DNA from: an uncultured Actinomycetes bacterium
Lineage (GTDB): Bacteria; Actinomycetota; Coriobacteriia; Coriobacteriales; Atopobiaceae
DNA: 64,000 bases
Assembly (NCBI GenBank): GCA_900314685.1
Contig: OMWE01000018.1
Coordinates: 1-64,000, forward strand
Direction: 5' to 3'
In this document: piece after piece, positions 1 through 64,000 of the stretch
Position numbering within the stretch: the stretch's first letter is position 1
Layout: every line of letters starts with the position of its first letter
Notes under the pieces: generated by a model
What the model saw: the letters and a program-made list of their open reading frames with translations, nothing else
Told to the model about the DNA's origin: nothing
The model's database searches: none
Translations under genes and position numbers: made by a program

Positions 1-33
1 AACGAGAACACCTGCAACACTCTTTGCGCTCAT
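1..33 (-). CDS. N-terminus of an unidentified protein (runs off the window)
   Basis: An ATG at 33 on the minus strand is preceded by a perfect AGGAGG (41-46) seven bases upstream. It opens a frame reading MSAKSVAGVLV to the window edge. Only 11 residues are visible, so no family can be named. It lies 97 bp downstream of, and on the same strand as, the acidic-tail protein, so the two may be co-transcribed. The ribosome binding site is the main evidence that this is a real start. Confidence 0.55.
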   Translation of the reverse strand, partial: MSAKSVAGVLV

Positions 34-130
34 GGAAACTCCTCCTGTCAATGCGTGCCTGGACCTCGCAACTGCTACCCAGTATACCCACGCGGGCGGC
101 GCCCACGCAGTTCACTTCCAACGGACGGCC

Positions 131-1183
131 CTAGCGGATGGCGTGCGGCGCGGGGATGTGCTCGTCCTCGTCAAAGGGCAGCTCGTACTCCGTCTGCGCC
201 GGCTCCTCCGCGGGCTCCTCGCCCTCCGCCTCGTCGGTTTCAGCTTCGTCTGCTTCCGCCTCGTCGACTTCCGCCTCGCCGGCCTCGTCCTCGTTTTCCT
301 CAGCCTCGCCGGTCTCTTCCTCAGGAAGACGGACATCCCCCTCGGGTACTTCCCCGTCGGCGGGCTCGTCCGCAAATCCGTCGGCGGGCGCGTCGTCGGA
401 ATCCGCGTCGTCGGCCTCGGGGTCGTCCGCATACTCGGCTTCGGCATCGTCGTCGTACTCGGCCTCGGCGTCGTCGGCAAGCTCCGGCTCGGCCTCGGAC
501 TCCGGCTCGGCCGCAGACTCCGACTCGTCGTCGGGCTCATCCGCCCCGACACCGTCCGTCTTCTCCGCGTACGCCTCGCTGTAGGCCTCGTCGTACGGCT
601 CGTCTGCCTCGGGCGCCGCATCAGGTGCTACCTCGGCATCGCCATTCTCGTCGAGCGGCGTGAACTCGTCGACCAGGACCTCGCCCTCTGCCACCTGCTG
701 GGGCTGGGGCTCGGGCAGGCTGCCGACCAGGCCGACCAGGCCCGCGACCGTGGCCTCGACGTCGGGCTCGGGGTCGCCGCCGCCGGTGTACGCCCACTCG
801 AGCAGCCAGGCGCCGCTCGCGAGCGCGGCCGAGACGAGCACGTCGTCCGGGCAGGAGAGCTCGATGTCCCAGGCGCGGTCGTCGTCCTCGACGGCGAAGG
901 TGCGGCCCGTGGAGACGTCGCCCGCGATGTTGGTCTGGGCCAGCAGCTCGACCGTCACGTGCTCGAGCAGGTGCGCGACCTCGGTGTCGCCCATCACGTC
1001 GCGGAACTTCTCGGAGACGTCGCCCAGGCACACGTGGTCGACGATGTGGGGCAGCAGGTAGTAGACGCGCGCGGTGCCCTCGATGTCTTCGCTGGTCATG
1101 AGCGGTGCGTCCTCGGACATGCGGACGCGCGCCGTGAGCGTGCGCGGACCGACCTCGACCCGCTGGATATCGATGAGTGCCAT
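131..1183 (-). CDS. Protein with a cyanophycin-synthetase-like N-terminal domain and a long acidic tail
   Basis: 350 residues starting MALIDIQRVEVG at an ATG with GGGAGA just upstream; an in-frame extension to 1333 has no ribosome site and was rejected. Residues about 1-190 form an ordered domain with a stretch reading HLLEHVTVELLAQ followed by GRTF, which resembles the N-terminal domain of cyanophycin synthetases (their EHIALELQ and GRTR segments). None of the ATP-grasp or Mur-ligase catalytic domains of that enzyme is present. Residues about 200-350 are almost entirely Glu, Asp and Ala with repeated EADEAE-type units, presumably disordered. No signal peptide or membrane segment is seen. Function is unknown; a peptide- or amino-acid-binding role would be inference only. 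Confidence 0.75.
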   Translation of the reverse strand: MALIDIQRVEVGPRTLTARVRMSEDAPLMTSEDIEGTARVYYLLPHIVDHVCLGDVSEKFRDVMGDTEVAHLLEHVTVELLAQTNIAGDVSTGRTFAVEDDDRAWDIELSCPDDVLVSAALASGAWLLEWAYTGGGDPEPDVEATVAGLVGLVGSLPEPQPQQVAEGEVLVDEFTPLDENGDAEVAPDAAPEADEPYDEAYSEAYAEKTDGVGADEPDDESESAAEPESEAEPELADDAEAEYDDDAEAEYADDPEADDADSDDAPADGFADEPADGEVPEGDVRLPEEETGEAEENEDEAGEAEVDEAEADEAETDEAEGEEPAEEPAQTEYELPFDEDEHIPAPHAIR

Positions 1184-1203
1184 GCTGTCTCCCGCTTGAA
1201 CGT

Positions 1204-1243
1204 CTGTCTGTACTGCTTGCGTACTGTCTGTACTGCCTGTATG
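1204..1243. repeat. 20-bp tandem repeat, two copies, in the leader of the acidic-tail gene
   Basis: The 13-mer CTGTCTGTACTGC occurs at 1204-1216 and again at 1224-1236, a period of 20 bp, and similarity continues into the next few bases. It lies 20-60 bp upstream of the start codon at 1183. It could be a regulator site (two helical turns) or a simple duplication. A TACAAT -10-like box on the minus strand at 1278-1283 would put the repeat in the untranslated leader. Confidence 0.5.
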
Positions 1244-1448
1244 CCGCCCGCGCGCCGTGTCGGCCGCGCGTGCTGCGCTTATTGTAGTGCCGGCGCCAGA
1301 GGGGCGCGCCGTCCAATCGGCAGGTGTTCGCATCCGCGTAACCTGCCCTTTTGCCAGGCTGCCCCGAGCTTGTCAGCCGCTCGGGTCCGCCAGGCTGTCC
1401 CGGGTCCGCCGGCCGCCCTAGTCCACCGCGCTTGCCCGCCCCGCGGCG

Positions 1449-2852
1449 CTACCTCGCCGAGTCGTCCGGCGCGTCGTCCTTCTTGTCGTCCCTCTTGCTG
1501 TCTTTCTTGTCTTTCCTGTCCTTCTTGTCCAGCTCGTCGTCCTCGGAGGGCTCGGGCTCGGGCGCCTCCACGCGCAGCATCGCCACGCGGCGGCCGCGCA
1601 TCGACTGCACGCGGAAGACGTACCCCTCCACCTCGATCGCGTCTCCGGGGTGCGGCAGGCGGTCGAACTGCTCCAGCACGAAGCCGGCCACGGTCTCGTA
1701 CTCCTCGTTGTCCTCGATCGGCCAGCCGAGCTCGGCGGCGTCCTCGATGGAGAAACGGCCGTCCACCAGCCACTCGCGGTCGCCCAACTTGGTGAGGTAC
1801 TTGTTGTCGGGGTCGAACTCGTCCTCGATCTCGCCCACGACCTCCTCCACGATGTCCTCGATCGTGATCAGGCCCGCTGTGCCGCCGTACTCGTCCACCA
1901 CGACCACCATCTGGTCGTGGCTGGACTGCATCTCGGAGAGCAGCGGGATGATGTCCTTTGTGTCGGGCACAAAGTCGGCGCTGCGCAGGTAGGCGAGGAT
2001 GGGGTGGTTGCCCGCGCCGTCGTCGAGGATCGGCGCGATGATGTCCTTGATGTGGGCGATACCCACGATGCGGTCGACCGAGCCGCGGTAGACGGGGATG
2101 CGCGAATAACCCGTCTTGCGCATCACCTCGAGCGTCTCGGAGAGGGTGGTGGTGTCCTCGAGCGCGGTCATGTCCACGCGCGGCACCATGACCTCGCGGG
2201 CGATCGTGTCGCCCATGTCGATCACGTCGTGGATCATGGATTTCTCCTGGTCGGAGAGGTCGTCGGAGTCCGTCACCATGTAGCGGATCTCCTCCTCCGA
2301 GACGTCCAGGCGGTCGTCGGTGGACTTGATGCCCAGGAGCGTGGCGAGGCCGTTGGCCGAGGCCGAGGTCAGCCACACGAGGGGCTTCACGATCTTGGAG
2401 AAGCCGTTCAGAAAGCCGACCACGCTTTTGGAGACGCCCTCGGCGTCGGACATCGCGATGCGCTTGGGCACGAGCTCGCCCACCACGATGGAGAAATACG
2501 AGACCAGCAGGGTGATGAGGACGGGCGCGAGCACGGCCGCGAGGTCGGTCCCCATGCCCAGGCCCACCATCCACGCGGCGAGGGGCTCGGACAGGTTGGT
2601 CGCGGCAAAGGCCGAGCTCGCGAACCCGACGAGCGTGATGGCCACCTGGATGGCGGCCAGGAAGTCGCCCGGCTCCTCTATCGTGCGGGCGGCCGCGGCG
2701 GCACGGGCATCGCCCTCCTCGGCCTCGTGGTCCAGCACGACCTTCTTGGCCGTGGACAGCGCCATTTCGGACATCGAGAAATATCCGTTGGCGAGCGTGA
2801 GCAGGAACGTGACGATGATGCTTAGGGCTATGTCCATACGGTCGGTAAACAT
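1449..2852 (-). CDS. CNNM/CBS-domain membrane protein of the CorC/HlyC family
   Basis: About 467 residues. The N-terminal part (about 1-200) is a CNNM (DUF21) transmembrane domain with the typical segment NGYFSMSEMALSTAKK. A CBS-domain pair follows (about 215-340, including REVMVPRVDMTAL) and then a CorC_HlyC domain (about 350-430, VVVVDEYGGTAGLITIEDI). The last 30 residues are a Lys/Asp-rich tail. Such proteins sit in the cytoplasmic membrane and are linked to Mg2+/cation efflux. The start is uncertain: AGGAGG (2853-2858) directly abuts the ATG at 2852, and the next ATG at 2837 lies 15 bases from it; neither spacing is ideal. A longer frame upstream overlaps the next gene and was rejected. 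Confidence 0.9.
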   Translation of the reverse strand: MFTDRMDIALSIIVTFLLTLANGYFSMSEMALSTAKKVVLDHEAEEGDARAAAAARTIEEPGDFLAAIQVAITLVGFASSAFAATNLSEPLAAWMVGLGMGTDLAAVLAPVLITLLVSYFSIVVGELVPKRIAMSDAEGVSKSVVGFLNGFSKIVKPLVWLTSASANGLATLLGIKSTDDRLDVSEEEIRYMVTDSDDLSDQEKSMIHDVIDMGDTIAREVMVPRVDMTALEDTTTLSETLEVMRKTGYSRIPVYRGSVDRIVGIAHIKDIIAPILDDGAGNHPILAYLRSADFVPDTKDIIPLLSEMQSSHDQMVVVVDEYGGTAGLITIEDIVEEVVGEIEDEFDPDNKYLTKLGDREWLVDGRFSIEDAAELGWPIEDNEEYETVAGFVLEQFDRLPHPGDAIEVEGYVFRVQSMRGRRVAMLRVEAPEPEPSEDDELDKKDRKDKKDSKRDDKKDDAPDDSAR

Positions 2853-2950
2853 CCTCCTCGGACGGGTGTACAGATGGGCGTGCGGGCAAGACGTACGCGG
2901 CAGGCGCCGCATGCGCGCCAAGCGCCGCAGATAACAAAAGATTCTACCAG

Positions 2951-3571
2951 CTAGGGGCGGGTCGCATCGAGCAGGCGCGCATAGTCGGCGGCAAGACGAA
3001 CGCCCGCCTCGCCGGCCCGGTCGGTCGCAGGCACGATGCCGTGCTCGTCCGACACCAGGAAGAGCTCCTCGCAGCCGGCCTCCGCCGGGTCCGCGCCCCA
3101 ACGCACGGCGACGCGGCGCGTCCGGGCGAGGTCCGCGACCAGCGACGCGGCACCCGAAAGCATCGCGTCCTCGGGCAGCGCGCAGTACAGCGCCCCGTCG
3201 CGCGCGCCCCAGAGCGTCTCGGGGGCGACGTGTTTTTCTTCCTGCGCGTGCACTGCGCGCTCGGCCAGCGCCACGGCATCCGTCGAGGTCAGCGGGGCAT
3301 AGGGCCCCACGCTCATGGCGGCCTGGCCCTGCTCGTCCACGACGATCATCAGCACCCCGTCGGGCTCCTCGGCTGCCCCGTCCCCGAGGGTCCATTCGAT
3401 GTGCTGCTTGGCCCAGGAGACCAGCGGCAGGGACACGCCGCGTGCCGCAAAGGCGCGAAGGTGGCGGTTCTCGAGCGGCAGCCTCCCGCCCGCCAGGCGC
3501 CAGCGGCACACGAGCACGGGCTCCCCCAGCTCGAAGCCCTCGACAGTCAAGTTCTGTGCAGTCTCTGTCAT
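2951..3571 (-). CDS. Hypothetical protein, possibly a degenerate class IV aminotransferase relative
   Basis: 206 residues starting MTETAQNLTVEG at 3571, with GGAGG five bases upstream. It is soluble, with no signal peptide. The C-terminal third contains CEELFLVSDEHGIVPATD followed by a helix ending LADYARLLDA, which resembles the C-terminal end of PLP-dependent class IV aminotransferases (a DEVFLTS-like stretch and a terminal helix). The lysine expected to carry PLP cannot be placed with confidence. The assignment is therefore weak and activity is not implied. It lies 98 bp upstream of the CorC-type gene on the same strand. Confidence 0.7.
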   Translation of the reverse strand: MTETAQNLTVEGFELGEPVLVCRWRLAGGRLPLENRHLRAFAARGVSLPLVSWAKQHIEWTLGDGAAEEPDGVLMIVVDEQGQAAMSVGPYAPLTSTDAVALAERAVHAQEEKHVAPETLWGARDGALYCALPEDAMLSGAASLVADLARTRRVAVRWGADPAEAGCEELFLVSDEHGIVPATDRAGEAGVRLAADYARLLDATRP

Positions 3572-3687
3572 CTCTGCCTCCGCAGGTAAATCCACACATA
3601 TGAGCGTATCCTACCCATTCGACAGGCAAGGGTGCGAGAGGCGGGTGTTTCCCCACCTTTCATATGTAAGGGACCGGTAAGACAGAC

Positions 3688-4341
3688 ATGGCCGCAGCTG
3701 ATTCACCCGACAACGAAAGGCCCGAGCTCGTCGCGAGCTCCTTCGACGCCGAGCGCGACTTCCCCCAGTCGGCCGAGCTCATGTGGCAGCAATGGTACGG
3801 CGGGCGCGACGTCGACCTTCTGCGCGCGCTTGCGGTCGACGAGCTGCTGCACTATCTGGAGCAGGCCTCTTTTGCCGAGGTCGTCCGACGCGGCGACGAG
3901 CTGCTCGGCCTCGTGGTCGCTCGTCATGGCGCACCGGACCCCAAGCTCGCGGCATCCCTCGCCCCCGTGCGCGACCGCATGGACGCACGCTTCGGCGACA
4001 TCGCCCAGACGGTGCCCCGCACCGATTCTTACTACGTCGAGGTCGACGCCCATCGCGACATGCTCGTCGAATGCGGGATGCCGGAGGACAACATGGTCCT
4101 GCTCCTGCTCGTCTCCCCCGCCTCGCGCGGACTCGGCCTGGGCCGCCGCTTGCTCAAGCTGGCAGGCGACCACCTGCGATCCGTGGGCGCCCCGACCATG
4201 CATCTCGTGACCGACACCGATTGCGACTGGCAGTTCTACGACCACATCGGTATGGAGCGCCTCGCCGAGCGCGAGCGCCCCGCCGGCGCCGGCCCCCTCA
4301 CCCCCGACGCCTACTACCTCTACGGCCGTTCTCTGCGTTAA
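3688..4341 (+). CDS. GNAT-family N-acetyltransferase
   Basis: 217 residues. The acetyl-CoA binding motif is visible near residue 145: SRGLGLGRRLLKLAGDHL, matching the R/Q-x-x-G-x-G/A pattern, followed by a beta strand (MHLVTDTDCDWQFYDHIGM) typical of GNAT motif B. The N-terminal 90 residues are family-specific and include a helical stretch. The substrate cannot be predicted. The ribosome site is weak (AAGGGA about 15 bases upstream). The gene is divergent from the hypothetical gene at 2951-3571, leaving a 116-bp shared upstream region. Confidence 0.85.
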   Translation: MAAADSPDNERPELVASSFDAERDFPQSAELMWQQWYGGRDVDLLRALAVDELLHYLEQASFAEVVRRGDELLGLVVARHGAPDPKLAASLAPVRDRMDARFGDIAQTVPRTDSYYVEVDAHRDMLVECGMPEDNMVLLLLVSPASRGLGLGRRLLKLAGDHLRSVGAPTMHLVTDTDCDWQFYDHIGMERLAERERPAGAGPLTPDAYYLYGRSLR

Positions 4342-4789
4342 GGCTAAAACATCAATAGTTTTACTCGGGTAAAACCGAGTCGGGCAAAACCGAGTGATCT
4401 TTCAAGACACCCAGCGCCTGTCTTGACCTTATGTAAAGCGGGGACCCCGAAGGATCCCCGCTCAGCGTGCAGTTATAGCGATGGGGGACGTTCCCTGACA
4501 ATAGGGAAACGTCCCCTCCTAACATAAAGTCGTTGCATTTGAGAGCCGGATACCGAATGCTTTCAGGTGCACGCAGTTGACTGGCGGGCAGGGATGCCGC
4601 AACACGCCCCTGGGGCCGCATGCGCGGACCCCGCACACTAGAGTGGCATCCTGCCCCACCCCGGGCGGGCCGCGGATGAGCTGGATGAGGGGGCCACGGA
4701 GAGCCGGCCCACCTCGCTTCTCTTGCAGGAGGTTGCGGTCCCGGGGCGTTGTGGGCGGGCGCCCGCCGCGACCGGAGAGGAGCGTTCGG
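4342..4789. other. Non-coding region with hairpins upstream of the IS110 recombinase; candidate bridge-RNA locus
   Basis: No gene is supported in these 448 bp. A small hairpin with ACTCGG arms lies at 4363-4380, and its right arm is repeated just after. A GC stem GCGGGGA/TCCCCGC lies at 4438-4461. A long stem pairs 4484-4496 with 4503-4516 (GGGGACGTT...AACGTCCCC). The 3' part (about 4520-4789) precedes the transposase. The element has fewer than 57 bp after its stop codon, so its long non-coding end is on the left; in IS110-group elements that is where the bridge RNA is encoded. The RNA itself is inferred, not seen. Confidence 0.4.
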
Positions 4790-6095
4790 ATGGTGTACGT
4801 CGGTGTGGACATCGCGAAGGTGGACCACGTGGTGGGGGCCGTGGACGGGCGCGGGGAGCGCGTCTGCAGGCCCATGTCCTTCAAGAACAGCGAGGACGGG
4901 TTCGCCAGGCTGGGGGCCTGGCTCGAGGGCGTCGCCGGGGACCCCTCGGAGGCCGTGGTGGGCATGGAGGCCACCGGCCACTACTGGATGGCCTGCTACG
5001 CGTTCCTGACGGCGAGGGGCTACCCCGTCGCCGTGATCAACCCGATGCAGGTCAGGGCCGTGCGGGACCTGAGGGGCAGGTCAAGGGTCAAGAACGACCG
5101 CGTGGACAGCGAGCTCATCGCCGAGACCATGAGGGTCGGGCAGTGCGACCCCACGAGGCTCGCCACCGACGACGTGCAGGCCCTCAGGCTCCACACGAGG
5201 TACAGGCAGAACCTCCGCGACGCGGTCGCGGAGGCCAAGACCCAGGCGAAGTGCCTGCTCGACGCCTACTTCCCCGAGTACGAGGGGACCTTCAGCGACG
5301 ACTTCGGCGCGGCGTCGATGGCCGTGCTCAAGAGGTGCCCGACGGCCGTGGAGTGCAAAAGGACGCAGGCCAGGACGCTGTCCCGCCTCATGTCCGAGGC
5401 CTCCCGGGGCAGGCTCGGCGACGCGAAGGCGGCCGAGCTCAAGGGGAAGGCCGCCTCGTCGGTCGGGATCGACCTCGCCTGGGAGGCGGCGTCGCTGGAG
5501 ATACGCGGCCACGTCGCCCACATCGAGTACCTCGAGGGCGAGATCGCCAAGCTCGACCGGGTCGTCTCGGAGATGCTCCGCAAGGTCGAGCCGCTCGTGC
5601 TCACGGTCCCGGGCGTGGGCGCCACCGTGGGCGCCCAGATCGTCGCCGAGATCGGCGACGTGTCCCGCTTCAGGAACGCCGCCGCACTGGTAAGCTACGC
5701 CGGGCTCAACCCGGGCGTCTCCCAGTCCGGCAAGTTCGAGGCCGCAGACACCCACATCACGAAGAAGGGGTCGGCCTACCTCAGGCGGGCCATGTGGCTC
5801 GCCGCCAGCCGCGCCTACCAGTACGACCCCGCGCTCGGCGAGTTCTACGCGAGGAAGCGGGCCGAGGGCAAGTCCCACCGCGAGGCCGTGACCGCCGTGG
5901 CCCGCAAGCTCTGTCACATCGTCTTCGCCGTGATGCGCGACCAGAGGCCCTACGACCCCTCCCTGCCGGGAAGGGACCCGTCACAATCGGACGCGAAAAA
6001 GCAGCCGGTATTCGACTCTCAAAGTACTTCCAACGCTGATAAATCCTAGGTGCTCAGAAAACCTCTAAATCTGGCTTGACTTCCTATAGCTGGTC
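4520..6095 (+). mobile_element. IS110-family insertion sequence (ends approximate)
   Basis: Defined by the recombinase gene at 4790-6049 with about 270 bp of non-coding DNA before it and at most 57 bp after it, up to the end of the arcC gene. IS110 elements lack terminal inverted repeats and target duplications, so exact ends cannot be read from one copy. CTTGAC occurs on both sides (4422-4427 and 6076-6081) and could mark the recombination core, but this is a guess. The element separates the GNAT gene from arcC without breaking either. Confidence 0.5.
4790..6049 (+). CDS. IS110-family transposase (DEDD recombinase)
   Basis: 419 residues from the ATG at 4790, preceded by GGAGAGGAG eight bases upstream; an in-frame extension to 4577 is proline/arginine-rich shadow and was rejected. 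The N-terminal RuvC-like DEDD domain shows MVYVGVDIAKVDH (first Asp), MEATGHYW (Glu) and KNDRVDS (Asp). A coiled linker follows. The C-terminal Tnp domain carries VPGVGATVGAQIVAEIGD and SYAGLNPGV, then KKGSAYLRRAMWLAA, in the usual order. The length is normal and the frame is intact, so the recombinase is probably active. In this family DNA choice is guided by a bridge RNA made from the non-coding end. Confidence 0.95.
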   Translation: MVYVGVDIAKVDHVVGAVDGRGERVCRPMSFKNSEDGFARLGAWLEGVAGDPSEAVVGMEATGHYWMACYAFLTARGYPVAVINPMQVRAVRDLRGRSRVKNDRVDSELIAETMRVGQCDPTRLATDDVQALRLHTRYRQNLRDAVAEAKTQAKCLLDAYFPEYEGTFSDDFGAASMAVLKRCPTAVECKRTQARTLSRLMSEASRGRLGDAKAAELKGKAASSVGIDLAWEAASLEIRGHVAHIEYLEGEIAKLDRVVSEMLRKVEPLVLTVPGVGATVGAQIVAEIGDVSRFRNAAALVSYAGLNPGVSQSGKFEAADTHITKKGSAYLRRAMWLAASRAYQYDPALGEFYARKRAEGKSHREAVTAVARKLCHIVFAVMRDQRPYDPSLPGRDPSQSDAKKQPVFDSQSTSNADKS

Positions 6096-6106
6096 TATTG
6101 ACACAT

Positions 6107-7072
6107 TTACGCGTGGATGCGCGTGCCGGAGAGGCCGGCGACGGCCTCGGCAGCCTTCTCGAGGGAGCCGATGATGCAGGTGCGGCCCGGACGAGACTCG
6201 GCGAACTTGATGCCGGCCTTGACCTTGGGCTCCATGGAGCCCTTGCCGAACTGGCCCTCGGCCACGTACTTCTTGGCGGTCGCGACGTCGAGGTCGGTGA
6301 GCTCCTGCTGGTCGGGCTTGCCGAAGTTGATGGCGACGTGGTCGACGGCGGTCAGGAGGATCAGGGTGTCGGCCTTGCAGTCCTCGGCGAGCAGCTCGCC
6401 GCCCATGTCCTTGTCGATGACGGCAGCCTGACCCTTGTAGGCGCCCTTGTCGGAGTAGTCGCGGACCACGGGGATGCCGCCGCCACCGCAGGCGATGACG
6501 ATGAACTCGTTGTCCAGCAGGTTGAGGATGGACTCAGCCTCGACGATCTTCTTGGGCTCGGGGGAGGCGACGACGCGACGGTAGCCGCGGCCGGAGTCCT
6601 CGACGAACTGCATCTCGGGGTGCAGGGCTTTCTCGGCGGCAGCCTGCTCCTTGGTCAGGAAGGCACCGATGGGCTTGGTGGGGTTGAGGAACGCGGGGTC
6701 GTCGGGGTCGACCTCGATCTGGGTGACGACGGTGGCCACGTGCCAACGCTTGTAGGCCTTGTGCATGGCGGCACCGAGGGCCTGCTGCAGGTGGTAGCCG
6801 ATGTAGCCCTGGGACATAGCGCCGCACTCGGGCAGGTCCATGGCGGGGACGGCCTCGGGCTTCTCCTCGTGGGCGATGGAGAAGGCCTTCTGGATCATAC
6901 CGACCTGGGGGCCGTTGCCGTGGGTGATGATGATCTCGTTGCCCTGCTCGATGACCTTCAGCAGGGTCGGGGCGGCGGCGCGGACCTTCTCGATCTGCTC
7001 CTCGGGGGTGTTGCCGAGGGCGTTGCCGCCCAGGGCGATGACCACGCGATTGGGGGTCTCGTACTTGCTCAT
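6107..7072 (-). CDS. arcC: Carbamate kinase
   Basis: 321 residues starting MSKYETPNRVVIALGGNALG, with AAGGAG upstream of the ATG at 7072. The amino-acid-kinase fold is clear: VVIALGGNAL at the N terminus, THGNGPQVG (about 48-56), the central segment VIACGGGGIPVV, and VIDKDMGGELLA and LTAVDHV near the nucleotide site. It transfers phosphate from carbamoyl phosphate to ADP, the ATP-yielding last step of the arginine deiminase or agmatine/purine-degradation routes. No arcA or arcB is adjacent; the IS110 element lies directly downstream and may have separated it from partners, or it may be monocistronic. It has its own promoter at 7154-7183. Confidence 0.97.
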   Translation of the reverse strand: MSKYETPNRVVIALGGNALGNTPEEQIEKVRAAAPTLLKVIEQGNEIIITHGNGPQVGMIQKAFSIAHEEKPEAVPAMDLPECGAMSQGYIGYHLQQALGAAMHKAYKRWHVATVVTQIEVDPDDPAFLNPTKPIGAFLTKEQAAAEKALHPEMQFVEDSGRGYRRVVASPEPKKIVEAESILNLLDNEFIVIACGGGGIPVVRDYSDKGAYKGQAAVIDKDMGGELLAEDCKADTLILLTAVDHVAINFGKPDQQELTDLDVATAKKYVAEGQFGKGSMEPKVKAGIKFAESRPGRTCIIGSLEKAAEAVAGLSGTRIHA

Positions 7073-7153
7073 GCTTTTCTCCTTGTCGTCTGGAAAAGAC
7101 ACTTCGACATGCTCGATGCTACCGCGGAAACCTCCCGCGGAAAAGGAAATTTT

Positions 7154-7183
7154 ATCGTATTCCTTGAACGGTACTTATTGCAA
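7154..7183 (-). promoter_or_regulatory. Promoter of arcC
   Basis: On the minus strand TTGCAA (7183-7178) is followed after 18 bp by TACGAT (7159-7154), about 80 bp before the arcC start codon. A GC-rich hairpin with CCGCGG arms lies in the leader between promoter and gene (7123-7141). Confidence 0.6.
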
Positions 7184-7218
7184 CCCCAAAGGTAGTCAGA
7201 TAAATTAGAAAAAGAAGG

Positions 7219-7251
7219 TTGACATATTATTACGAATTTATGCGTAATAAT
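7219..7251 (+). promoter_or_regulatory. AT-rich inverted repeat overlapping a TTGACA box
   Basis: ATTATTACG (7226-7234) is repeated in perfect inversion at 7243-7251 with an 8-bp spacer. It directly follows TTGACA (7219-7224) and covers the spacer and a possible TAATAAT -10 (7245-7251, spacing about 20 bp). It lies between the divergent arcC and HAD genes and stands out as AT-rich in GC-rich DNA, so it is a likely operator. The regulator is unknown. Confidence 0.5.
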
Positions 7252-7582
7252 ACATATTTCAGTTATGTTTCCCCTCCTTTATTCGCGAAGGACAACATAC
7301 TTGTTGCAAACCTTACAAAAGATGGGGGTGATCGGGACACGTCCGCACGCCGAGCTTCATGTCCCGGCACGTGGCAGCGCGAAGGGGGTCGCGCCTTGCC
7401 TATCCCAGAGCGCCGGCTGCAAGGAGATCGCGGACCGCAAGGAGGGTCAGGCGGGCAAGGTGCACACAGACGATATGACTTTATTGTCCGCTATTTCCGG
7501 AAGGCCCCGCCGGCGGCCGCTCGCGGGATAATGTCTGGCGCAAGTCCTGCGAAGCATGCCCGCCCCGGCCTCGGAGATGCCC
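7252..7582. other. Intergenic region with no supported gene
   Basis: Open frames here lack ribosome sites and family resemblance. The stretch probably holds the leader of the HAD gene. Apart from the inverted repeat just upstream, nothing is recognisable. Confidence 0.5.
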
Positions 7583-8434
7583 ATGATCAAACTCGCCCTC
7601 ACCGACCTGGACGACACCCTCGTGCGATTCGGTGACCAGCACGCAAATCAGCGATCCATCGATGCCATCAGACGGGCCATGGACAGCGGAGTTCGTTTCG
7701 GGCCTGTCACAGGGCGGCCGACGGCCTACCTTGGGTGGATGTTCGGGCCCGGAAACGAGGACTGCTGGCGGACCGGCGCCTTTTCCAACGGGCAGGTCAT
7801 TTACCTCGACGGAAAGCTCATACGCCAAGAGGAACTGCCGCGCGAAGCCCTCGAGCGTCTTGTCGGCATGCTCGAGGCGACCGATGACTTCTGCGTCGCC
7901 ATCTACGACCTCGACCGGGTGGACGGCATGCATTTCGTGACATCCCGCCCCGACGCCCTGCGCGCCAACCCGCCCGCAACCTACCGTCTGGACAGCGATA
8001 TCATCCCCGCCCTGCCGGCCGGCCCCGTCGTCAAGGCCAACATTCAATGCGCCTGCTCGCGCGAGCGCATGATCCAGATGCGCGACCTGGTCAATGCCGA
8101 AATCCCCGAACTCGACCTCGTCTTCCCCAGCATGACGGCCACCGTGATCGATGTCTCCCCAGCCGGCTGGGATAAAGGCTGCGCCGTGCGCGCGCTGGCA
8201 GAGGTCATGGGCATAGGGCTGGATGAGGTCGCCGTGTTCGGCGACTCGCAAAACGACCTCGCCATGATAGAGAGCGTGCCCAATTCCGTGGCGGTGGCCA
8301 ACGCGTGCCCCGAGGTGGCGGCGGCGGCCCGCTGGCATATCGGCGCCTGTGCCGATGACGCCGTGGCAGACGCCCTCCTGGACATCGCGCGCGCGGCCGA
8401 ATTCGGAAGCCTGCCGACGTTCATGCGCGCCTAG
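7583..8434 (+). CDS. Cof-type HAD-IIB family hydrolase
   Basis: 283 residues starting MIKLALTDLDDTLV at 7583, with GGAG seven bases upstream. HAD motif I is DLDDT. Motif II is in FGPVTGRP, motif III lies near the KGCAVRAL lysine, and motif IV is FGDSQNDLAMI. A large C2-type cap lies between motifs II and III (about residues 85-195). Such enzymes dephosphorylate sugar phosphates or other small metabolites in the cytoplasm. Its position between carbamate kinase and the PTS/Dha locus suggests a metabolic phosphatase but does not fix the substrate. Confidence 0.92.
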   Translation: MIKLALTDLDDTLVRFGDQHANQRSIDAIRRAMDSGVRFGPVTGRPTAYLGWMFGPGNEDCWRTGAFSNGQVIYLDGKLIRQEELPREALERLVGMLEATDDFCVAIYDLDRVDGMHFVTSRPDALRANPPATYRLDSDIIPALPAGPVVKANIQCACSRERMIQMRDLVNAEIPELDLVFPSMTATVIDVSPAGWDKGCAVRALAEVMGIGLDEVAVFGDSQNDLAMIESVPNSVAVANACPEVAAAARWHIGACADDAVADALLDIARAAEFGSLPTFMRA

Positions 8435-8494
8435 CCTGGGGGCAGGGCATCGGCGCCGCCTACGGCCGCCTTCGGCCCAGGGAGAGGCGGACAA

Positions 8495-8536
8495 GAAAAA
8501 AGGCAGCCGCCAGCGGAAAACCCGTCGGCGGCTGCC
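8495..8536 (-). terminator. Rho-independent terminator of the Dha/PTS operon
   Basis: A perfect 10-bp stem GGCAGCCGCC (8502-8511) / GGCGGCTGCC (8527-8536) is followed on the minus strand by a T run (A run at 8495-8501 on the plus strand). It lies 60 bp past the stop of the DhaK-DhaL fusion. Confidence 0.9.
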
Positions 8537-8595
8537 CTACTGGAGGAGTCCCGAAAATTTCGGCCCCGGAGTAATCCGGTCCTCAGGAAAAGCAC

Positions 8596-10296
8596 TTAGG
8601 CCCCGGCGACCACCCTGATGCAGAGCGCCATGGAAACGGCGCCGGCGTCGGGCGTGCCCAGGCTGCGCTCGGCGGCCGGGCGGGCGCGACCGACCTTGGG
8701 CACCATGTTGGCGGTGTCCTCGGCTGCCTTCTGGGCCACGGCAGCGGCCTCGGTCCAGGCATCCTTCAGCGACTTGCCCTCCTTGGCGGCCGCGTCAAGC
8801 GCCTCGCCGAAGGGGATGAGGGTATCCAGCATGGTCTTGTCGCCGCGATGGGCGCCGCCGAGGGAGAGCATCTTCTCGTAGGCGGCCTTGACGGCATCGG
8901 CGGCAGCCTGGGCGTCGTAGCCCTCGGCATGATCGCCCACGACCTCGCCTGCGGCCTCGAGCGCCGAGCCCCACAGGACGCCGGAGGTGCCGCCCGCCTT
9001 GGCGGCCCAGGCCTTGCCGGCCTCCTTGAGCACGGAGCCCGCCGCAGCGCCCTTCTGGAAGGCCGACTCAGCGGCCTCGCGGGCGAAGGTGGAGCCCTTC
9101 ACCATGCCGCGGCCGTGATCGCCGTCGCCGGCGACACCGTCGATCTTGGCCAGCTCGGGCTCGGCATCGATGATGGCCTCGTTCATACGGGCGAAGGCGC
9201 GCACGATGTAGTCGGCGGCAGCCACGGAGGCCTCGGAGCCGGCCTCGAAGGTCTCGGCCGCGGCCGTGGTCTCGGCATACACCTTACGCTCGCCCTTGGC
9301 CATGGAGCTCTCGCCACGGCGGAAGGAGGGCGTGTCGCAGGGGGCCAGCCAGTACTTCTCCAGCTCGTCGTCGAGGAACTCGACGGAGAGGGCGATGCCC
9401 TGCATGTCGAGCGAGGTGACGAACTCGCCCACCAGCGGCTCCACCAGGGTGTAGCCCTTGGACTCCAGAAGCGGCCTCACGGTGCTCCACACCACGAAGA
9501 GCTCCTCATACTTGGTGGAGCCCAAGCCGTCGAGGATCACGGCGATGCGCTTGGAATCGTCGGCGGGCGCCTCGGCCAGGACCTTCTCGACCAGAAGCTC
9601 GGCCACCTCGGAGGCGGACATGAGGTTGGTCTCGCCGACGCCTGGCTCGCCGTGGATGCCCTGACCGACCTCCATGCGTCCTGCAGGCACATGGAAGAGG
9701 GGCTCGGCCTCGCCGGGCAGGGTGGGGCCGTGCAGGCCCAGGGAGAAGGTGCGCACGCGGTCGTTGGACTTCTTGGTCACGCGCTCGAGGTCGTCGAAGG
9801 AGAGGCCGTCGGCGGCAGCGGCGCCCGCCGTCTTGAAGACGGTGAAGGTGCCCACGTTGCCACGGCGCTTCTCCCACTCCTCGGGCTTGGCGGAGGCCAC
9901 GTCGTCGGTGATGTAGAAGGTGCGGCACTCGACGCCCTCCTTGATGAGTGCGTCCCGGCAGAGATTGAAGTTCATCTTGTCGCCAGCGTAGTTGCCGCCC
10001 ACGACGAAGACGCCGGCGCCGTTGTCCACGGCGCGCGCCACGTTGAGGGCGTCGTCGGTCGAGGGCGAGGTGAAGATGTTGCCCACCACGGTGGCGTCCA
10101 TGAAGCCGTCGCCGATGATGCCGCAGAAGGCCGGGTAATGGCCCGAGCCGCCGCCGTTGATGACGGCGATCTTGCCCTCCGGCATCTTGGTGGCTCGCGC
10201 CACGCCACCCGGTACCTCCACGACGTAGTCGGGGTAAGCCAGGACGTAGCCCCTGAGCATATCCTCGCGGAAGGTCTTGGGATCGTTAAAGAGCAT
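8596..10296 (-). CDS. Fused DhaK-DhaL kinase (dihydroxyacetone/erythrulose kinase type)
   Basis: 566 residues. DhaK domain (about 1-330): GGGSGHYPAF (His53), NYAGDKMNF (Asp106) and GQGIHGEPG (His215), the last carrying the histidine that in known DhaK proteins forms a hemiaminal with the ketone substrate. DhaL domain (about 360-566): the nucleotide/Mg site GDGDHG and the segment GGAHRGDKTMLDTL. This fused architecture is typical of ATP-dependent dihydroxyacetone kinases and of tetrulose kinases. AAAGAGG precedes the ATG. It is the last gene of the operon, and the gap of 84 bp before it suggests a separate ribosome loading site. The substrate is unproven: dihydroxyacetone, or a C4-C5 ketose made or imported by the upstream genes. 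Confidence 0.93.
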   Translation of the reverse strand: MLFNDPKTFREDMLRGYVLAYPDYVVEVPGGVARATKMPEGKIAVINGGGSGHYPAFCGIIGDGFMDATVVGNIFTSPSTDDALNVARAVDNGAGVFVVGGNYAGDKMNFNLCRDALIKEGVECRTFYITDDVASAKPEEWEKRRGNVGTFTVFKTAGAAAADGLSFDDLERVTKKSNDRVRTFSLGLHGPTLPGEAEPLFHVPAGRMEVGQGIHGEPGVGETNLMSASEVAELLVEKVLAEAPADDSKRIAVILDGLGSTKYEELFVVWSTVRPLLESKGYTLVEPLVGEFVTSLDMQGIALSVEFLDDELEKYWLAPCDTPSFRRGESSMAKGERKVYAETTAAAETFEAGSEASVAAADYIVRAFARMNEAIIDAEPELAKIDGVAGDGDHGRGMVKGSTFAREAAESAFQKGAAAGSVLKEAGKAWAAKAGGTSGVLWGSALEAAGEVVGDHAEGYDAQAAADAVKAAYEKMLSLGGAHRGDKTMLDTLIPFGEALDAAAKEGKSLKDAWTEAAAVAQKAAEDTANMVPKVGRARPAAERSLGTPDAGAVSMALCIRVVAGA

Positions 10297-10380
10297 GTCA
10301 CAACCTCTTTCTCTTGGGAGGGGACCAGACCGGCCCCTACCGCCCCGGCCCCCTCGTCAACCCATCTGTGCTATAGGGCG

Positions 10381-11022
10381 CTACGCGAAGTAGGCAGCGA
10401 TGCCCTGCATGAGGCAGAGGCCCGCCACGGCGCCCTGGTCGACCACGCCCTTGGCCTTGGCGGCGTGCACGGCGGCCTTGCCGTACTTGGGCAGCATGTC
10501 CTTGGTGGCCTCGCAGCCCTCCTCGGCGCCCTCGACGGCGGCATTGGCAACCTCGGCGAAGGTGGCCTCGGGATTGGCCTCGAGGCAGGCCGCGGCCTTC
10601 TTTGCGGCCGGGTCAAGGGCGTCGAGGATGGTGCGGTCGCCCAGCTGGGTCTTGCCGCGCTTGGCCAAGCCGTCGGCGAAGTTGCGGTAGAAGTCCGCCA
10701 GGTCGGCCACGCCCATTTCGGTCTTGCCCTTGAGGGCCTTGCCCGCGCCCATGATGCCCGAGCTCATGAGGGTGCCCATGGTGGAGGGCACCAGGTTCTG
10801 CATCTTCATGCCGCCCTTCATGAGCTGCTTGCCCAGCTCGCCCTCGGCGGCTGTCTCGCGCAGGAAGTCGGGCAGGGCACCGTAGCCCTTGCTCATGGTG
10901 AGGCCCAGATCGCCGTCGCCCATGGCGGCGTCCATCTCGCAGAGGCGGTCCTTGTTCTCGGCAAAGACCTTGGAGACGCACTCGAACAGCTCGGGCAGGT
11001 CGTCCATCGTAAGCTTGTCCAT
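10381..11022 (-). CDS. dhaL: DhaL-family kinase subunit (nucleotide-binding)
   Basis: 213 residues from the ATG at 11022, with GGAG five bases upstream; a GTG at 11028 overlaps the ribosome site and was rejected. The ADP/Mg site reads MGDGDLGLTM, and KTQLGDRTILDALDP matches the conserved DhaL region that closes the nucleotide pocket. It pairs with the DhaK gene 30 bp upstream. No DhaM phosphoryl donor is encoded nearby, so it is unclear whether phosphate comes from ATP or from a PTS protein encoded elsewhere. Confidence 0.93.
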   Translation of the reverse strand: MDKLTMDDLPELFECVSKVFAENKDRLCEMDAAMGDGDLGLTMSKGYGALPDFLRETAAEGELGKQLMKGGMKMQNLVPSTMGTLMSSGIMGAGKALKGKTEMGVADLADFYRNFADGLAKRGKTQLGDRTILDALDPAAKKAAACLEANPEATFAEVANAAVEGAEEGCEATKDMLPKYGKAAVHAAKAKGVVDQGAVAGLCLMQGIAAYFA

Positions 11023-11052
11023 GATCACTCCTTGTCTGGTGACGAGCGCTTG

Positions 11053-12045
11053 CTACTTCTGGCAGATGAACGGGGTGTTCACGGGGTAGTCCAGGTAGCC
11101 CTTGAGCTCGTCGTCCAGCTTCTCGATGGAGATCGAGGCGCCGGCCATCTCCATGGAGGTGGCGTACTCGCCCACGACCGTCTTGTAGGTCTTCACGCCC
11201 TTGGCGTCGAGAAGCTTGCGCACCGAATGGGCCAGGATGTAGAGCTCCTCGCTGGAGGTGGCGCCCAGGCCGTTGATCAGCACGGCCACCTCGTCGCCCT
11301 CGGCCAGCGGCATGTCGTCGCAAATCTCCTTGACGGACTCCTCCGCCAGCTCGTCGGCGGTCTTGATGGGGCCGTTCCAAACGCCCGGCTCGCCGTGGAT
11401 GCCCATACCGAAAGCCATCTCGTTCTCGCCCAGCTCGAAGTTGGCGTGGCCGACCTCGGGGACGATGCAGGGGGTGAGGGCGAAGCCCACGGTGCGGACG
11501 TTGTCGCCGGCCTTCTTGGCGGCGGCCAGGACCTCGTCCAGGGTGCCCATCTGGTCGGCCTTGGCGCCGGCGGCCTTGTACATGAAGTAGATGCCGGCCA
11601 CGCCGCGGCGCGCCTCAACGTTCTTGTTGGAGAGGACGTCGTCGGCGCCCACGATGGACTTGGCCTCGATGTCGTCCATGTCGAGCAGCTCGGTGGCCAT
11701 GTCGAAGTTCATGATGTCGCCGGTGTAGTTGCCGTAGAGGAACAGGACGCCCGCGCCGGCCTCGACCTCCTTGGCGATGTTGTAGATCTGCTCGGCCGAG
11801 GGAGACTGGAATACGCCGCCCACGCCGCAGCCGTCGATGAGGCCCTCGCCCACATAGCCGAGGAAGAGGGGCAGGTGGCCGGTGCCGCCGCCGGTGATGA
11901 TGGCGACCTTGCCCGGCTTCTTGTTGGCGATGCAGTAGCAGCGCAGGTCGTCGGCCGCGCACTTGACCATGTCGGGGTGAGCCTCGTAGATACCCTGGAG
12001 CATCTCATCGACGTAGTCCTCGGGCTTATTGATGAGCTTTTTCAT
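11053..12045 (-). CDS. dhaK: DhaK-family kinase subunit (ketone-binding)
   Basis: 330 residues starting MKKLINKPEDYV at 12045, behind AAGGAA. GGGTGHLPLF (His57), NYTGDIMNF (Asp110) and GMGIHGEPG (His217) keep the three residues used by DhaK to bind and activate the ketone. It differs clearly from the DhaK half of the fused gene, so this operon has two non-identical ketone-binding subunits. The substrate pocket residue after GGGTGH is Leu rather than the Glu of classical enterobacterial DhaK (GHEPAH), which may point to a substrate other than dihydroxyacetone. It probably works with the adjacent DhaL. Confidence 0.93.
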   Translation of the reverse strand: MKKLINKPEDYVDEMLQGIYEAHPDMVKCAADDLRCYCIANKKPGKVAIITGGGTGHLPLFLGYVGEGLIDGCGVGGVFQSPSAEQIYNIAKEVEAGAGVLFLYGNYTGDIMNFDMATELLDMDDIEAKSIVGADDVLSNKNVEARRGVAGIYFMYKAAGAKADQMGTLDEVLAAAKKAGDNVRTVGFALTPCIVPEVGHANFELGENEMAFGMGIHGEPGVWNGPIKTADELAEESVKEICDDMPLAEGDEVAVLINGLGATSSEELYILAHSVRKLLDAKGVKTYKTVVGEYATSMEMAGASISIEKLDDELKGYLDYPVNTPFICQK

Positions 12046-12106
12046 GGGGTTTCCTTTCTGACCGGTGAATCGGACCCACCGCGCCGCCTCGAGGCGACTC
12101 TGTCCG

Positions 12107-12790
12107 CTAGCGCAGGAGGAGGAGTGCGATGTAGTTGGAAAGCATGACGGTAAAGCAGTAGACGGTTTCCATATACACAAAGGGGACCGAATCCACCCCC
12201 TTGTATTTGGCCGTCCAGATGTAACCCAGATATGCGGAGCCCGCCAGGTAGATCACATCCATGAGCGTGCCGGAGATGGGCAGGAAATGCTCCAGGAACC
12301 ACATGGTCACGTAGACGCCGAACATGATGAGGAACCACCACCGCACGTCATAGTGGAGCATCTGCAGATAGAAATGGATGGTCTTGGCGGAGGGCGCGAC
12401 GTCGTAACGCCTCTGCGACTCGATGAAGCCGCGCGTTACCAGCATGGAGAAGAGCGAGACGAAGAAGAGCAGGGCGAGGCTCACCATGGGGAGGGGCTCG
12501 AGGATGGTCTCGTAGAGGCCGTTGAAGGCGATTACCCAGATGGCACTGAGGCTGAGCGAGAGCGCAATGGTCCAGACGCGCGTCGCCGCCGAGATGGGCT
12601 TGGGCTCCTTGTACTCATGCATGCCCTGGAGGCCGTATTTCTGCAGCAGCTTTTCCGTGCGCCGCTTGATACGCTTGCGCTCGGCCTTTTCCTGCTTTGA
12701 GGTCTTGGGCTCCTGCCCCTTGAGGGGGTCATCGGAGATGATGAGGTCGCCCGATTCCGTTTTTTCCCAGATGCTCTTGCTTTTGCTCAT
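12107..12790 (-). CDS. Polytopic membrane protein of unknown function in the PTS/Dha operon
   Basis: 227 residues from the ATG at 12790, behind AAGAGG and a G-rich stretch. The first 75 residues are charged and basic (EKAERKRIKRRTEKLLQKYG), hence cytoplasmic. They are followed by about five or six hydrophobic segments, for example IALSLSLSAIWVIAF, MVSLALLFFVSLFSML and FLIMFGVYVTMWFL. No transporter or enzyme motif is recognised. It sits between the aldolase and dhaK, 61 bp from dhaK, so it probably serves the same pathway, perhaps substrate or product movement (inference). Confidence 0.8.
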   Translation of the reverse strand: MSKSKSIWEKTESGDLIISDDPLKGQEPKTSKQEKAERKRIKRRTEKLLQKYGLQGMHEYKEPKPISAATRVWTIALSLSLSAIWVIAFNGLYETILEPLPMVSLALLFFVSLFSMLVTRGFIESQRRYDVAPSAKTIHFYLQMLHYDVRWWFLIMFGVYVTMWFLEHFLPISGTLMDVIYLAGSAYLGYIWTAKYKGVDSVPFVYMETVYCFTVMLSNYIALLLLR

Positions 12791-12864
12791 GCTGCCTCTT
12801 AGGGGGGGCGGAAACGGCCGCGGCTCCACCGCAACCGCCTCCGCCCCAGCGTGTCAACGTTCGA

Positions 12865-13536
12865 TTACTTGGCGTTGGGGAACTTGATCTCCTTGGGGTA
12901 CTCCCACTTCTGGAGCTCCTCGACCGGGAAGGTCTTGGGCTCCTGGCCACCGTTGGCGGTCAGGGCGTGGTAATACAGCTCGGCGAGCTCCTCGATGTAG
13001 CAGTTCTTGAGGTACGCCTCCTCGACGCTGCCCTCGTCGACCGCGACGGAGCCATGGCCCTGGAGCAGGAACGTATCGGCCTCCAGCACGGGCTCGACGA
13101 CAGACTCGGCGAGCTCCGGGGTGCCGGGGCGGCCGTACGGGGCGACCGGGATGCGCGCCTTCTTGCAGTTGAGGTTGCACAGCTCGTAGACGACCGCCGG
13201 GATGGGCTTCTCAAGGATGGCGAAGGTAGTCGCGAACTGCGAGTGGGTGTGGGCCACGGCGACGACGTCCGGACGGGTCTGATAGATCTTGAGGTGCATC
13301 AGCGACTCGGACGTGGGGCGTAGGCCGGTCTGGTTCTCGACGACGTTGGCATCGAGGTCCATGACGACCATGTCGGGGACGACGAGCTCCTCGCGGTCGA
13401 CGCCGGTCGGGGTGATGACGACGAGACCGGTCTCGGCGTCGCGCATGGAGAAGTTGCCGGAGCGGTGCTTGCACATACCCTCGCGCTGCGCCTTCTTGGC
13501 GGTGTTCATGACACGGAGCTTAAGATCCTCAAGCAT
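12865..13536 (-). CDS. Class II (zinc) aldolase/epimerase, L-fuculose-phosphate aldolase family
   Basis: 223 residues. The fold signature is SGNFSMRD near residue 27, PTGVDREEL, and SESLMH with the catalytic Glu near 77. The metal ligands are in AHTHSQFA (two His near 94-96) and QGHGSVAV (His near 159). Family members cleave ketose 1-phosphates to DHAP plus an aldehyde, or epimerise pentulose 5-phosphates. Behind PTS genes and in front of Dha kinases it would plausibly split the phosphorylated import product. AAGGAAA precedes the start. Confidence 0.92.
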   Translation of the reverse strand: MLEDLKLRVMNTAKKAQREGMCKHRSGNFSMRDAETGLVVITPTGVDREELVVPDMVVMDLDANVVENQTGLRPTSESLMHLKIYQTRPDVVAVAHTHSQFATTFAILEKPIPAVVYELCNLNCKKARIPVAPYGRPGTPELAESVVEPVLEADTFLLQGHGSVAVDEGSVEEAYLKNCYIEELAELYYHALTANGGQEPKTFPVEELQKWEYPKEIKFPNAK

Positions 13537-13578
13537 CTTGTTTCCTTTCAGAAATCGGAACTACTTTGCATTCGATGA

Positions 13579-13623
13579 AAAACGCTGCCGTCCGTGCTTC
13601 TGTATTAACACGGGCGGCAGCGT
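13579..13623 (-). terminator. Intrinsic terminator between the PTS genes and the aldolase
   Basis: A 14-bp stem CGCTGCCGTCCGTG (13584-13597) pairs with CACGGGCGGCAGCG (13610-13623), with one G-U-type mismatch. On the minus strand it is followed by five T. It lies inside the operon, 43 bp past the IIC stop codon, so it should reduce or condition expression of the downstream genes. Confidence 0.85.
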
Positions 13624-13665
13624 ATAGCTCACCTGGCTACCAGCGAGGCTGTCGCCTGGAGGGAC

Positions 13666-15045
13666 TTACTCCTCCTCGGCGGGAGCGGAGTTGCCGCCCT
13701 TCTTCATGTCGCGGATGGTGTAGACGAAGCCAGACAGCCAGACGATGAGGGCGATCAGGGGCACGAAGTTGCCGTTCATGCAGTCGAGGAACTCGGACAG
13801 GCCGTAGGTGGCCATAGGCGCATCCATGCCGGAGTTCGAGATCATCTGGCCGGCCTGGAGACCGAGGTCAAGACCGGCGGAGTTGGCCAGGTCGGTCATG
13901 AACGGAGCGAAGTTGGTGCCGACGAGCAGGGAGATGGGCACGCCGATGGTGAAGAGGATCACCATACGGGGGATGTTGCCGCGGGTGACGAGGTACGCAG
14001 GCACGGCGAGGGAGACGTTGACGATTCCGGCGAAGGGCAGGATCTGGTTGACGCCAGCGCCGCCCATGGCGAAGGCGAAGATGGTGAAGATGGGGATACC
14101 GATCAGGGTGCAGAGCCAGATCTCGTTGGCGCCGCCCAGGAACGGCCAGTCGAGGCCGACGACCAGCTCGCGGCCCTCGAAGCGCTTGTTCATGTACTCA
14201 GAGACAGCCTCGGAGATCGGGGACAGGGCCTCCATGAAGTACTTGGAGATGACGGGGAAGAGGGTCAGGCACATGGCGCACTGCACGCCGGTGCCCAGAA
14301 CGGTGCCGAAATCATAGCCGGCGAGCAGGCCGAAGAGGCAGCCGAGGATGAAGCCGAGGACGTGGTTCTCAGCGAAGATGCCGAAGCGCTCGCGCAGGGC
14401 GGCGGCGTCGGTCTGCTTGTTGAGGGCAGGAACCTTGCGGAGAAGCTTGTCGATGGGATACATCCAGCCGGCAGCGAACACCATACGGTGGGTGGTGGTG
14501 ACGCCGGGGATGCCGGAGAGCTCATAGATCTCGTCCTTGAAGGTGTCGGCGATGACGATCTCGAGGACGATCTGGACGGAGCAGATCACGAAGGCCAGAG
14601 GCACGGAGCCGGTGATGCCCACGACGCCCACGGCGGTGAAGATCTTGCCCCAGACGTTCCAGAGGTCGGCGTTGAAGGTCTCGGTCTTGTTCATGGTGAG
14701 CATGATGATGTTGATGATGATCATCAGCGGGAACATGAGGACACCGTACGGCCAGGTCCAGGAGATAGCCGCCATGGTGGTCCAGCCACCGTCAACGATG
14801 GGCAGGTTGAGGCCCAGGCGGTTGAGCATCGCCTCACCGATGGGGCCCATGAGGCCGGTCATCTGGGAGATCAGCATGGACATGCCGGTGAAGGCGACGC
14901 CCAGCATGATGCCGGCAGAGATTGCCTCGGACGGCTTCATCTTCACGACGAGGCCCATGACGATCATGATTGCCGGCACGAAAACGTACGACGGCATCGC
15001 ATTGAGGAATGCGCTCATTCCTGCTGTTACTGCTGCGAAATCCAT
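13666..15045 (-). CDS. PTS galactitol-type EIIC permease
   Basis: 459 residues from the ATG at 15045 (GAGG upstream). It has about ten hydrophobic segments and the EIIC-Gat pattern: an N-terminal AMPSYVFVPAIMIVMG helix, the conserved loop around RMVFAAGWMYPIDK, and the C-terminal region GLSEFLDCMNGNFVPLI. It imports a sugar or polyol across the cytoplasmic membrane while IIB phosphorylates it. Relatives handle galactitol, arabitol, ribulose and other pentitols or pentoses, so the name does not fix the substrate. The C terminus ends in a charged tail. Confidence 0.93.
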   Translation of the reverse strand: MDFAAVTAGMSAFLNAMPSYVFVPAIMIVMGLVVKMKPSEAISAGIMLGVAFTGMSMLISQMTGLMGPIGEAMLNRLGLNLPIVDGGWTTMAAISWTWPYGVLMFPLMIIINIIMLTMNKTETFNADLWNVWGKIFTAVGVVGITGSVPLAFVICSVQIVLEIVIADTFKDEIYELSGIPGVTTTHRMVFAAGWMYPIDKLLRKVPALNKQTDAAALRERFGIFAENHVLGFILGCLFGLLAGYDFGTVLGTGVQCAMCLTLFPVISKYFMEALSPISEAVSEYMNKRFEGRELVVGLDWPFLGGANEIWLCTLIGIPIFTIFAFAMGGAGVNQILPFAGIVNVSLAVPAYLVTRGNIPRMVILFTIGVPISLLVGTNFAPFMTDLANSAGLDLGLQAGQMISNSGMDAPMATYGLSEFLDCMNGNFVPLIALIVWLSGFVYTIRDMKKGGNSAPAEEE

Positions 15046-15110
15046 AAAACACCTCACTCAAATTGACTACTGCATGTCATCCCGCCCGATGCGGGATATG
15101 GCATTGGGCG

Positions 15111-15416
15111 CTAGCCCTTTTGCGCCTTGTTGTACGCGTCGATAGCCTCGAGAAGCTTCTTGTACTGGACCTGCTGACCCGCGCCCGTGAGGAACGCGAT
15201 GCCGTCGATGACGGGCAGGTCGTAGGTCTTGCCCTTCTCACGCACAATGGTGATGTAGGCAGCGGCGCCCTTGAGATAGCGGTCAACGCTCTTGAGGTTG
15301 ACTGCCTCGACCTCGGCGTCAATGCCGTCCTTCTTGAGAAGGCGGTTCACCTTGGAGGCAACCGTCTGGGAGGTGGCGACACCGCTACCGCACGCGACGA
15401 CAACCCTTGCTGACAT
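15111..15416 (-). CDS. PTS galactitol-type EIIB
   Basis: 101 residues starting MSARVVVACGSGVATSQT. Cys9 in the P-loop-like turn is the phospho-acceptor, as in GatB. It relays phosphate from the IIA histidine to the incoming sugar at IIC. A strong AAGGAAGG site precedes the start. It lies between the IIA and IIC genes with gaps of 76 and 65 bp. Confidence 0.95.
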   Translation of the reverse strand: MSARVVVACGSGVATSQTVASKVNRLLKKDGIDAEVEAVNLKSVDRYLKGAAAYITIVREKGKTYDLPVIDGIAFLTGAGQQVQYKKLLEAIDAYNKAQKG

Positions 15417-15492
15417 CTTGGTACCTTCCTTTCCTTTTCCCTGTTACATACCTTGCTATGAACGCGACCTGGGATTCCCCAGGTAAGGTCCC

Positions 15493-15966
15493 CTAGTCGT
15501 GGGTCCACTCCATCTGCATCACCGCGTCGAAGTACTCGTCCTCGGTCTTGGCCGCGTAGAGGCTGTCGACCCAAGCCTGCTGCTGGAAGTTGTGCATGAG
15601 GATCTGAAGCAGCTCGATATGGGCGCCGGGATCACGGAAGCCGAGCATAAACACCAGCTTCACGTCGAGCTTCTCGTCGGGGTCGCCCATGTTGCCCCAG
15701 GCAATAGTCTTGGCCAGGCGAACCGGCGCGATGAAGGGATGCAGGATGGCATCGGCCTCGGTGTGCGGAATGGCGATGGGGTAAGGCTCGACGGGGAGTG
15801 CCGTGGGGTACTGAGCCTCACGCGCCTTGATGGATGGCAGATAGCCCTCGTTGACATAGCCGAGGTCGAGGAAGCGAGCACCCATCTTCTCGAAAACCTC
15901 GTCCGGGGTCGCAGCCTCCAGATCAAGGCAAACAAGCTCCCTCTTCATTGTCTCTTTTCCGAGCAT
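15493..15966 (-). CDS. PTS EIIA (galactitol/fructose-mannitol fold)
   Basis: 157 residues. The active-site histidine is His68 in AIPHTEAD. The segment FMLGFRDPGAHIELLQILM matches the second half of the PTS_IIA_2 fold. It takes phosphate from HPr. The start was placed at 15966 because AGGGAGGG lies just before it; an internal ATG at 15948 has a weaker site. It is the first gene of the operon and follows the operator region at 16041-16069. Confidence 0.93.
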   Translation of the reverse strand: MLGKETMKRELVCLDLEAATPDEVFEKMGARFLDLGYVNEGYLPSIKAREAQYPTALPVEPYPIAIPHTEADAILHPFIAPVRLAKTIAWGNMGDPDEKLDVKLVFMLGFRDPGAHIELLQILMHNFQQQAWVDSLYAAKTEDEYFDAVMQMEWTHD

Positions 15967-16040
15967 GTCCCTCCCTTACGCCGTGGTCCTGCAGCGCCTT
16001 TCGTGCACTTCAAAATTACGACTCGATTTCTCCATAAAAC

Positions 16041-16069
16041 AGTCAAAACTCATTCACGAGGCGCGTGAA
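16041..16069 (-). promoter_or_regulatory. Operator and -35 box upstream of the PTS operon
   Basis: A perfect inverted repeat TTCACG-N5-CGTGAA spans 16053-16069. On the minus strand it lies 6 bp upstream of TTGACT (16046-16041), the position expected for an activator. No canonical -10 follows at 17 bp; the best candidate is TCGTAA at about 19 bp spacing, consistent with an activator-dependent promoter. The PRD regulator encoded at 16837-18924 is the natural candidate to bind it (inference). Confidence 0.5.
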
Positions 16070-16205
16070 AGGAGTTCATTAATCCATTCCGTTTCAACGA
16101 ATTCTGAAGACATCTGCACTATTGATGGGCATCGGTCGTCGGCATTCCGACGGACCCGTGCAGCAGAATGAGTGCGTCAGTCTATCTTTCGAATCGGAGG
16201 CGCAC

Positions 16206-16832
16206 ATGTCCACGGTTGTCCTGATCCGCCATGGCCGCACCTATTGGAACGCCAAGCGCAAGATGCAAGGTCAGGTCAATATCCCCCTCAACGACGAGGG
16301 CATCGCCCAGGCAAAGAGGGCGCACGACGCCTTGGCATCGCACGCATTTGAGGTGTGCTATTCCAGCCCGCTGGATCGCTCCGTGACCACCGCACGGCTT
16401 GTCTTGGGCAACGACACGGTTCCCATCATCAAGGACGAGCGCCTCATCGAGCACAGCTATGGTGTCGCGGAGGGCAGCTGCTACAAGCACATCCCTCTCT
16501 ACTACCGATTCTTCACCACGGAATACGGCTACGCCCACCACCCCGAGAGCTACCGGGCACCCACAGGCGGCGAGACGTTCGACGATGTGTACCGGCGGGC
16601 GGGCAGTTTCATCGACGAAGTGCTCACGCCGGCGGCGCGCACGTACGGGGAGATCTTGATCTCCGCGCACGGTGGTATCAACTGCGCGCTTCTCGGGGTC
16701 ATACTAGGCATCCCCATCGAGCGGTTCTGGAGCGTGAAGCTGGACAATTGCGGCTATGCGGTGTTGGACGCAGACGGACGGGGATCTTACAAGCTGACGG
16801 ATCACACGCCCTTTATCGACGGCACCATGTGA
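16206..16832 (+). CDS. Histidine phosphatase (phosphoglycerate mutase-like) family protein
   Basis: 208 residues from the ATG at 16206, with GGAGG six bases upstream. The catalytic core is IRHGRTYWN (Arg8, His9) with a second histidine in ISAHGGIN near residue 157, and the acidic residue in DERLIEHSYG. Such proteins dephosphorylate small metabolites or act as mutases. It diverges from the PTS operon and converges with the PRD regulator, leaving only 4 bp between their stop codons. This suggests it belongs to the carbohydrate locus, perhaps clearing a sugar phosphate. Confidence 0.9.
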   Translation: MSTVVLIRHGRTYWNAKRKMQGQVNIPLNDEGIAQAKRAHDALASHAFEVCYSSPLDRSVTTARLVLGNDTVPIIKDERLIEHSYGVAEGSCYKHIPLYYRFFTTEYGYAHHPESYRAPTGGETFDDVYRRAGSFIDEVLTPAARTYGEILISAHGGINCALLGVILGIPIERFWSVKLDNCGYAVLDADGRGSYKLTDHTPFIDGTM

Positions 16833-16836
16833 ACGG

Positions 16837-18924
16837 TCACACCATGATGCGGCGCTCGTAGAGCGTGATGTATTCCGATGCCTCACGGGGCGTCTGCACC
16901 GCGCCCATATCACGCAGGACCTCCGGCTTGGCAAACATATTGACCAGGTTGAAGAAGGCCCTGAGGTGCGATTTGTGGTCGGTGGCACTGAGGGTGCACA
17001 CGAAACGCACCGGGTCGTTCTTCCCTGCCCCGAAGCGCACAGGGGTCTTGAGTCTGATGAGGTTCATGCCCATGCGGACGGCGCCTTCCTTGGGGTTCTC
17101 ATGCGGGATCGCCAGTCCTTTGGTAAGCACGATGTAGGGTCCTTGCTGCTCCACGCCTGCGATCATCGCGTCGATATAGGATTCCTCGATGTAGCCCATC
17201 CGCATCAGGGGCTCAGCTGACTTGCGCACCGCGTCGCGCCAATCGGTGCATGCCACATCCAGCTGGATGTGGCCTTCGGTGAGAAGCTGGTGGAGATAGG
17301 GGGTAAGTATCTCCTCCTCCAGGTGCTGGGTCTCGCTGAAGGAGCGACGCACCTCGATCCGGATGGCCCGCATCAGCTCGTCTTGCTTTTCCGGCGCGAT
17401 CTTCTTCACTTGGCGATCGATGGCCTCAAGAAGCTCATGGGCCGAATGGTCGGTGGTGGGTAGGTCGAGTCGGCCTGTGGCGCGCACTTCATCTATTTTG
17501 TCGCGTACCTGTTGGCACTCCTGCTCGGTGGGCATCACCGAGGTATACACCGCATCCACCTGGCAGTCCTCGCCCAGCGGCACCGTGGATACCACGAAGT
17601 CCACGCTTTTCGGGTCGAGGAAGGGTATCTCGTAGGAAGGGATGGTCCTCACCACGCGGAAGCCGAAGCGGCCCTTGAGGGCCTCGGCGAGCAGCGAGGA
17701 GGGCCCCGCGCCTTCGTCGCACACGATGGCGACGCGGACACGCCCTTCCTTATTTTTCCGGCGCTCCAGCGCCGCGCAGATATGGAGGGCGACAAAGACG
17801 GTCTCCACCTCGGTGAGCGGGCGCTCGTAGTAGTCCTCGATCACCTCAAGGTGGGCGCGCACGGTCTGCAGGACCTCCGGTTGATCGTTGACGGCCTCGG
17901 CCAGGGAGGGGTCTTCGATGAAACTGCTCGGCTCGGTGGCAAGCATGGACTCCAGGTGGTTTGAGAGAAATGCAAAGAGGACGTAGTCGTCGTTGAGGTT
18001 CACCTGCAGATCCTGTGAGACCAGCATGATGAAGTCGCGCGTCACCATCTGGGCCCGCACGTCTTCTATCTTGAAGGACCCGTTGACATAGCTCTGGCAA
18101 CGCTCCAGGACCCCCAATATGAAGCAGACGTCGTTCTCCTCGATGTCGACCAGACAGTACTGCGAGACGAGCGCCATCAGGGTGCGGGTGTATTCGTCCA
18201 GGTGGGACTGGATGGGCTCCTGGGGCTCCAGGCGGCAGCCCATGCGGTTGCGCTTGACGCAGATCACCAGGGAGTAGAGCACTTTGTTGAAGGTGCGGTC
18301 GGTCATATGCACCTGGTAGGCATGGTTCTGCTCGGCAAGGAGCTTCTTGATGACCTCCACGTCATCGGACGAGATGCCGTGGGAGTCGCTGAGCAGCGCC
18401 CGCATGGTGCGGCCGGCGTTGTTGACATTGGTGCCGAAAGCGCGGCGGCGCTTGCTCTCCAACCCCTCCACTATGAGGCCGAACTTGGGCTTTGACACCA
18501 CGCGGAGGCCATAGTCCTCGATGAAGGACTTCGCCGCGGGCAGATCGTTGATCACGGTGGTGCGGCTCACGAAGAGGCGCTCAGCGAGCTCGGAGAGAGT
18601 GACGTACGAGTTGGCGACAAGAAGGTCGCTCACGATGATCACGCGACGTTCGTCGGCGGAGAGCTTGTAGACATAGAAATCGTTGCGGGGCAGGAACCGC
18701 TCGATGCGGACGAAGTCTTCGGGCAGTGCGGTGAGGCCACGTGGACCGAATTCGATCTCGCCGAGGTCGTGGCTCTTGAGCAGTGCGTTTATCTTGGTTA
18801 TATCGTTGCGGATGGTGCGTTCGGACACGTCATACTCGGCGGCGAGGTCGCGCAGGGTAAAGACGTCTCCCGAGGCTTTTGCCCTGATAAGCTGCTGAAT
18901 GATGCGGAAGCACCGCTCGTTCAT
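16837..18924 (-). CDS. PRD-domain transcriptional activator with PTS EIIB and EIIA modules (MtlR/LicR type)
   Basis: 695 residues from the ATG at 18924 (GGGGAG eight bases upstream). Order of domains: an HTH_11 near 10-60 (FTLRDLAAEYDVSERTIRND), a second HTH near 95-150 (LSELAERLFVSRTTVIND), two PRD modules about 175-400 (second with VALHICAALERR), a IIB-like domain with VAIVCDEGAGPSSLL, and a IIA-like domain with AIPHENPKE. Phosphorylation of PRD, Cys and His sites by PTS proteins tunes activity to substrate supply. It is the expected activator of the adjacent PTS operon. An ISL3 element sits about 70 bp upstream of its start. Confidence 0.94.
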   Translation of the reverse strand: MNERCFRIIQQLIRAKASGDVFTLRDLAAEYDVSERTIRNDITKINALLKSHDLGEIEFGPRGLTALPEDFVRIERFLPRNDFYVYKLSADERRVIIVSDLLVANSYVTLSELAERLFVSRTTVINDLPAAKSFIEDYGLRVVSKPKFGLIVEGLESKRRRAFGTNVNNAGRTMRALLSDSHGISSDDVEVIKKLLAEQNHAYQVHMTDRTFNKVLYSLVICVKRNRMGCRLEPQEPIQSHLDEYTRTLMALVSQYCLVDIEENDVCFILGVLERCQSYVNGSFKIEDVRAQMVTRDFIMLVSQDLQVNLNDDYVLFAFLSNHLESMLATEPSSFIEDPSLAEAVNDQPEVLQTVRAHLEVIEDYYERPLTEVETVFVALHICAALERRKNKEGRVRVAIVCDEGAGPSSLLAEALKGRFGFRVVRTIPSYEIPFLDPKSVDFVVSTVPLGEDCQVDAVYTSVMPTEQECQQVRDKIDEVRATGRLDLPTTDHSAHELLEAIDRQVKKIAPEKQDELMRAIRIEVRRSFSETQHLEEEILTPYLHQLLTEGHIQLDVACTDWRDAVRKSAEPLMRMGYIEESYIDAMIAGVEQQGPYIVLTKGLAIPHENPKEGAVRMGMNLIRLKTPVRFGAGKNDPVRFVCTLSATDHKSHLRAFFNLVNMFAKPEVLRDMGAVQTPREASEYITLYERRIMV

Positions 18925-18985
18925 ATGAGACTCCCCTCCCGTACGCCCGACGCCGTACATCATAACAATTGGCTAACAATTGGCA

Positions 18986-18993
18986 CATCAATG
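18986..18993. repeat. Target-site duplication, left copy (CATCAATG)
   Basis: CATCAATG here matches CATCAATG at 20449-20456, on the two outer edges of the ISL3 element. Eight bp is the usual duplication for ISL3-family insertion. Confidence 0.9.
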
Positions 18994-20448
18994 GGCTCTT
19001 CGTGAGCACGTGTGGGTCGGATTTCCAACGAGGCGCAGATAGAAGGGGCCCTTTGGGTTAAGGTTTTTGCGCCAACAAAAATACCGCCCGAAAGGTGCCC
19101 CGTGAAGAGAATACTATGCCGAATCCTCGGTGTCACGCTGACCGTGATAACCGGTCTCCGCTTCGAGGAGGGGTGCCTCATCGTCGGCGTGAGGCCCAGG
19201 AGGGGCCGCGAGCTCAGGTGCCCCGAGTGCGGGCGGAGGTGCCCCCGCTACGACGCCCCGAGGGGCATGCGCCGCTGGCGGGCGCTCGACCTGTGCTCGA
19301 CGATGTGCTTCCTGGAGTACGCGCCCCGCCGCGTGCGCTGCCCCGAGCACGGCGTCCGCGTCGAGGCGGTGCCCTGGGCGGACGGCTCCGCGTCGCGCTT
19401 CACCGCGGCCTTCGAGGAGCAGGTCGCGTGGCTCTGCGTCAACTGCAACACCAAGACGGTCTCCGAGCTCATGCGGGTCGACTGGCACACCGTGGGCGGC
19501 ATATGCGCGCGCGTGGAGAAAAGGCTCAGGGAGGCCGCCGGCCGCTCGCGCCTCGACGGCCTCAGGCGCATAGGCATCGACGAGACCAGCTACACCAAGG
19601 GCCAGCGCTACCTGACCGTCGTCGTCGACCACGACCGCGGCTGCGTGGTCTGGTGCGCGAGGGGCCACGACAAGGAGACCCTGAGGTCCTTCTTCGAGCT
19701 GCTCACAGACAGGCAGAGGGCGTCGATCGAGGTCGTGACCAGGGACGGCGCCCAGTGGATCGCCGACGCGGTCTCGGAGCGGTGCCCGAACGCCGAGCAG
19801 GTCATGGACCCCTTCCACGCCGTGCAGTGGGTCACCGACGCCCTCGACGGGGTCAGGAGGGCCTGCTGGCGCGAGGCAAACGGGGCCGCCAAGGCGGCCA
19901 GGAAAAGTGCGCCCAGGCGGGGCCGCGGGCGCCCGAGGAGGGGCGAGGCGCGCCCGGAGCTCGATGCGAGGAGGAGGGCGGACGCCGTGAAGGGCAGCCG
20001 CTACGCCGTGCTCAAGAACCCCGAGGACCTGACGGACAAACAGGCCCGCACGCTCGCCGCCGTCGAGCGCGAGACGCCGCGGCTCTGGCGCGCGTACAAC
20101 ATCAAGGAGCGGTTCCGCGACGTCTTCAAGGCGCCCGACCCGGTGGCGGCCGCGGCCAGGCTTGACTCCTGGCTGTCGTGGGCGTGCCGATGCAGGATCC
20201 CCGAGATGGTCGAGGCGGGCAGGAAGGTCAGGCGCCGCAGGGACGCGATACTGCGCGCCGTCGAGCTCGGCATCAGCAACGCGCGCGTGGAGGCCATCAA
20301 CAACAAGATCAAGGTCACCCAGAGGATGGCCTACGGGTTCCGCAACGTCGACAACCTCATCGCGCTGGTGATGCTGAGATGCTCCGACCTCGAGGTCACG
20401 CTGCCGGGGAGGGCCGTCTAATGGACCCACACGTTCTCACGATGGCTC
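18994..20448 (+). mobile_element. Complete ISL3-family insertion sequence, 1,455 bp
   Basis: The ends are imperfect inverted repeats of 25 bp, 18994-19018 and 20424-20448, matching at 20 of 25 positions, with the inner ACGTGTGGGTC identical. The left end begins GGCTCTTCG, as ISL3 ends usually do. Both sides carry the 8-bp direct repeat CATCAATG. It contains one transposase gene that reads toward the purH side. The insertion lies between the PRD regulator start and the terminator of the purine genes, so it breaks no gene but may have cut off regulator upstream DNA. Confidence 0.93.
19102..20421 (+). CDS. ISL3-family transposase
   Basis: 439 residues from the GTG at 19102, behind AAAGGTG; a longer frame from 19012 runs into the terminal repeat and was rejected. 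The N-terminal zinc finger is CPECGRRCPRY followed by CPEHG. The DDE catalytic residues are in GIDETSY, TRDGAQW and VEAINNKIK. An unusual Arg/Lys-rich insertion (about residues 270-300, KAARKSAPRRGRGRPRRG) lies before the last Glu. The frame is intact and the stop is 3 bp from the right inverted repeat, so the element may be mobile. Confidence 0.95.
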   Translation: MKRILCRILGVTLTVITGLRFEEGCLIVGVRPRRGRELRCPECGRRCPRYDAPRGMRRWRALDLCSTMCFLEYAPRRVRCPEHGVRVEAVPWADGSASRFTAAFEEQVAWLCVNCNTKTVSELMRVDWHTVGGICARVEKRLREAAGRSRLDGLRRIGIDETSYTKGQRYLTVVVDHDRGCVVWCARGHDKETLRSFFELLTDRQRASIEVVTRDGAQWIADAVSERCPNAEQVMDPFHAVQWVTDALDGVRRACWREANGAAKAARKSAPRRGRGRPRRGEARPELDARRRADAVKGSRYAVLKNPEDLTDKQARTLAAVERETPRLWRAYNIKERFRDVFKAPDPVAAAARLDSWLSWACRCRIPEMVEAGRKVRRRRDAILRAVELGISNARVEAINNKIKVTQRMAYGFRNVDNLIALVMLRCSDLEVTLPGRAV

Positions 20449-20456
20449 CATCAATG
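20449..20456. repeat. Target-site duplication, right copy (CATCAATG)
   Basis: This is the second copy of the 8-bp repeat flanking the ISL3 element. DNA after it (20457-20557) holds no gene. Confidence 0.9.
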
Positions 20457-20557
20457 GTCGAAATTTTTTTGGACGTGCGGCTTATCAGCGCCTCGACACA
20501 ACGAACCCCCAGGGGCAGCGCGAATCCGGACACCGACTATGCCGGCAGTCGAGAAGC

Positions 20558-20598
20558 AAAAAACGGAGCCCGCTCCGGGCAAATGCCGGGGCGGGCTT
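20558..20598 (-). terminator. Rho-independent terminator of the IMP-synthesis genes
   Basis: A stem formed by AGCCCGCTCCGG and CCGGGGCGGGCT is followed on the minus strand by six T (A run 20558-20563). It sits about 30 bp past the stop codon at 20631. Confidence 0.88.
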
Positions 20599-20630
20599 GG
20601 CTTGACGTCCGTGATCGCTAGCGGAGTCGA

Positions 20631-21812
20631 TCAGTGGTGGAAGAGGCGCATGCCCGTGAAGGCCATCGCCATCCCGTACTTGTCGGCCGTCTCAATCACG
20701 TTGTCGTCGCGGATGGATCCGCCGGGCTCGGCCACATAGGTCACGCCGGACTTGTGGGCGCGCTCGATGTTATCGCCGAAGGGGAAGAAGGCGTCGGAGC
20801 CCAGGGTCACGCCGGTCTGCGTGGCGACCCACTCCGCCTTCTCCTCGCGGGTCAGGACATCGGGCTTCTCGGCGAACCACTTCTGCCACTCGCCCTCACG
20901 CAGGACGTCGTCGTGCTCCTCGGAGATGTAGACGTCGATGGAGTTGTCACGGTTGGCGCGACGGATGCCGTCCACGAACTTGAGGCCCAGGACCTTGGGA
21001 TGCTGACGCAGGTACCAAGTATCGGCTTTGTTGCCGGCGAGACGGGTGCAGTGGACGCGGCTCTGCTGACCGGCGCCCACGCCGATAGCCTGACCGTCCT
21101 TCACATAGCAGACGGAGTTGGACTGCGTGTACTTGAGGGTAATCAGGCTCACGATCATGTCGATCTGGGCGGCGTCGGGAATGTCCTTGTTGGCAGTCAC
21201 CACGTTGGCAAGCAGCTCGCGGTTGATCGGGAAGAAGTTGTGGCCCTGCTCGAAGGTGATGCCGAAGACGTCCTTCTGCTCGATGGGCGCGCACTCGTAG
21301 GCGGGATCGATCTGGACGACGTTGTACTTGCCGCCCTTCTTGGAGCGCAGGATCTCCAGCGCCTCGTCCGTGTAGCCGGGGGCGATGATACCGTCAGACA
21401 CCTCGTGCTTGATATAGAGTGCGGTGCGGGCGTCGCACACGTCGGAGAGGGCTGCCCAGTCACCATAGGAGCTCATGCGGTCGGCGCCACGGGCACGGAT
21501 GTAAGCGGCGGCGATGGGGGTCACAGGACCGTCTGCCTCGTCGACGAAGTAGATCTGCTTGTCGATGTCGGAGAGGGGCTTGCCCACGGCGGCACCGGCG
21601 GGGCTCACATGCTTGAAAGACGCGGCGGCGGGCATGCCGGTGGCCTCCTTGAGCTCGCGGACGAGCTGCCAGGAGTTGAGCGCATCGAGGAAATTGATGT
21701 AGCCGGGTTTGCCGGAAAGCACCGTCACGGGCAGGTCGGAGCCATCCTTCATGAAGATGCGGGAGGGCTTCTGGTTGGGATTGCAGCCGTACTTGAGCTC
21801 GAGCTCGTTCAT
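20631..21812 (-). CDS. purH: Stand-alone AICAR formyltransferase
   Basis: 393 residues, containing only the formyltransferase half of classical PurH. It begins MNELELKYGCNPNQKPSR and carries the catalytic Lys-His in SFKHVSPAGAAVG, then SDGIIAPGYT, SVCYVKDGQAIGVGAGQQSR and a C-terminal GGSIRDDNVIETADKYG. It transfers formyl from 10-formyl-THF to AICAR to give FAICAR. The IMP cyclohydrolase (MGS-like) domain normally fused at the N terminus is absent. The next upstream gene on the strand is a PurO-type cyclohydrolase that would complete the step. AAGGAAG precedes the start. Confidence 0.95.
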   Translation of the reverse strand: MNELELKYGCNPNQKPSRIFMKDGSDLPVTVLSGKPGYINFLDALNSWQLVRELKEATGMPAAASFKHVSPAGAAVGKPLSDIDKQIYFVDEADGPVTPIAAAYIRARGADRMSSYGDWAALSDVCDARTALYIKHEVSDGIIAPGYTDEALEILRSKKGGKYNVVQIDPAYECAPIEQKDVFGITFEQGHNFFPINRELLANVVTANKDIPDAAQIDMIVSLITLKYTQSNSVCYVKDGQAIGVGAGQQSRVHCTRLAGNKADTWYLRQHPKVLGLKFVDGIRRANRDNSIDVYISEEHDDVLREGEWQKWFAEKPDVLTREEKAEWVATQTGVTLGSDAFFPFGDNIERAHKSGVTYVAEPGGSIRDDNVIETADKYGMAMAFTGMRLFHH

Positions 21813-21903
21813 GCGGGTCTTCCTTTCTTCTTTGCTGTCGGTGCGGCGACCCCTATCGTCGCCGCTCGTTATCGCCGCTGGTCGCGGCGTCGACTCTCAG
21901 TCG

Positions 21904-22545
21904 CTAGTCGCCGAGGTTCTTGTTGAAGAGACGGACGTCGCCGCCGACGTTGGTGTAGAGGGAGACCTTGTTGTCGGCGTTGAGCGCGGCCCAGACCTCG
22001 TCGGGCTCGCCCATCTGCACGGCCACGGGCTCGCCGGCGAAGCTGGGCAGCGGGTTGCCGTCGCCCTGGTAGGTGGAGATGAAGTAGCCCACGCCCTCGT
22101 CGGCGCCCTCGTAGGCGAAGAACTCGCGCAGGCAGCGGTCCTCGGCGGAGTTGGGGTCGTGCTTGAGGATGGAGAGCTCAAAGGAGCCGTCCTTGTGGAT
22201 GATGGAGCTGATGCGCGGGGTCCAGTTGGGGCCGTCGGGCTCGTACTCGCGGGTCATGCAGCCCTCGCGGAAGCCCAGCTCCACGATGGTGTCGGTCTGG
22301 TCGCCATTGGTGACCACCAGGTCGTCGCCCGCCGTGCGTACGGGATGGTAGATGATCAGGCTGGGGTCCTCGAGCTTGCTCTCGTCGTAGGCCTTGGTGC
22401 GGATGCCGTCGTCGGTCGGCTCAAAGACGCGGTTGCGGCTGTTGGCGCTGCGTCCCATGATCCAGTAGTAGACACGGTCCTTGCTCACGACGATGCCGCG
22501 GCCGGGATAGGGGTTGCTTCGCAGGATATCGACCAGATTTTGCAT
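21904..22545 (-). CDS. purO: PurO-type IMP cyclohydrolase
   Basis: 213 residues starting MQNLVDILRSNPYPGRG at 22545, with GAGGAG six bases upstream. The sequence PGRGIVVSKDRVYYWIMGRSANSRNRVF matches (in two adjacent parts) the start of the archaeal-type PurO family, and the NTN-like core follows (VTNGDQTDTI, TPRISSII). It closes FAICAR to IMP. It precedes the stand-alone AICAR formyltransferase by 91 bp on the same strand, so the two genes replace a bifunctional PurH. The PurO name rests on family resemblance and context. Confidence 0.88.
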   Translation of the reverse strand: MQNLVDILRSNPYPGRGIVVSKDRVYYWIMGRSANSRNRVFEPTDDGIRTKAYDESKLEDPSLIIYHPVRTAGDDLVVTNGDQTDTIVELGFREGCMTREYEPDGPNWTPRISSIIHKDGSFELSILKHDPNSAEDRCLREFFAYEGADEGVGYFISTYQGDGNPLPSFAGEPVAVQMGEPDEVWAALNADNKVSLYTNVGGDVRLFNKNLGD

Positions 22546-22752
22546 GAGCGCTCCTCGGATGCTCGTGGTCCTCGCACCCTCGGGGCTTGACGCATAGCAA
22601 GCCCTTCGGTTGTGAGGCTTGCCCAGACGGTCGGCACGTTGTCTTGCGCGCCGCTCCCCCGTGGTGTCCCACGATGCTCCGTCAGTCACGGCGCGCGCCT
22701 TATGTGCAGTTTAGCAACAAATGAGGCACGATGTGGCTGTATGACGCAAAGA

Positions 22753-23337
22753 CTACTTTGGCGCACGGCGCAACGTGATGCCCCAGCGCTTGCAAAACGA
22801 CTTGAAGCGCTTGATGGCCCCACGGTCGGCTGAAATCGCGTCGTCGCCTGGCAATCTGCATGTTCGCTTCTCGCCCCGGGCATCGACCCAGTCGACCTCG
22901 TAATACTCCTCGGAGATGGAGAGGTCATGGGCGCCCGGTTCTATCGTCTCCTTGTGGTAGGCAACCGCCTTGTCGCGCGAAAACATAGACTCGTGCAACA
23001 AGACGGGCGGATAGTCCTTAGTGACAAACCAAGCCGGGTCGCTCAAGTCGGCTTTCTCGGCATCCAGGCCGAAACTCTCCAACAGTCTCGCGCTCGCCCT
23101 GTTACGTGACCTCCAAGAGAAAAATACAGTGACCGCGACGAGCCCGGGAATCGGCAGGGCGAGTAGAAGACCCTTGCCGATGGCTTCGGGGGTGATGGGG
23201 CCGTAATTCGACTCAATGATGGTCCACAGCACAAACAAGATCACGAAAAGAGCTACGACGACAACGATTGCCTGGTATTGGCTGCTCTTCTGAGCCTTTC
23301 GTACGTTCTGATTGCCTTTGCCTCGCGTCACAGCCAT
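22753..23337 (-). CDS. Membrane-anchored hypothetical protein
   Basis: 194 residues from the ATG at 23337. A short basic N terminus (MAVTRGKGNQNVRKAQK) is followed by two membrane helices (AIVVVVALFVILFVLWTII and GKGLLLALPIPGLVAVTVFF) and then a soluble C-terminal domain of about 110 residues rich in charged and aromatic residues. No known motif is recognised. The ribosome site is weak (GGGATGG), so the start is uncertain. It is divergent from gluQ with about 107 bp between them. The 207 bp after it, up to the PurO start, hold nothing recognisable. Confidence 0.75.
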   Translation of the reverse strand: MAVTRGKGNQNVRKAQKSSQYQAIVVVVALFVILFVLWTIIESNYGPITPEAIGKGLLLALPIPGLVAVTVFFSWRSRNRASARLLESFGLDAEKADLSDPAWFVTKDYPPVLLHESMFSRDKAVAYHKETIEPGAHDLSISEEYYEVDWVDARGEKRTCRLPGDDAISADRGAIKRFKSFCKRWGITLRRAPK

Positions 23338-23444
23338 GGCATTCCATCCCGACAAACGGTTCCTCGCGCCTATTGTCACACGCCAGCAAGCGGAGTTTGT
23401 CAGGCGCACGTAAGACGTGCCTATCGCGCGGTATGATGCGGTGC

Positions 23445-24416
23445 ATGGCATACTCGCAGGGACATATCGTGGGGCGCTTTGCGCCGACGCCGTCGGGGCG
23501 CATGCACCTGGGCAACGTCTTCTCGGCGCTGCTTGGCTGGCTCGCCGTGCGCGCCGCGGGCGGCACCATGGTGCTGCGGATCGAGGACATCGACCCGCGC
23601 GCGCAGGACCGTGCGGTAGCGGACCTGCTGATGGGTGACCTGGCGTGGCTCGGTCTCGACTGGGACGAGGGACCGACCTACCAGAGCAAACGGACGGCGA
23701 TCTACGCCGACGCCCTCGCACGGCTCGAGACAGCCGGCCTCACGTACCCCTGCTTCTGCACGCGCGCCGAGCTCCATGCCGCAAGCGCCCCGCACGCGTC
23801 GGACGGGACCTACGTCTACCAGGGCACGTGCCGCGGCCTCTCCCCCGAGGAGGTCGCGCGACGCTCGGCGCTGCGTGCTCCCGCTACGCGGCTGATGGTG
23901 CCTGCGGCTGACGACCCTGCAGGTATCATCACCATCGACGACCTGATCTATGGGCCGCATGCGGAGACGCTCGCGCGCGACTGCGGCGACTTCCTCGTGC
24001 GACGCAGCGACGGGGTCTTTGCCTACCAGCTCGCCGTGGTCGTCGACGACGGCCTCTCGGGCGTCAACCTGGTCGTGCGCGGCCGCGACCTGCTAGGGTC
24101 CGCTGCCCGTCAGACCTATCTCGCGCGCCTGCTCGGCTTTGCGCCTCCCTCCTACGCCCACGTGCCGCTCCTTGTCGCACCCGACGGCCGCCGCCTCTCC
24201 AAACGTGAACGGGACCTCGACCTCGGTGCCTTGCACGCAGCCAGCGTGCCCGCGGAACGCATCGTCGGCACCCTTGCAGCCTGCATCGGGCTGGTGCCGA
24301 TGGGCACGTCCGCCTCGCCTCGCGACCTGATCCCGAGCTTCTCCTGGGAAGCCGTCCGTGCGCATCGCGACGATATCGTGGTCGACGATGCCTTCATGGC
24401 ACGGCTGCGCGCGTAA
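23445..24416 (+). CDS. gluQ: Glutamyl-Q tRNA(Asp) synthetase
   Basis: About 323 residues starting MAYSQGHIVGRFAPTPSG. The class I signature is RMHLGN in place of HIGH, and RRLSKRERD in place of KMSKS. A zinc site is formed by PCFCTRAE and the later VYQGTC. There is no anticodon-binding domain, as in the GluX/YadB family, which attaches glutamate to queuosine in tRNA-Asp. No ribosome site precedes the ATG; instead TATGAT ends 6 bases before it (23433-23438), so the mRNA may be leaderless or near-leaderless. ATGs at 23433 and 23436 are in frame as well. Confidence 0.92.
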   Translation: MAYSQGHIVGRFAPTPSGRMHLGNVFSALLGWLAVRAAGGTMVLRIEDIDPRAQDRAVADLLMGDLAWLGLDWDEGPTYQSKRTAIYADALARLETAGLTYPCFCTRAELHAASAPHASDGTYVYQGTCRGLSPEEVARRSALRAPATRLMVPAADDPAGIITIDDLIYGPHAETLARDCGDFLVRRSDGVFAYQLAVVVDDGLSGVNLVVRGRDLLGSAARQTYLARLLGFAPPSYAHVPLLVAPDGRRLSKRERDLDLGALHAASVPAERIVGTLAACIGLVPMGTSASPRDLIPSFSWEAVRAHRDDIVVDDAFMARLRA

Positions 24417-24535
24417 TCCACCTGCCCATTTGCGGAGTAACGGTGTGCTGGGACCCGTTTCGTGGCACGTTTAAAGAAAACCCATCGTTGCCGTTATGAT
24501 TTGCCTGCCAAATGAGGTAATATGCTCTATCGCAT

Positions 24536-24623
24536 GGAGAGCTGGCCGAGTGGCTGAAGGCGCACGCCTGCTAAGCGTGTATAGGGCTTAACCCTATCTG
24601 GGGTTCAAATCCCCAGCTCTCCG
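24536..24623 (+). tRNA. tRNA-Ser (anticodon GCT)
   Basis: The acceptor stem GGAGAGC pairs with GCTCTCC (24616-24622) with discriminator G, and CCA is encoded at 24624-24626. The anticodon loop reads CTGCTAA. The long variable arm (a stem around TAGGGCTTAACCCTA) is typical of class II tRNA-Ser. The T-loop is GGTTCAAATCC. A TAATAT box 13 bp upstream (24518-24523) is a likely -10. Confidence 0.97.
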
Positions 24624-24636
24624 CCAGAAGATTTGG

Positions 24637-24665
24637 GCCCGATCGGTTCGCCGGTCGGGCTTTTT
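24637..24665 (+). terminator. Terminator after tRNA-Ser
   Basis: GCCCGA pairs with TCGGGC (24655-24660), with an inner CGG/CCG pairing around TTCG. It is followed by five T. Confidence 0.85.
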
Positions 24666-24677
24666 CCAAAAAACTCC

Positions 24678-24706
24678 TTGACACAGCAAACAAAGCGTGA
24701 GATAGT
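24678..24706 (+). promoter_or_regulatory. Promoter of tRNA-Arg copy 1
   Basis: TTGACA (24678-24683), 17 bp spacer, GATAGT (24701-24706), then the tRNA start 12 bp downstream. Confidence 0.8.
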
Positions 24707-24717
24707 ACTTCTTGCAC

Positions 24718-24791
24718 GCGGCGTTACCTCAGCTGGATAGAGGGTCTGACTACGAATCAGAACGTCAGGGGTTCGAATCCCTTACGCCGCA
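24718..24791 (+). tRNA. tRNA-Arg (anticodon ACG), copy 1
   Basis: The acceptor GCGGCGT pairs with ACGCCGC, the discriminator is A, and CCA is encoded (24792-24794). The anticodon arm is TCTGA-CTACGAA-TCAGA, so the anticodon is ACG (wobble A expected to be inosine). The D-loop contains AGCTGGATAGAG and the T-loop GGTTCGAATCC. Confidence 0.97.
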
Positions 24792-24803
24792 CCAGGAATT
24801 GAC

Positions 24804-24828
24804 GGGAGTCCTTCGGGGCTCCTTTTTT
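24804..24828 (+). terminator. Terminator after tRNA-Arg copy 1
   Basis: The stem GGAGTCC-TTCG-GGGCTCC has one G-T mismatch and is followed by six T. The corresponding stem after copy 2 is perfect, so this one has drifted or was corrected there. Confidence 0.9.
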
Positions 24829-24850
24829 GTTGTGATCCCCTGTTCTCCAC

Positions 24851-24910
24851 GCATGTCTTTGCGGGCTCCCCGTATGACTTTTGCGGGCTACGTGCATGTC
24901 TTTGCAGGCG
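24851..24910. repeat. Three short degenerate repeats between the tRNA-Arg copies
   Basis: GCATGTCTTTGCGGGCT (24851), a copy with GTATGACTTTTGCGGGCT (24872) and GCATGTCTTTGCAGGCG (24894) follow one another at about 21 bp. They lie in the otherwise empty DNA between the two tRNA-Arg genes. Function is unknown. Confidence 0.55.
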
Positions 24911-24988
24911 ATCCGCGCCTTAAGACGAACCAACGGCTCAATCCCCTTCCACAATGACCACACAATGGCTTTCCGTCCGTTATTTTTC

Positions 24989-25017
24989 TTGACAGGGATG
25001 GCAAACGGTGCCATAGT
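24989..25017 (+). promoter_or_regulatory. Promoter of tRNA-Arg copy 2
   Basis: TTGACA (24989-24994), 17 bp spacer, CATAGT (25012-25017), with the tRNA starting 12 bp later, exactly as for copy 1. Only AGTACTTC and the boxes match copy 1; the spacer differs. Confidence 0.8.
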
Positions 25018-25028
25018 ACTTCTCGCAC

Positions 25029-25102
25029 GCGGCGTTACCTCAGCTGGATAGAGGGTCTGACTACGAATCAGAACGTCAGGGGTTCGAATCCCTTACGCCG
25101 CA
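25029..25102 (+). tRNA. tRNA-Arg (anticodon ACG), copy 2
   Basis: This is identical over 74 nt to the tRNA at 24718-24791, with encoded CCA at 25103-25105. The identity continues through the short 3' flank to the terminator, showing a local duplication with period 311 bp. Confidence 0.97.
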
Positions 25103-25115
25103 CCAGGAATTGACG

Positions 25116-25138
25116 GGAGCCCTTCGGGGCTCCTTTTT
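25116..25138 (+). terminator. Terminator after tRNA-Arg copy 2
   Basis: Perfect 7-bp stem GGAGCCC-TTCG-GGGCTCC followed by five T. Confidence 0.92.
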
Positions 25139-25213
25139 GTTACTCGAATCTATACCGGGCATCGAACGCACGCCGAATCGCCGTCAATCGCACCCTGCCG
25201 TCGGTCGTAGCCA

Positions 25214-25573
25214 TCAGTCGAAGTACGGGCGGTACAGACCCTCACCGGGACCGTAGGCGGCGTACCCATAGGACACCTCCGCGCGGTCGAGAATGTCCTG
25301 GATGTCCGAGAGAAACTCCAGCTCCCCCGCGGCAAAGGCGCAGCGCAGGCCGTCGGCGAGCGAATCACCGGGCGCCTCGCGCCTCAACGTGCTCTCGGCC
25401 TCATCGCTCAGCGTGAGCACCTGCTTGTGCACCGGATCCCCAAATATCGCCCGCGTATCGGGTCCCGTGGTGCGCTCGACAATCTCGACCCCGTGATCCG
25501 TCGTCCTCACGCTGACTGTACGCAGCTCGCCGGCCTCTGTTTGATCCGTGTAGACTACCGTTCTCCTCTGCAT
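25214..25573 (-). CDS. Small hypothetical protein
   Basis: 119 residues starting MQRRTVVYTDQTEAGE at 25573, with AAGGGAG six bases upstream. It is acidic and soluble. The N-terminal half looks like short beta strands (RTVVYTDQ, VSVRTTDHGVEIVERT) and the C-terminal half like helices. There is no recognised family. The ribosome site and GC-codon pattern support a real gene. Confidence 0.75.
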   Translation of the reverse strand: MQRRTVVYTDQTEAGELRTVSVRTTDHGVEIVERTTGPDTRAIFGDPVHKQVLTLSDEAESTLRREAPGDSLADGLRCAFAAGELEFLSDIQDILDRAEVSYGYAAYGPGEGLYRPYFD

Positions 25574-25841
25574 CGCAACTCCCTTCGCTGCTTTGTATCA
25601 GGAACAATTGTATGTCATATGCCAGGATTACGGTACAACTGTATTTTTATTAGCGTAATTTCACGTATTCTACAACACTTGTTCTGTTTTTACCTTCGCG
25701 TGACCGAGGTGCCTGACACAACAGAGGGAGGGGCTGCTGCCGATGCAACCCCTCCCCATTGCTCTACGCAGCCTTGAGTCGCGGTGGGCTGCGGACATGA
25801 GCGTTTGTCTTATCGCGGGTCAGACGACGCGGCGCGCGAGC
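25574..25841. other. Intergenic region, AT-rich, with a long hairpin
   Basis: No gene is seen in 268 bp. The half next to the hypothetical gene is AT-rich and likely holds its promoter. A hairpin GGGAGGGGcTGC / GCAaCCCCTCCC lies at about 25726-25759, just past the stop of the EF-G-like gene at 25842. It lacks a T run on either strand, so its role as a terminator is uncertain. Confidence 0.45.
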
Positions 25842-27908
25842 CTAGCGGCCCTCGGAGCGGCGGTCCTGGTACTCCTGTGCCAGCTTGACCTGCACGTCGT
25901 GCGGCACCTGCTCGTAGCCGGAGACCTCCATCTCGAATTCGCCGGTACCGCGCGAGAGCGAGCGCAGGCGCGTGGCGTAGTCGGTGACCTCGGCGTAGGG
26001 GATGGTCGCCTCGATCACGGTCTCGCCCGCGGAGGCGCCGGAGCCGGCGTTCATGCCCTCCACGCGACCGCGGCTGGCGGAGACGTCGCCCATCACGGAG
26101 CCGGCGTAGCTCTCGGGCACCGTGATCTTGAGGTGCGCCATGGGCTCCAGCAGCACGGGCTCGGCCTGGGCCACCGCCTTTTGGAAGCCGATGCGCGCGG
26201 CCGTCTTGAACGCCATCTCGTTGGAGTCGACGGGGTGGTAGGAGCCGTCGTACACGGCGACCTTGACGTCGATCATCGGGTAGCCGGCCAGCACGCCGTC
26301 GCGCATGGTCTCCTGGACGCCCTTGTCGATCGCGGGGATGAAGCCGCGGGGGATGTGGCCGCCGACGACCTCGTCGACGAACTCATAACCGCCGTCCGGG
26401 TTGGGCTCGATGCGCAGCCAGCAGTCACCGAACTGTCCGGCGCCGCCGGTCTGCTTCTTGTGACGGCCCTCGGCGCTCGCCACGCGGCGGATCGTCTCGC
26501 GGTACGGAATGCGCAGCTTGACGGTGTGGGCGGTGACGCCCGCGCGGGCCTCGAGGCGGTCCAGCAGGACGCTGACCTGCGCCTCGCCGATCGCGGAGAT
26601 CACGGTCTGACCGGTGTCCTCGTCGCGCTCGACCTTGAGGGTCGGGTCGGCGTCGGCGCTCTTCTCCAGGAAGGCGTACAGCTTGCCCTCCTCGCCGCGC
26701 TTGTCGGGCTCGATCGCGATGCGGTAGAGCGAGTTGGGGAAGCGGAACGCGGCAGCCTCGACCTTGCCCGTGGCGGAGAGCGTGTCGCCCGTCATGGCCT
26801 CGAGCTTGGGCACGACGCAGATGTCGCCGGCCGCGACCGTCTTCACGTCCGTGGTCTCCTTGCCGGTCATGCGGTACAGGTGGCCCAGGCGTTCGCCCTT
26901 GCGCGTGCGCGCATTGTTGAGCTCGATGCCGGGGGTCAGCGTGCCGGCCAGCACCTTGATGAAGGACAGGCGGCCGTTCTGCGGGTCGTTGAGGCTCTTG
27001 AAGACGAATGCCACGGGGCGGTCGTCGTCGGGCGAGATGTCCAGCTCCTCGCCGTTGACCAGCGGCACGCGGCCGAAGTCGGCCATCTCGGGGAACCAGG
27101 TGGCGGCGGCGTTCATGTAGGAGATGACGCCCTCCTCCTTGACGCAGGAGCCGGCGAAGACGGGCACAAAGACACGCGTGAGCATGGCCTTGCCCAGCAG
27201 GCCCTCGATCTCCTCGGTGGTGATCTCCTCGCCGTCCAGGTACTTCATCATGAGCTCGTCGTCGGCCTCGACCACCAGGTCGGTCAGCTTCTCGCGCGCC
27301 TCCTGGGCGGCGTCGAGGTACTCGGCCGGGATCTCGGAGGTCACGGGCTTGCCACCCTCCAGGTGGCGCGCCTGCATGCGGACGACGTCGATGATGCCGG
27401 AGAAGGCGTCGCCGGTGCCCATCGGGATCGTGACGGCGGCGAGGTTCTCGCCGAAGTGCTCGCGCAGGCTCTCGAGTGCGGTGTCGAAGTCCGCGTCGGG
27501 GCGGTCGAGGCGGTTGATGAAGAGCACGCGCGCCAGGCTGAGCTCCTCGGCCGCGAACCACAGGCGGGTCGTGATGGTGCCGGGGCCGGCGGCGGCGTCG
27601 ACCACAAAGGTCGCGGTCTCGCAGGCGCTCATCGCGGAGTAGGCGTCGCCGACGAAGTCAGGGTAGCAGGGGGCATCGAGCACGTTGATGCGGGCGCCCT
27701 CCCACGCGACCGGGGCGATTGTCGTGGAGATGGAAAAGCCGCGCTCGCCTTCCTCGGTGTCGTAATCCAGCGTGGGCTTTGTGCCGGCATGCCCGCCCAG
27801 GCGGGTCGTCTTGCCCGTCAGGTGCAGCATGGCCTCGGCCAGCATGGTCTTGCCCACGCCACCTTGGCCCACCAGGACCACATTCTTTACCTTCTCAGTC
27901 GCAGCCAT
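25842..27908 (-). CDS. EF-G-like translational GTPase (EF-G2 type)
   Basis: 688 residues from the ATG at 27908, with AAAGGAGG upstream. All EF-G domains are present in order: the G domain (1-270), domain II, and domains III-V (including the IV region ending around PRGFIPAIDKGVQE, and V with VMGDVSASRGRVEGM). The G domain is divergent: G1 is GQGGVGKT instead of AHxDxGKT, G4 is NRLD instead of NKMD, and G3 reads DAPCYPDF (78-85), so the invariant Gly of DxxG is Cys and the catalytic His is Tyr. This matches paralogues called EF-G2 rather than the main translocase. GTP hydrolysis may be slow or lost. The true role is unknown. Confidence 0.9.
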   Translation of the reverse strand: MAATEKVKNVVLVGQGGVGKTMLAEAMLHLTGKTTRLGGHAGTKPTLDYDTEEGERGFSISTTIAPVAWEGARINVLDAPCYPDFVGDAYSAMSACETATFVVDAAAGPGTITTRLWFAAEELSLARVLFINRLDRPDADFDTALESLREHFGENLAAVTIPMGTGDAFSGIIDVVRMQARHLEGGKPVTSEIPAEYLDAAQEAREKLTDLVVEADDELMMKYLDGEEITTEEIEGLLGKAMLTRVFVPVFAGSCVKEEGVISYMNAAATWFPEMADFGRVPLVNGEELDISPDDDRPVAFVFKSLNDPQNGRLSFIKVLAGTLTPGIELNNARTRKGERLGHLYRMTGKETTDVKTVAAGDICVVPKLEAMTGDTLSATGKVEAAAFRFPNSLYRIAIEPDKRGEEGKLYAFLEKSADADPTLKVERDEDTGQTVISAIGEAQVSVLLDRLEARAGVTAHTVKLRIPYRETIRRVASAEGRHKKQTGGAGQFGDCWLRIEPNPDGGYEFVDEVVGGHIPRGFIPAIDKGVQETMRDGVLAGYPMIDVKVAVYDGSYHPVDSNEMAFKTAARIGFQKAVAQAEPVLLEPMAHLKITVPESYAGSVMGDVSASRGRVEGMNAGSGASAGETVIEATIPYAEVTDYATRLRSLSRGTGEFEMEVSGYEQVPHDVQVKLAQEYQDRRSEGR

Positions 27909-28102
27909 AAGTCCTCCTTTGTTGGAAGTGGGTGCACGGAAGGCGCCGCAGCGCCGCTTTTCCACCATACCCATGGCGGTGCGTGCGCAGCCCGTCTTAT
28001 CGGGCAAGTGACGCGTCTGGTCGGGCAAGTGACGAGTGCGCGGCACAGACGTGCGATAATCTGCAAAGACAAACGGCGCAGCAGCGACGGGGCGGAGGCC
28101 TC

Positions 28103-29359
28103 ATGGGATACAAGACATACACCTGCCCGATCGGGCGCACGTGCGGCGGCTGCGAGTGGTTGGCCGTCCCCTACCCCATCCAGCTGCGGCGCAAGCAGGA
28201 GTGGACCGAACGTCTTTTTGAGCAGGTCGCGCGGGAAGACGGGACCGAGCTCGCACCCATCGTCGGCGTGCCCGGCGAACCCGTCGCGTACCGCTGCAAA
28301 GCCGCGACACCCTTTGCTCCCGGGCCGCGCGGGCGGGTGCGCTCGGGTTTCTACGCCGCGGGCACGCACCGCATCGTCGCGTGCGACGAGTGCCTGGTGG
28401 AAGACCCGCGTTGCCGCCGCATCCTGAATGAGATTGCGCACACGGCCACCAAGCTGCGGATTCCCGCCTACGACGAGGACCGCGGCACGGGCCTCCTGCG
28501 CCACGCGATCGTCCGCGTGGGGTGGCGGACGGACGAGGCGCTCCTGACCGTCGTCACCAACGGGCGCGAGATGCGGCACGCCGACCAGTTCGTGGCCGAG
28601 CTGCGGCGGCGCTGCCCCGAGGTCACGAGCTGCGTGCAGAACGTCAACACCCGCCGGACCAACGCGATGCTCGGCCGCGAGACCCACGTGCTGTGGGGTT
28701 CCGGCGTGCTCGCGGACGAGCTGCTGGGCTGCCGGTTCGAGGTGGGGCCGCTCAGCTTCTACCAGACCAACCCCGCGCAGACCGAGACCCTCTATCGGCT
28801 CGCAATCGAGGCCGCGGGCCTCGCGGACGGCGACCGACTACTCGACGCCTACTGCGGCTGCGGCACGATCGGCATCTGCGCCGCCGCGGCCGCGCGCGCG
28901 GCGGGCGCCCGCGTCCACGTGACCGGCGTCGAGACCAGCGCGGATGCCGTGGCGCGCGCCCGCCGCAATGCTGAGCTCAACGGGCTGGCGGGGGCGGGTG
29001 CCACCGCCACGCCAGGCTCCACCGCCACACCAGACCCCGCCGCCAAGTCACGCTCCCTCACCCCCGCGGGCACGTGTGTCTTCCACCGCGCCGACGCGAC
29101 CGCCTGGATGGCGCGGACGGACGAGCGCTTCGACGTCATCGTGCTCGACCCGCCGCGCGCCGGCTCCACGCCGGAGTTTCTGGAGGGTGCCGTCCACCTC
29201 GGCCCGGAGCGCATCGTCTACGTTTCCTGCAACGCGGAGACCCAGGCCCGCGACCTCGCGATTCTCCGCAAGGGCGGCTACCGCCTCGTCCGTCTTACCC
29301 CCGTGGACATGTTCCCGCACACCAAGCACGTCGAGACCGTCGCGTTGCTCGCGCGCTAA
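28103..29359 (+). CDS. TrmA/RlmD-family RNA (uracil-5-)-methyltransferase
   Basis: 418 residues from the ATG at 28103 (GGAGG just upstream). An N-terminal Fe-S cluster motif has Cys8, Cys14 and Cys17 (CPIGRTCGGC) with a fourth Cys in CDECLV. The central domain contains SFYQTNPAQTETLY. The AdoMet site is LLDAYCGCGTIGICA, the DPPRAG motif lies in VIVLDPPRAG, and the catalytic nucleophile Cys is in RIVYVSCNAETQARDL. It methylates C5 of a uridine in 23S rRNA or tRNA; which site is not readable. A Thr/Ala/Pro-rich insert (about residues 295-325) splits the Rossmann part. No TRAM domain is present. Confidence 0.93.
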   Translation: MGYKTYTCPIGRTCGGCEWLAVPYPIQLRRKQEWTERLFEQVAREDGTELAPIVGVPGEPVAYRCKAATPFAPGPRGRVRSGFYAAGTHRIVACDECLVEDPRCRRILNEIAHTATKLRIPAYDEDRGTGLLRHAIVRVGWRTDEALLTVVTNGREMRHADQFVAELRRRCPEVTSCVQNVNTRRTNAMLGRETHVLWGSGVLADELLGCRFEVGPLSFYQTNPAQTETLYRLAIEAAGLADGDRLLDAYCGCGTIGICAAAAARAAGARVHVTGVETSADAVARARRNAELNGLAGAGATATPGSTATPDPAAKSRSLTPAGTCVFHRADATAWMARTDERFDVIVLDPPRAGSTPEFLEGAVHLGPERIVYVSCNAETQARDLAILRKGGYRLVRLTPVDMFPHTKHVETVALLAR

Positions 29360-29455
29360 TCACGCACTGCCCGTCCCGCTATCGCTCCAATCCGTCGCCG
29401 CATTGATCCGTCAGCGTGCTGATTCACCGCACGCACAAATCCATCCCCACCTCGC

Positions 29456-29746
29456 CCGCCGATATGGGGGTGCGAAGATTCCGACCTGCGCATTTCTCTG
29501 TCATACCCCCGCATCGGCGGTGTCCAGAAGCCCGCCCATACGGGGGTGCGGAATCCGCAACCTGCGTGTTTGCGTCCCGGTCCCCCGTATCGGCGGTATA
29601 TCGTAACCGCCGATACGGGGGGTCCAGAAAACTTACCTGGTCTTTTCCCCTGGTACCACCGTATCGGCGGTGCCCAAAATACCGCCGATACGGGGATCAG
29701 GGCACTTCGAACAGCATTCTTCTCCCCAGCACATCGTATGGGCGGT
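29456..29746. repeat. Array of four 75-bp hairpin units (array A)
   Basis: Four tandem units start at 29456, 29532, 29606 and 29681. Each consists of a left arm like CCGCCGATACGGGGG, a loop of about 33 nt, and a right arm like CCCCCGTATCGGCGGT, so each can fold into a stem of about 15 bp. Linkers of 8-10 bp separate units. Loops are diverged but alignable (shared ACCTG, then TTT and pyrimidines). The array lies between the methyltransferase stop (29359) and the terminator of the LPXTG gene. The rest of 29360-30125 contains no supported gene. Confidence 0.9.
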
Positions 29747-29912
29747 GCGTGGACAGCATTCGTGCAGTGCGCAGGTAGTGTTCGGGCGGCTTGCCTTGCC
29801 ACCGACGCCATGCCGTCACCGCACACGCAAGGTCACGGGGTGCCAATCGCGTACGAAACCGAAGGACGCGAGACGCCCAGCGTAACAACGGACGCCCCAT
29901 CGATGGTCACGC

Positions 29913-29954
29913 AAAAAAGGAGCACCCCGATCCCGATGTGGATCGGAGCGCTCC
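29913..29954 (-). terminator. Terminator of the LPXTG surface protein gene
   Basis: A 15-bp stem with one mismatch-containing segment pairs 29919-29933 with 29940-29954 (GGAGC...GATCC / GGATC...GCTCC). On the minus strand it is followed by six T (A run 29913-29918). It is 172 bp past the stop codon at 30126. Confidence 0.85.
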
Positions 29955-30125
29955 TCGTAGTGATGCTTTGCCGGCGCGCCTATACGGCGTTCCGTCGCAA
30001 CGTGCGCCTACAACGCGCGCTTGGTGAGCCACGACAAACCATACAGCTCTGTGTGCCGTGCGACCCTCATACGAGGGCCCGTCCCCCGTCGGATAACCAA
30101 CGGTCGCAGGACACCGTCTTGCGGG

Positions 30126-33078
30126 CTACTCTTCCTCCTCCTTACGACGGCGAAGAAGGGCGCCTGCGGCCAGCGCGGCCGCACCGCCCGCTGCGGCGAC
30201 GGCTGCACCAGCGGCGCCGGCGTCGCCAGTGGCCGGCAGCGCGGGCTGCTCGGAGACGACCGCGTGCTTGGGCTGGTAGGAGGCCTTGTGCGGGGTCTCG
30301 GGCTTCGCGGGCTCGGGCAGCTTCTCGTAGTAGAAGGTAACCTCCGTGCCGTCGACGCTCACGTAGCCGTCGCCCGAGCCGCGCAGCCTCCAGCCCGCCA
30401 CGTCCTTGGCGAGCACGTCCATGACCACATCCGGCACGGCGTACCAGGCGTCGTCGGCGACCGGCTTGCCCGTCACCGCGTCCACGAAGTGGACCGTGTA
30501 GACGTGGACGGGGTCGGCCTGGTAGACGAAGGTCAGGACGTTCCTGGTCGCGTCCGCGGAGACCAGGGTCGTGAGGCCCGTGGCGCCCACGTACTGGTAG
30601 CCCTTACGCGCCGGGTCGCTGGCGGCCAGGGCGAGCCTGGTGAGGTAGTCGCCCACCACGGCCTCGCCCTCCTCCGTCTTGAGCACGGTGCCGTCGGACG
30701 CCTTGTGGATCACCGTATAGCCGGCACGCTGGCCGAGCTTGCGCCAAGAGGCGAAGAGGCTCTGGTCGGCCTCGAGCGGCATGTCGAAGGAGAAGCGCGC
30801 CGGCACCTTGGAGTCGCCGCCCAGGTAGTACCAGTCCTCGAATGCGTAGCCCTCGCGGGCGGGCGCCTCAGGCTCGGTGGCCTCCTTGCCCCAGGCGACC
30901 GTCTGGCCGTCCACGGCGGACCCGCCGCGCGAGTCGAAGGTCACGCTCACGTCCGGACGCTTCCAGCGGGCGTAGAAGGACGCGCCTTTGTTCATCTTGA
31001 GCTCGGTCTCGGTGACGCGCTCGCCGCCTTCGGGGGCGGTGTACCAGCCGTCGAAGACCAGCCCGTCCTCGTGCTGCAGGTCCGAGACCTCCACACCATC
31101 GCCCAACATGTAAGTTTGTTCAAACTTGACGTGGGCAGAGTATACCAGCACGCCGTTATTGTAGTAATCGGCATTAAAGATACGCCTCGCATAGCGAACC
31201 TGCCACACATTGCCATCGCTCACGACATTGAGATAGTCGGTCGTTGGGAGCAGCCAGTAGCCCTGATCGTTTTTCGGCGTATCTGCAAAGCGCGTCCAGT
31301 CCCCGAAATTCACTCCTTGGTCCGCAAGGTCTCCCAGGGACTCGTTCCATTCGCCCGAGTAAACGCCCGACTTTCCGTCGGCAGTATGTGAGAGCCTCCA
31401 TGCATATAAATACCACCCGCTTGCGGGCGAGTCCTTGTACCAGAATGTGTGCCCCGTATAGCGACTGCTCCGCGCAGATGTCGATTTGTAGGAGAAGTCC
31501 CCTTCTTGGGGGTCACCGGCTACACCATCTTTCTCGGAGAAGCTCTGCGTGTAGTAGTTGGCGAGCTGCCGCTGAGACACCTCAAAGATGTAATAGGTTT
31601 CCAGCTCGCCGTTTTCGTTTGGACTTGCAGATACTCCATCGATGCTCAGGTAGGTAGTTGCCCCGTTGATGCCAAGCCCCGTGTAGTCGTTATGCCTAGC
31701 GGTCACATGCCACGTCGGGTCTCCTGCATGGCCTGCCGCTGCCACAGCCAGCGACTCCTGAGGAAAGACGATCTGGTCTCCAAATTCGATAGAGTACGGC
31801 TCTACGACGTTTGCACCGTCCCTAGACCCCACTGTCATGTGCACCAGCACCTGCCGGTAAAGGTAGTAGAGCTTGAGGACCGTGGAGCCGTCGCCCGCCA
31901 CCGTAACCAGCTCGGTGCGGGCGGGGTCGTAGCGGTAGATACGGTCGTTGCCCGTCGTGGTGTTGATGTAGGCGGCGAAAGCGTCCGCCTCGGCCTGGGT
32001 CACTTCATGCTCCGCCATGGCGGACCCAATCTGGGTAACCGCCGCGCCGCCGGAGGTCTTTGGCACGAACGTGGGCGAGCCGTCGTTGCCCTTGCCGTTC
32101 TGCACGTAGTAAGCCACCGTGTAGGTGACTTGTGCCGGCTCCCACACAGCCGTCGCAGTGACGTCCGCCCCGCCGATCTTGTCGGGCAGCGTGTCCGCCT
32201 TGCCGTCGCCGTCGGTGTCCCAGCCGGCGAAGGTGTAGCCGGGCTTAGTGGGATCCGCGGGCGCCGCGACAGCCGAGCCTTCCTCGCCGGTGACCGCGGG
32301 CACGTACGAGCCGCCCGTCACGAAGAAGACCGAGTGGGTGGGGATGTCCTGGTCGTAGCGGACGATGACCGTGGCCTTGCCGTCGTCGGTGACCTTGATG
32401 GTGGTCGGGTTGCCCTCGGCCAGGTGATAGCCGTAGTAGGTCTTGGTGGTGACTGGCTGGGTGCTGCCCGGCTCGGCTAGCAGGACGTCAGTGTCGCGGG
32501 TGGTGTACCCGTCACCGGTCTGGACCTCGTGGATTACCGTGTAGGTGACCTGGCTCGCCTTGTAGACGACCTTGTAGGTGGGGTTGTGGTCGTCTCCGCC
32601 GACCGTACCGGAGAGCGTGGCCTGCGAGGCGTCGAGCATCTCGTAGCCGATGGGGTCGGGGCTCGCAGCCGACCAGGACTGGCCGGCCTGCAGTGCCACC
32701 TGGTAGCTGGGGGCGATCTTCTTGCCCGACTGGTCCACGTAGTCGACGGTCACCTTGTAGATGCCCGCCTCCTCGTAGGTCTCGGTATTGCTGGAGGGCG
32801 CCGGGGCGGGCGCCTCCTCCGTCTGGCCGCCCTGCTCGGTGGCATCCGGTGTGCCGCCCTGGTCCGTGCCGTCCGGCGTCTCGCCGCCCTGGTCGGTCGA
32901 GTCCGTCGGCTCGCCGGTCTGCGTCTGGTCGGTCTCTGTCGCGACCGCCTGGTCCGTGCCGTCCGCCGCAGGCTGTGGCGCCTCGTCAGCCAGCGCCACC
33001 GCGGGCATGCCGAAGAGGAGTCCCGCCGTCAACGCCGCGGCCGCGGCCGAAGCCCCCCCCCTGTTTTCCGTATCCCAT
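30126..33078 (-). CDS. LPXTG-anchored surface protein with MucBP-like and InlB B-type repeats; out of frame at a G9 tract
   Basis: About 980 residues. The best start is ATG 33078, with AGAGGGG eight bases upstream. The codons after it reach a run of nine G (33061-33053) that puts this start one base out of frame with the rest; with eight G it would encode MGYGKQGGASAAAAALTAG and continue into an ideal signal peptide ending VALADE. After an acidic Gln/Thr/Gly-rich stretch come MucBP-like segments (ASQVTYTVIHEVQTGDGY, VTYTVAYYVQNGKG) and InlB-type repeats (GYTFAGWDTDGDG, GLVFDGWYTAPEGG, GYAFEDWYYLGG). The C terminus has LPATGDAG, a hydrophobic helix and RRRKEEEE, so sortase would anchor it to the wall. 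It is probably an adhesin, phase-off as sequenced. Confidence 0.88.
33053..33061. repeat. Poly-C/poly-G tract of nine at the start of the LPXTG gene
   Basis: Nine C on the plus strand (nine G in the coding strand) lie 17-25 bases after the A of the start codon. Eight or eleven G would restore the frame to the signal peptide; nine does not. Such tracts change length by slippage during replication. Confidence 0.9.
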
Positions 33079-33148
33079 GTTCTGCCCCTCTCTCCGCACC
33101 CGGGCCGCACGCAGCCGCACCGTCCGGGCCATTTCAGACACCCTTCAG

Positions 33149-33179
33149 AATATAGCAGTGCCGCCGGACACGTGGACAA
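33149..33179 (-). promoter_or_regulatory. Likely promoter of the LPXTG gene
   Basis: TTGTCC (33179-33174) and TATATT (33154-33149) on the minus strand are separated by 19 bp, with the start codon 71 bp further on. The spacing is long, so it may be weak or regulated. Confidence 0.5.
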
Positions 33180-33281
33180 GTTGCCCCAATTGGAAACGCG
33201 GCCGCGCCGGCGAACGGCTCCCCCGGGGCCCTGTCGTAGCGCCCGTTCGCCGTGCCCGAGCGGCGCGCCCGTGCGGCACCT

Positions 33282-33425
33282 ACAGATACAACGAGGGATC
33301 GGGGGCGCACGACCTGCATCTTTTCTTCCTGACCCCCCATTGCGTCTGTATTTCTTCCACAGACACAAGAGGGGGTCCGCGGAATTTATCTGGGTGTTTA
33401 TCGCCCGATCCCCCGTTGCGTCTGT
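33282..33425. repeat. Array of two hairpin units (array B)
   Basis: Two units have the layout of array A but different arms. Unit 1 has a left arm at 33282-33305 (ACAGATACAACG... GGGGG) and a right arm CCCCCCATTGCGTCTGT at 33333-33349. Unit 2 has ACAGACACAAGAGGGGG at 33359-33375 and CCCCCGTTGCGTCTGT at 33410-33425. The 9-bp linker and the loops (GACCTGCATCTTTTCTTCC; ATCTGGGTGTTTATCGCCC) align with those of array A. It lies upstream of the LPXTG promoter, so arrays A and B bracket that transcription unit. DNA between here and 33662 has no other gene. Confidence 0.88.
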
Positions 33426-33662
33426 GCGGAGACGAGGCCGCCAAGGGTCGAGCGGCTATGGGCCGGGGGCTAGGGTCGAAAGGTGAAGAAGACCGAGGTC
33501 AAGAGAAAAGCTCGGAGACGAGGACAAGCTAAATTTCCTCACAGCCCATTTACCAGGGCTTTTATTCGCCGCAAGAGATGCTTTCTTTGCCGCACGGCCC
33601 GGCGCTGCTAATCTGGCGGGGTACAGAGCGAGCAGCGGACAGAGCGGGCAGAGGGAGTCCTG

Positions 33663-34274
33663 ATGCAATTCGGAGAGCAGATTCGCGACCTGAGGAAGCG
33701 GCGCGGCCTGAGCCAGGAGCGGTTCGCGCAGGAGCTGCACGTCACGCGCCAGGCTGTCTCCAACTGGGAAAACGACAAGAACCTCCCCGACCTGGAGACC
33801 CTGATCGCTATGTCCGGCACGTTCCACGTCTCGCTCGACGAGCTGATCCTGGGAGAAGACATGCGCACGATGAAGACAAACGACCTTGTTGCGGGCGGCA
33901 ACAGCACCATCGGACCCGAGGCTGGCGGTCAGACCGCAAGCGAAGGTATGGGCGGAGCGACCGCGTGCCCCGACGCCGGCGCGCCCGCCATGACCGACAT
34001 CGCCCGGAAGCTCATCAACGACAGCAGCGAGACGCGCCGCGCGCACGACAACAAAGTGACCACCCTGATCGGGGCGTTCCTGCTGGTCATGGGCTTCTTT
34101 TGCTTCTTCGCCCGCGCCAACTCCGTGGAGTACGTGGACGCGCAGGGCTTCCTGCACGAGAGCTTCTGGCTGGTACCGGTCGGGTACCTCTTCCTGCTGG
34201 CGGGGGTGGTCGTCTTTGCCTGTGTGGGCGTCCGCACAATCCGCGCCGCAGTCTCGAAGAAGAAAGACCGGTAG
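33663..34274 (+). CDS. Xre-family HTH regulator with C-terminal membrane helices
   Basis: 203 residues from the ATG at 33663, with GAGGGAG just upstream. Residues 1-65 are a Cro/C1-type HTH (FGEQIRDLRKRRGLSQERFAQELHV in two helices, RQAVSNWENDKNLPDLETL). A flexible Gly/Ala-rich linker of about 60 residues follows, then two membrane helices (VTTLIGAFLLVMGFFCFFA and VPVGYLFLLAGVVVFACVGV) and a basic end. Such proteins bind DNA from the membrane. It lies between two LPXTG genes pointing away from it, so it may regulate them or cell-envelope stress genes (inference). Confidence 0.88.
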   Translation: MQFGEQIRDLRKRRGLSQERFAQELHVTRQAVSNWENDKNLPDLETLIAMSGTFHVSLDELILGEDMRTMKTNDLVAGGNSTIGPEAGGQTASEGMGGATACPDAGAPAMTDIARKLINDSSETRRAHDNKVTTLIGAFLLVMGFFCFFARANSVEYVDAQGFLHESFWLVPVGYLFLLAGVVVFACVGVRTIRAAVSKKKDR

Positions 34275-34385
34275 CCGGGGCCTGTGGCTCGGGAAGTCAG
34301 ATGGGCAGCCTTGGTCCGTGGGCTCGAAAAGGCGGGCACATAGCACGCGAATAGGGACTCTCGGAAAGACGGACTCATCGGCATG

Positions 34386-34424
34386 AAGAAGGGCCGCGCG
34401 ATGATACGTGCAGCCCTTCTTTTA
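34386..34424 (+). terminator. Bidirectional terminator between the Xre gene and the vWA-LPXTG gene
   Basis: AAGAAGGGC (34386-34394) pairs with GCCCTTCTT (34413-34421), followed by TT on the plus strand; the opposite strand ends in TTCTT. Its inner sequence (CCGCGCG...CGTGCAG) is shared with the terminator at 36442-36482, so the two were probably duplicated with their genes. Confidence 0.8.
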
Positions 34425-34470
34425 ACCAATTCTTGTCATCCTGGCGCGTACTGAAGCTAGCGACTCTGCC

Positions 34471-36177
34471 TTACTTGTTGGCCTTGCGGCAACGGAGCAC
34501 GACCGCCACGATCGCGCAGGCAGCGCCGGCGATGGCAAACCCGGCCACGTTAACCGAGGGGTCGCCGGTCGCGGGAAGGGGCCGAGCGCTGGTCTTCTTG
34601 ACCGTGGCGGACTTGGCCGGCTGCGCGGGCGTGCTCGGCTTGGTCGGTGTGGTGGGCTTCGTCGGCTCGTCGGTCGGCTTGTCGGGTGTGGCGGGCTCGG
34701 CGGACTTCTTCACGGTGTAGGAAACGGTCGGCTTGCCGAACTCCTCGGCAGCAAGCGCAGTGCCGTCGCTGGACACCGGGTGGAGGACCGCCCGGCTATT
34801 GGTGTACAGGCCGTCGTAACCCTTGCTGCCATCCGCGTCGTAGGTGCCGTAGGTGCCCGCGGCGGTCTTGGAGTTGGTCAGCTTCACGGAGTAGGTCAAC
34901 TGGACCGGCGCGAAGTTGGAGACGGGGACGTTGATGGTCAGGCGGAAGTGCTCGTCGGCCTTCTTGTCGCCGGGGACGTACTCGAGCAGGTAGCGGTAGG
35001 TCCCGTCGTCCGCCTTGCCAAAGCCGTACGTATTCTCACCGGCGGCCTCCGCGGCCAGCGTCTCGTCCCCCACCTTCAGCGTGAGCTTATCGGCGCTGTT
35101 GACGAAGTCGAAGTCGTAGTCGCCGTCGGCGTAGCCCATGTAGTCGTCAACGTAGGAACCCTTGTCCACTAGGTAGCTGATGTCGTTCTTGATCTGGTCG
35201 AAGCTCACGGTCTGCCCGCCAGCCAGGTACTGCACGAAAGAAGGACCCCAGGCGAGCTCGGTGGTCGTCCCGACGGGCAGCGCGTAGGCGTGGTACTTCT
35301 TAGCAATGGCCTGGTACTCCATATACGTCTTGTACAGCGCCACGTCGGGCGAGCTGGCGTAGGAGTCCTTCTGCTGCCAGTCGTTGGTGGGCTGGTCGGC
35401 GGGGATGGGTTGGCTGTAGTCAAACTCGTACTGGGTGCCCTGGTTGGCCACCTTGGTGCCAATCGCGGTCAGCCAAGTGCCCCAATCGCCGGGAACGTAG
35501 CTCGCGGAACCGTACTCTTCCTGCCAGATGTATGCGCTCTTCCAGTAGTTGGGGTCCATCTTGTCCCGGTAGCTCCAGGCCGTGCAGGTGGGTTTCTCGT
35601 TGTAGATGTAGGTGATGCCGTCACTGACGAAAATCAGGTACTTGCGCGACGCGGCGACCGACGTGTCGCCGTCCAGCATCTGCTCGCCCGCGATCAGGCC
35701 GGCGTGGCTGTTGGTGCCGCTATGGAGCGTCTGGCCGACGGCCGCCTCGATATCGCTGTACTGCGTGGCGAGGTCGTAGAAATTGCCATCGTTTGCCACA
35801 TTGGCCTTGTTGTTGAAGATCACGACACCGACGTTGACCTTGGCATTGGTGTTCGCGACCTGCGCCTGGAGGTCCTGCAGCATCTGGAGGGCCTTGGTCT
35901 GGGTCTCGGTACCGCTGGTGGACTTGTCGAGGACGAGGACCACGTCGCTCACGAGCTGCTCCTCGGAGGAGGGCAGGGAGAGGGTCACCTGCGACTCGAG
36001 GTTGTCGTCGAGGTTCGTGGCGGTCTTGGACTTGGAGACCTCCCATTGCGGCGTCTGCGCCGCATCGTCAGCGTACGCCAGGCCCGCCCCCGGGAGGAGA
36101 ACGAGCGCGCAAGCCACTGAAAGCACCGTGCGCCACAGCCGGCTGAGGCGGTTATTCTTGCTTCGTTTCGTGTTCAT
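34471..36177 (-). CDS. LPXTG surface protein with a von Willebrand A domain (pilus tip-like)
   Basis: 568 residues. A signal peptide (basic MNTKRSKNNRLSRLWR, hydrophobic core, cleavage near GLAYADDA) is followed by a vWA domain (about 75-330) with the MIDAS start VLDKSTSGT (DxSxS) and IFVSDGITYI. A beta-rich domain lies about 350-480. A Pro/Thr/Lys spacer (PDKPTDEPTKPTTPTKP) leads to LPATGDPSVNVAGF, a membrane helix and RCRKANK. vWA proteins of this type often form pilus tips or bind host matrix. A LytTR-type promoter lies at 36265-36327, the same as that of the giant pilin gene. Confidence 0.9.
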   Translation of the reverse strand: MNTKRSKNNRLSRLWRTVLSVACALVLLPGAGLAYADDAAQTPQWEVSKSKTATNLDDNLESQVTLSLPSSEEQLVSDVVLVLDKSTSGTETQTKALQMLQDLQAQVANTNAKVNVGVVIFNNKANVANDGNFYDLATQYSDIEAAVGQTLHSGTNSHAGLIAGEQMLDGDTSVAASRKYLIFVSDGITYIYNEKPTCTAWSYRDKMDPNYWKSAYIWQEEYGSASYVPGDWGTWLTAIGTKVANQGTQYEFDYSQPIPADQPTNDWQQKDSYASSPDVALYKTYMEYQAIAKKYHAYALPVGTTTELAWGPSFVQYLAGGQTVSFDQIKNDISYLVDKGSYVDDYMGYADGDYDFDFVNSADKLTLKVGDETLAAEAAGENTYGFGKADDGTYRYLLEYVPGDKKADEHFRLTINVPVSNFAPVQLTYSVKLTNSKTAAGTYGTYDADGSKGYDGLYTNSRAVLHPVSSDGTALAAEEFGKPTVSYTVKKSAEPATPDKPTDEPTKPTTPTKPSTPAQPAKSATVKKTSARPLPATGDPSVNVAGFAIAGAACAIVAVVLRCRKANK

Positions 36178-36264
36178 ATCCCCGGCCCTTCAGTTTGTCG
36201 TATGTCCCACGGCGTGCGGGCTCGAGCTGCCGCCGTATGACATACCTCGTGGTATGAGCATCTC

Positions 36265-36327
36265 AAACAGTAGCCGCAACCGCTCCGGCCCCATCGGACA
36301 TTTGGTGCCATGGCAAGACATTTCGTG
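36265..36327 (-). promoter_or_regulatory. LytTR-type direct repeats and promoter upstream of the vWA-LPXTG gene
   Basis: On the minus strand CACGAAATGTC (36327-36317) and CACCAAATGTC (36307-36297) are direct repeats 20 bp apart. After exactly 24 bp comes TACTGT (36272-36267), a likely -10. The same arrangement with the same spacings occurs at 43455-43515. Paired repeats two helical turns apart just upstream of a promoter lacking a good -35 are the usual targets of LytTR regulators. The remaining DNA of 36178-36502 contains a small CATACC/GGTATG hairpin and nothing coding. Confidence 0.7.
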
Positions 36328-36441
36328 TTCAAGCAGCCGACTGTCAGGGGTGTTCCCATAGGAGGCAGACACCATCGTAGAAGACGGACGTCCTCGTAGG
36401 ATCGTCTTCGCGGGAGGACCGTCTTCGCGGGAGCGCCCACG

Positions 36442-36482
36442 CAAAGAAAAGAGGGCCGCGCGCAATCGTGCAGCCCCCTCTC
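36442..36482 (-). terminator. Terminator of the giant pilin-like gene
   Basis: On the minus strand GAGGGGGCTGCACG and CGCGCGGCCCTC form a stem, followed by TTTTCTTT. It lies just past the stop codon at 36503. Confidence 0.8.
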
Positions 36483-36502
36483 ATTGGTGCTTGTCGCCTA
36501 CC

Positions 36503-39500
36503 TTACTTGCTGGCCTTGCGGCGGCGGAGCGCATGCGCGAGCGCCACACAGGCGGCGCCGGTCACGGCTATCTCAGCCACGCTGGTGAAGGGGTCACCTG
36601 TCTGCGGGATCAGCGACTTAATGACCCGCGCAGGCGTGCTGGGCTTCGACGGCTTGTCGGGCTTGACGGGCTCATCGGGCTCGCCCGGCGTGTAGACGTT
36701 GGTGAAGACGGGCGCCTTGTCCGAACCGTCGGCCGTCACGGAGGTTACCGTGAGCTGCCCGTCCTTGTCCTCCACCTTCACGGTGTAGGTGGCCGTCTTG
36801 GTGTCGTAGGTCACGCCGGACTCGTTACCCTGGACCTCGCGCACCTGATAGGTGTAGGTGCCAGCCTCGTCGAAGCTCAGGTTGTCGAAGGTCACGGCGC
36901 CGTCAGCCGCGTTGGTGCGGGTGTCGATGACCTTGCCGCTGGCATCGAGGAGCTCGAAGGAGAACTCGCCGGCCGCCAGCTCGCGTCCCTCGAGGACCTT
37001 CTGGGCGGTCAGGTAGCCGGAGCCGGACAGCGGCTTGTAGACGTTCTTGAAGGCGTGGCCCTTGGGATAGCTCACCGCGGTGGCCAGCGTGCCGTCGCCG
37101 TTGTCGGTCACCTTCACGGTCACGGGCAGCTTGATGGTGTCGTAGGTGACGCCAGTCGCAGAGCCGCCCTTCTCGACCATCGTGTACGTATGCTCGCCCA
37201 CCTGGGTCTGATCGTACTTGATGGAGGAGAAGACGACCGTACCATCAGCGGCGTTCTTGCCGGTGGCGACCTCGTTGCCGGCCGCATCGAGCAGCGCGAA
37301 CGCGAACTCGCCCTCGGTCATATCGCGGCCGGTCAGAGTCTTGGTCGCGGTGATGGAGTCGCCCGTCTCACCGGAGGCCTTGTAGCTGTTGTCGAAGACG
37401 GCGCCGTCCTCGTCGTAGGTGGTAGTGACGGTAAGCTCACCGTCCCCCTTGTCGGTCACCTTGACAGTCACAGTCTCGACGTGGGTGTCGTAGGTGTAGC
37501 CGGCCTTGTTGTCCGCTACCTCGGAAATCGTGTAGGTAAAGGTCTTGGTGCGCGCGGTCGTCTCGGCGTCGGCCGCGGGCTCCTTTGCAGGTACCTTTGC
37601 GGGAGCCTCGGCAACAGGCTCCTCGTCGACCACTTCGGTCACAGGAGCAGCGTCCGTCGCGGCCTCGGTAGCCACGACGTCTGCGTCAGTCTCGTCCGTG
37701 GCAGTCGCAGCGTCAACGTCCGTCTTCTCATCGGCGGCCTCATCGGTTGTCGTGTCGGTAGCCTCGGTGGTCACCTCAGCCGCCTTCGTATCGGCAGCCT
37801 CGGTCGGCACCTCGGTTTCCTCGTCAGTTACCACGGCGTCAGCCTTCGCACTGGTCGTTGTGGTGGCCGCATCGTCGAAGATGGACTGGTCGTACTTGAT
37901 GGCGTCGAATATTACGCGACCGGAGGCATCGTTCTTCTTGGTCTGGAGTACGTTGCCGTCGGAGTCCTTGAGCTGGAAGGAGAACTGATCCGCTTCGAGC
38001 GTACGGCCGGTCAGATTCTTCTGGGCGTAAATCGTGGTGCCCGTGGTGCCGGAGGCTTCGTACTTGTTGGAGAAGGTCTGCTTGGTGTAGGCCACGCTGG
38101 TGCTCATCGTGCCGTTGCCCTTGTCGGTGACGGTCACAGTCACCTCAGAGGTACCGCTGTCGTAGGTGTAGCCCTTCTTGCCTTCGTCCTTTTCGGAAAT
38201 CGTGTACTTATAGACGCCGGGCTTGGTGTACTCGAGGCCCTCGAAGGAGACGGTACCGTCGGCTGCGTTGGATTTAGTCTGGAGTACGTTGCCCCGGGCG
38301 TCCTTCAGCTCAAAGGAGAACTGACCGGCAGCGAGTGTGGCGCCAGTGAGGCTCTTCTTCACGGAGAGCTTGACGGCGGTATCGTCCTGCAGCGGCTTAT
38401 CGCCGTAGGTATTGGTGATCTCAGCTGCTTTGGTCACCTTTGCGGTCAGCTTGCCCTCGCCATTGTCCGTGACCTTGACCTCTACATTCTTGGGCGTGTT
38501 GTCGCAGGTCCAGCCGTCGCCAGACTGGGTGGTCTCGGTCAGCGTGAAGTTGTACGTGCCGGCCTTGGTAAAGGTGATGTTGCCGAAGCTGATGGTTTGG
38601 GTACCGGCCTGGGTGAAGGTCGCGGTGCCGTTGGAGTTCTCGATTGTCACATCAGCGGGGTTGCCGGTAGCGGGCGCGATGGTGAACTCAAACGTCTTGG
38701 ACTTCCAGTTGGCATCGGCGTTGTCAATGCTGTTCTTCACTGTCTTGGTCAGCACTGCCGTGGCCGCGGTATCGAGCTTGCCCGTAGACGCATACGTATT
38801 GGTAAAGGTATCGCTCTCAACAGTCTGGCCGTTCTTTGTGATGGTACGCGCGACGCCCAGGGTGCCATCGCCCTTGTCGGTGACCTCGTATTTGATGGTG
38901 TAAGCGCTCCTGTCGTTGGTCCAGCCAGTACCACCGCCCTTGGTCTCAGTCACGGTGTAGGTATAGGTGCCGGGCTTGGCGAAGGAGATTTCGCCAAACT
39001 CGGTGGAGCCAGCACCGTTGATGGTCACGGTCTTGGAGCCGTTACTAGATTCCGCAGGCATGGGATTAGCTGCGTCGTCGGGCGTCAGCGTGAATTCGAA
39101 AGTCGGCATCTTGTCAGCGGGGACGTCGCCCTCAATGACCTTGGTCACAGGCGGGTCCGCCGTCACAGGCTTCACGCCATAGGTATTGGTAATCTCGCCC
39201 ACCTGCGTGACCGTTGCCACAAGCTGGCCCTGGCCGTTGTCGGCCACGTGGATCTTGATGGTGGCCGTCGTGGAGCTGGCGGTCCAGCCGGCGGGCAGGG
39301 TGCCCTCGGTCACGGTGTATTCGTAGTCGCCGGCCTGCTTGAACGTGAAGGTGCCAAAGTCCACGGTCTTCTGACCGGTGGCATCGAAGGTCACGCTGCC
39401 CTCGGACTTGGTGGGCGCAGGGGCGCCGTTGACCGGCGCAATCGTGAAGGTGAACTCTGCCGACTTGGTCAGCGTCAGAGAGGACTCGGCCTTCTTGGTG

Positions 39501-42172
39501 AAGACGGCCGTGGTAGAGCTGTCGAGCTCGGCGGGCGTAGTGGTGTAAGTATTAGTGATGGTGGCGGCGTCGCCCTCGAGCGCGGCGGTCAGGTTGCCCT
39601 TGCCGTCGTCGGTGACCTTGACGGTCACGGTCTTGGGAGAGCCGGTGCACTTCCAGCCATCGCCCAGGTTGGTCGTGTCCTCGTTGAGCTCGTACTTGTA
39701 CTCGCCCGGCGCCGTGAAGGTGATGGTGCCGAAGCTGATGGTCTGCTCGCCTGCCTGCTTGAAGGTCGCAGAGCCAGTAGTGACGGCGGTGCCATCGGCC
39801 ATAGGTGCAGGGGCACCATCCTTGGGCGTGATGGTGAAGTTGAAGGTCTTACCGTTCTCGCCAGCCCATGCGGTGCCCTCGGCCACGACCTTCTTGGTAA
39901 GAAGAACCGTCGTGGAGGTATCAATCTCGGCGGGCTTGACGGTATAGGTGTTGGTGAAGTTGGTCACCCGGTCGCCGGACGTCACGGTCGCCTTGAGGGC
40001 GCCCTTGCCGTCGTCGGCCACATGCACCGTGACCTCCTTGGAGGTATGCGCATCGTTGGTCACGCCCTCGACGGAGCCGGACTCGGAGACGGTGTAGGTG
40101 TAGTCGCCTTCCTTGGTGAAGGTGATGTCACCGAAGCTGACCGCGGTGCCCTGGCCGTCGGGGTTCTTGGCCGACGTGGTCTTGGGCATCGGGGCACCCT
40201 CGGTGACGGCAGCGATCGTCAGGTCGTACTTGCCGGTGACATCGGGGGCGTTGAGGCCGTCAGCGGCGCTCAGCGTCTTGGAAGCGCCCAGGTTGATGGT
40301 GGCCGCTGTTGCGCTATAGGTGTTGGTGAACTTGACGGCCACACCGCCATTGACGGTGGCGGTCATGGTGCCGTCGGAGTTGTCCTTGACGACGACCGTG
40401 ATCTCCTTGGTGGCCTGGGCGTCGTTGGTCACGCCGTCTACGCTGCCGGTCTCGGTCACCTTGTACTTGTAGGTGCCGGGCTTGGTGTAGGTGATGGTAC
40501 CAAAGCTCGCGGTGCCACCGTTAGCTGCGGGATTCTTGATCTCGGTCTTCTCGGCGGGCATCGGGGCATTGTCTTCGGCTTCGAGCTTGAAGGTGTACTT
40601 GCCCGTGATGTCGCCAGGACCGGTCAGGCCCGAGGGGATGCTGAGAACCTTCTCCACGGGGATGGTTGCCGTGGTCTCACCCACGCTGTAGGCGTTGGTG
40701 AACTCGAGGTCCTTGCCGCCGTTGACGGTGGCGACCAGCTGGCCCTCGCCGTTGTCAGCCACGACGACGGTGACCGTCTTGGCGGAGACGGAGTCGTTGG
40801 ACACGCCCTTGACCTCGCCAGTCTCAGTCACGGTATAGGTGTAGGTACCGGGCTTGTCGTAGGCGATGTCGCCGAAGGAGACCGTGCCGCCGTCCTCGTC
40901 AGGATTGGTGAGCGCCGTGGTCGCGGGCATCGGCGTGCCATCATCGGCCGTCAGCGTGAAGGTGTACTTGCCCGTGATGTTCGGAGCGGTGAGCCCCTCG
41001 GGCACGGTCAGGTTCTTCTTCACGGGGATGCTGGCCGTGGTGGACTTGCTCGTGTAATCGTTCTTGAAGGAGACGGCATAGGTGGTGTTGCTCTGGGTCA
41101 CCTCGCCGGACACGGTCTTTCCACTCACGGTTGCACCGTTTGTGCCCGTGGCCTTATTGAACGTGAAGCCCTCGGGCATATCATCGGAGTTCTCCGTGAA
41201 GGAATACTTCATGCCCTTGGGGGCGTTGATGATGCGGAGATTCTGGCCAGCCTTGAGGGAGACAGTGAACTCGGTGCCGCTGCCCACGTAATAGTAGCCG
41301 GTCTTGGCCCCGTCCTTGACCTCGGCGGTGGCGGAAGTGGTCAGGTTCTGTACCAGCTTGCCCTCGGCATCCTCGACGGAGAACCACACATCGGCGCCCG
41401 TCGGGTCAGTCACGGTGCCGGAGAAGGAGAACGCCTTGTCCGGAGCGGTGACGCCCGCTGTCTTGCTCTCGACGGTCTTGGTCAGGTTGATGGTGGAGCG
41501 GCGGTAGTTGGTTGCCGTGATGGTGGCAGCTGCCGCGCCTTCGACCTTGGCGTACTTCTTACCGTTGATTGTGTACTGACCGGCATCATCCTGCTTTAGC
41601 ATGGTCAGCGTGCCATCGATGATCATCGGATGGTAGGTGGCCACGGAGAGGTCGTAGTGGTACTCGCTGGCAGGCTCGGTCACGGTATAGTCGTGGCCGG
41701 ACTCGAGTACCTCATACGTATCGCCAGTCGTCTTGATGATGCCCGGGGCAATGGAGATGTTGCTGGTCCAGGCGGGGGTACTATCGCTAGTGAGCTTCTT
41801 CTCCAAGAAGGTCTTGCCGTCAGACGTAACCGTGAGGTCAACGGAGTCGACCGCGTAGGAGTCGAGGGGGTCGGGGTTGGTGAAGTCGACCTGGCCCGGG
41901 GTCTCCTTGGTGCCGGTGTAGGTGCCGTCCTCGTTCTGGGTCCACTTGGAGCCGTCGGGGGCGGTCCAGGTACCGTCCTCGTTTTGTGTGACGCCGTCGG
42001 GCAGCTTGGTGGACGTGGTGGTCTCCACCTTGTTGTAGGTCACGGTGTTGCCGTCGGCGGTGTTGGTCCTGAGGGCGTAGCCGTCGCTGGATTTGACGAT
42101 CTGGGCCTTCTGGTCAGCGGTAAGGCTGTCGTACGTCTTGGTACCGTTCTTGAGGTCGGCGAGGATATCCAT
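36503..42172 (-). pseudogene. Downstream part of a frameshifted giant pilin-like LPXTG protein (FctA-type repeats)
   Basis: About 1,890 residues that continue the protein encoded at 42183-43385 in another frame. It starts in the conserved PSQEAMDILADLKNG segment that normally follows the vWA domain. Then come a Cna-B-like region and about eleven repeats of roughly 110-130 residues, each ending in a FTNTY-type strand and starting a KTL-type strand (for example ASKTLSAADGL, VKKSLTGATLAAGQFSFEL), resembling Spy0128/FctA pilin domains that form Lys-Asn isopeptide bonds. The end is IPQTGDPFTSVAE, a helix and RRRKASK. Alone this part has no signal peptide. An AGGAGG just before ATG 42172 has a spacing of only 2 and is probably coincidental. 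Confidence 0.85.
37548..37876 (-). other. Thr/Ala/Glu/Asp-rich insert inside one pilin repeat
   Basis: Between FDAIKYDQSIFDDAA and KTFTYTISEVADNKAG, where the other repeats have no more than about 20 residues, there is a stretch of about 110 residues made of short units such as TEAADTKAAEVTTEA and ATDETDADVVATEA. The frame is kept. It looks like a flexible, possibly glycosylated or simple-sequence expanded loop within a folded repeat. Boundaries are approximate. Confidence 0.75.
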
Positions 42173-42182
42173 CGCCTCCTGG

Positions 42183-43385
42183 CTAGGCAGTGCCCAGGCT
42201 GCTAAGGTCCCAGGACACCTTGCCGTTGGTGAAGGTAGCCTGAGCCCCCTCCGGCACATCGGTCCAGGCCTGGCCGCCCTTGGTGTAGGTGAAGTTGTCA
42301 ACCGCGTCGGTGCGCACCAGGCTCGCGGTGAGGCTGGTAACGTTGTCGGTCACCTGGACGTTCTTGTAGCCAACCGCGTTAGTGATCTCGTTCAGGATGT
42401 TCTTGAAGGCGGCGTTGAGGGCAGCCTCATCGGTGGCGTCGTAGTAGGTACCGCCCAGGTTCTTCATGTTGTCGGCATCGCCGAAGGCACCGATGGTGTA
42501 GAGGTGGTAGGAGCTGTCGAGCGAGTTGACGACATCCTGGGCTGCACCGAAGTTCCAGCCGTTGGGATCGGTGTTGCCGTTGCCATAATGACCGTAGTAG
42601 CTGTTCCAGTCATTAGCCAACTGACTGTACTTCGAGTCACGGAAGCTGGGAATTCCGTCAGAGACAAAGATGATGTAGGTCTCCTCGTCGGGCTGGGCCT
42701 CGTGCTTGGCGTCGGCAAGTTCCTTGGCCTTTGCCAGCGCGGCCTCCCAGTTGGTACCGCCGTTGGCGGTGTAGGCGTTGACCGCACTGTCCAGGGTGTC
42801 CTTGTCGGTGGTCCAGTCGGTGGTGCCCTTGACGTTGGTGGCGAAATTGACCAGGGAGATCTCCACCGCGTCTTTGTTTTCGTCAGTATTGTTGGCCGTC
42901 AGCTGGTCGATGAGCTTGGTCGTTGCATCCTGTGCGACCTGCAGACGAGTTCCGCCCGTACGCAGGTAGCGCGTACCCTCGTAGCGGGTGTCATACCAGC
43001 CGTAGGTCCAGTACTCAGCCCTGCCTCGCCTTGCACGGTGGTAGTCGAGCTCCACGTACTCGCCGTCCACCAGGCCGTAGGTACCGTACTTCTCGTCGGT
43101 CGGCGTGTACGTATACTGGCCAGTCGAGTAGTCCATCGACCCAGACGTATCAAACACGATGACCACGTTGGCCTTGGAGCTCTCGGAGCTCGTGCTCGCC
43201 GTGCCCGTGACGGAGAGGGTCAGGCGGTAGGTGCCATCATTGTTGGACACCAGGGTCTTTGCCACCTGGGGCGGCGTGTCGTTGGCGGTATCGGCCGCAA
43301 TGCCAGTGGTGACACCCACGGTCACCAGGACCGCCGCAACGACGGCGGCAATGGCGGCGAGCAGCCTCGTTCCAAACTTCGGCAT
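42183..43385 (-). CDS. N-terminal vWA part of the giant pilin-like LPXTG protein (truncated by frameshift)
   Basis: 400 residues from the ATG at 43385 (GAGGTGG eight bases upstream). The signal peptide MPKFGTRLLAAIAAVVAA is followed by a vWA domain with an intact MIDAS: FDTSGSMDYS, the Thr in GGTNWEAAL and Asp in FVSDGIPSF. It ends in VSWDLSSLGTA and a TAG at 42183. Related proteins continue here with about 13 residues and then WPSQEAYDL; that PSQEAM segment lies in the next frame only a few bases away. This suggests a small deletion that also shifted the frame. As sequenced it would be secreted without a wall anchor. Confidence 0.85.
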   Translation of the reverse strand: MPKFGTRLLAAIAAVVAAVLVTVGVTTGIAADTANDTPPQVAKTLVSNNDGTYRLTLSVTGTASTSSESSKANVVIVFDTSGSMDYSTGQYTYTPTDEKYGTYGLVDGEYVELDYHRARRGRAEYWTYGWYDTRYEGTRYLRTGGTRLQVAQDATTKLIDQLTANNTDENKDAVEISLVNFATNVKGTTDWTTDKDTLDSAVNAYTANGGTNWEAALAKAKELADAKHEAQPDEETYIIFVSDGIPSFRDSKYSQLANDWNSYYGHYGNGNTDPNGWNFGAAQDVVNSLDSSYHLYTIGAFGDADNMKNLGGTYYDATDEAALNAAFKNILNEITNAVGYKNVQVTDNVTSLTASLVRTDAVDNFTYTKGGQAWTDVPEGAQATFTNGKVSWDLSSLGTA

Positions 43386-43454
43386 GGTACATCCACCTCT
43401 CTGGGGCTTATGGCGTTTGAGACATGGTTAGCCCCCTGTATCATGAGTACCAAA

Positions 43455-43515
43455 AAGGTAGTCGAGACCGCATTTCCGCAGGTAGACATTTGGTGCCACC
43501 AGGCATCCTTTCGTG
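43455..43515 (-). promoter_or_regulatory. LytTR-type direct repeats and promoter upstream of the giant pilin gene
   Basis: On the minus strand CACGAAAGGAT (43515-43505) and CACCAAATGTC (43495-43485) are 20 bp apart, followed after 24 bp by TACCTT (43460-43455). Between repeat and -10 both promoters share GCGGT and CTAC. The site is in the divergent region between this gene and the LytTR regulator gene at 43665. Confidence 0.7.
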
Positions 43516-43664
43516 CCGTGTGCGTTCTCGTGCACGTTCTTCTTCGCCACGCGACCCGCGATTTGGGTACGCTATTTCCGACCCGCGCGGGCTGTATGAT
43601 GTGAGCCACACACATGATGTGACCACACGCACGCACGACCCCCGACCGACAGATGGGAGGCGAC

Positions 43665-44402
43665 ATGACGCGCATCGCCGTGCTCGACGACGACAGGCAG
43701 TGCCTCGACCAGCTGGTGGAGCATGCCACGCACTACCTGGACGCCCACGGCGGCGGACATGTCGATGCCTTCGACAGCCCCGACGAGTTCCTCCTCGCCC
43801 ACCGGCCCGGCGCCTACGACCTGCTGGTCTTCGACTGCGTCTTTGACAAAGACAGACGCGGCGGCGTGGACGTCCTGCTGGAGCTCCGCCGACGCGGCGA
43901 CACCACGCTGGCCGTACTGGTCACCTCGAGCCCGGACTACGCGATCAGCGGCTATGCGGCGGACGTCCGCGCCTACGTGCTCAAACCCGTCACCTACGGC
44001 AGACTCGCGGCCGAACTCGACCGCCTGGGCGTCGCATTGACTACCCCCCCCCGACCGCAATCCGCGCTCAGACTCCCCAGCGGTGACGTCATAAGCCCTG
44101 AGACCATCGCCTACGCCCAGGCCGACCGGCACTACATCTGCATCTATGACTCCGCCGGTGTACCCACGCGCATACGCATGCCCTTCGGGCAATTCGAAGA
44201 AGAACTCGCCCCCTGGCCCCAGCTCTACCACGCCAACCGCGGCCTGCTGGTCAACCTCGACTTTGTCTCGCGTCTGGACGACGGCGACTTCGTGCTCTTC
44301 GACGGCACCAGGCTGCCCGTTGCCCGCCGCCAGGTCTCCCAGGCGCGCGAGGCGCTGGCGGACCGGGGCTTCAAGCGGCTGCGCGACGGGGAGCGTCTGT
44401 GA
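43665..44402 (+). CDS. LytTR-family response regulator
   Basis: 245 residues starting MTRIAVLDDDRQCLDQL at 43665, with GGGAGG six bases upstream; an ATG at 43653 lies before the ribosome site and was rejected. Receiver domain (1-120): the acidic pocket is LDDD, the phospho-Asp is in YDLLVFDCVF, and the conserved Lys is in AYVLKPVTYG. LytTR DNA-binding domain (about 140-240): IAYAQADRHYICIYD and PQLYHANRGLLVNLDFV. A run of nine C (44044-44052) lies in the linker between domains; the frame is open as sequenced. Its gene overlaps the sensor kinase, and it probably binds the repeats upstream of the two pilin-like genes. Confidence 0.94.
   Translation: MTRIAVLDDDRQCLDQLVEHATHYLDAHGGGHVDAFDSPDEFLLAHRPGAYDLLVFDCVFDKDRRGGVDVLLELRRRGDTTLAVLVTSSPDYAISGYAADVRAYVLKPVTYGRLAAELDRLGVALTTPPRPQSALRLPSGDVISPETIAYAQADRHYICIYDSAGVPTRIRMPFGQFEEELAPWPQLYHANRGLLVNLDFVSRLDDGDFVLFDGTRLPVARRQVSQAREALADRGFKRLRDGERL
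44044..44052. repeat. Poly-C tract of nine inside the LytTR regulator gene
   Basis: Nine C fall at the receiver-LytTR linker (residues TTPPRPQ). Gain or loss of one C would cut the protein after the receiver domain and remove DNA binding. Confidence 0.9.
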
Positions 44403-45847
44403 TGGGGGCGGCTTTGGCGGCTTTTGGGCAGGTGCTCGCCGGCATCGTGAGACTCCTGGCGCATTTGCCTCAGTGGGCGCTCGCCGTCTCCGAGACGTTT
44501 GTGGGCTTACCCGCAGTCGTGCTGTGCGTCGTCAGCTGCATGGGGCTCGTGGAGGGCAAGAGGGGCAGGCTCCTGCGGACATCGATACCGATAGCAGCCG
44601 TCCTGCTCACAGTCGAGGGGCTGCTGTGCTCGGCACACAACCTCCCGACCTGGCCCCTCTCGATGCTTGACCTGTTGGTCTTCTTCCCCCTGTATATCCG
44701 TATCAGCGGCCTCACGCCAGCGAGGGCAGCCTTTGTGGTGATGACCAACGTCTTTGTGGCGGTGGACATCGTCTACTATGCCGCGGTCGTGGACGCCCTG
44801 GCGGTGGGCGACGAGCTCTCGGCGGTCTATCTGGCCTGGCCCGGTTTGGTCATCCAGTGGCTGCTGTGGGCCATCGCCCTGCCCATCCTGTGGCATGCGG
44901 CTAGGAAGGTCATGCCCCATTCCCTGACCAGTCCCGTGGTGGGCGAGCGCGCCTGGCGCACGCTCTGGCTCATGCCCACGGTGCTCACGCTGGTCGTCCA
45001 GGTGCTGCGCCCCGGCGACGTGTGGATCTACGGACTCGATCGCGTGGCCCGGGACGCCATTGTCTTTATGACCGTCGTCAGCGCGCTCGCGGTGATGACC
45101 TACCTGCAGATGTGGCGCCTCATGTGCCAATCCGAGCGGCGCATCCAGACCGAACGCGAGCTCCGCCGCGCCGAGCTCGCGCGTGAGCAGGTGGCGCACC
45201 TGGACGAACGCATCGAGGCATCCCGACGCCAGCGGCACGACCTGCGTCATCACGTGCACGCGCTCCAGGCGCTGCTGAGCCAGGGAGACGCGGACATGGC
45301 CCGCTCCTATCTCGCGGAACTGGATGACGACATACGGCTGGAGGAGGCACCCATCCGCTATTGCGACAACCCCGCCGTCAACACCGCCCTCGTCTACTAC
45401 TGCGACGCTGCGTGCAGGGCGGGCGCCCAGGTAGATGTGTCGGCGCGCGTGCCGTACGAGCCGGTGCAGCGGCAGATCGACGTCGTGTCCGTGCTATCCA
45501 ACCTCCTGGAAAACGCCGTGAACGCCCTGCGCGAGCAGGCTGCCGAGGGAAGAGGCCCGCTCACCCTGCGCGTGCGCATCGACGAGCAGCCCGCGGGTCT
45601 CTACGTGACCGTGGACAATACCTGCCTGCCCGAGCGCGTGCATCGCGTCGGCGGTGAGTTCGTCTCCGCCAAGCAGGGGCTGCACGGCCTGGGCCTGCAG
45701 TCCGTGCGCGAGGCGGCCCGGCGCACTGGTGGCGTGACCCGCTTCGAGCTCGACGGGTCCGTCTTCCGCGCGTCCGTCTTGCTCGGTACCGAGGCGGGTG
45801 GCGCAGCGGACGCTGAGACAGCTGGCGAGACTCAAGCCGACGTGTAG
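44402..45847 (+). CDS. GHKL-domain sensor histidine kinase (AgrC-like)
   Basis: 481 residues. The ATG at 44402 overlaps the regulator stop codon (TGATG), with GGGGAG eight bases upstream. Residues 1-220 hold about six membrane helices (for example TFVGLPAVVLCVVSCMGLV, LVIQWLLWAIALPILWHA). A helical dimerisation segment carries the phospho-acceptor in SRRQRHDLRHHVHALQAL. The GHKL ATPase domain follows with SNLLENAVNAL (N box) and HGLGLQSVREAARRTGG (G box). Such kinases often sense peptides, but no AgrD/AgrB-like genes are found beside it. It should phosphorylate the LytTR regulator. Confidence 0.94.
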   Translation: MGAALAAFGQVLAGIVRLLAHLPQWALAVSETFVGLPAVVLCVVSCMGLVEGKRGRLLRTSIPIAAVLLTVEGLLCSAHNLPTWPLSMLDLLVFFPLYIRISGLTPARAAFVVMTNVFVAVDIVYYAAVVDALAVGDELSAVYLAWPGLVIQWLLWAIALPILWHAARKVMPHSLTSPVVGERAWRTLWLMPTVLTLVVQVLRPGDVWIYGLDRVARDAIVFMTVVSALAVMTYLQMWRLMCQSERRIQTERELRRAELAREQVAHLDERIEASRRQRHDLRHHVHALQALLSQGDADMARSYLAELDDDIRLEEAPIRYCDNPAVNTALVYYCDAACRAGAQVDVSARVPYEPVQRQIDVVSVLSNLLENAVNALREQAAEGRGPLTLRVRIDEQPAGLYVTVDNTCLPERVHRVGGEFVSAKQGLHGLGLQSVREAARRTGGVTRFELDGSVFRASVLLGTEAGGAADAETAGETQADV

Positions 45848-46026
45848 GTCCGCAGGCCGGCGAGACCCGGGTCGGCGGGTAGCTTTGCGGGCCGTCGCGC
45901 GTGCCGACGCATTGGCCGTCGCGCTGGCCGTCGCATTGGCACGCCCCTCCAGGCGCTGGTTTTCTGCGTGGGCACTTCAAAACCCGCCCAAGAGTGGGAT
46001 GGAGAAATCAGCCCGGCGAGTGCTTT

Positions 46027-46246
46027 GCCCTCCAAGGCACACTTTTCTGCATCCGCACGCAAAATTGCGTGTAAGAGGGTAATGTGATTTGCCGGTCACG
46101 TCACAAATACCCCTCTTACCCGCGGTTTTCCACACGCCTGCGGAAAACTGTGGGTAAGAGGGTTGATGCCCATCGGTCATAGCCATGGTCATCCCCCTCC
46201 GGGGCAGGGTTTTCCACAGATGCGCAGAAAAACGGCCCTTGGAGGG
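46027..46246. repeat. Three palindromic units with CCCTC/GAGGG ends (array C)
   Basis: Units at 46027-46079, 46111-46162 and 46195-46246 begin with CCCTC and end with GAGGG. Unit 2 has 11-bp perfect arms (CCCTCTTACCC/GGGTAAGAGGG) and an inner pairing GGTTTTCC/GGAAAAC. Unit 3 has CCCTCCGGGGC/GCCCTTGGAGGG. Unit 1 starts with the arm type of unit 3 (CCCTCCAAGG) and ends with that of unit 2 (GTAAGAGGG). Loops share TTTTC(C/T)(A/G)CA and CGC. It lies in the convergent gap between the kinase and ldh genes; the rest of 45848-46280 holds no gene. Confidence 0.8.
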
Positions 46247-46280
46247 CGTCAGCGATCAGGGGCGAGGCGACAAATAAGAA

Positions 46281-47231
46281 CTACAGCAGCTCGCGGAGCC
46301 AGTCGATCTTGTCGATGTTGCCGCGGATGTGCGCGCAGGTCTGATGCCAGCGCTCGACCTCGGCCTCGGGCATGTCGGGCACAAAGACCTGCTCCACGCC
46401 TTGCGCGCCGACCACGCAGGGCAGCGAGGCGTAGAAGCCCGACTCGCCGTACACGTCGTCGAGCAGCGTGGACACCGGCGTGATGATCTTGGAGTCATTG
46501 AGCACGGCCTTCACGATCTCGACGGTGCCGTTGGCGATGGAGTACTCGGTGCAGTGCTTGCCGGCCATGGTGATGTAGCCGCCGCGCGTGGCCTGCTCCT
46601 CCAGGCCCGGGCGGTCGAACTCAAAGCCCGCCTGGGCCTCGACCTCCTCGGGGGTCAGGCAGCCGAAGCGCACGTGCGACCAGCACGCGAACTCGCTGAA
46701 GCCGTGCTCGCCCAGCATCCAGCAGTTGATGCTCATGGGCGAGTAGCCCGTGGCGGTGGCCAGCGCGTGCTTGAAGCGCGAGGAGTCCAGCGTGGTGCCC
46801 GAGCCCACGATGCGGCCCGGCTCCATGCCGGAGAGCTTCCAGATGGCGGTGGCGACCACATCGTTGGGGTTGGCCACGCTCACCCACACGCCCTTGAAAC
46901 CCGCCTCCATGATGCGGGGCACAAAGGTGCGCGTCTCGGCCGGGGTCATGAGGTTCTCGCCGTCGCGGTCCTTCGCCGCCGCGGCCACGTGACCTGCGGC
47001 GTTGACGATCACGTCGCAGCCCGCGAGCTCCTCGTAGCGTGTGTCGCACTCGTACACGCGCGCCGGCTTGGGATAAAAGCTCATGGCGTCCAGCAGGTCG
47101 TTGACCTGGGCGCGGCAGAGGACCTCGTCCTTGTCGCTCAGGTAGAGCTCCGAGACGAGCCCCTGCGCGAGCAGCGCGTTTGCCACATGCGCGCCCACGT
47201 GGCTGTTGCCGATGATTCCTACGCTTGCCAT
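46281..47231 (-). CDS. L-lactate/L-2-hydroxyacid dehydrogenase (LDH family)
   Basis: 316 residues. The NAD site is SVGIIGNSHVGAHVA, then VIVNAAG. The catalytic region holds the conserved VANPNDVVA, LDSSRFKHAL (Arg153) and the active-site His177 in LGEHGFSEF. The substrate-specificity loop (around AKDRDGENLMTPAETR) differs from typical LDH, so L-2-hydroxyisocaproate-type dehydrogenase activity is possible. It reduces a 2-oxo acid with NADH in the cytoplasm, a fermentative redox sink. GGGAGA precedes the ATG. It diverges from the oligopeptide transporter, with an inverted repeat between them. Confidence 0.9.
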   Translation of the reverse strand: MASVGIIGNSHVGAHVANALLAQGLVSELYLSDKDEVLCRAQVNDLLDAMSFYPKPARVYECDTRYEELAGCDVIVNAAGHVAAAAKDRDGENLMTPAETRTFVPRIMEAGFKGVWVSVANPNDVVATAIWKLSGMEPGRIVGSGTTLDSSRFKHALATATGYSPMSINCWMLGEHGFSEFACWSHVRFGCLTPEEVEAQAGFEFDRPGLEEQATRGGYITMAGKHCTEYSIANGTVEIVKAVLNDSKIITPVSTLLDDVYGESGFYASLPCVVGAQGVEQVFVPDMPEAEVERWHQTCAHIRGNIDKIDWLRELL

Positions 47232-47356
47232 ACGATCATCTCCCGCAAAGAAACCCTGTTGAATCTCTTGTATCAGCTCCGGTGTAGTGAGCTAGCGAGT
47301 CACCTTACTCTTCGTTTGTTTGCATCAAGTTTCGTGCACACATCTTTAATACGCGT

Positions 47357-47373
47357 GTGACAGGGCGTGTCAC
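47357..47373. promoter_or_regulatory. Inverted repeat between ldh and the peptide transporter
   Basis: GTGACA-N5-TGTCAC is a perfect inverted repeat at 47357-47373, and a further TGACACAC half-site follows at about 47386-47393. It is placed 125 bp from the dehydrogenase start and about 200 bp from the transporter start. The cognate regulator is unknown. The rest of 47232-47575 is non-coding. Confidence 0.45.
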
Positions 47374-47575
47374 TCCCCCGTCCCCTGACACACTCCTATG
47401 TTTCATAAGTGCAAAATATGCGTGCGTCTTGATGGGCTGCGAGCGCCCGCGCCCTGCTCCCCCGCCTACAATGAGCCGCGCGCGGCTCCGACGCCCCTGG
47501 CGCCGAGCCACAGTACTGTACGTCTCGCAGCCGCGAAAGGGTCGCGCTGCGAGCTATTGGGGAGAAGGGAATAGT

Positions 47576-49198
47576 ATGCTCGATTCCACGCTTTCTCGTC
47601 GTCACTTCCTGGAGGGTAGCGGCCTTGTCGCCGGCGCAGCGGTCCTCGCTGGCTGCGGCAGCAAGCGCGCCTCCGAGGCCGGCTCCGCTGCCGGTTCCGC
47701 CGCCGCTGCTCCTGCCGCCGGTGCCGACACCATCACCTACGGCCAGGGCGCCGAGCCCCGCAGCCTCGACCCCGCCATCTACGATGACGGCGAGTCGGCC
47801 AAGGTCGCTGTCCAGGTCTACGAGAACCTCGTGAAGTACGAGGACGACTCCACCGAGATCGTCCCGAGCCTGGCCGACAGCTGGGAGATCTCCGACGACG
47901 GCCTGACCTACACGTTCCACCTGCACGAGGGCATCAAGTTCACCGACGGCGAGCCCTTCACCGCCGACGCGGTCAAGAAGAACTACGACCGCATGCTCGA
48001 GCCCAACCGCACCGACGACATGCCGTACGCCAGCTTTGTCTTTGGCACCCCCTCTGAGGGCACCGGCGTCGACCAGATCACCGCGGTGGACGACACCACC
48101 CTCGAGATCCACCTGGTCGCCCCCAACACGCCCTTCCTGCGCACCCTCGCGATGTGCACCGCCCCTGTGATCGCCTCGCCCAAGGCCATCGAGGCCGGCA
48201 CGCTGGGCGAGCAGCCCGTGGGCACCGGCCCCTTCGTCTTCAAGAGCTGGACCAAGGGCTCCAACATCGTGCTCGAGCGCAACGAGGACTACTGGGACAA
48301 GGACAACATGCCCTCCGTCAAGAACGTGGTCTTCCAGTTCATCGCTGAGAACGCCTCCCGCGTCCAGGCCCTGACCACCGGCACCTGCGACCTGATCGAC
48401 GGCATCGACGACTCCGTCGTGGACGAGATCAAAAATACCGACGGGTACGACGTCTGGGCCGGCGAGGGCATGACGATCAACTACCTCGCCTTCAACACCC
48501 AGTCCGACACCTTCAAGGACGAGGCCGCCCGCAAAGCCATCGCCAAGGCCATCAACGTCGAGGAGCTCGTCGACAAGCTGTACGGCGAGTACGGCGAGGT
48601 CGCCAACTCCATCATGCCCGGTGCCGTGGCTGACTACACCAGCGACATCAAGCAGACCGCCTACGACCCCGACGCGGCAAAGAAGGAGCTCGCCGACCTG
48701 GGCATCACCAGCGTCAAGTGCATCACCTACTCCAACCCGCGTCCGTACAACCCCAAGAACGGCCAGGTGCTCGCCGAGACCATCCAGGGTTATCTGACCG
48801 AGGTCGGCGTCCAGATGGACATCACCCCGTACGACTGGACCGCCTACAAGGAGGAGGTCGGCAAGGGCGACTTTGACATCTGCTTCTACGGCTGGCAGGG
48901 CGACAACGGCGACCCCGACAACTTCATGAACCTCCTCGCCGACGCCGACCCCTCGATGAACGTCGCGCGCTTTGACGACGCCGACTACAAGAAGCTCATC
49001 GACCAGGCCGTGGCCACCCCCGACGGTGACGAGCGCGAGGGCCTGTACCACCAGCTCGAGGAGCTCGCTGCCGAGAAGCAGCCCTGGGTGCCCCTGAACC
49101 ACACCAAGAACCTCGTCGGCCAGAACAAGAACTGCACCGGCTGGGTCTTCCACACCACCGGCGTCATCCGTCTGGAGCACGCCACCAAGGAAGCCTAA
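47576..49198 (+). CDS. Oligopeptide/dipeptide ABC transporter substrate-binding lipoprotein
   Basis: 540 residues starting MLDSTLSRRHFLEGSG at 47576, behind AAGGGA. The N terminus combines a twin-arginine-like SRRHFLEG with a lipobox LAGC, so it is probably exported folded and lipid-anchored. The SBP_bac_5 fold is clear: AEPRSLDPAIYDDGESAKV, FHLHEGIKFTDGEPFTADA, PVGTGPFVFKSW and YNPKNGQVLAETIQGYL. It captures peptides (or another solute of this family) outside the membrane for the permease encoded next. The 227-bp gap to the permease genes contains a hairpin that may keep its expression higher. Confidence 0.93.
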   Translation: MLDSTLSRRHFLEGSGLVAGAAVLAGCGSKRASEAGSAAGSAAAAPAAGADTITYGQGAEPRSLDPAIYDDGESAKVAVQVYENLVKYEDDSTEIVPSLADSWEISDDGLTYTFHLHEGIKFTDGEPFTADAVKKNYDRMLEPNRTDDMPYASFVFGTPSEGTGVDQITAVDDTTLEIHLVAPNTPFLRTLAMCTAPVIASPKAIEAGTLGEQPVGTGPFVFKSWTKGSNIVLERNEDYWDKDNMPSVKNVVFQFIAENASRVQALTTGTCDLIDGIDDSVVDEIKNTDGYDVWAGEGMTINYLAFNTQSDTFKDEAARKAIAKAINVEELVDKLYGEYGEVANSIMPGAVADYTSDIKQTAYDPDAAKKELADLGITSVKCITYSNPRPYNPKNGQVLAETIQGYLTEVGVQMDITPYDWTAYKEEVGKGDFDICFYGWQGDNGDPDNFMNLLADADPSMNVARFDDADYKKLIDQAVATPDGDEREGLYHQLEELAAEKQPWVPLNHTKNLVGQNKNCTGWVFHTTGVIRLEHATKEA

Positions 49199-49218
49199 TC
49201 AGGCTCGCGTGTACATCG

Positions 49219-49258
49219 GCGGCCCGGTCGATAGCTCTCATCGGCTGGGCCGCTTGCT
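49219..49258 (+). terminator. Partial terminator or attenuator after the binding-protein gene
   Basis: GCGGCCC (49219-49225) pairs with GGGCCGC, with an additional TCGA/TCGG inner pairing, then TTGCTTGTTTGG. The T run is broken, so read-through into the permease genes is likely. Confidence 0.5.
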
Positions 49259-49425
49259 TGTTTGGGCGTCTTCGCCCCCGCGCCGCCAACAGGCCGCGCG
49301 TCCGTCTTCCCCGCCGTTTGTTTGTCTTTCCGTCCTTCTTTCAAGCTGAACCCGACATGCGAGAGGCTACGTGCCGTGCTCATCCTGCAAGAACGCAAGG
49401 CAAGACAAGAAAGGAGGTCCCGTCC

Positions 49426-50442
49426 GTGACAAAGTACATCATCAAGCGAATCCTCCAGTCCGTCCTGGTCGTCTTTGGCGTCTCGGTCATCGTGTTTTTG
49501 ATCATGCGCGTCTTCTCCGCGGACCCGGCACCCGTGGTCCTCGGTCAGCACGCCACCCAAGAGCAGATGGAGGCGTGGCGCGAGGCAAACGGCCTCAACG
49601 ATTCGCTCGTCAACCAGTACCTGAGCTTCATCGGCGGGGCACTGCACGGGGATCTGGGCAAGTCCTACTACACCCACACCGCAGTCACCAAGGAGATCTT
49701 CAGCCGCTTCCCGGCCACCATCGAGCTGGCCATCGTCTCCATCATCATCGCGTCCATAATCGGCATCGCGCTGGGCGTGGTCTCCGCGACCCACCGCGGC
49801 ACCGCGATCGACGGCTTCTCCACCGTCTTTGCCCTGCTCGGCGTGTCCATGCCCGTCTACTGGTCGGGCATCCTGATGATCATCCTCTTTGCCGGCATCC
49901 TGGGCTGGCTGCCCTCCACGGGCCGCATCAACCCGCTGCTGGCGCCGGTCGGCGGCACGGGTCTCTTCCTGCTGGACACCCTGCTGTCGGGCGACTTTGA
50001 GGCATTCGGCGACGCGCTGGCCCACATGGTGCTGCCCGCCGTCACGCTCTCGCTCTACTCGATGGCCATCATCACCCGCATGACCCGCTCCACCATGCTC
50101 GAGACGCTGAACGAGGACTACGTCCGCACCGCGCGTGCCAAGGGCCTGCGCGAGCGCAAGGTCGTCCATCACCACGCGCTGCGCAACGCCATGCTGCCCG
50201 TCACGACCGTCATCGGCCTGCAGTTCGGCAGCCTGCTGGGCGGCGCGCTGCTCACCGAGACCGTCTTTGCCTGGCCCGGCATCGGCAGCTACGCCGTGCA
50301 GTGCATCCTCAAGTCCGACTACCCCGTGGTCGAGGGCTTCGTCCTGCTGGTCGGCGTGATCTACGTCGTGATCAACCTGGTGGTCGACATCATCTACGCG
50401 CGCCTCGACCCGCGCATCAGCTACGCAAAGGAAGAGGGGTGA
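49426..50442 (+). CDS. dppB: ABC transporter permease (DppB/OppB family)
   Basis: 338 residues from the GTG at 49426, with AAGGAGG eight bases upstream. The first helix (IIKRILQSVLVVFGVSVIVF) is followed by the periplasmic loop typical of DppB (DPAPVVLGQHATQEQ) and five further helices. The EAA loop for contact with the ATPases is EDYVRTARAKGLRERKV. It forms the membrane channel with DppC. It overlaps the next gene by one base. Confidence 0.95.
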   Translation: MTKYIIKRILQSVLVVFGVSVIVFLIMRVFSADPAPVVLGQHATQEQMEAWREANGLNDSLVNQYLSFIGGALHGDLGKSYYTHTAVTKEIFSRFPATIELAIVSIIIASIIGIALGVVSATHRGTAIDGFSTVFALLGVSMPVYWSGILMIILFAGILGWLPSTGRINPLLAPVGGTGLFLLDTLLSGDFEAFGDALAHMVLPAVTLSLYSMAIITRMTRSTMLETLNEDYVRTARAKGLRERKVVHHHALRNAMLPVTTVIGLQFGSLLGGALLTETVFAWPGIGSYAVQCILKSDYPVVEGFVLLVGVIYVVINLVVDIIYARLDPRISYAKEEG

Positions 50443-51452
50443 TGCAGATGGCAGAGATGAATGCCCAGATGGCAGCCGACATCGCCGCCGACGAGGACCG
50501 TCAGCAGCGCGCCATCCGTGCCCTCAAGCAGGACTTCGCCGGTGCGGGTCCCCAGCCGCTGCAGTCGGGCGACGCCCGCGACGCGGACATCGAGAAACCC
50601 GAGCCCCTGTGGCGCAGCGTGTGGGCCACGCTCAAGACGGACAAGTTCGCGATGATCAGTCTCGTCTTTATCATCTTCCTGGTGGTGGAGTCGATCGTCA
50701 CCGCCCTTGTTCCCTCGATCCTGCCCTACGACCCCTACAAGCAGATCCTGGCCGACTCCATGCTGCCTCCCTCGTCGGAGCACTGGTTCGGCACCGACAT
50801 GAACGGCCGTGACCTCTTTTCCCGCGTGCTCGTGGGTACGCAGATCTCGCTGTCGTGCGGTTTGCTGTCCGTGACGATCTCGCTGGTGGTCGGCGTGACC
50901 CTGGGCGCCATCGCCGGCTACAAGGGCGGCATGGTGGACACCGTGATCATGCGCATCATGGACATGATGCTGGCCATCCCCTCGATTCTGCTCGCCATCA
51001 CCTTTATGGCCGCCTTTGGCCGCGGCTTTGAAAAGGCCGTCGTCGCCATCGGCCTCGTCTCCATCCCCGAATACGCGCGTATCGTGCGCTCGCAGATCCT
51101 CTCCGTGAAGGAGAACGACTACGTCGCCGCCGCCCGCGTGGTGGGCGACTCCGACGCCAAGATCATCCTGCACCACGTGCTCCCCAACGTGATGCCCTCC
51201 ATCATCGTCCGCGCCACGCTGGGCATCTCCAGCGCCATCCTCGACTGCGCCGCGCTGGGCTTCCTGGGCCTGGGCGTGCAGCCGCCTGCGGCTGAGTGGG
51301 GCGACATGCTGGGCCGCGGCCGCAGCTACATCTTCTCTGCACCGTACCTGATGCTCTTCCCCGGCCTCGCGATCACGCTGACGGTGCTCGCCTTCAACCT
51401 GCTGGGCGACGGCATCCGCGATGCCTTCGATCCCAAGAGCCGCAGGAGGTAA
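50442..51452 (+). CDS. dppC: ABC transporter permease (DppC/OppC family)
   Basis: 336 residues starting MQMAEMNAQMAADI; the ATG shares its A with the dppB stop codon. An N-terminal cytoplasmic tail of about 65 residues precedes the first helix (FAMISLVFIIFLVVESIV). The DppC signature HWFGTDMNGRDLFSRV and the EAA loop ENDYVAAARVVGDSDAKI are present. It pairs with DppB. The long acidic N-terminal tail is more than most relatives have. Confidence 0.95.
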   Translation: MQMAEMNAQMAADIAADEDRQQRAIRALKQDFAGAGPQPLQSGDARDADIEKPEPLWRSVWATLKTDKFAMISLVFIIFLVVESIVTALVPSILPYDPYKQILADSMLPPSSEHWFGTDMNGRDLFSRVLVGTQISLSCGLLSVTISLVVGVTLGAIAGYKGGMVDTVIMRIMDMMLAIPSILLAITFMAAFGRGFEKAVVAIGLVSIPEYARIVRSQILSVKENDYVAAARVVGDSDAKIILHHVLPNVMPSIIVRATLGISSAILDCAALGFLGLGVQPPAAEWGDMLGRGRSYIFSAPYLMLFPGLAITLTVLAFNLLGDGIRDAFDPKSRRR

Positions 51453-51455
51453 TCG

Positions 51456-53586
<2,131 letters not shown>

Positions 53587-53666
53587 GGGTGCCCACGTCA
53601 GGCCGCTCGTGGCGCACGCGCACACTCGCACGCCACGCCGCCGTGCCACACGTCATGCTCCACCAA

Positions 53667-53705
53667 CGAGGAGCCGGTTCATCGCCGGCTCCTCGTTTCT
53701 TCTTC
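53667..53705 (+). terminator. Terminator of the peptide transporter operon
   Basis: An 11-bp perfect stem CGAGGAGCCGG (53667-53677) / CCGGCTCCTCG (53685-53695) is followed by TTTCTTCTT. Confidence 0.9.
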
Positions 53706-54119
53706 ACGCCGCCCCCCGAAAAAACTTCTTCGCGCCGCCCCTGCCAATACCGCCACCCGAGGCGGCACGCCCGGATAGCCCAGCATGCCGTCGTAAAGAC
53801 GTGTTGGACCGCGCTGCCCGAGCCACAAAGAAGGACGATCGGACCAGACAGCGAAGGTGGACGGACATGGGCGAGGCGGACTGTTGCGCCTGAAGACCCA
53901 GGCAGGCTGCGCGAGTGGCCGCATCTGTCTGAGGCGCGAAGCGCCGAGTTATGCGGCCAGCGCAGACTGAATGGGGCTTCGCGTAGGCGCAATGGAGCCT
54001 CGGCCGTGTCCGTTCTTCTTCGCGGCGGGCGGACAGTCGGTCTTTGGCAGTCGGTCTTTGGACACTGTGAGAGGGTCGATGAGGACCCCTCGTTGTTGGT
54101 CGATACGGACGCGGCGGCG
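53706..54119. other. Gene-free region with a long bulged hairpin and a tandem repeat
   Basis: No gene is supported in 414 bp. At 53907-53965 CTGCGC and TGGCCGCAT pair with ATGCGGCCA and GCGCAG, enclosing a second stem GGCGC-GAA-GCGCC, a structure of about 59 nt. CAGTCGGTCTTTGG is repeated in tandem at 54034-54047 and 54048-54061. The region is downstream of both converging operons. Confidence 0.6.
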
Positions 54120-54749
54120 CTAGTCGGCGGCACCCGCGGGCGGGTCGATGCGGACGCGGAGGTCGGGCTCCACGTGCACGCGGCCCTCAGCAATCAGCTG
54201 GATGGTGTCGGGGTAGAGCTCGTGCTCGATCTCGTGGATGTGGGCCTCGAGCTCGTCGACCGTCCAGCCCTCCTGCACCGGCAGCGCACGCTGGGCGATG
54301 ATCGGGCCCGCGTCGTAGTCGGCGTTGGCGAAATGCACGGTGACGCCCGTGACCTTCACGCCGCGGTCGTACGCGTCCTGGATCGCGTGCGCACCCGGGA
54401 AGCTGGGCAGCAGCGCGGGATGGAGGTTGACGACGCGGTTGGGATAGGCCGCGAGGATCGGCGCGTGGACCATGCGCATGTAGCCGGCCATGATCACGTA
54501 CTCGGCTCCGGCCTTCTTGAGGCTCGCAGCGATGATCTCGTCGGCCATCGCGGGCTCCGCGTAGATCTCCTTGCTGAGCGTGAGGGTCTGGATGCCGGCC
54601 GCCTCGGCGCGCTTGAGGCCGTAGGCCGAGGGGCGGGAAGACACGACCAGCACCACCTCGGCATCGAGCGTACCTGCGGCGATGCGGTCGATGATCGCCT
54701 GCAGGTTGGTGCCGGAGCCGCTAATGAGAACGCCTATCTTGAGACTCAT
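54120..54749 (-). CDS. purN: Phosphoribosylglycinamide formyltransferase (GAR transformylase)
   Basis: 209 residues starting MSLKIGVLISGSGTNLQAI. The catalytic triad is visible: Asn/His in VVNLHPALLPSFPGAHA (with GYMRMV before it) and Asp in DYDAGPIIAQRALPV. It formylates GAR with 10-formyl-THF in purine synthesis. The start overlaps the purM stop codon by four bases (ATGA), so the two are translationally coupled. Confidence 0.96.
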   Translation of the reverse strand: MSLKIGVLISGSGTNLQAIIDRIAAGTLDAEVVLVVSSRPSAYGLKRAEAAGIQTLTLSKEIYAEPAMADEIIAASLKKAGAEYVIMAGYMRMVHAPILAAYPNRVVNLHPALLPSFPGAHAIQDAYDRGVKVTGVTVHFANADYDAGPIIAQRALPVQEGWTVDELEAHIHEIEHELYPDTIQLIAEGRVHVEPDLRVRIDPPAGAAD

Positions 54750-55810
54750 CGATACACGACCTTTCCGGTGCCGGGGATGCACTCGCCCATCACGAAGGGC
54801 GCGAAGCCCTGATCGGTCAGCGCCTCGCAGACCTCGTCCACGTCGTCGGGCGCGCAGATCACGGACATGCCGACGCCCATATTGAACGTCTTGTAGGCCT
54901 CGTCGGGGGTCAGGCCCGCGGCGCGGGAGACGTAGTCGATGATGGGCGGGACGTCCCAGGCGGGACCCTCCTCGCCGCCGCGGTCGACCGCCGCGTCGAT
55001 GGTGGCGGGCAGCGCGCGGTTGAGGTTCTCGGTGATGCCGCCGCCGGTGATGTGCGCCATCGCGTGGATGGGGGCGCCGGCCTTGAGCGCGCGGATGAGG
55101 CCGCCCGCGTAGATGGTGGTCGGCTCGAGCACGGCGTCGACGATGCTGCGACCGCCGAGCTCGTCGAGCGGGGCCGTGAGCTCCTCGTCCGTCTTGCCCT
55201 CGATCACGACCTTGCGCACCAGGCTGTAGCCGTTGGAGTGGATGCCGGAGCTGGGCAGACCGATGATCACGTCGCCCTCCTGCACCAGGTCGGGGCCGAT
55301 CATCTTGGGCCGGTCGACCACGCCGACCACAAAGCCGGCCAGGTCGTAGTCGTCGGGGTCCATCACGCCGGGGTGCTCGGCGGTCTCGCCGCCCACCAGC
55401 GCGCAGCCGGCCATGCTGCAGCCCTCGGCGATGCCGCCAACGATCTCGGCCAGGGCCTCGGCGCGCAGCTTGCCCACGCTCACATAGTCCAGGAAGAAGA
55501 GCGGCTCGGCACCCGCCACCACGACGTCGTCGGCGCACATGGCCACGAGGTCCTGGCCCACGGTGTCGTTGCGGCCGAAGCGCTGGGCGATCGCGAGCTT
55601 GGTGCCCACGCCGTCCGTGCCGCTCACCAGCACGGGGTCCTCCATGTCCTTGTAGCCCTTCATCGAGAAGAGCGAGCCGAAACCGCCCAGGCCGCCGATG
55701 ACCTCGGGGCGGTTGGTCTTCTTGACCGCGGGCTTGATCAGCTCGACGGAGCGCGCGCCCTCATCGACGTCCACACCCGCGTCCGCGTAGGTGATGTGCT
55801 CTTGTGCCAT
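54746..55810 (-). CDS. purM: Phosphoribosylformylglycinamidine cyclo-ligase (AIR synthetase)
   Basis: 354 residues starting MAQEHITYADAGVDVDEGA, with AAGGAGG upstream. Typical PurM motifs are GGFGSLFSMKGY, LVSGTDGVGTKL, AMCADDVVVAGAEPLFF, LVGGETAEHPGVM and HITGGGITENLNRALP. It closes FGAM to AIR with ATP, one step before PurE. It lies between the sortase gene and purN. Confidence 0.97.
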   Translation of the reverse strand: MAQEHITYADAGVDVDEGARSVELIKPAVKKTNRPEVIGGLGGFGSLFSMKGYKDMEDPVLVSGTDGVGTKLAIAQRFGRNDTVGQDLVAMCADDVVVAGAEPLFFLDYVSVGKLRAEALAEIVGGIAEGCSMAGCALVGGETAEHPGVMDPDDYDLAGFVVGVVDRPKMIGPDLVQEGDVIIGLPSSGIHSNGYSLVRKVVIEGKTDEELTAPLDELGGRSIVDAVLEPTTIYAGGLIRALKAGAPIHAMAHITGGGITENLNRALPATIDAAVDRGGEEGPAWDVPPIIDYVSRAAGLTPDEAYKTFNMGVGMSVICAPDDVDEVCEALTDQGFAPFVMGECIPGTGKVVYR

Positions 55811-55837
55811 GGTGCCTCCTTGACCGAGGTGCTTGTC

Positions 55838-56824
55838 TTACTGTGCCGCGGCGGCCTCGGCCGCCACGACCTCGTCGTACGGCGCGCAGACCAAAAGGCC
55901 GCGGCCGTGACCCTTTGCGTACTTGCTGTAATACACGCAGGTAGAGAGCGTCATTACCTTGGAAACGCCGTTGATGGTGGTCTCGGCCCCCGCGCGCCGG
56001 GTGACCGCCTTGGCACAGCGGTCCGCGAGGTACGTGTGGAACGCGTCCTCGCTCTCGAAGGTCAGGGTGCGGGCCTCCGCGTCGTCGCGGTCGGTGTCGT
56101 AGAAGAAGAGCGGGAGCAGCCGCGTGGCCCCGTCGGGCGTGATGTACCAGACGTCCGTTGCGGCGTCGAATGTGTCCTGCTGGTCCATGCGGGAGATGGG
56201 CTCGAACATCGCGCCGTTGTTGAGGTGGTGGCCGTATATGAGCGACTGCTGGTCCACGAGACCGGGCGCCGTGTTGTCGCAGTCGAGGAAGATCTGGCCG
56301 CCGATGGTCCAGGTGCCCTCTGCGTTGTGGCGCAGGTAGTGCTCGTTGTCCTCGCCCTGGTACACGGGGAAGCTGACGGGCGTGCCGCCCACGTAGATCC
56401 AGCCGACGATATCGTCGTTGATCGCGCGCAGGCCGTCCCAGTCCACGTCCACCGGGCACTGCTCCTCGGGCGTATCGGCCTCGACCACGGCGTATTTGGC
56501 CAGGTCGGCGTTGACGACGTCCTGCTCGTGGTAGGAGTACTGCTGGTAGGCAAACATACCGCCCGCCACGACCAGCAGGATGATGCCGACGATGAGCAGC
56601 AGGTTGGACACCACGTGGCGCGCGCCCTTGCGGCGCTTGGCCTTCATCGAGTATTTGGCCGGCGCCTGGCGGCTCGGCGCGGCGCTCCGCATCGGGACCG
56701 CGCCGCGCTGCATCGTCGCGCCCTGGTCGGGCGTGCGCTCCGGTGCCGTATCCCGTTCGGGCGCGCGCTCCGGCTCGTCGTCCCGGCTCGGCCCCGCGGC
56801 CATGTGCCTGCCTGTCCCTGCCAC
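55838..56824 (-). CDS. Class B sortase
   Basis: About 328 residues. A charged N-terminal tail (about 1-66) precedes one membrane helix (VVSNLLLIVGIILLVVAGG), so the enzyme faces outward. The catalytic residues are in IYGHHLNNG (His199), TLSTCVYYS (Cys296) and GHGRGLLV (Arg308). The SrtB pattern of long inserts is kept. It joins sorting-motif proteins to the wall or links pilin subunits. The start is a GTG at 56824 with GGAGGG upstream; ATG 56803 is an alternative. It is nested between purE and purM in the purine operon, and no sorting substrate is encoded beside it. Confidence 0.92.
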   Translation of the reverse strand: MAGTGRHMAAGPSRDDEPERAPERDTAPERTPDQGATMQRGAVPMRSAAPSRQAPAKYSMKAKRRKGARHVVSNLLLIVGIILLVVAGGMFAYQQYSYHEQDVVNADLAKYAVVEADTPEEQCPVDVDWDGLRAINDDIVGWIYVGGTPVSFPVYQGEDNEHYLRHNAEGTWTIGGQIFLDCDNTAPGLVDQQSLIYGHHLNNGAMFEPISRMDQQDTFDAATDVWYITPDGATRLLPLFFYDTDRDDAEARTLTFESEDAFHTYLADRCAKAVTRRAGAETTINGVSKVMTLSTCVYYSKYAKGHGRGLLVCAPYDEVVAAEAAAAQ

Positions 56825-56827
56825 GGG

Positions 56828-57295
56828 TTAGCCCTCCGCCATCGCAGCTTTGAACTCGGCGATCTTGTCACGCCACTCGGGCATGGTCGCGCCGAGGATC
56901 TGCGTGGCGTAGATGGCCGCGTTCTTGGCGCCGCCGATCGCGACGCAGGCCACAGGCACGCCTGACGGCATCTGCACCATGGAGAGCAGGGAATCCATGC
57001 CGCCGAGATCGCTTGTCTTCATAGGCACGCCCACGATGGGCAGCGGAGTGTACGCCGCGACGACGCCGCCCAGGTGCGCCGCCTTGCCCGCCGCCGCGAT
57101 GATCACCTTGATGCCACGGTCGGCCGCGGTCGAAGCCCACTCGTGGACCTTTGCGGGCGCGCGGTGCGCCGAGGCGATGACCAGCTCGTACGGCACGCCG
57201 AACTCCTCGAGCTGCTTGGTGCAGGCCTCCATCGCCGGCATATCCGACTTGGAACCCATGATGATGCCCACCAGCGGGGCTTCTGTCTCAGCCAT
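56828..57295 (-). CDS. purE: N5-carboxyaminoimidazole ribonucleotide mutase
   Basis: 155 residues behind AAGGAGG. The nucleotide site is VGIIMGSKSDMPAM, the catalytic His is in ASAHRAP (His44), and AAGKAAHLGGVVAA and LPIVGVPM follow. It is class I PurE and forms CAIR. No purK is visible in the window. It is the first gene of the cluster purE-sortase-purM-purN, with the next start 3 bp after its stop codon. Confidence 0.96.
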   Translation of the reverse strand: MAETEAPLVGIIMGSKSDMPAMEACTKQLEEFGVPYELVIASAHRAPAKVHEWASTAADRGIKVIIAAAGKAAHLGGVVAAYTPLPIVGVPMKTSDLGGMDSLLSMVQMPSGVPVACVAIGGAKNAAIYATQILGATMPEWRDKIAEFKAAMAEG

Positions 57296-57386
57296 GCGGC
57301 CTCCTTTTTCATGTGCTGCGCTTACACGCGCTCCTCACAGTATAGAGAAAAGCAGGTAGCATCCTCTCACCCGTCAAGCTTTCGAA

Positions 57387-57425
57387 AAGAAAAACGGTCG
57401 CGTCCGACTCCCGTCGCGTCGGATG
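57387..57425 (-). terminator. Possible terminator after the AAA ATPase gene
   Basis: On the minus strand TCCGAC and GTCGGA form a stem around CGCGACGGGA, followed by a T run eight bases later. The gap to the T run makes it weak. The rest of 57296-57454 includes TATACT, a likely -10 box for purE. Confidence 0.35.
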
Positions 57426-57454
57426 CGAGGCGATTGACCCGTGGCACGCCGGAG

Positions 57455-59251
57455 CTAGACCGTTTGCCTTCCCACACTCCGCAGATATTCCTCGACGTTT
57501 CGGTAGCGGATGTCGAATTCCTCGCAATCTGGCCCCCGGTAGAGCACTGCTCTCTCGGTGATGGGGCCATAGCGGTGCTCGAGCGCGGCGCATTTGTCGG
57601 TGTCGAGCAGGTGACGGCACTGTCTCCGGTCCCGCTGGTCGCTGTGCTTGATCTCGTATGCACGGCACGACCCCGCCGCCGGGTTGAAGACCACCATGTC
57701 AAACTCCCCGACCGCAAAGCGCACAGTGCACACCTCGCAGTCCGGCAACGCCAGCTTGGTATGCAACAGCACGAGCTCCTCAAGCATCCGGCCCGCCACC
57801 TCGCTGCGGATCCTCCCGAGCACATATGCACGCTCGTCAAACGAGAGGTCAGCCATCTGCGGGTCCTGCAGCAGGCTCTGTATCAGTGCGTCTACCTGCG
57901 TATATCGCAAGCCTGGTTGGGTGATGACCGTACGCGTGAGCGGCTCACCCGTATACGGCAGCGTCACGACGTCGATACGTCGTGTGAGGTCAAGCAGGCC
58001 GAGATACTCCTCTATCTCGCGCACATGCACGTCTGCCAGCGGTACCGTGCGCTCGGAGCCATCCCGTATCTCGAGAATCCGGCGCAGCCGCAGGGTAACG
58101 GCGGCAATGTCCACACGATCAAGCACGTCGCTCGGCTGTGCGGGGTCGCTCCGCAGGTTCCGCGCGGACAGGGCGAGGTCGCCGGAGCGAAAGTCCCGCG
58201 AGAGCACCTCGAGCGCAAAGCGATGGTTGGCATCCTCCACCACGCGGTTGACGGCCGAGGTCAGCTCGCCTGCCTCATACAGTTCCCGCAGGTGGCGGAA
58301 ATGACCGCCATCCTGATAGCAGTGCAGGGAGTGTTGGATGTTGCGCGCTATCGCGCTGTCGACATATTCGTCCGTGCCTTCCTTGGTCGCAAACGTCGAG
58401 TCGCGATCGTAGTGCACGCCTCCCATGCTCATGGTGCCGCCGTAGCGCAGATACTCGTCGATGCCGTGGATGCCCAGGACACCCTCGAATTCTGCGTACG
58501 GAATCCAGGTGGTATGCAACAGGATGCACCGGTCATACAACTGCTCGTCCTGCGAGAACATGAAGCCCAGCGAGTCGGTACCGGACAGCACCACGCGCAT
58601 GCCCAGCGCCGCGAAGACATCCGAAAAGACCGCCGCCCCCTCAATGAAGTCCTCCATGAGCGTCGCCTCGTCGACGAACACACAGCGGTAGCCGTCCCGC
58701 TGCAGTATGCGCAGGTCATGTGCCACATCCTTCATGGTGGTGCCTGCAACGACCTGGATGATGGCAGCATGCGCACGCTCGTCCGGATCCATATCGGCCA
58801 GCGCCTGGCGGATTAGGGTGGTCTTGCCCGTACGGCGCAGGCCGTACAGCACAAAGACCTTGTCGCGCGTGTCACCCCACACATAGTCACGAAGACGCCC
58901 GTAGCACTCGCGGCGCCGATACGATTCGACGGACTGCGCGAGCGCATCAAGCGCGTCGCCCGTGAGCACCATGGTCGCAAACGTATCCCGCCCCTTTCGG
59001 GAGACTCGCGGCGTGCCATGGACCACCCCGCCCTGCAGGCGGTGAAGCTCCTTCTCGAGCTCGCGACGGTACTCGATCTGCAAACCAAGCTGCTCGACCT
59101 CGTCCGCCGCGACGTATTTCTCCTTGCGCTTGCCTTCCTCGTACCAGCGCTGATAGAAGTAGTCCCTGCCTTTGATCCGCTTCTTGCCTAAGGATCCCTT
59201 GGGTAGCATCGCTATCTCACGCTGGAGCTGCTGTATGCGCGGGCCATCCAT
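57455..59251 (-). CDS. AAA ATPase with DUF4143/PD-(D/E)XK-like C-terminal domain
   Basis: 598 residues from the ATG at 59251 behind GGGGAGGG. The N-terminal 100 residues are a charged helical region (KKRIKGRDYFYQRWYEEGKR). The ATPase core holds Walker A in LYGLRRTGKTTLIRQ, Walker B in CVFVDEAT and a sensor in VVLSGTDSLG. The C-terminal 150 residues contain AVGEFDMVVFNP and AYEIKHSDQ, a D...ExK arrangement seen in nuclease-like folds of DUF4143 proteins. Members occur widely in gut bacteria with unclear roles, possibly in defence or regulation. It is preceded by a strong palindromic promoter that suggests tight self-control. Confidence 0.9.
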   Translation of the reverse strand: MDGPRIQQLQREIAMLPKGSLGKKRIKGRDYFYQRWYEEGKRKEKYVAADEVEQLGLQIEYRRELEKELHRLQGGVVHGTPRVSRKGRDTFATMVLTGDALDALAQSVESYRRRECYGRLRDYVWGDTRDKVFVLYGLRRTGKTTLIRQALADMDPDERAHAAIIQVVAGTTMKDVAHDLRILQRDGYRCVFVDEATLMEDFIEGAAVFSDVFAALGMRVVLSGTDSLGFMFSQDEQLYDRCILLHTTWIPYAEFEGVLGIHGIDEYLRYGGTMSMGGVHYDRDSTFATKEGTDEYVDSAIARNIQHSLHCYQDGGHFRHLRELYEAGELTSAVNRVVEDANHRFALEVLSRDFRSGDLALSARNLRSDPAQPSDVLDRVDIAAVTLRLRRILEIRDGSERTVPLADVHVREIEEYLGLLDLTRRIDVVTLPYTGEPLTRTVITQPGLRYTQVDALIQSLLQDPQMADLSFDERAYVLGRIRSEVAGRMLEELVLLHTKLALPDCEVCTVRFAVGEFDMVVFNPAAGSCRAYEIKHSDQRDRRQCRHLLDTDKCAALEHRYGPITERAVLYRGPDCEEFDIRYRNVEEYLRSVGRQTV

Positions 59252-59273
59252 ACACCCTCCCCTCTTTCCGTTA

Positions 59274-59312
59274 TTATACCCTACTATTTTCAGGGTATAA
59301 CTGGGGTATAAC
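59274..59312 (-). promoter_or_regulatory. Promoter covered by an operator palindrome, ATPase gene
   Basis: A perfect inverted repeat TTATACCCT (59274-59282) / AGGGTATAA (59292-59300) is followed by a third half-site GGGGTATAAC (59303-59312). On the minus strand the -35 TTATAC and -10 TATAAT (16 bp spacer) fall inside the two arms, so a bound protein would block transcription. It ends 23 bp before the start codon. Confidence 0.75.
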
Positions 59313-59383
59313 TACAACGCTCGTTGTCTTTTGTAGCGGGTGTAATCAAGCCCAAGCCAGTGAGCGACAAGTCGTGCCAAGAA

Positions 59384-59419
59384 AAGCGGTGGAACGAGAT
59401 TGATCTCGTTCCACCGCTT
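59384..59419 (-). terminator. Terminator of the SPFH gene
   Basis: A 17-bp perfect stem pairs 59384-59400 with 59403-59419 around a 2-nt loop, followed on the minus strand by TTTTC. The very tight loop means the real loop is at least four bases. It is 80 bp past the stop codon at 59499. Confidence 0.88.
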
Positions 59420-59498
59420 GTTTGTCAGTTGCCGGTAGGTCCGTTGCCGGCTGATATACACCCGCCGTCAGCTGCGATTGGCCCAGCCGCCGTTCGCA

Positions 59499-60818
59499 CT
59501 ACGGGCGCGGGGTGCCGCACTCGTTGCAGAACTTGCCGGTGTTCTCATGGCCGCACTTGGGGCAGGTCCACGTGGCGGGCTCGGCGGGCTTGGGCGTGCC
59601 GCACTCGCCACAGAACTTGCCCGTGTTCTTCTTCCCGCACTTGGGGCAGGTCCACTCGGCCGCCGCGGGCTCGGGCGCGGGCTTGGGGGTACCGCACTCG
59701 TTGCAGAATTTGCCCGTATTTTGGTGTCCGCACTTAGGGCAGGTCCAGGTGCCCGCCGCGGGCGCCGCCGCAAAACCGCCGCCCTGCGCCACCGCGTACT
59801 GGTTGGGGTAAGATCCGCCCTGCGCCGGCTGGTTGGCCATCGCGGCGCCACCGGCCATGCCCGCCATGTTCATGCCGAGGAAGCCGTTCATCGCGCCGGC
59901 CTCGTTGCCCGCGGCGGTCTTCATGGCCTCGGCGGTCGCGTCGGCCATCACGGCCTGGCGCATGTCCGCATTGCGCAGCGTGGCGGAGCGCTGCAGGTCC
60001 TTGATCATCTTCTCGTCCTCGGGCGAGGCGGTGATCGAGTTGACGCCGAAGCTCGCGACCTCGATGCCGCGCAGGTCGCGCCACTTGTTGTCGAGCTCGT
60101 CGTTGAGCGCGTCGGCCAGCTCCTGCGTGTGGGCAGGCACCGCGCTGTAGCGGATGCCCATGGCCGAGATCTTGGCGAAGGCCGGCTGCAGCGCCGTCAG
60201 CAGCTCGCTTTTGAGCTGAGAGTCGATCTGGCTGCGGGTGTAAGGCTGCTCCACGTTGCCGCAGACGTTCTTGTAGAAGAGCAGCGGGTTGGTGATCTTG
60301 TAGCTGTACTCGCCGTTGCAGCGCACGGAGATATCGACGTCCAGGCCGATGTTCTGGTCGACCACGCGGAAGGGCACGGGGCTGGCCGTGCCGTACTTAT
60401 TGCCGATGATCTCCTTGGTGTTGAAGTAGTACACGCGCTGGTCGTGGCCCGTGTCGCCGCCAAAGGCGAAGCGGCCGCCGATCTGCTTGAAGGTCTCGGC
60501 GATGGACTGGCCGATGTTGCCGAAATTGAAGGAGGGCTCGGTCGAGACGTCGTAGGTGTACTCGCCCGGGTCGCCGCAGAAGTCGACGACCGCGCCCTGA
60601 TCGACGATGATCATGGCCTGGCCGTCGTTGACCACGACGCGCGAGCCGTTGGTGATGATGTTGTCGTCGCCGTAGCGGTTGGAGCTGCGCCCGCTCACGC
60701 GCTTCTGGCCCTTGACCACCAGCGTGTCCGCCGGGATGGCATCGCAGTAGATCATTTCCTTCCAGCTGTCGGCGAGCACGCCCTTGGTCGCGCCGACCGC
60801 CGCCCTGATGAGACCCAT
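59499..60818 (-). CDS. SPFH-domain protein with three C-terminal zinc ribbons
   Basis: 439 residues behind AAGGGG. Residues about 1-300 are the SPFH (band-7-like) fold found in YdjI/virion-core-like proteins, for example VVVNDGQAMIIVDQGAVVDF and GIEVASFGVNSITASPEDE. A Gly/Met/Ala-rich linker follows. The end is three zinc ribbons in a row, each WTCPKCG...TGKFC(N/G)ECGTPKP, so 12 Cys in all. There is no obvious membrane helix. It is encoded with a zinc-ribbon membrane protein just upstream, a pair seen in many Gram-positive genomes. Role unknown; a membrane-associated scaffold is inference. Confidence 0.9.
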   Translation of the reverse strand: MGLIRAAVGATKGVLADSWKEMIYCDAIPADTLVVKGQKRVSGRSSNRYGDDNIITNGSRVVVNDGQAMIIVDQGAVVDFCGDPGEYTYDVSTEPSFNFGNIGQSIAETFKQIGGRFAFGGDTGHDQRVYYFNTKEIIGNKYGTASPVPFRVVDQNIGLDVDISVRCNGEYSYKITNPLLFYKNVCGNVEQPYTRSQIDSQLKSELLTALQPAFAKISAMGIRYSAVPAHTQELADALNDELDNKWRDLRGIEVASFGVNSITASPEDEKMIKDLQRSATLRNADMRQAVMADATAEAMKTAAGNEAGAMNGFLGMNMAGMAGGAAMANQPAQGGSYPNQYAVAQGGGFAAAPAAGTWTCPKCGHQNTGKFCNECGTPKPAPEPAAAEWTCPKCGKKNTGKFCGECGTPKPAEPATWTCPKCGHENTGKFCNECGTPRP

Positions 60819-60920
60819 ACCGTACCCCTTTCGTCGTGCTGCCTTGCTGTGCCTTATGTCTTGCTTGTCTTCTGTCTTGCTGTGTCTTGTACCCGTCTTG
60901 TCTTGCTTTGCTCATTAACT

Positions 60921-60949
60921 ATATAAGACGAACGCCTGATAAAAGCCAA
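60921..60949 (-). promoter_or_regulatory. Likely promoter of the SPFH gene
   Basis: TTGGCT (60949-60944), 17 bp, TTATAT (60926-60921) on the minus strand, about 100 bp before the start codon. The leader between (60835-60915) is a run of TCTTG-type repeats on the plus strand. Confidence 0.6.
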
Positions 60950-61079
60950 ACATTCGAAGAGCGAACACTGCCCTTAATATCCTGGTCGGTAGCTCAGGGC
61001 CCAGGTCTCACGCCGGGTCCAGACCCTATGCCGGGCCCGCGCCTCACATTGGACCCGTGCCTCGCACCAAGCCCGTGCC
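60950..61079. other. Non-coding region with GC-rich direct repeats
   Basis: CCCGCGCCTCACAT, CCCGTGCCTCGCAC and CCCGTGCCTCACAT follow one another at about 22-24 bp near 61038-61086, running into the end of the zinc-ribbon gene. They look like the decayed remains of its Gly/Pro-rich coding repeat. No gene is seen. Confidence 0.45.
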
Positions 61080-62627
61080 TCACATCTTGAGACCGGCGCC
61101 GAAACCACCTGGGCCGCCCGGACCTCCGCCGGGCCCGCCGTGGCCGCCCGGGCCACCGGGTCCGCCGCCGGCACCGTCGTCGATCGGTATGCGCGACACG
61201 CGCGTCGTGACGTAACGGTCCTCCTTCACGCCCAGGCGCAGGCCCTCGCCCGACACATACTCGGACGCCTCGTGACGCTCCCGCGCCGTCTTCATCTCGC
61301 CGACGAGAATCCGCAGCACGACGCCCGCGATCACGGCGGCCATGGCCACCAGGATGAGCCAGAAGGTAGAGTCTGGTTCTTCTTCCATGGTCAGCCCGAA
61401 GAAATAGATGAGCACGGCCGTCAGCGCGAAGGTCCCCAGGAACCACGCCGCGGCCTTCTTGCCGTCGATCGGCAGGTCGCCCACGAAGCGGCCGGTCTGG
61501 CCGTTCATCGCGAAGAGGTAGTCCTTGCCCTCCCACTGTGTGTGCAGCAGCCAGACGGGCAGCAGCGCGTACGTGACGTGCTTCCAGGCGACGTCGGCGT
61601 CGACGTCGGTCGGAGTCACGGTGTCGTAGCCGGAGACCGAGGCCTCCAGCGCGCCGACCATCGAATTCTCCATGCGTTCGCCCACGCGCTTCTTCTCCTG
61701 GTCGGAGGCGATGTCGGGGCGCTCCGCCGCGTAGCCGGGCATGTAGCCGAGCGAGAAGTCGGTGAGCTCGCGGTAGTCGTAGGGCTCGATCGCGTCCATG
61801 TGGGCGTCGGGCATCTTGCTGGAGGAGTCGGCGGGCACGCGGCGGAAGTCCAGCGTGCCGGCGCGGCGAACGTCGTACACGCGGGTCTCCGTGACCTGCA
61901 TGTTGCCCTCGCGATGGGAGCGCGAGCGGGTGCCCTCGAATGAGCCCTGACCGCTCACGCGCGCGTCGTACAGCCAAAACGGCACGTAGACGCCCTGTAC
62001 GTGCGCGATGCGATTGGCGCTGGCAAAGGGCTTGGGCAGGAGTTTCTTGCCCTGGTAGTAGGTCTTAAGCGCCGCCACCGCCTGGTCGTGGTCGATCTTG
62101 AAGGGGATGATCTGCTCGGGCTTTTCCTTGTCCGTGTAGGCGCCGGGGACCACGGTCGTATTACCGCAGTAGGGGCACTCGGTGACGCTGGTCGCCGCGT
62201 CCACCATCAGCGCGGCGCCGCAGCTGGAGCAGGTGTAGGTGCGCAGTCCCGCGCGCTCGGACTCGTTCCAGCTCGCGCGGTCGAGAAAGGCCTGCACCGC
62301 GCCCGCCTCGCGCGTCTCGGCCTCGGTCGCCGCGCGCGCCTCGGCCATCGACTGCTTGACGGTCTTGGTCGCCCCGCTGCCGTCCGTGCCCGCGTTGGCG
62401 ACGTCGCCCATGCGCTCGTAGTCGCTGACCTCGCCGGCCGCCGCACGCTGGTCGGCCGCCTGTGCCGCCGCGTCTGCCTGCTGCTGCCGCTCGGCGTAGG
62501 CCGCCTCGAGCTCCTGCGCCGTAAAGACGGACCCGCAGAAATCGCACTCCATCTTGCCGAGGTCGGCGTTGTAGTGCATCGTGCCGTTGCACGCCGGGCA
62601 CTGGTAGTTGACTGTCTGCTCTGGCAT
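61080..62627 (-). CDS. Zinc-ribbon membrane protein (TFIIB-type zinc ribbon, partner of the SPFH protein)
   Basis: 515 residues from the ATG at 62627. The first zinc ribbon is QCPACNGTM...MECDFCGSVF (about 9-36). A helical Ala/Glu/Gln-rich region follows, then a second ribbon TYTCSSCGAAL...ECPYCGNTTV near 130-160. A large middle domain (about 170-380) includes QGVYVPFWLYDA. Two membrane helices lie near 390-445 (FLGTFALTAVLIYFFGL, WLILVAMAAVIAGVVL). The C terminus is a Gly/Pro repeat tail. Its function is not known. It and the SPFH gene are in tandem with a promoter between them. Confidence 0.88.
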   Translation of the reverse strand: MPEQTVNYQCPACNGTMHYNADLGKMECDFCGSVFTAQELEAAYAERQQQADAAAQAADQRAAAGEVSDYERMGDVANAGTDGSGATKTVKQSMAEARAATEAETREAGAVQAFLDRASWNESERAGLRTYTCSSCGAALMVDAATSVTECPYCGNTTVVPGAYTDKEKPEQIIPFKIDHDQAVAALKTYYQGKKLLPKPFASANRIAHVQGVYVPFWLYDARVSGQGSFEGTRSRSHREGNMQVTETRVYDVRRAGTLDFRRVPADSSSKMPDAHMDAIEPYDYRELTDFSLGYMPGYAAERPDIASDQEKKRVGERMENSMVGALEASVSGYDTVTPTDVDADVAWKHVTYALLPVWLLHTQWEGKDYLFAMNGQTGRFVGDLPIDGKKAAAWFLGTFALTAVLIYFFGLTMEEEPDSTFWLILVAMAAVIAGVVLRILVGEMKTARERHEASEYVSGEGLRLGVKEDRYVTTRVSRIPIDDGAGGGPGGPGGHGGPGGGPGGPGGFGAGLKM

Positions 62628-62883
62628 CGCGCCCCCCGTCCGTCTTGCGTGCGCGTCGCAGTGCAAATGCGTGCGACTCGCGCATATTGCACATACTATC
62701 CCACTTGACTATCCCACCTGCGCGTGTGATTGCCGAACGCCAAATGTCCCGCTCCCGCACGTCGGGAAATGCCCCCTCCTGGCGTGATGGCGTCATTACG
62801 TTGCCTTTGTGCACGACTCCTCAGCGGTGACGCTGCCCCCACGACAGAGCGCGTTCCTAGTGACCATGAGAATTTGAGCTAAG

Positions 62884-62904
62884 AAAAAAGCCCCCGAAGG
62901 GGCT
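62884..62904 (-). terminator. Terminator of tRNA-Leu
   Basis: On the minus strand AGCCCC-TTCG-GGGGCT is followed by TTTTT, nine bases after the encoded CCA. The 256 bp between it and the zinc-ribbon gene start (62628-62883) hold no gene. Confidence 0.88.
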
Positions 62905-62915
62905 GAAAAGTCTGG

Positions 62916-62999
62916 TGCGGGCGAAAGGACTTGAACCTTCATGAGGGAACCCTCATACGGACCTGAACCGTACGCGTCTGCCAATTCCGCCACGCCCGC
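62916..62999 (-). tRNA. tRNA-Leu (anticodon CAG)
   Basis: Acceptor GCGGGCG pairs with CGCCCGC, the discriminator is A, and CCA is encoded at 62915-62913. The anticodon loop is TTCAGGT on the stem TACGG/CCGTA. A long variable arm (TGAGGG...CCCTCA) marks a class II tRNA. Confidence 0.97.
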
Positions 63000-63009
63000 G
63001 TGCTGGAAA

Positions 63010-63038
63010 ATCTTACTACAGACGCGCGCCGAACGCAA
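63010..63038 (-). promoter_or_regulatory. Promoter of tRNA-Leu
   Basis: TTGCGT (63038-63033), 17 bp spacer, TAAGAT (63015-63010) on the minus strand, 10 bp before the tRNA. The DNA from here to 63272 contains no gene; a TATAAA at about 63181 may be the -10 of the kinase gene that follows. Confidence 0.8.
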
Positions 63039-63272
63039 CGAGAATTATTAGCTCGCCTCGCATTTTCGTCACGTTTGCGGGTGGGGCGACCCGACCTGCG
63101 GGCAACAGGCGCGAGCGGTCGGCGATGTGGGCGAGCGACGGGGCGGCGGCGCGGCGGTACGCGGGCGCGGTGTTCGTCTTATAAAAGGCAGGTAAAAAGC
63201 CCGCAGCGGCAGCAGCGTTGCACTATGGTTTTCTGCAGCGTCGGTCCATCAGTCCACGTTGAAGGGAAACCT

Positions 63273-64000
63273 ATGACCACCACCAGGGACCTGGTCCTTT
63301 ACAAAAGACCCGCCGGGTACATCCCGCGCGTCGCCGCCGTGCACGACCTGTGCGGCTACGGCACCTGCTCGCTGGGCGTCGCGATTCCCGTGCTCTCCGC
63401 CGGCGGCTGCGATGTGTGCACTGTGCCTACCTCGCTTTTTTCGGCCACGACGTACTTTCCGCACTTCTACGTGCACGACACCACGCCCATCCTCCCCGAC
63501 TACCTCGACGCCTGGCAGCAGGTCGACGTCGCCCTCGACGCGATCTACTCCGGCTTTCTCGGATCGGCCGACCAGGTCGCGATCATCCAGCGCCTGTACG
63601 ACGAGTACCCGACCGCCCTGCGCTGCGTCGACCCCGTGATGGGCGACGCGGGCAAGAAGTACCCCACCTACACGGACGAGATGTGTGAGGCCACAAAAGG
63701 CCTGGTCAGCGGTGCCGACCTCCTGCTCCCCAATCTGACCGAGGCCTCAATCCTCACCGGCATCGGCTACGTGGGCCAGGACGTCTCGCCCGAGTACGTC
63801 CGCACGATCGCGGACGCCCTGCTCGAGATGGGTGCGCGGACGGTCGTGCTCAAGGGCATCGCGCGCGGCGACGGCCTGATCCGCAACTACGTGATCGGCC
63901 GCGATATCGAGGGCGACGAGGTCACGGGCGAGGAGCTGCCCTTCTTGCTCGGCGGCACCGGCGACCTCTACGCGTCCGGCCTGCTCGCAGCCGTGATGAC
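63273..64000 (+). CDS. Pyridoxal/pyridoxamine kinase-like protein (partial, runs off the window)
   Basis: At least 242 residues from the ATG at 63273, behind AAGGGAA. The ribokinase-fold signature of the PdxY/PdxK family is clear: RVAAVHDLCGYGTCSLGVAI, IYSGFLGSADQVAII, CVDPVMGDAGKKYPTY and LLLPNLTEASILTG. The catalytic end motif LLGGTGDLYASGLLAA places the Asp in GTGD. It phosphorylates pyridoxal (or a related B6 vitamer) with ATP for cofactor salvage. About 50 residues are probably missing at the C terminus. Confidence 0.9.
   Translation, partial: MTTTRDLVLYKRPAGYIPRVAAVHDLCGYGTCSLGVAIPVLSAGGCDVCTVPTSLFSATTYFPHFYVHDTTPILPDYLDAWQQVDVALDAIYSGFLGSADQVAIIQRLYDEYPTALRCVDPVMGDAGKKYPTYTDEMCEATKGLVSGADLLLPNLTEASILTGIGYVGQDVSPEYVRTIADALLEMGARTVVLKGIARGDGLIRNYVIGRDIEGDEVTGEELPFLLGGTGDLYASGLLAAVM

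Follow-up and report, generated by a model that had tools for sequence, protein, structure and literature searches.

A conserved paired-repeat element, probably of the LytTR type, upstream of two LPXTG-anchored adhesin genes in an uncultured Atopobiaceae bacterium

Introduction

Published LytTR binding sites consist of repeats of 9-11 nt separated by 11-13 nt, and they share no common consensus (PMC4847170). In Escherichia coli, the two-component LytTR regulator YpdB, which has a single main target, acts at the yhjX promoter, where a pair of direct repeats starting with GGCA lies upstream of the core promoter (PMC4847170). The HdrR/BrsR LytTR Regulatory Systems of Streptococcus mutans use 9-bp direct repeats with about 11-12 bp between them, just upstream of promoters that are activated by the LytTR protein (PMC6193735). 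ComE of Streptococcus pneumoniae and AgrA of Staphylococcus aureus combine a receiver with a LytTR domain. Both are partnered by GHKL kinases. AlgR of Pseudomonas aeruginosa is a LytTR-type regulator of surface appendages, acting on type IV pilus genes.

Here we describe a locus in a 64,000-nucleotide stretch of an uncultured Atopobiaceae genome (the window, meaning the whole stretch analysed) that resembles each of these systems in part. Like yhjX, it has a GGCA-starting repeat pair and a two-component LytTR regulator, P0001; the YpdB repeat is GGCATTTCAT, however, the YpdB kinase is LytS-type whereas the one here is GHKL/AgrC-like, and the target there is a transporter instead of adhesins. 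P0001 scores 22 bits against the related BtsR model, far below its cut-off of 246. The HdrR/BrsR sites are alike in repeat length and distance, but their regulators are restrained by a membrane inhibitor, with no kinase driving them; the promoters retain a -35, and the genes controlled are those for bacteriocins and the systems' own operon. P0001 has the domain layout and the GHKL partner of ComE and AgrA, and ComE (4cbv) is its best match among solved full-length structures; the ComE and AgrA systems differ in that they respond to secreted peptides and govern competence or virulence. AlgR acts on a different appendage, in a Gram-negative host and through unrelated sites. We found no description in the literature of a LytTR-controlled regulon in this bacterial group.

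Results

Upstream of both adhesin genes, on the minus strand, stands a paired element made of two 13-base direct repeats, GGCACSAAAKGTC and then GGCACCAAATGTC, set 20 bp apart (Table 1). The 20-bp spacing and the 24-bp gap from the proximal repeat to a TAnnnT box are exact in both site A and site B, just as the sequence-only reading had given them for the genes starting at 36177 and 43385. Site B lies between the divergent adhesin B and LytTR genes. GCGGT and CTAC, which that reading had also called conserved, are common to sites A and B, while the corresponding sites of two related genomes, G006 and G049, retain only the C adjoining the TA of the box and not GCGGT.

If TAnnnT is the -10 box, the proximal repeat would span roughly -49 to -37, with the distal repeat two turns further upstream. 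Neither adhesin promoter yielded a sigma-70 -35/-10 pair, and the lack of a -35 at promoter A fits a promoter that needs an activator. With the proximal repeat at the -35 position and TAnnnT at exactly 24 bp in four sites, the arrangement is, in layout, that of a class-II promoter, one needing an activator at the -35 position. A sigma-54 promoter (TGGCAC-N5-TTGC) was considered and rejected, because the sites do not accommodate its TTGC part and contain the motif twice. On the plus strand, a sigma-70-like promoter (TTGAGA-16-TATCAT, 43417-43444) faces the LytTR gene and overlaps promoter B; no counterpart was found in G006, so we rate it as weak.

Table 1. Features of the adhesin and LytTR locus in the window
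Feature	Coordinates	Strand	Description
Adhesin A, 568 aa	34471..36177	-	signal peptide, VWA domain, C-terminal LPATG sortase signal
Proposed -10 box, promoter A	36267..36272	-	TACTGT, 24 bp past proximal repeat
Site A	36297..36329	-	AACACGAAATGTC (36329-36317), 7 bp, GGCACCAAATGTC (36309-36297); 20 bp start to start
Adhesin B remainder, other frame	36503..42301	-	11 FctA/Spy0128-like isopeptide domains, LPQTG anchor
Adhesin B N-terminal part, 400 aa	42183..43385	-	signal peptide, VWA domain; frame stops at 42183
Proposed -10 box, promoter B	43455..43460	-	TACCTT, 24 bp past proximal repeat
Site B	43485..43517	-	GGCACGAAAGGAT (43517-43505), 7 bp, GGCACCAAATGTC (43497-43485); 20 bp start to start
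Response regulator P0001, 245 aa	43665..44402	+	receiver and LytTR DNA-binding domains
GHKL sensor kinase P0002, 481 aa	44402..45847	+	adjoins and overlaps end of LytTR gene

The likeness of the two sites is confined to the element. Within its 63 bp, 36 positions are identical, compared with 16/69 downstream and 21/100 upstream (21-23%, the chance level), in agreement with the earlier observation that the surrounding sequence is otherwise different. The best ungapped alignment of A with B scores 18.0; the maximum among 1000 pairs of dinucleotide shuffles was 16.4, and none of the 1000 reached the observed score. A pattern of the full element (two half-sites, the 24-bp gap and TA, with up to three mismatches) matched sites A and B only in the 2.35-Mb genome, which is 91% complete, and the reversed control matched nothing. 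A second pattern, built on other positions, found A, B and one three-mismatch match, the latter at the level of its control. Any regulon would therefore comprise just two promoters, both at the same locus. Neither pattern detected a further copy before another LytTR gene of the genome, as autoregulation would place it. The two adhesin proteins show hardly any similarity (E 0.007), which argues that the shared promoter is not the leftover of a recent duplication.

The two genes had been described as pilin-like, a label that we replace. Both encode proteins with the make-up of fibrillar LPXTG adhesins, namely a VWA domain with an LPATG signal in A, and a VWA domain, 11 FctA domains and an LPQTG anchor in B; adhesin A has no stalk repeats. 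No sortase lies within 10 kb of the adhesin genes, and the locus is not one of pilins clustered with a class C sortase, as a sortase-assembled pilus locus would be. LPXTG-anchored (fibrillar) adhesin is thus the safer name. The only sortase of this contig is class B-like (55838-56824, minus strand, some 11 kb past the LytTR gene) and scores 142 bits, just below the curated NCBIfam score of 154; the two clear Sortase-family matches of the genome, at its 91% completeness, lie on other contigs, C15 and C42. The second gene does start at 43385 as had been stated, but its frame stops early and the coding sequence continues in another frame, so that in this assembly adhesin B is split across two frames at 42183-42301. 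The homologue in G006 is intact (2344 aa, L042 5395-12429), and the frame change in the window is either a mutation or an assembly error.

The regulator and sensor kinase genes are adjacent to site B, as had been noted. P0001 carries a LytTR domain (PF04397, 32.6 bits, cut-off 22.6) and a receiver domain (PF00072, 33.2 bits, cut-off 30.2), in which the phospho-acceptor Asp and the conserved Lys, D57 and K107, are invariant in alignment A2. P0002 has a GHKL ATPase domain and is likely the partner kinase of P0001. In G006, the P0001 orthologue (68%) is divergent from the adhesin gene, with the element between the two. A 39% homologue in G044 stands among large surface-protein genes, and a P0001 scan of genome contigs returned one distant clostridial locus only. 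G047, which belongs to the same genus as G049, has an orthologous kinase (42%) and a C-terminal LytTR remnant adjoining an FctA adhesin. This remnant (L163 9418-9693, G047:C124) overlaps the start of the adhesin frame and is followed by the intact kinase, and the promoter there was lost by deletion or the contig is chimeric.

We searched 140 genomes of the family for the repeat pair, the -10 box not being required. Matches with two mismatches or fewer were confined to G006, G049 and the window's own genome, the first two belonging to two other genera. In both, a TAnnnT box follows the proximal repeat at exactly 24 bp (TAGCCT in G006, TAGCAT in G049) and a VWA/FctA adhesin lies downstream, the box being about 245 bp (G006) or about 70 bp (G049) from the start codon. 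Among the upstream regions of 25 P0004 homologues, taken as further adhesin promoters of the family, the element was likewise found only in these three genomes; the G006 repeats fell below the cut-off of one upstream scan, and that site was established from its locus. A weight matrix made from the four sites gave leave-one-out scores of 33-39 bits, and the background over about 0.95 Mb of loci stayed near or under 20 bits, the sites of G150 and G159 excepted.

These two genomes, close relatives that we count once and that belong to a different family, contributed two further three-mismatch matches (26-29 bits) when 397 genomes of the order were searched. Their copies (L093 9477-9539 and L094 9701-9639) are weaker, with a TAnnnT box (TACGTT) at 24 bp and a thioester/SpaA/TQ anchored adhesin starting 84 bp downstream. 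Since by our estimate about one chance match is expected in so loose a search, they are suggestive only. One more match, in G274, has three mismatches and a box without the final T and was taken as chance; leaving it out, the element is present in five of the 397 genomes. From its recurrence with the same spacing, the element is a conserved putative promoter element of sortase-anchored adhesins.

Discussion

We consider it probable, with some reserve, that both elements are activator-dependent promoters co-activated by phosphorylated P0001. An outside signal would lead the GHKL kinase P0002 to phosphorylate P0001. Once phosphorylated, P0001 may bind both direct repeats, arranged head to tail and, at 20 bp or about two turns, on the same side of the helix. 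The proximal repeat would cover the place of a -35 hexamer, and P0001 bound there could recruit RNA polymerase to the -10 box, TAnnnT, which lies 24 bp further downstream, so that both sortase-anchored VWA adhesins would be switched on together. The sequence-only reading had spoken of a likely regulon and binding site. The shared promoter architecture is strongly supported, as is a small regulon (two sites in the genome, with counterparts in two other genera); the LytTR type is supported by the length and spacing of the repeats, 9 nt plus 11 nt making 20 bp start to start in A, B, G006 and G049, and by the divergent LytTR/GHKL pair here and in G006. We conclude that the element is very probably a LytTR-type binding site. 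Given the gene-order associations and repeats that resemble LytTR sites in length and spacing, P0001 is the best candidate for its reader, and the neighbouring P0001 is likely the protein that would bind sites A and B.

The chance that the resemblance of A and B is an accident or an assembly duplicate is close to nil: although short motifs do recur in the window (CACSAAA alone occurs 15 times), neither the shuffles, nor the two genome matches with a zero control, nor the differing flanks, nor the identical spacing in two other genera fit such an origin, and with the weak protein likeness we rejected chance and recent duplication alike. The identity of the regulator leaves more room. The window's genome has nine LytTR genes, and another of their products might bind both promoters, leaving P0001 with other targets. 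One such regulator, G000:C29:62402, is widely conserved, with orthologues in G006, G049, G150 and G159, so that, unlike P0001, its clade occurs in all five element-bearing genomes. No P0001 orthologue was detectable, in agreement with a tree, in G049 (where the adhesin extends to a contig end), G150 or G159, though the element is present, and G041 has a 47% homologue of P0001 yet no matching site; the co-occurrence of regulator and site is weak once the window's genome is left out. Regulator and site are thus less tightly tied than gene order suggests. The GGCA start that the element shares with the repeats bound by the LytTR protein YpdB (PMC4847170) is also in keeping with the conserved regulator. 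Its clade is found in G274 as well, however, where the sole match looks like chance, the element is present in only five of the 397 genomes, and no element lies near its own gene in the loci scanned; we therefore regard this alternative as unlikely, if worth bearing in mind.

A reader from outside the LytTR family, whether another DNA-binding protein or an alternative sigma factor, would make the LytTR neighbour coincidental. Regulators of other families, too, bind direct repeats spaced by two turns, by eye the repeat agrees only loosely and partially with a LytTR consensus, in either orientation, and sites exist without a P0001 orthologue. The tandem copies and the normal-looking -10 box speak against a sigma factor, though, while the repeats match LytTR sites in length and spacing and the divergent LytTR gene is present in two genera, which leaves this explanation slightly less plausible than a different LytTR regulator. 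P0001 might also bind and repress, the bound pair covering the promoter and blocking RNA polymerase until a signal releases it. A site that touches the -35 region can act in activation or in repression, and the sigma-70-like promoter of the LytTR operon overlaps promoter B, but that promoter is without a counterpart in G006 and promoter A, having no -35, fits the need for an activator; repression is accordingly a distinctly improbable reading.

Activation by P0001 would make the locus, in all likelihood, a new example of an ordinary kind of switch, the LytTR-type activated promoter. It gives an exact prediction for the control of large surface adhesins, with two promoters, two start sites and one binding protein, and the element can serve as a search pattern for the same control elsewhere. 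Tentatively, and with more doubt than confidence, the paired repeat with its 20-bp spacing, the 24-bp gap to TAnnnT and no -35 could be a dedicated adhesin promoter code in this actinobacterial order, read by LytTR regulators and placed before unrelated adhesin types, VWA/FctA in one family and thioester/SpaA/TQ in another.

Other repeats and tracts were noted near related genes. Downstream of the homologous LytTR/kinase pair of G044 (L044 15889-15945), a GGCACGAACGG-like repeat occurs two or three times at intervals of 20-22 bp, with no TAnnnT box at 24 bp. G006 has an unusually large set of LytTR genes, about 17 in 2.7 Mb. In G116 (L133), a different direct repeat, GAATTTCATTCCG-like and present twice at 21 bp, stands about 165 bp before the start of a related adhesin and is possibly another LytTR-type site. 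A run of nine C (44044-44052) in the receiver-LytTR linker of the P0001 gene, not conserved in the G006 protein, is a possible slippage (phase-variation) tract, and a C9 run also occurs at 33053-33061 in the gene of a 1080-aa surface protein.
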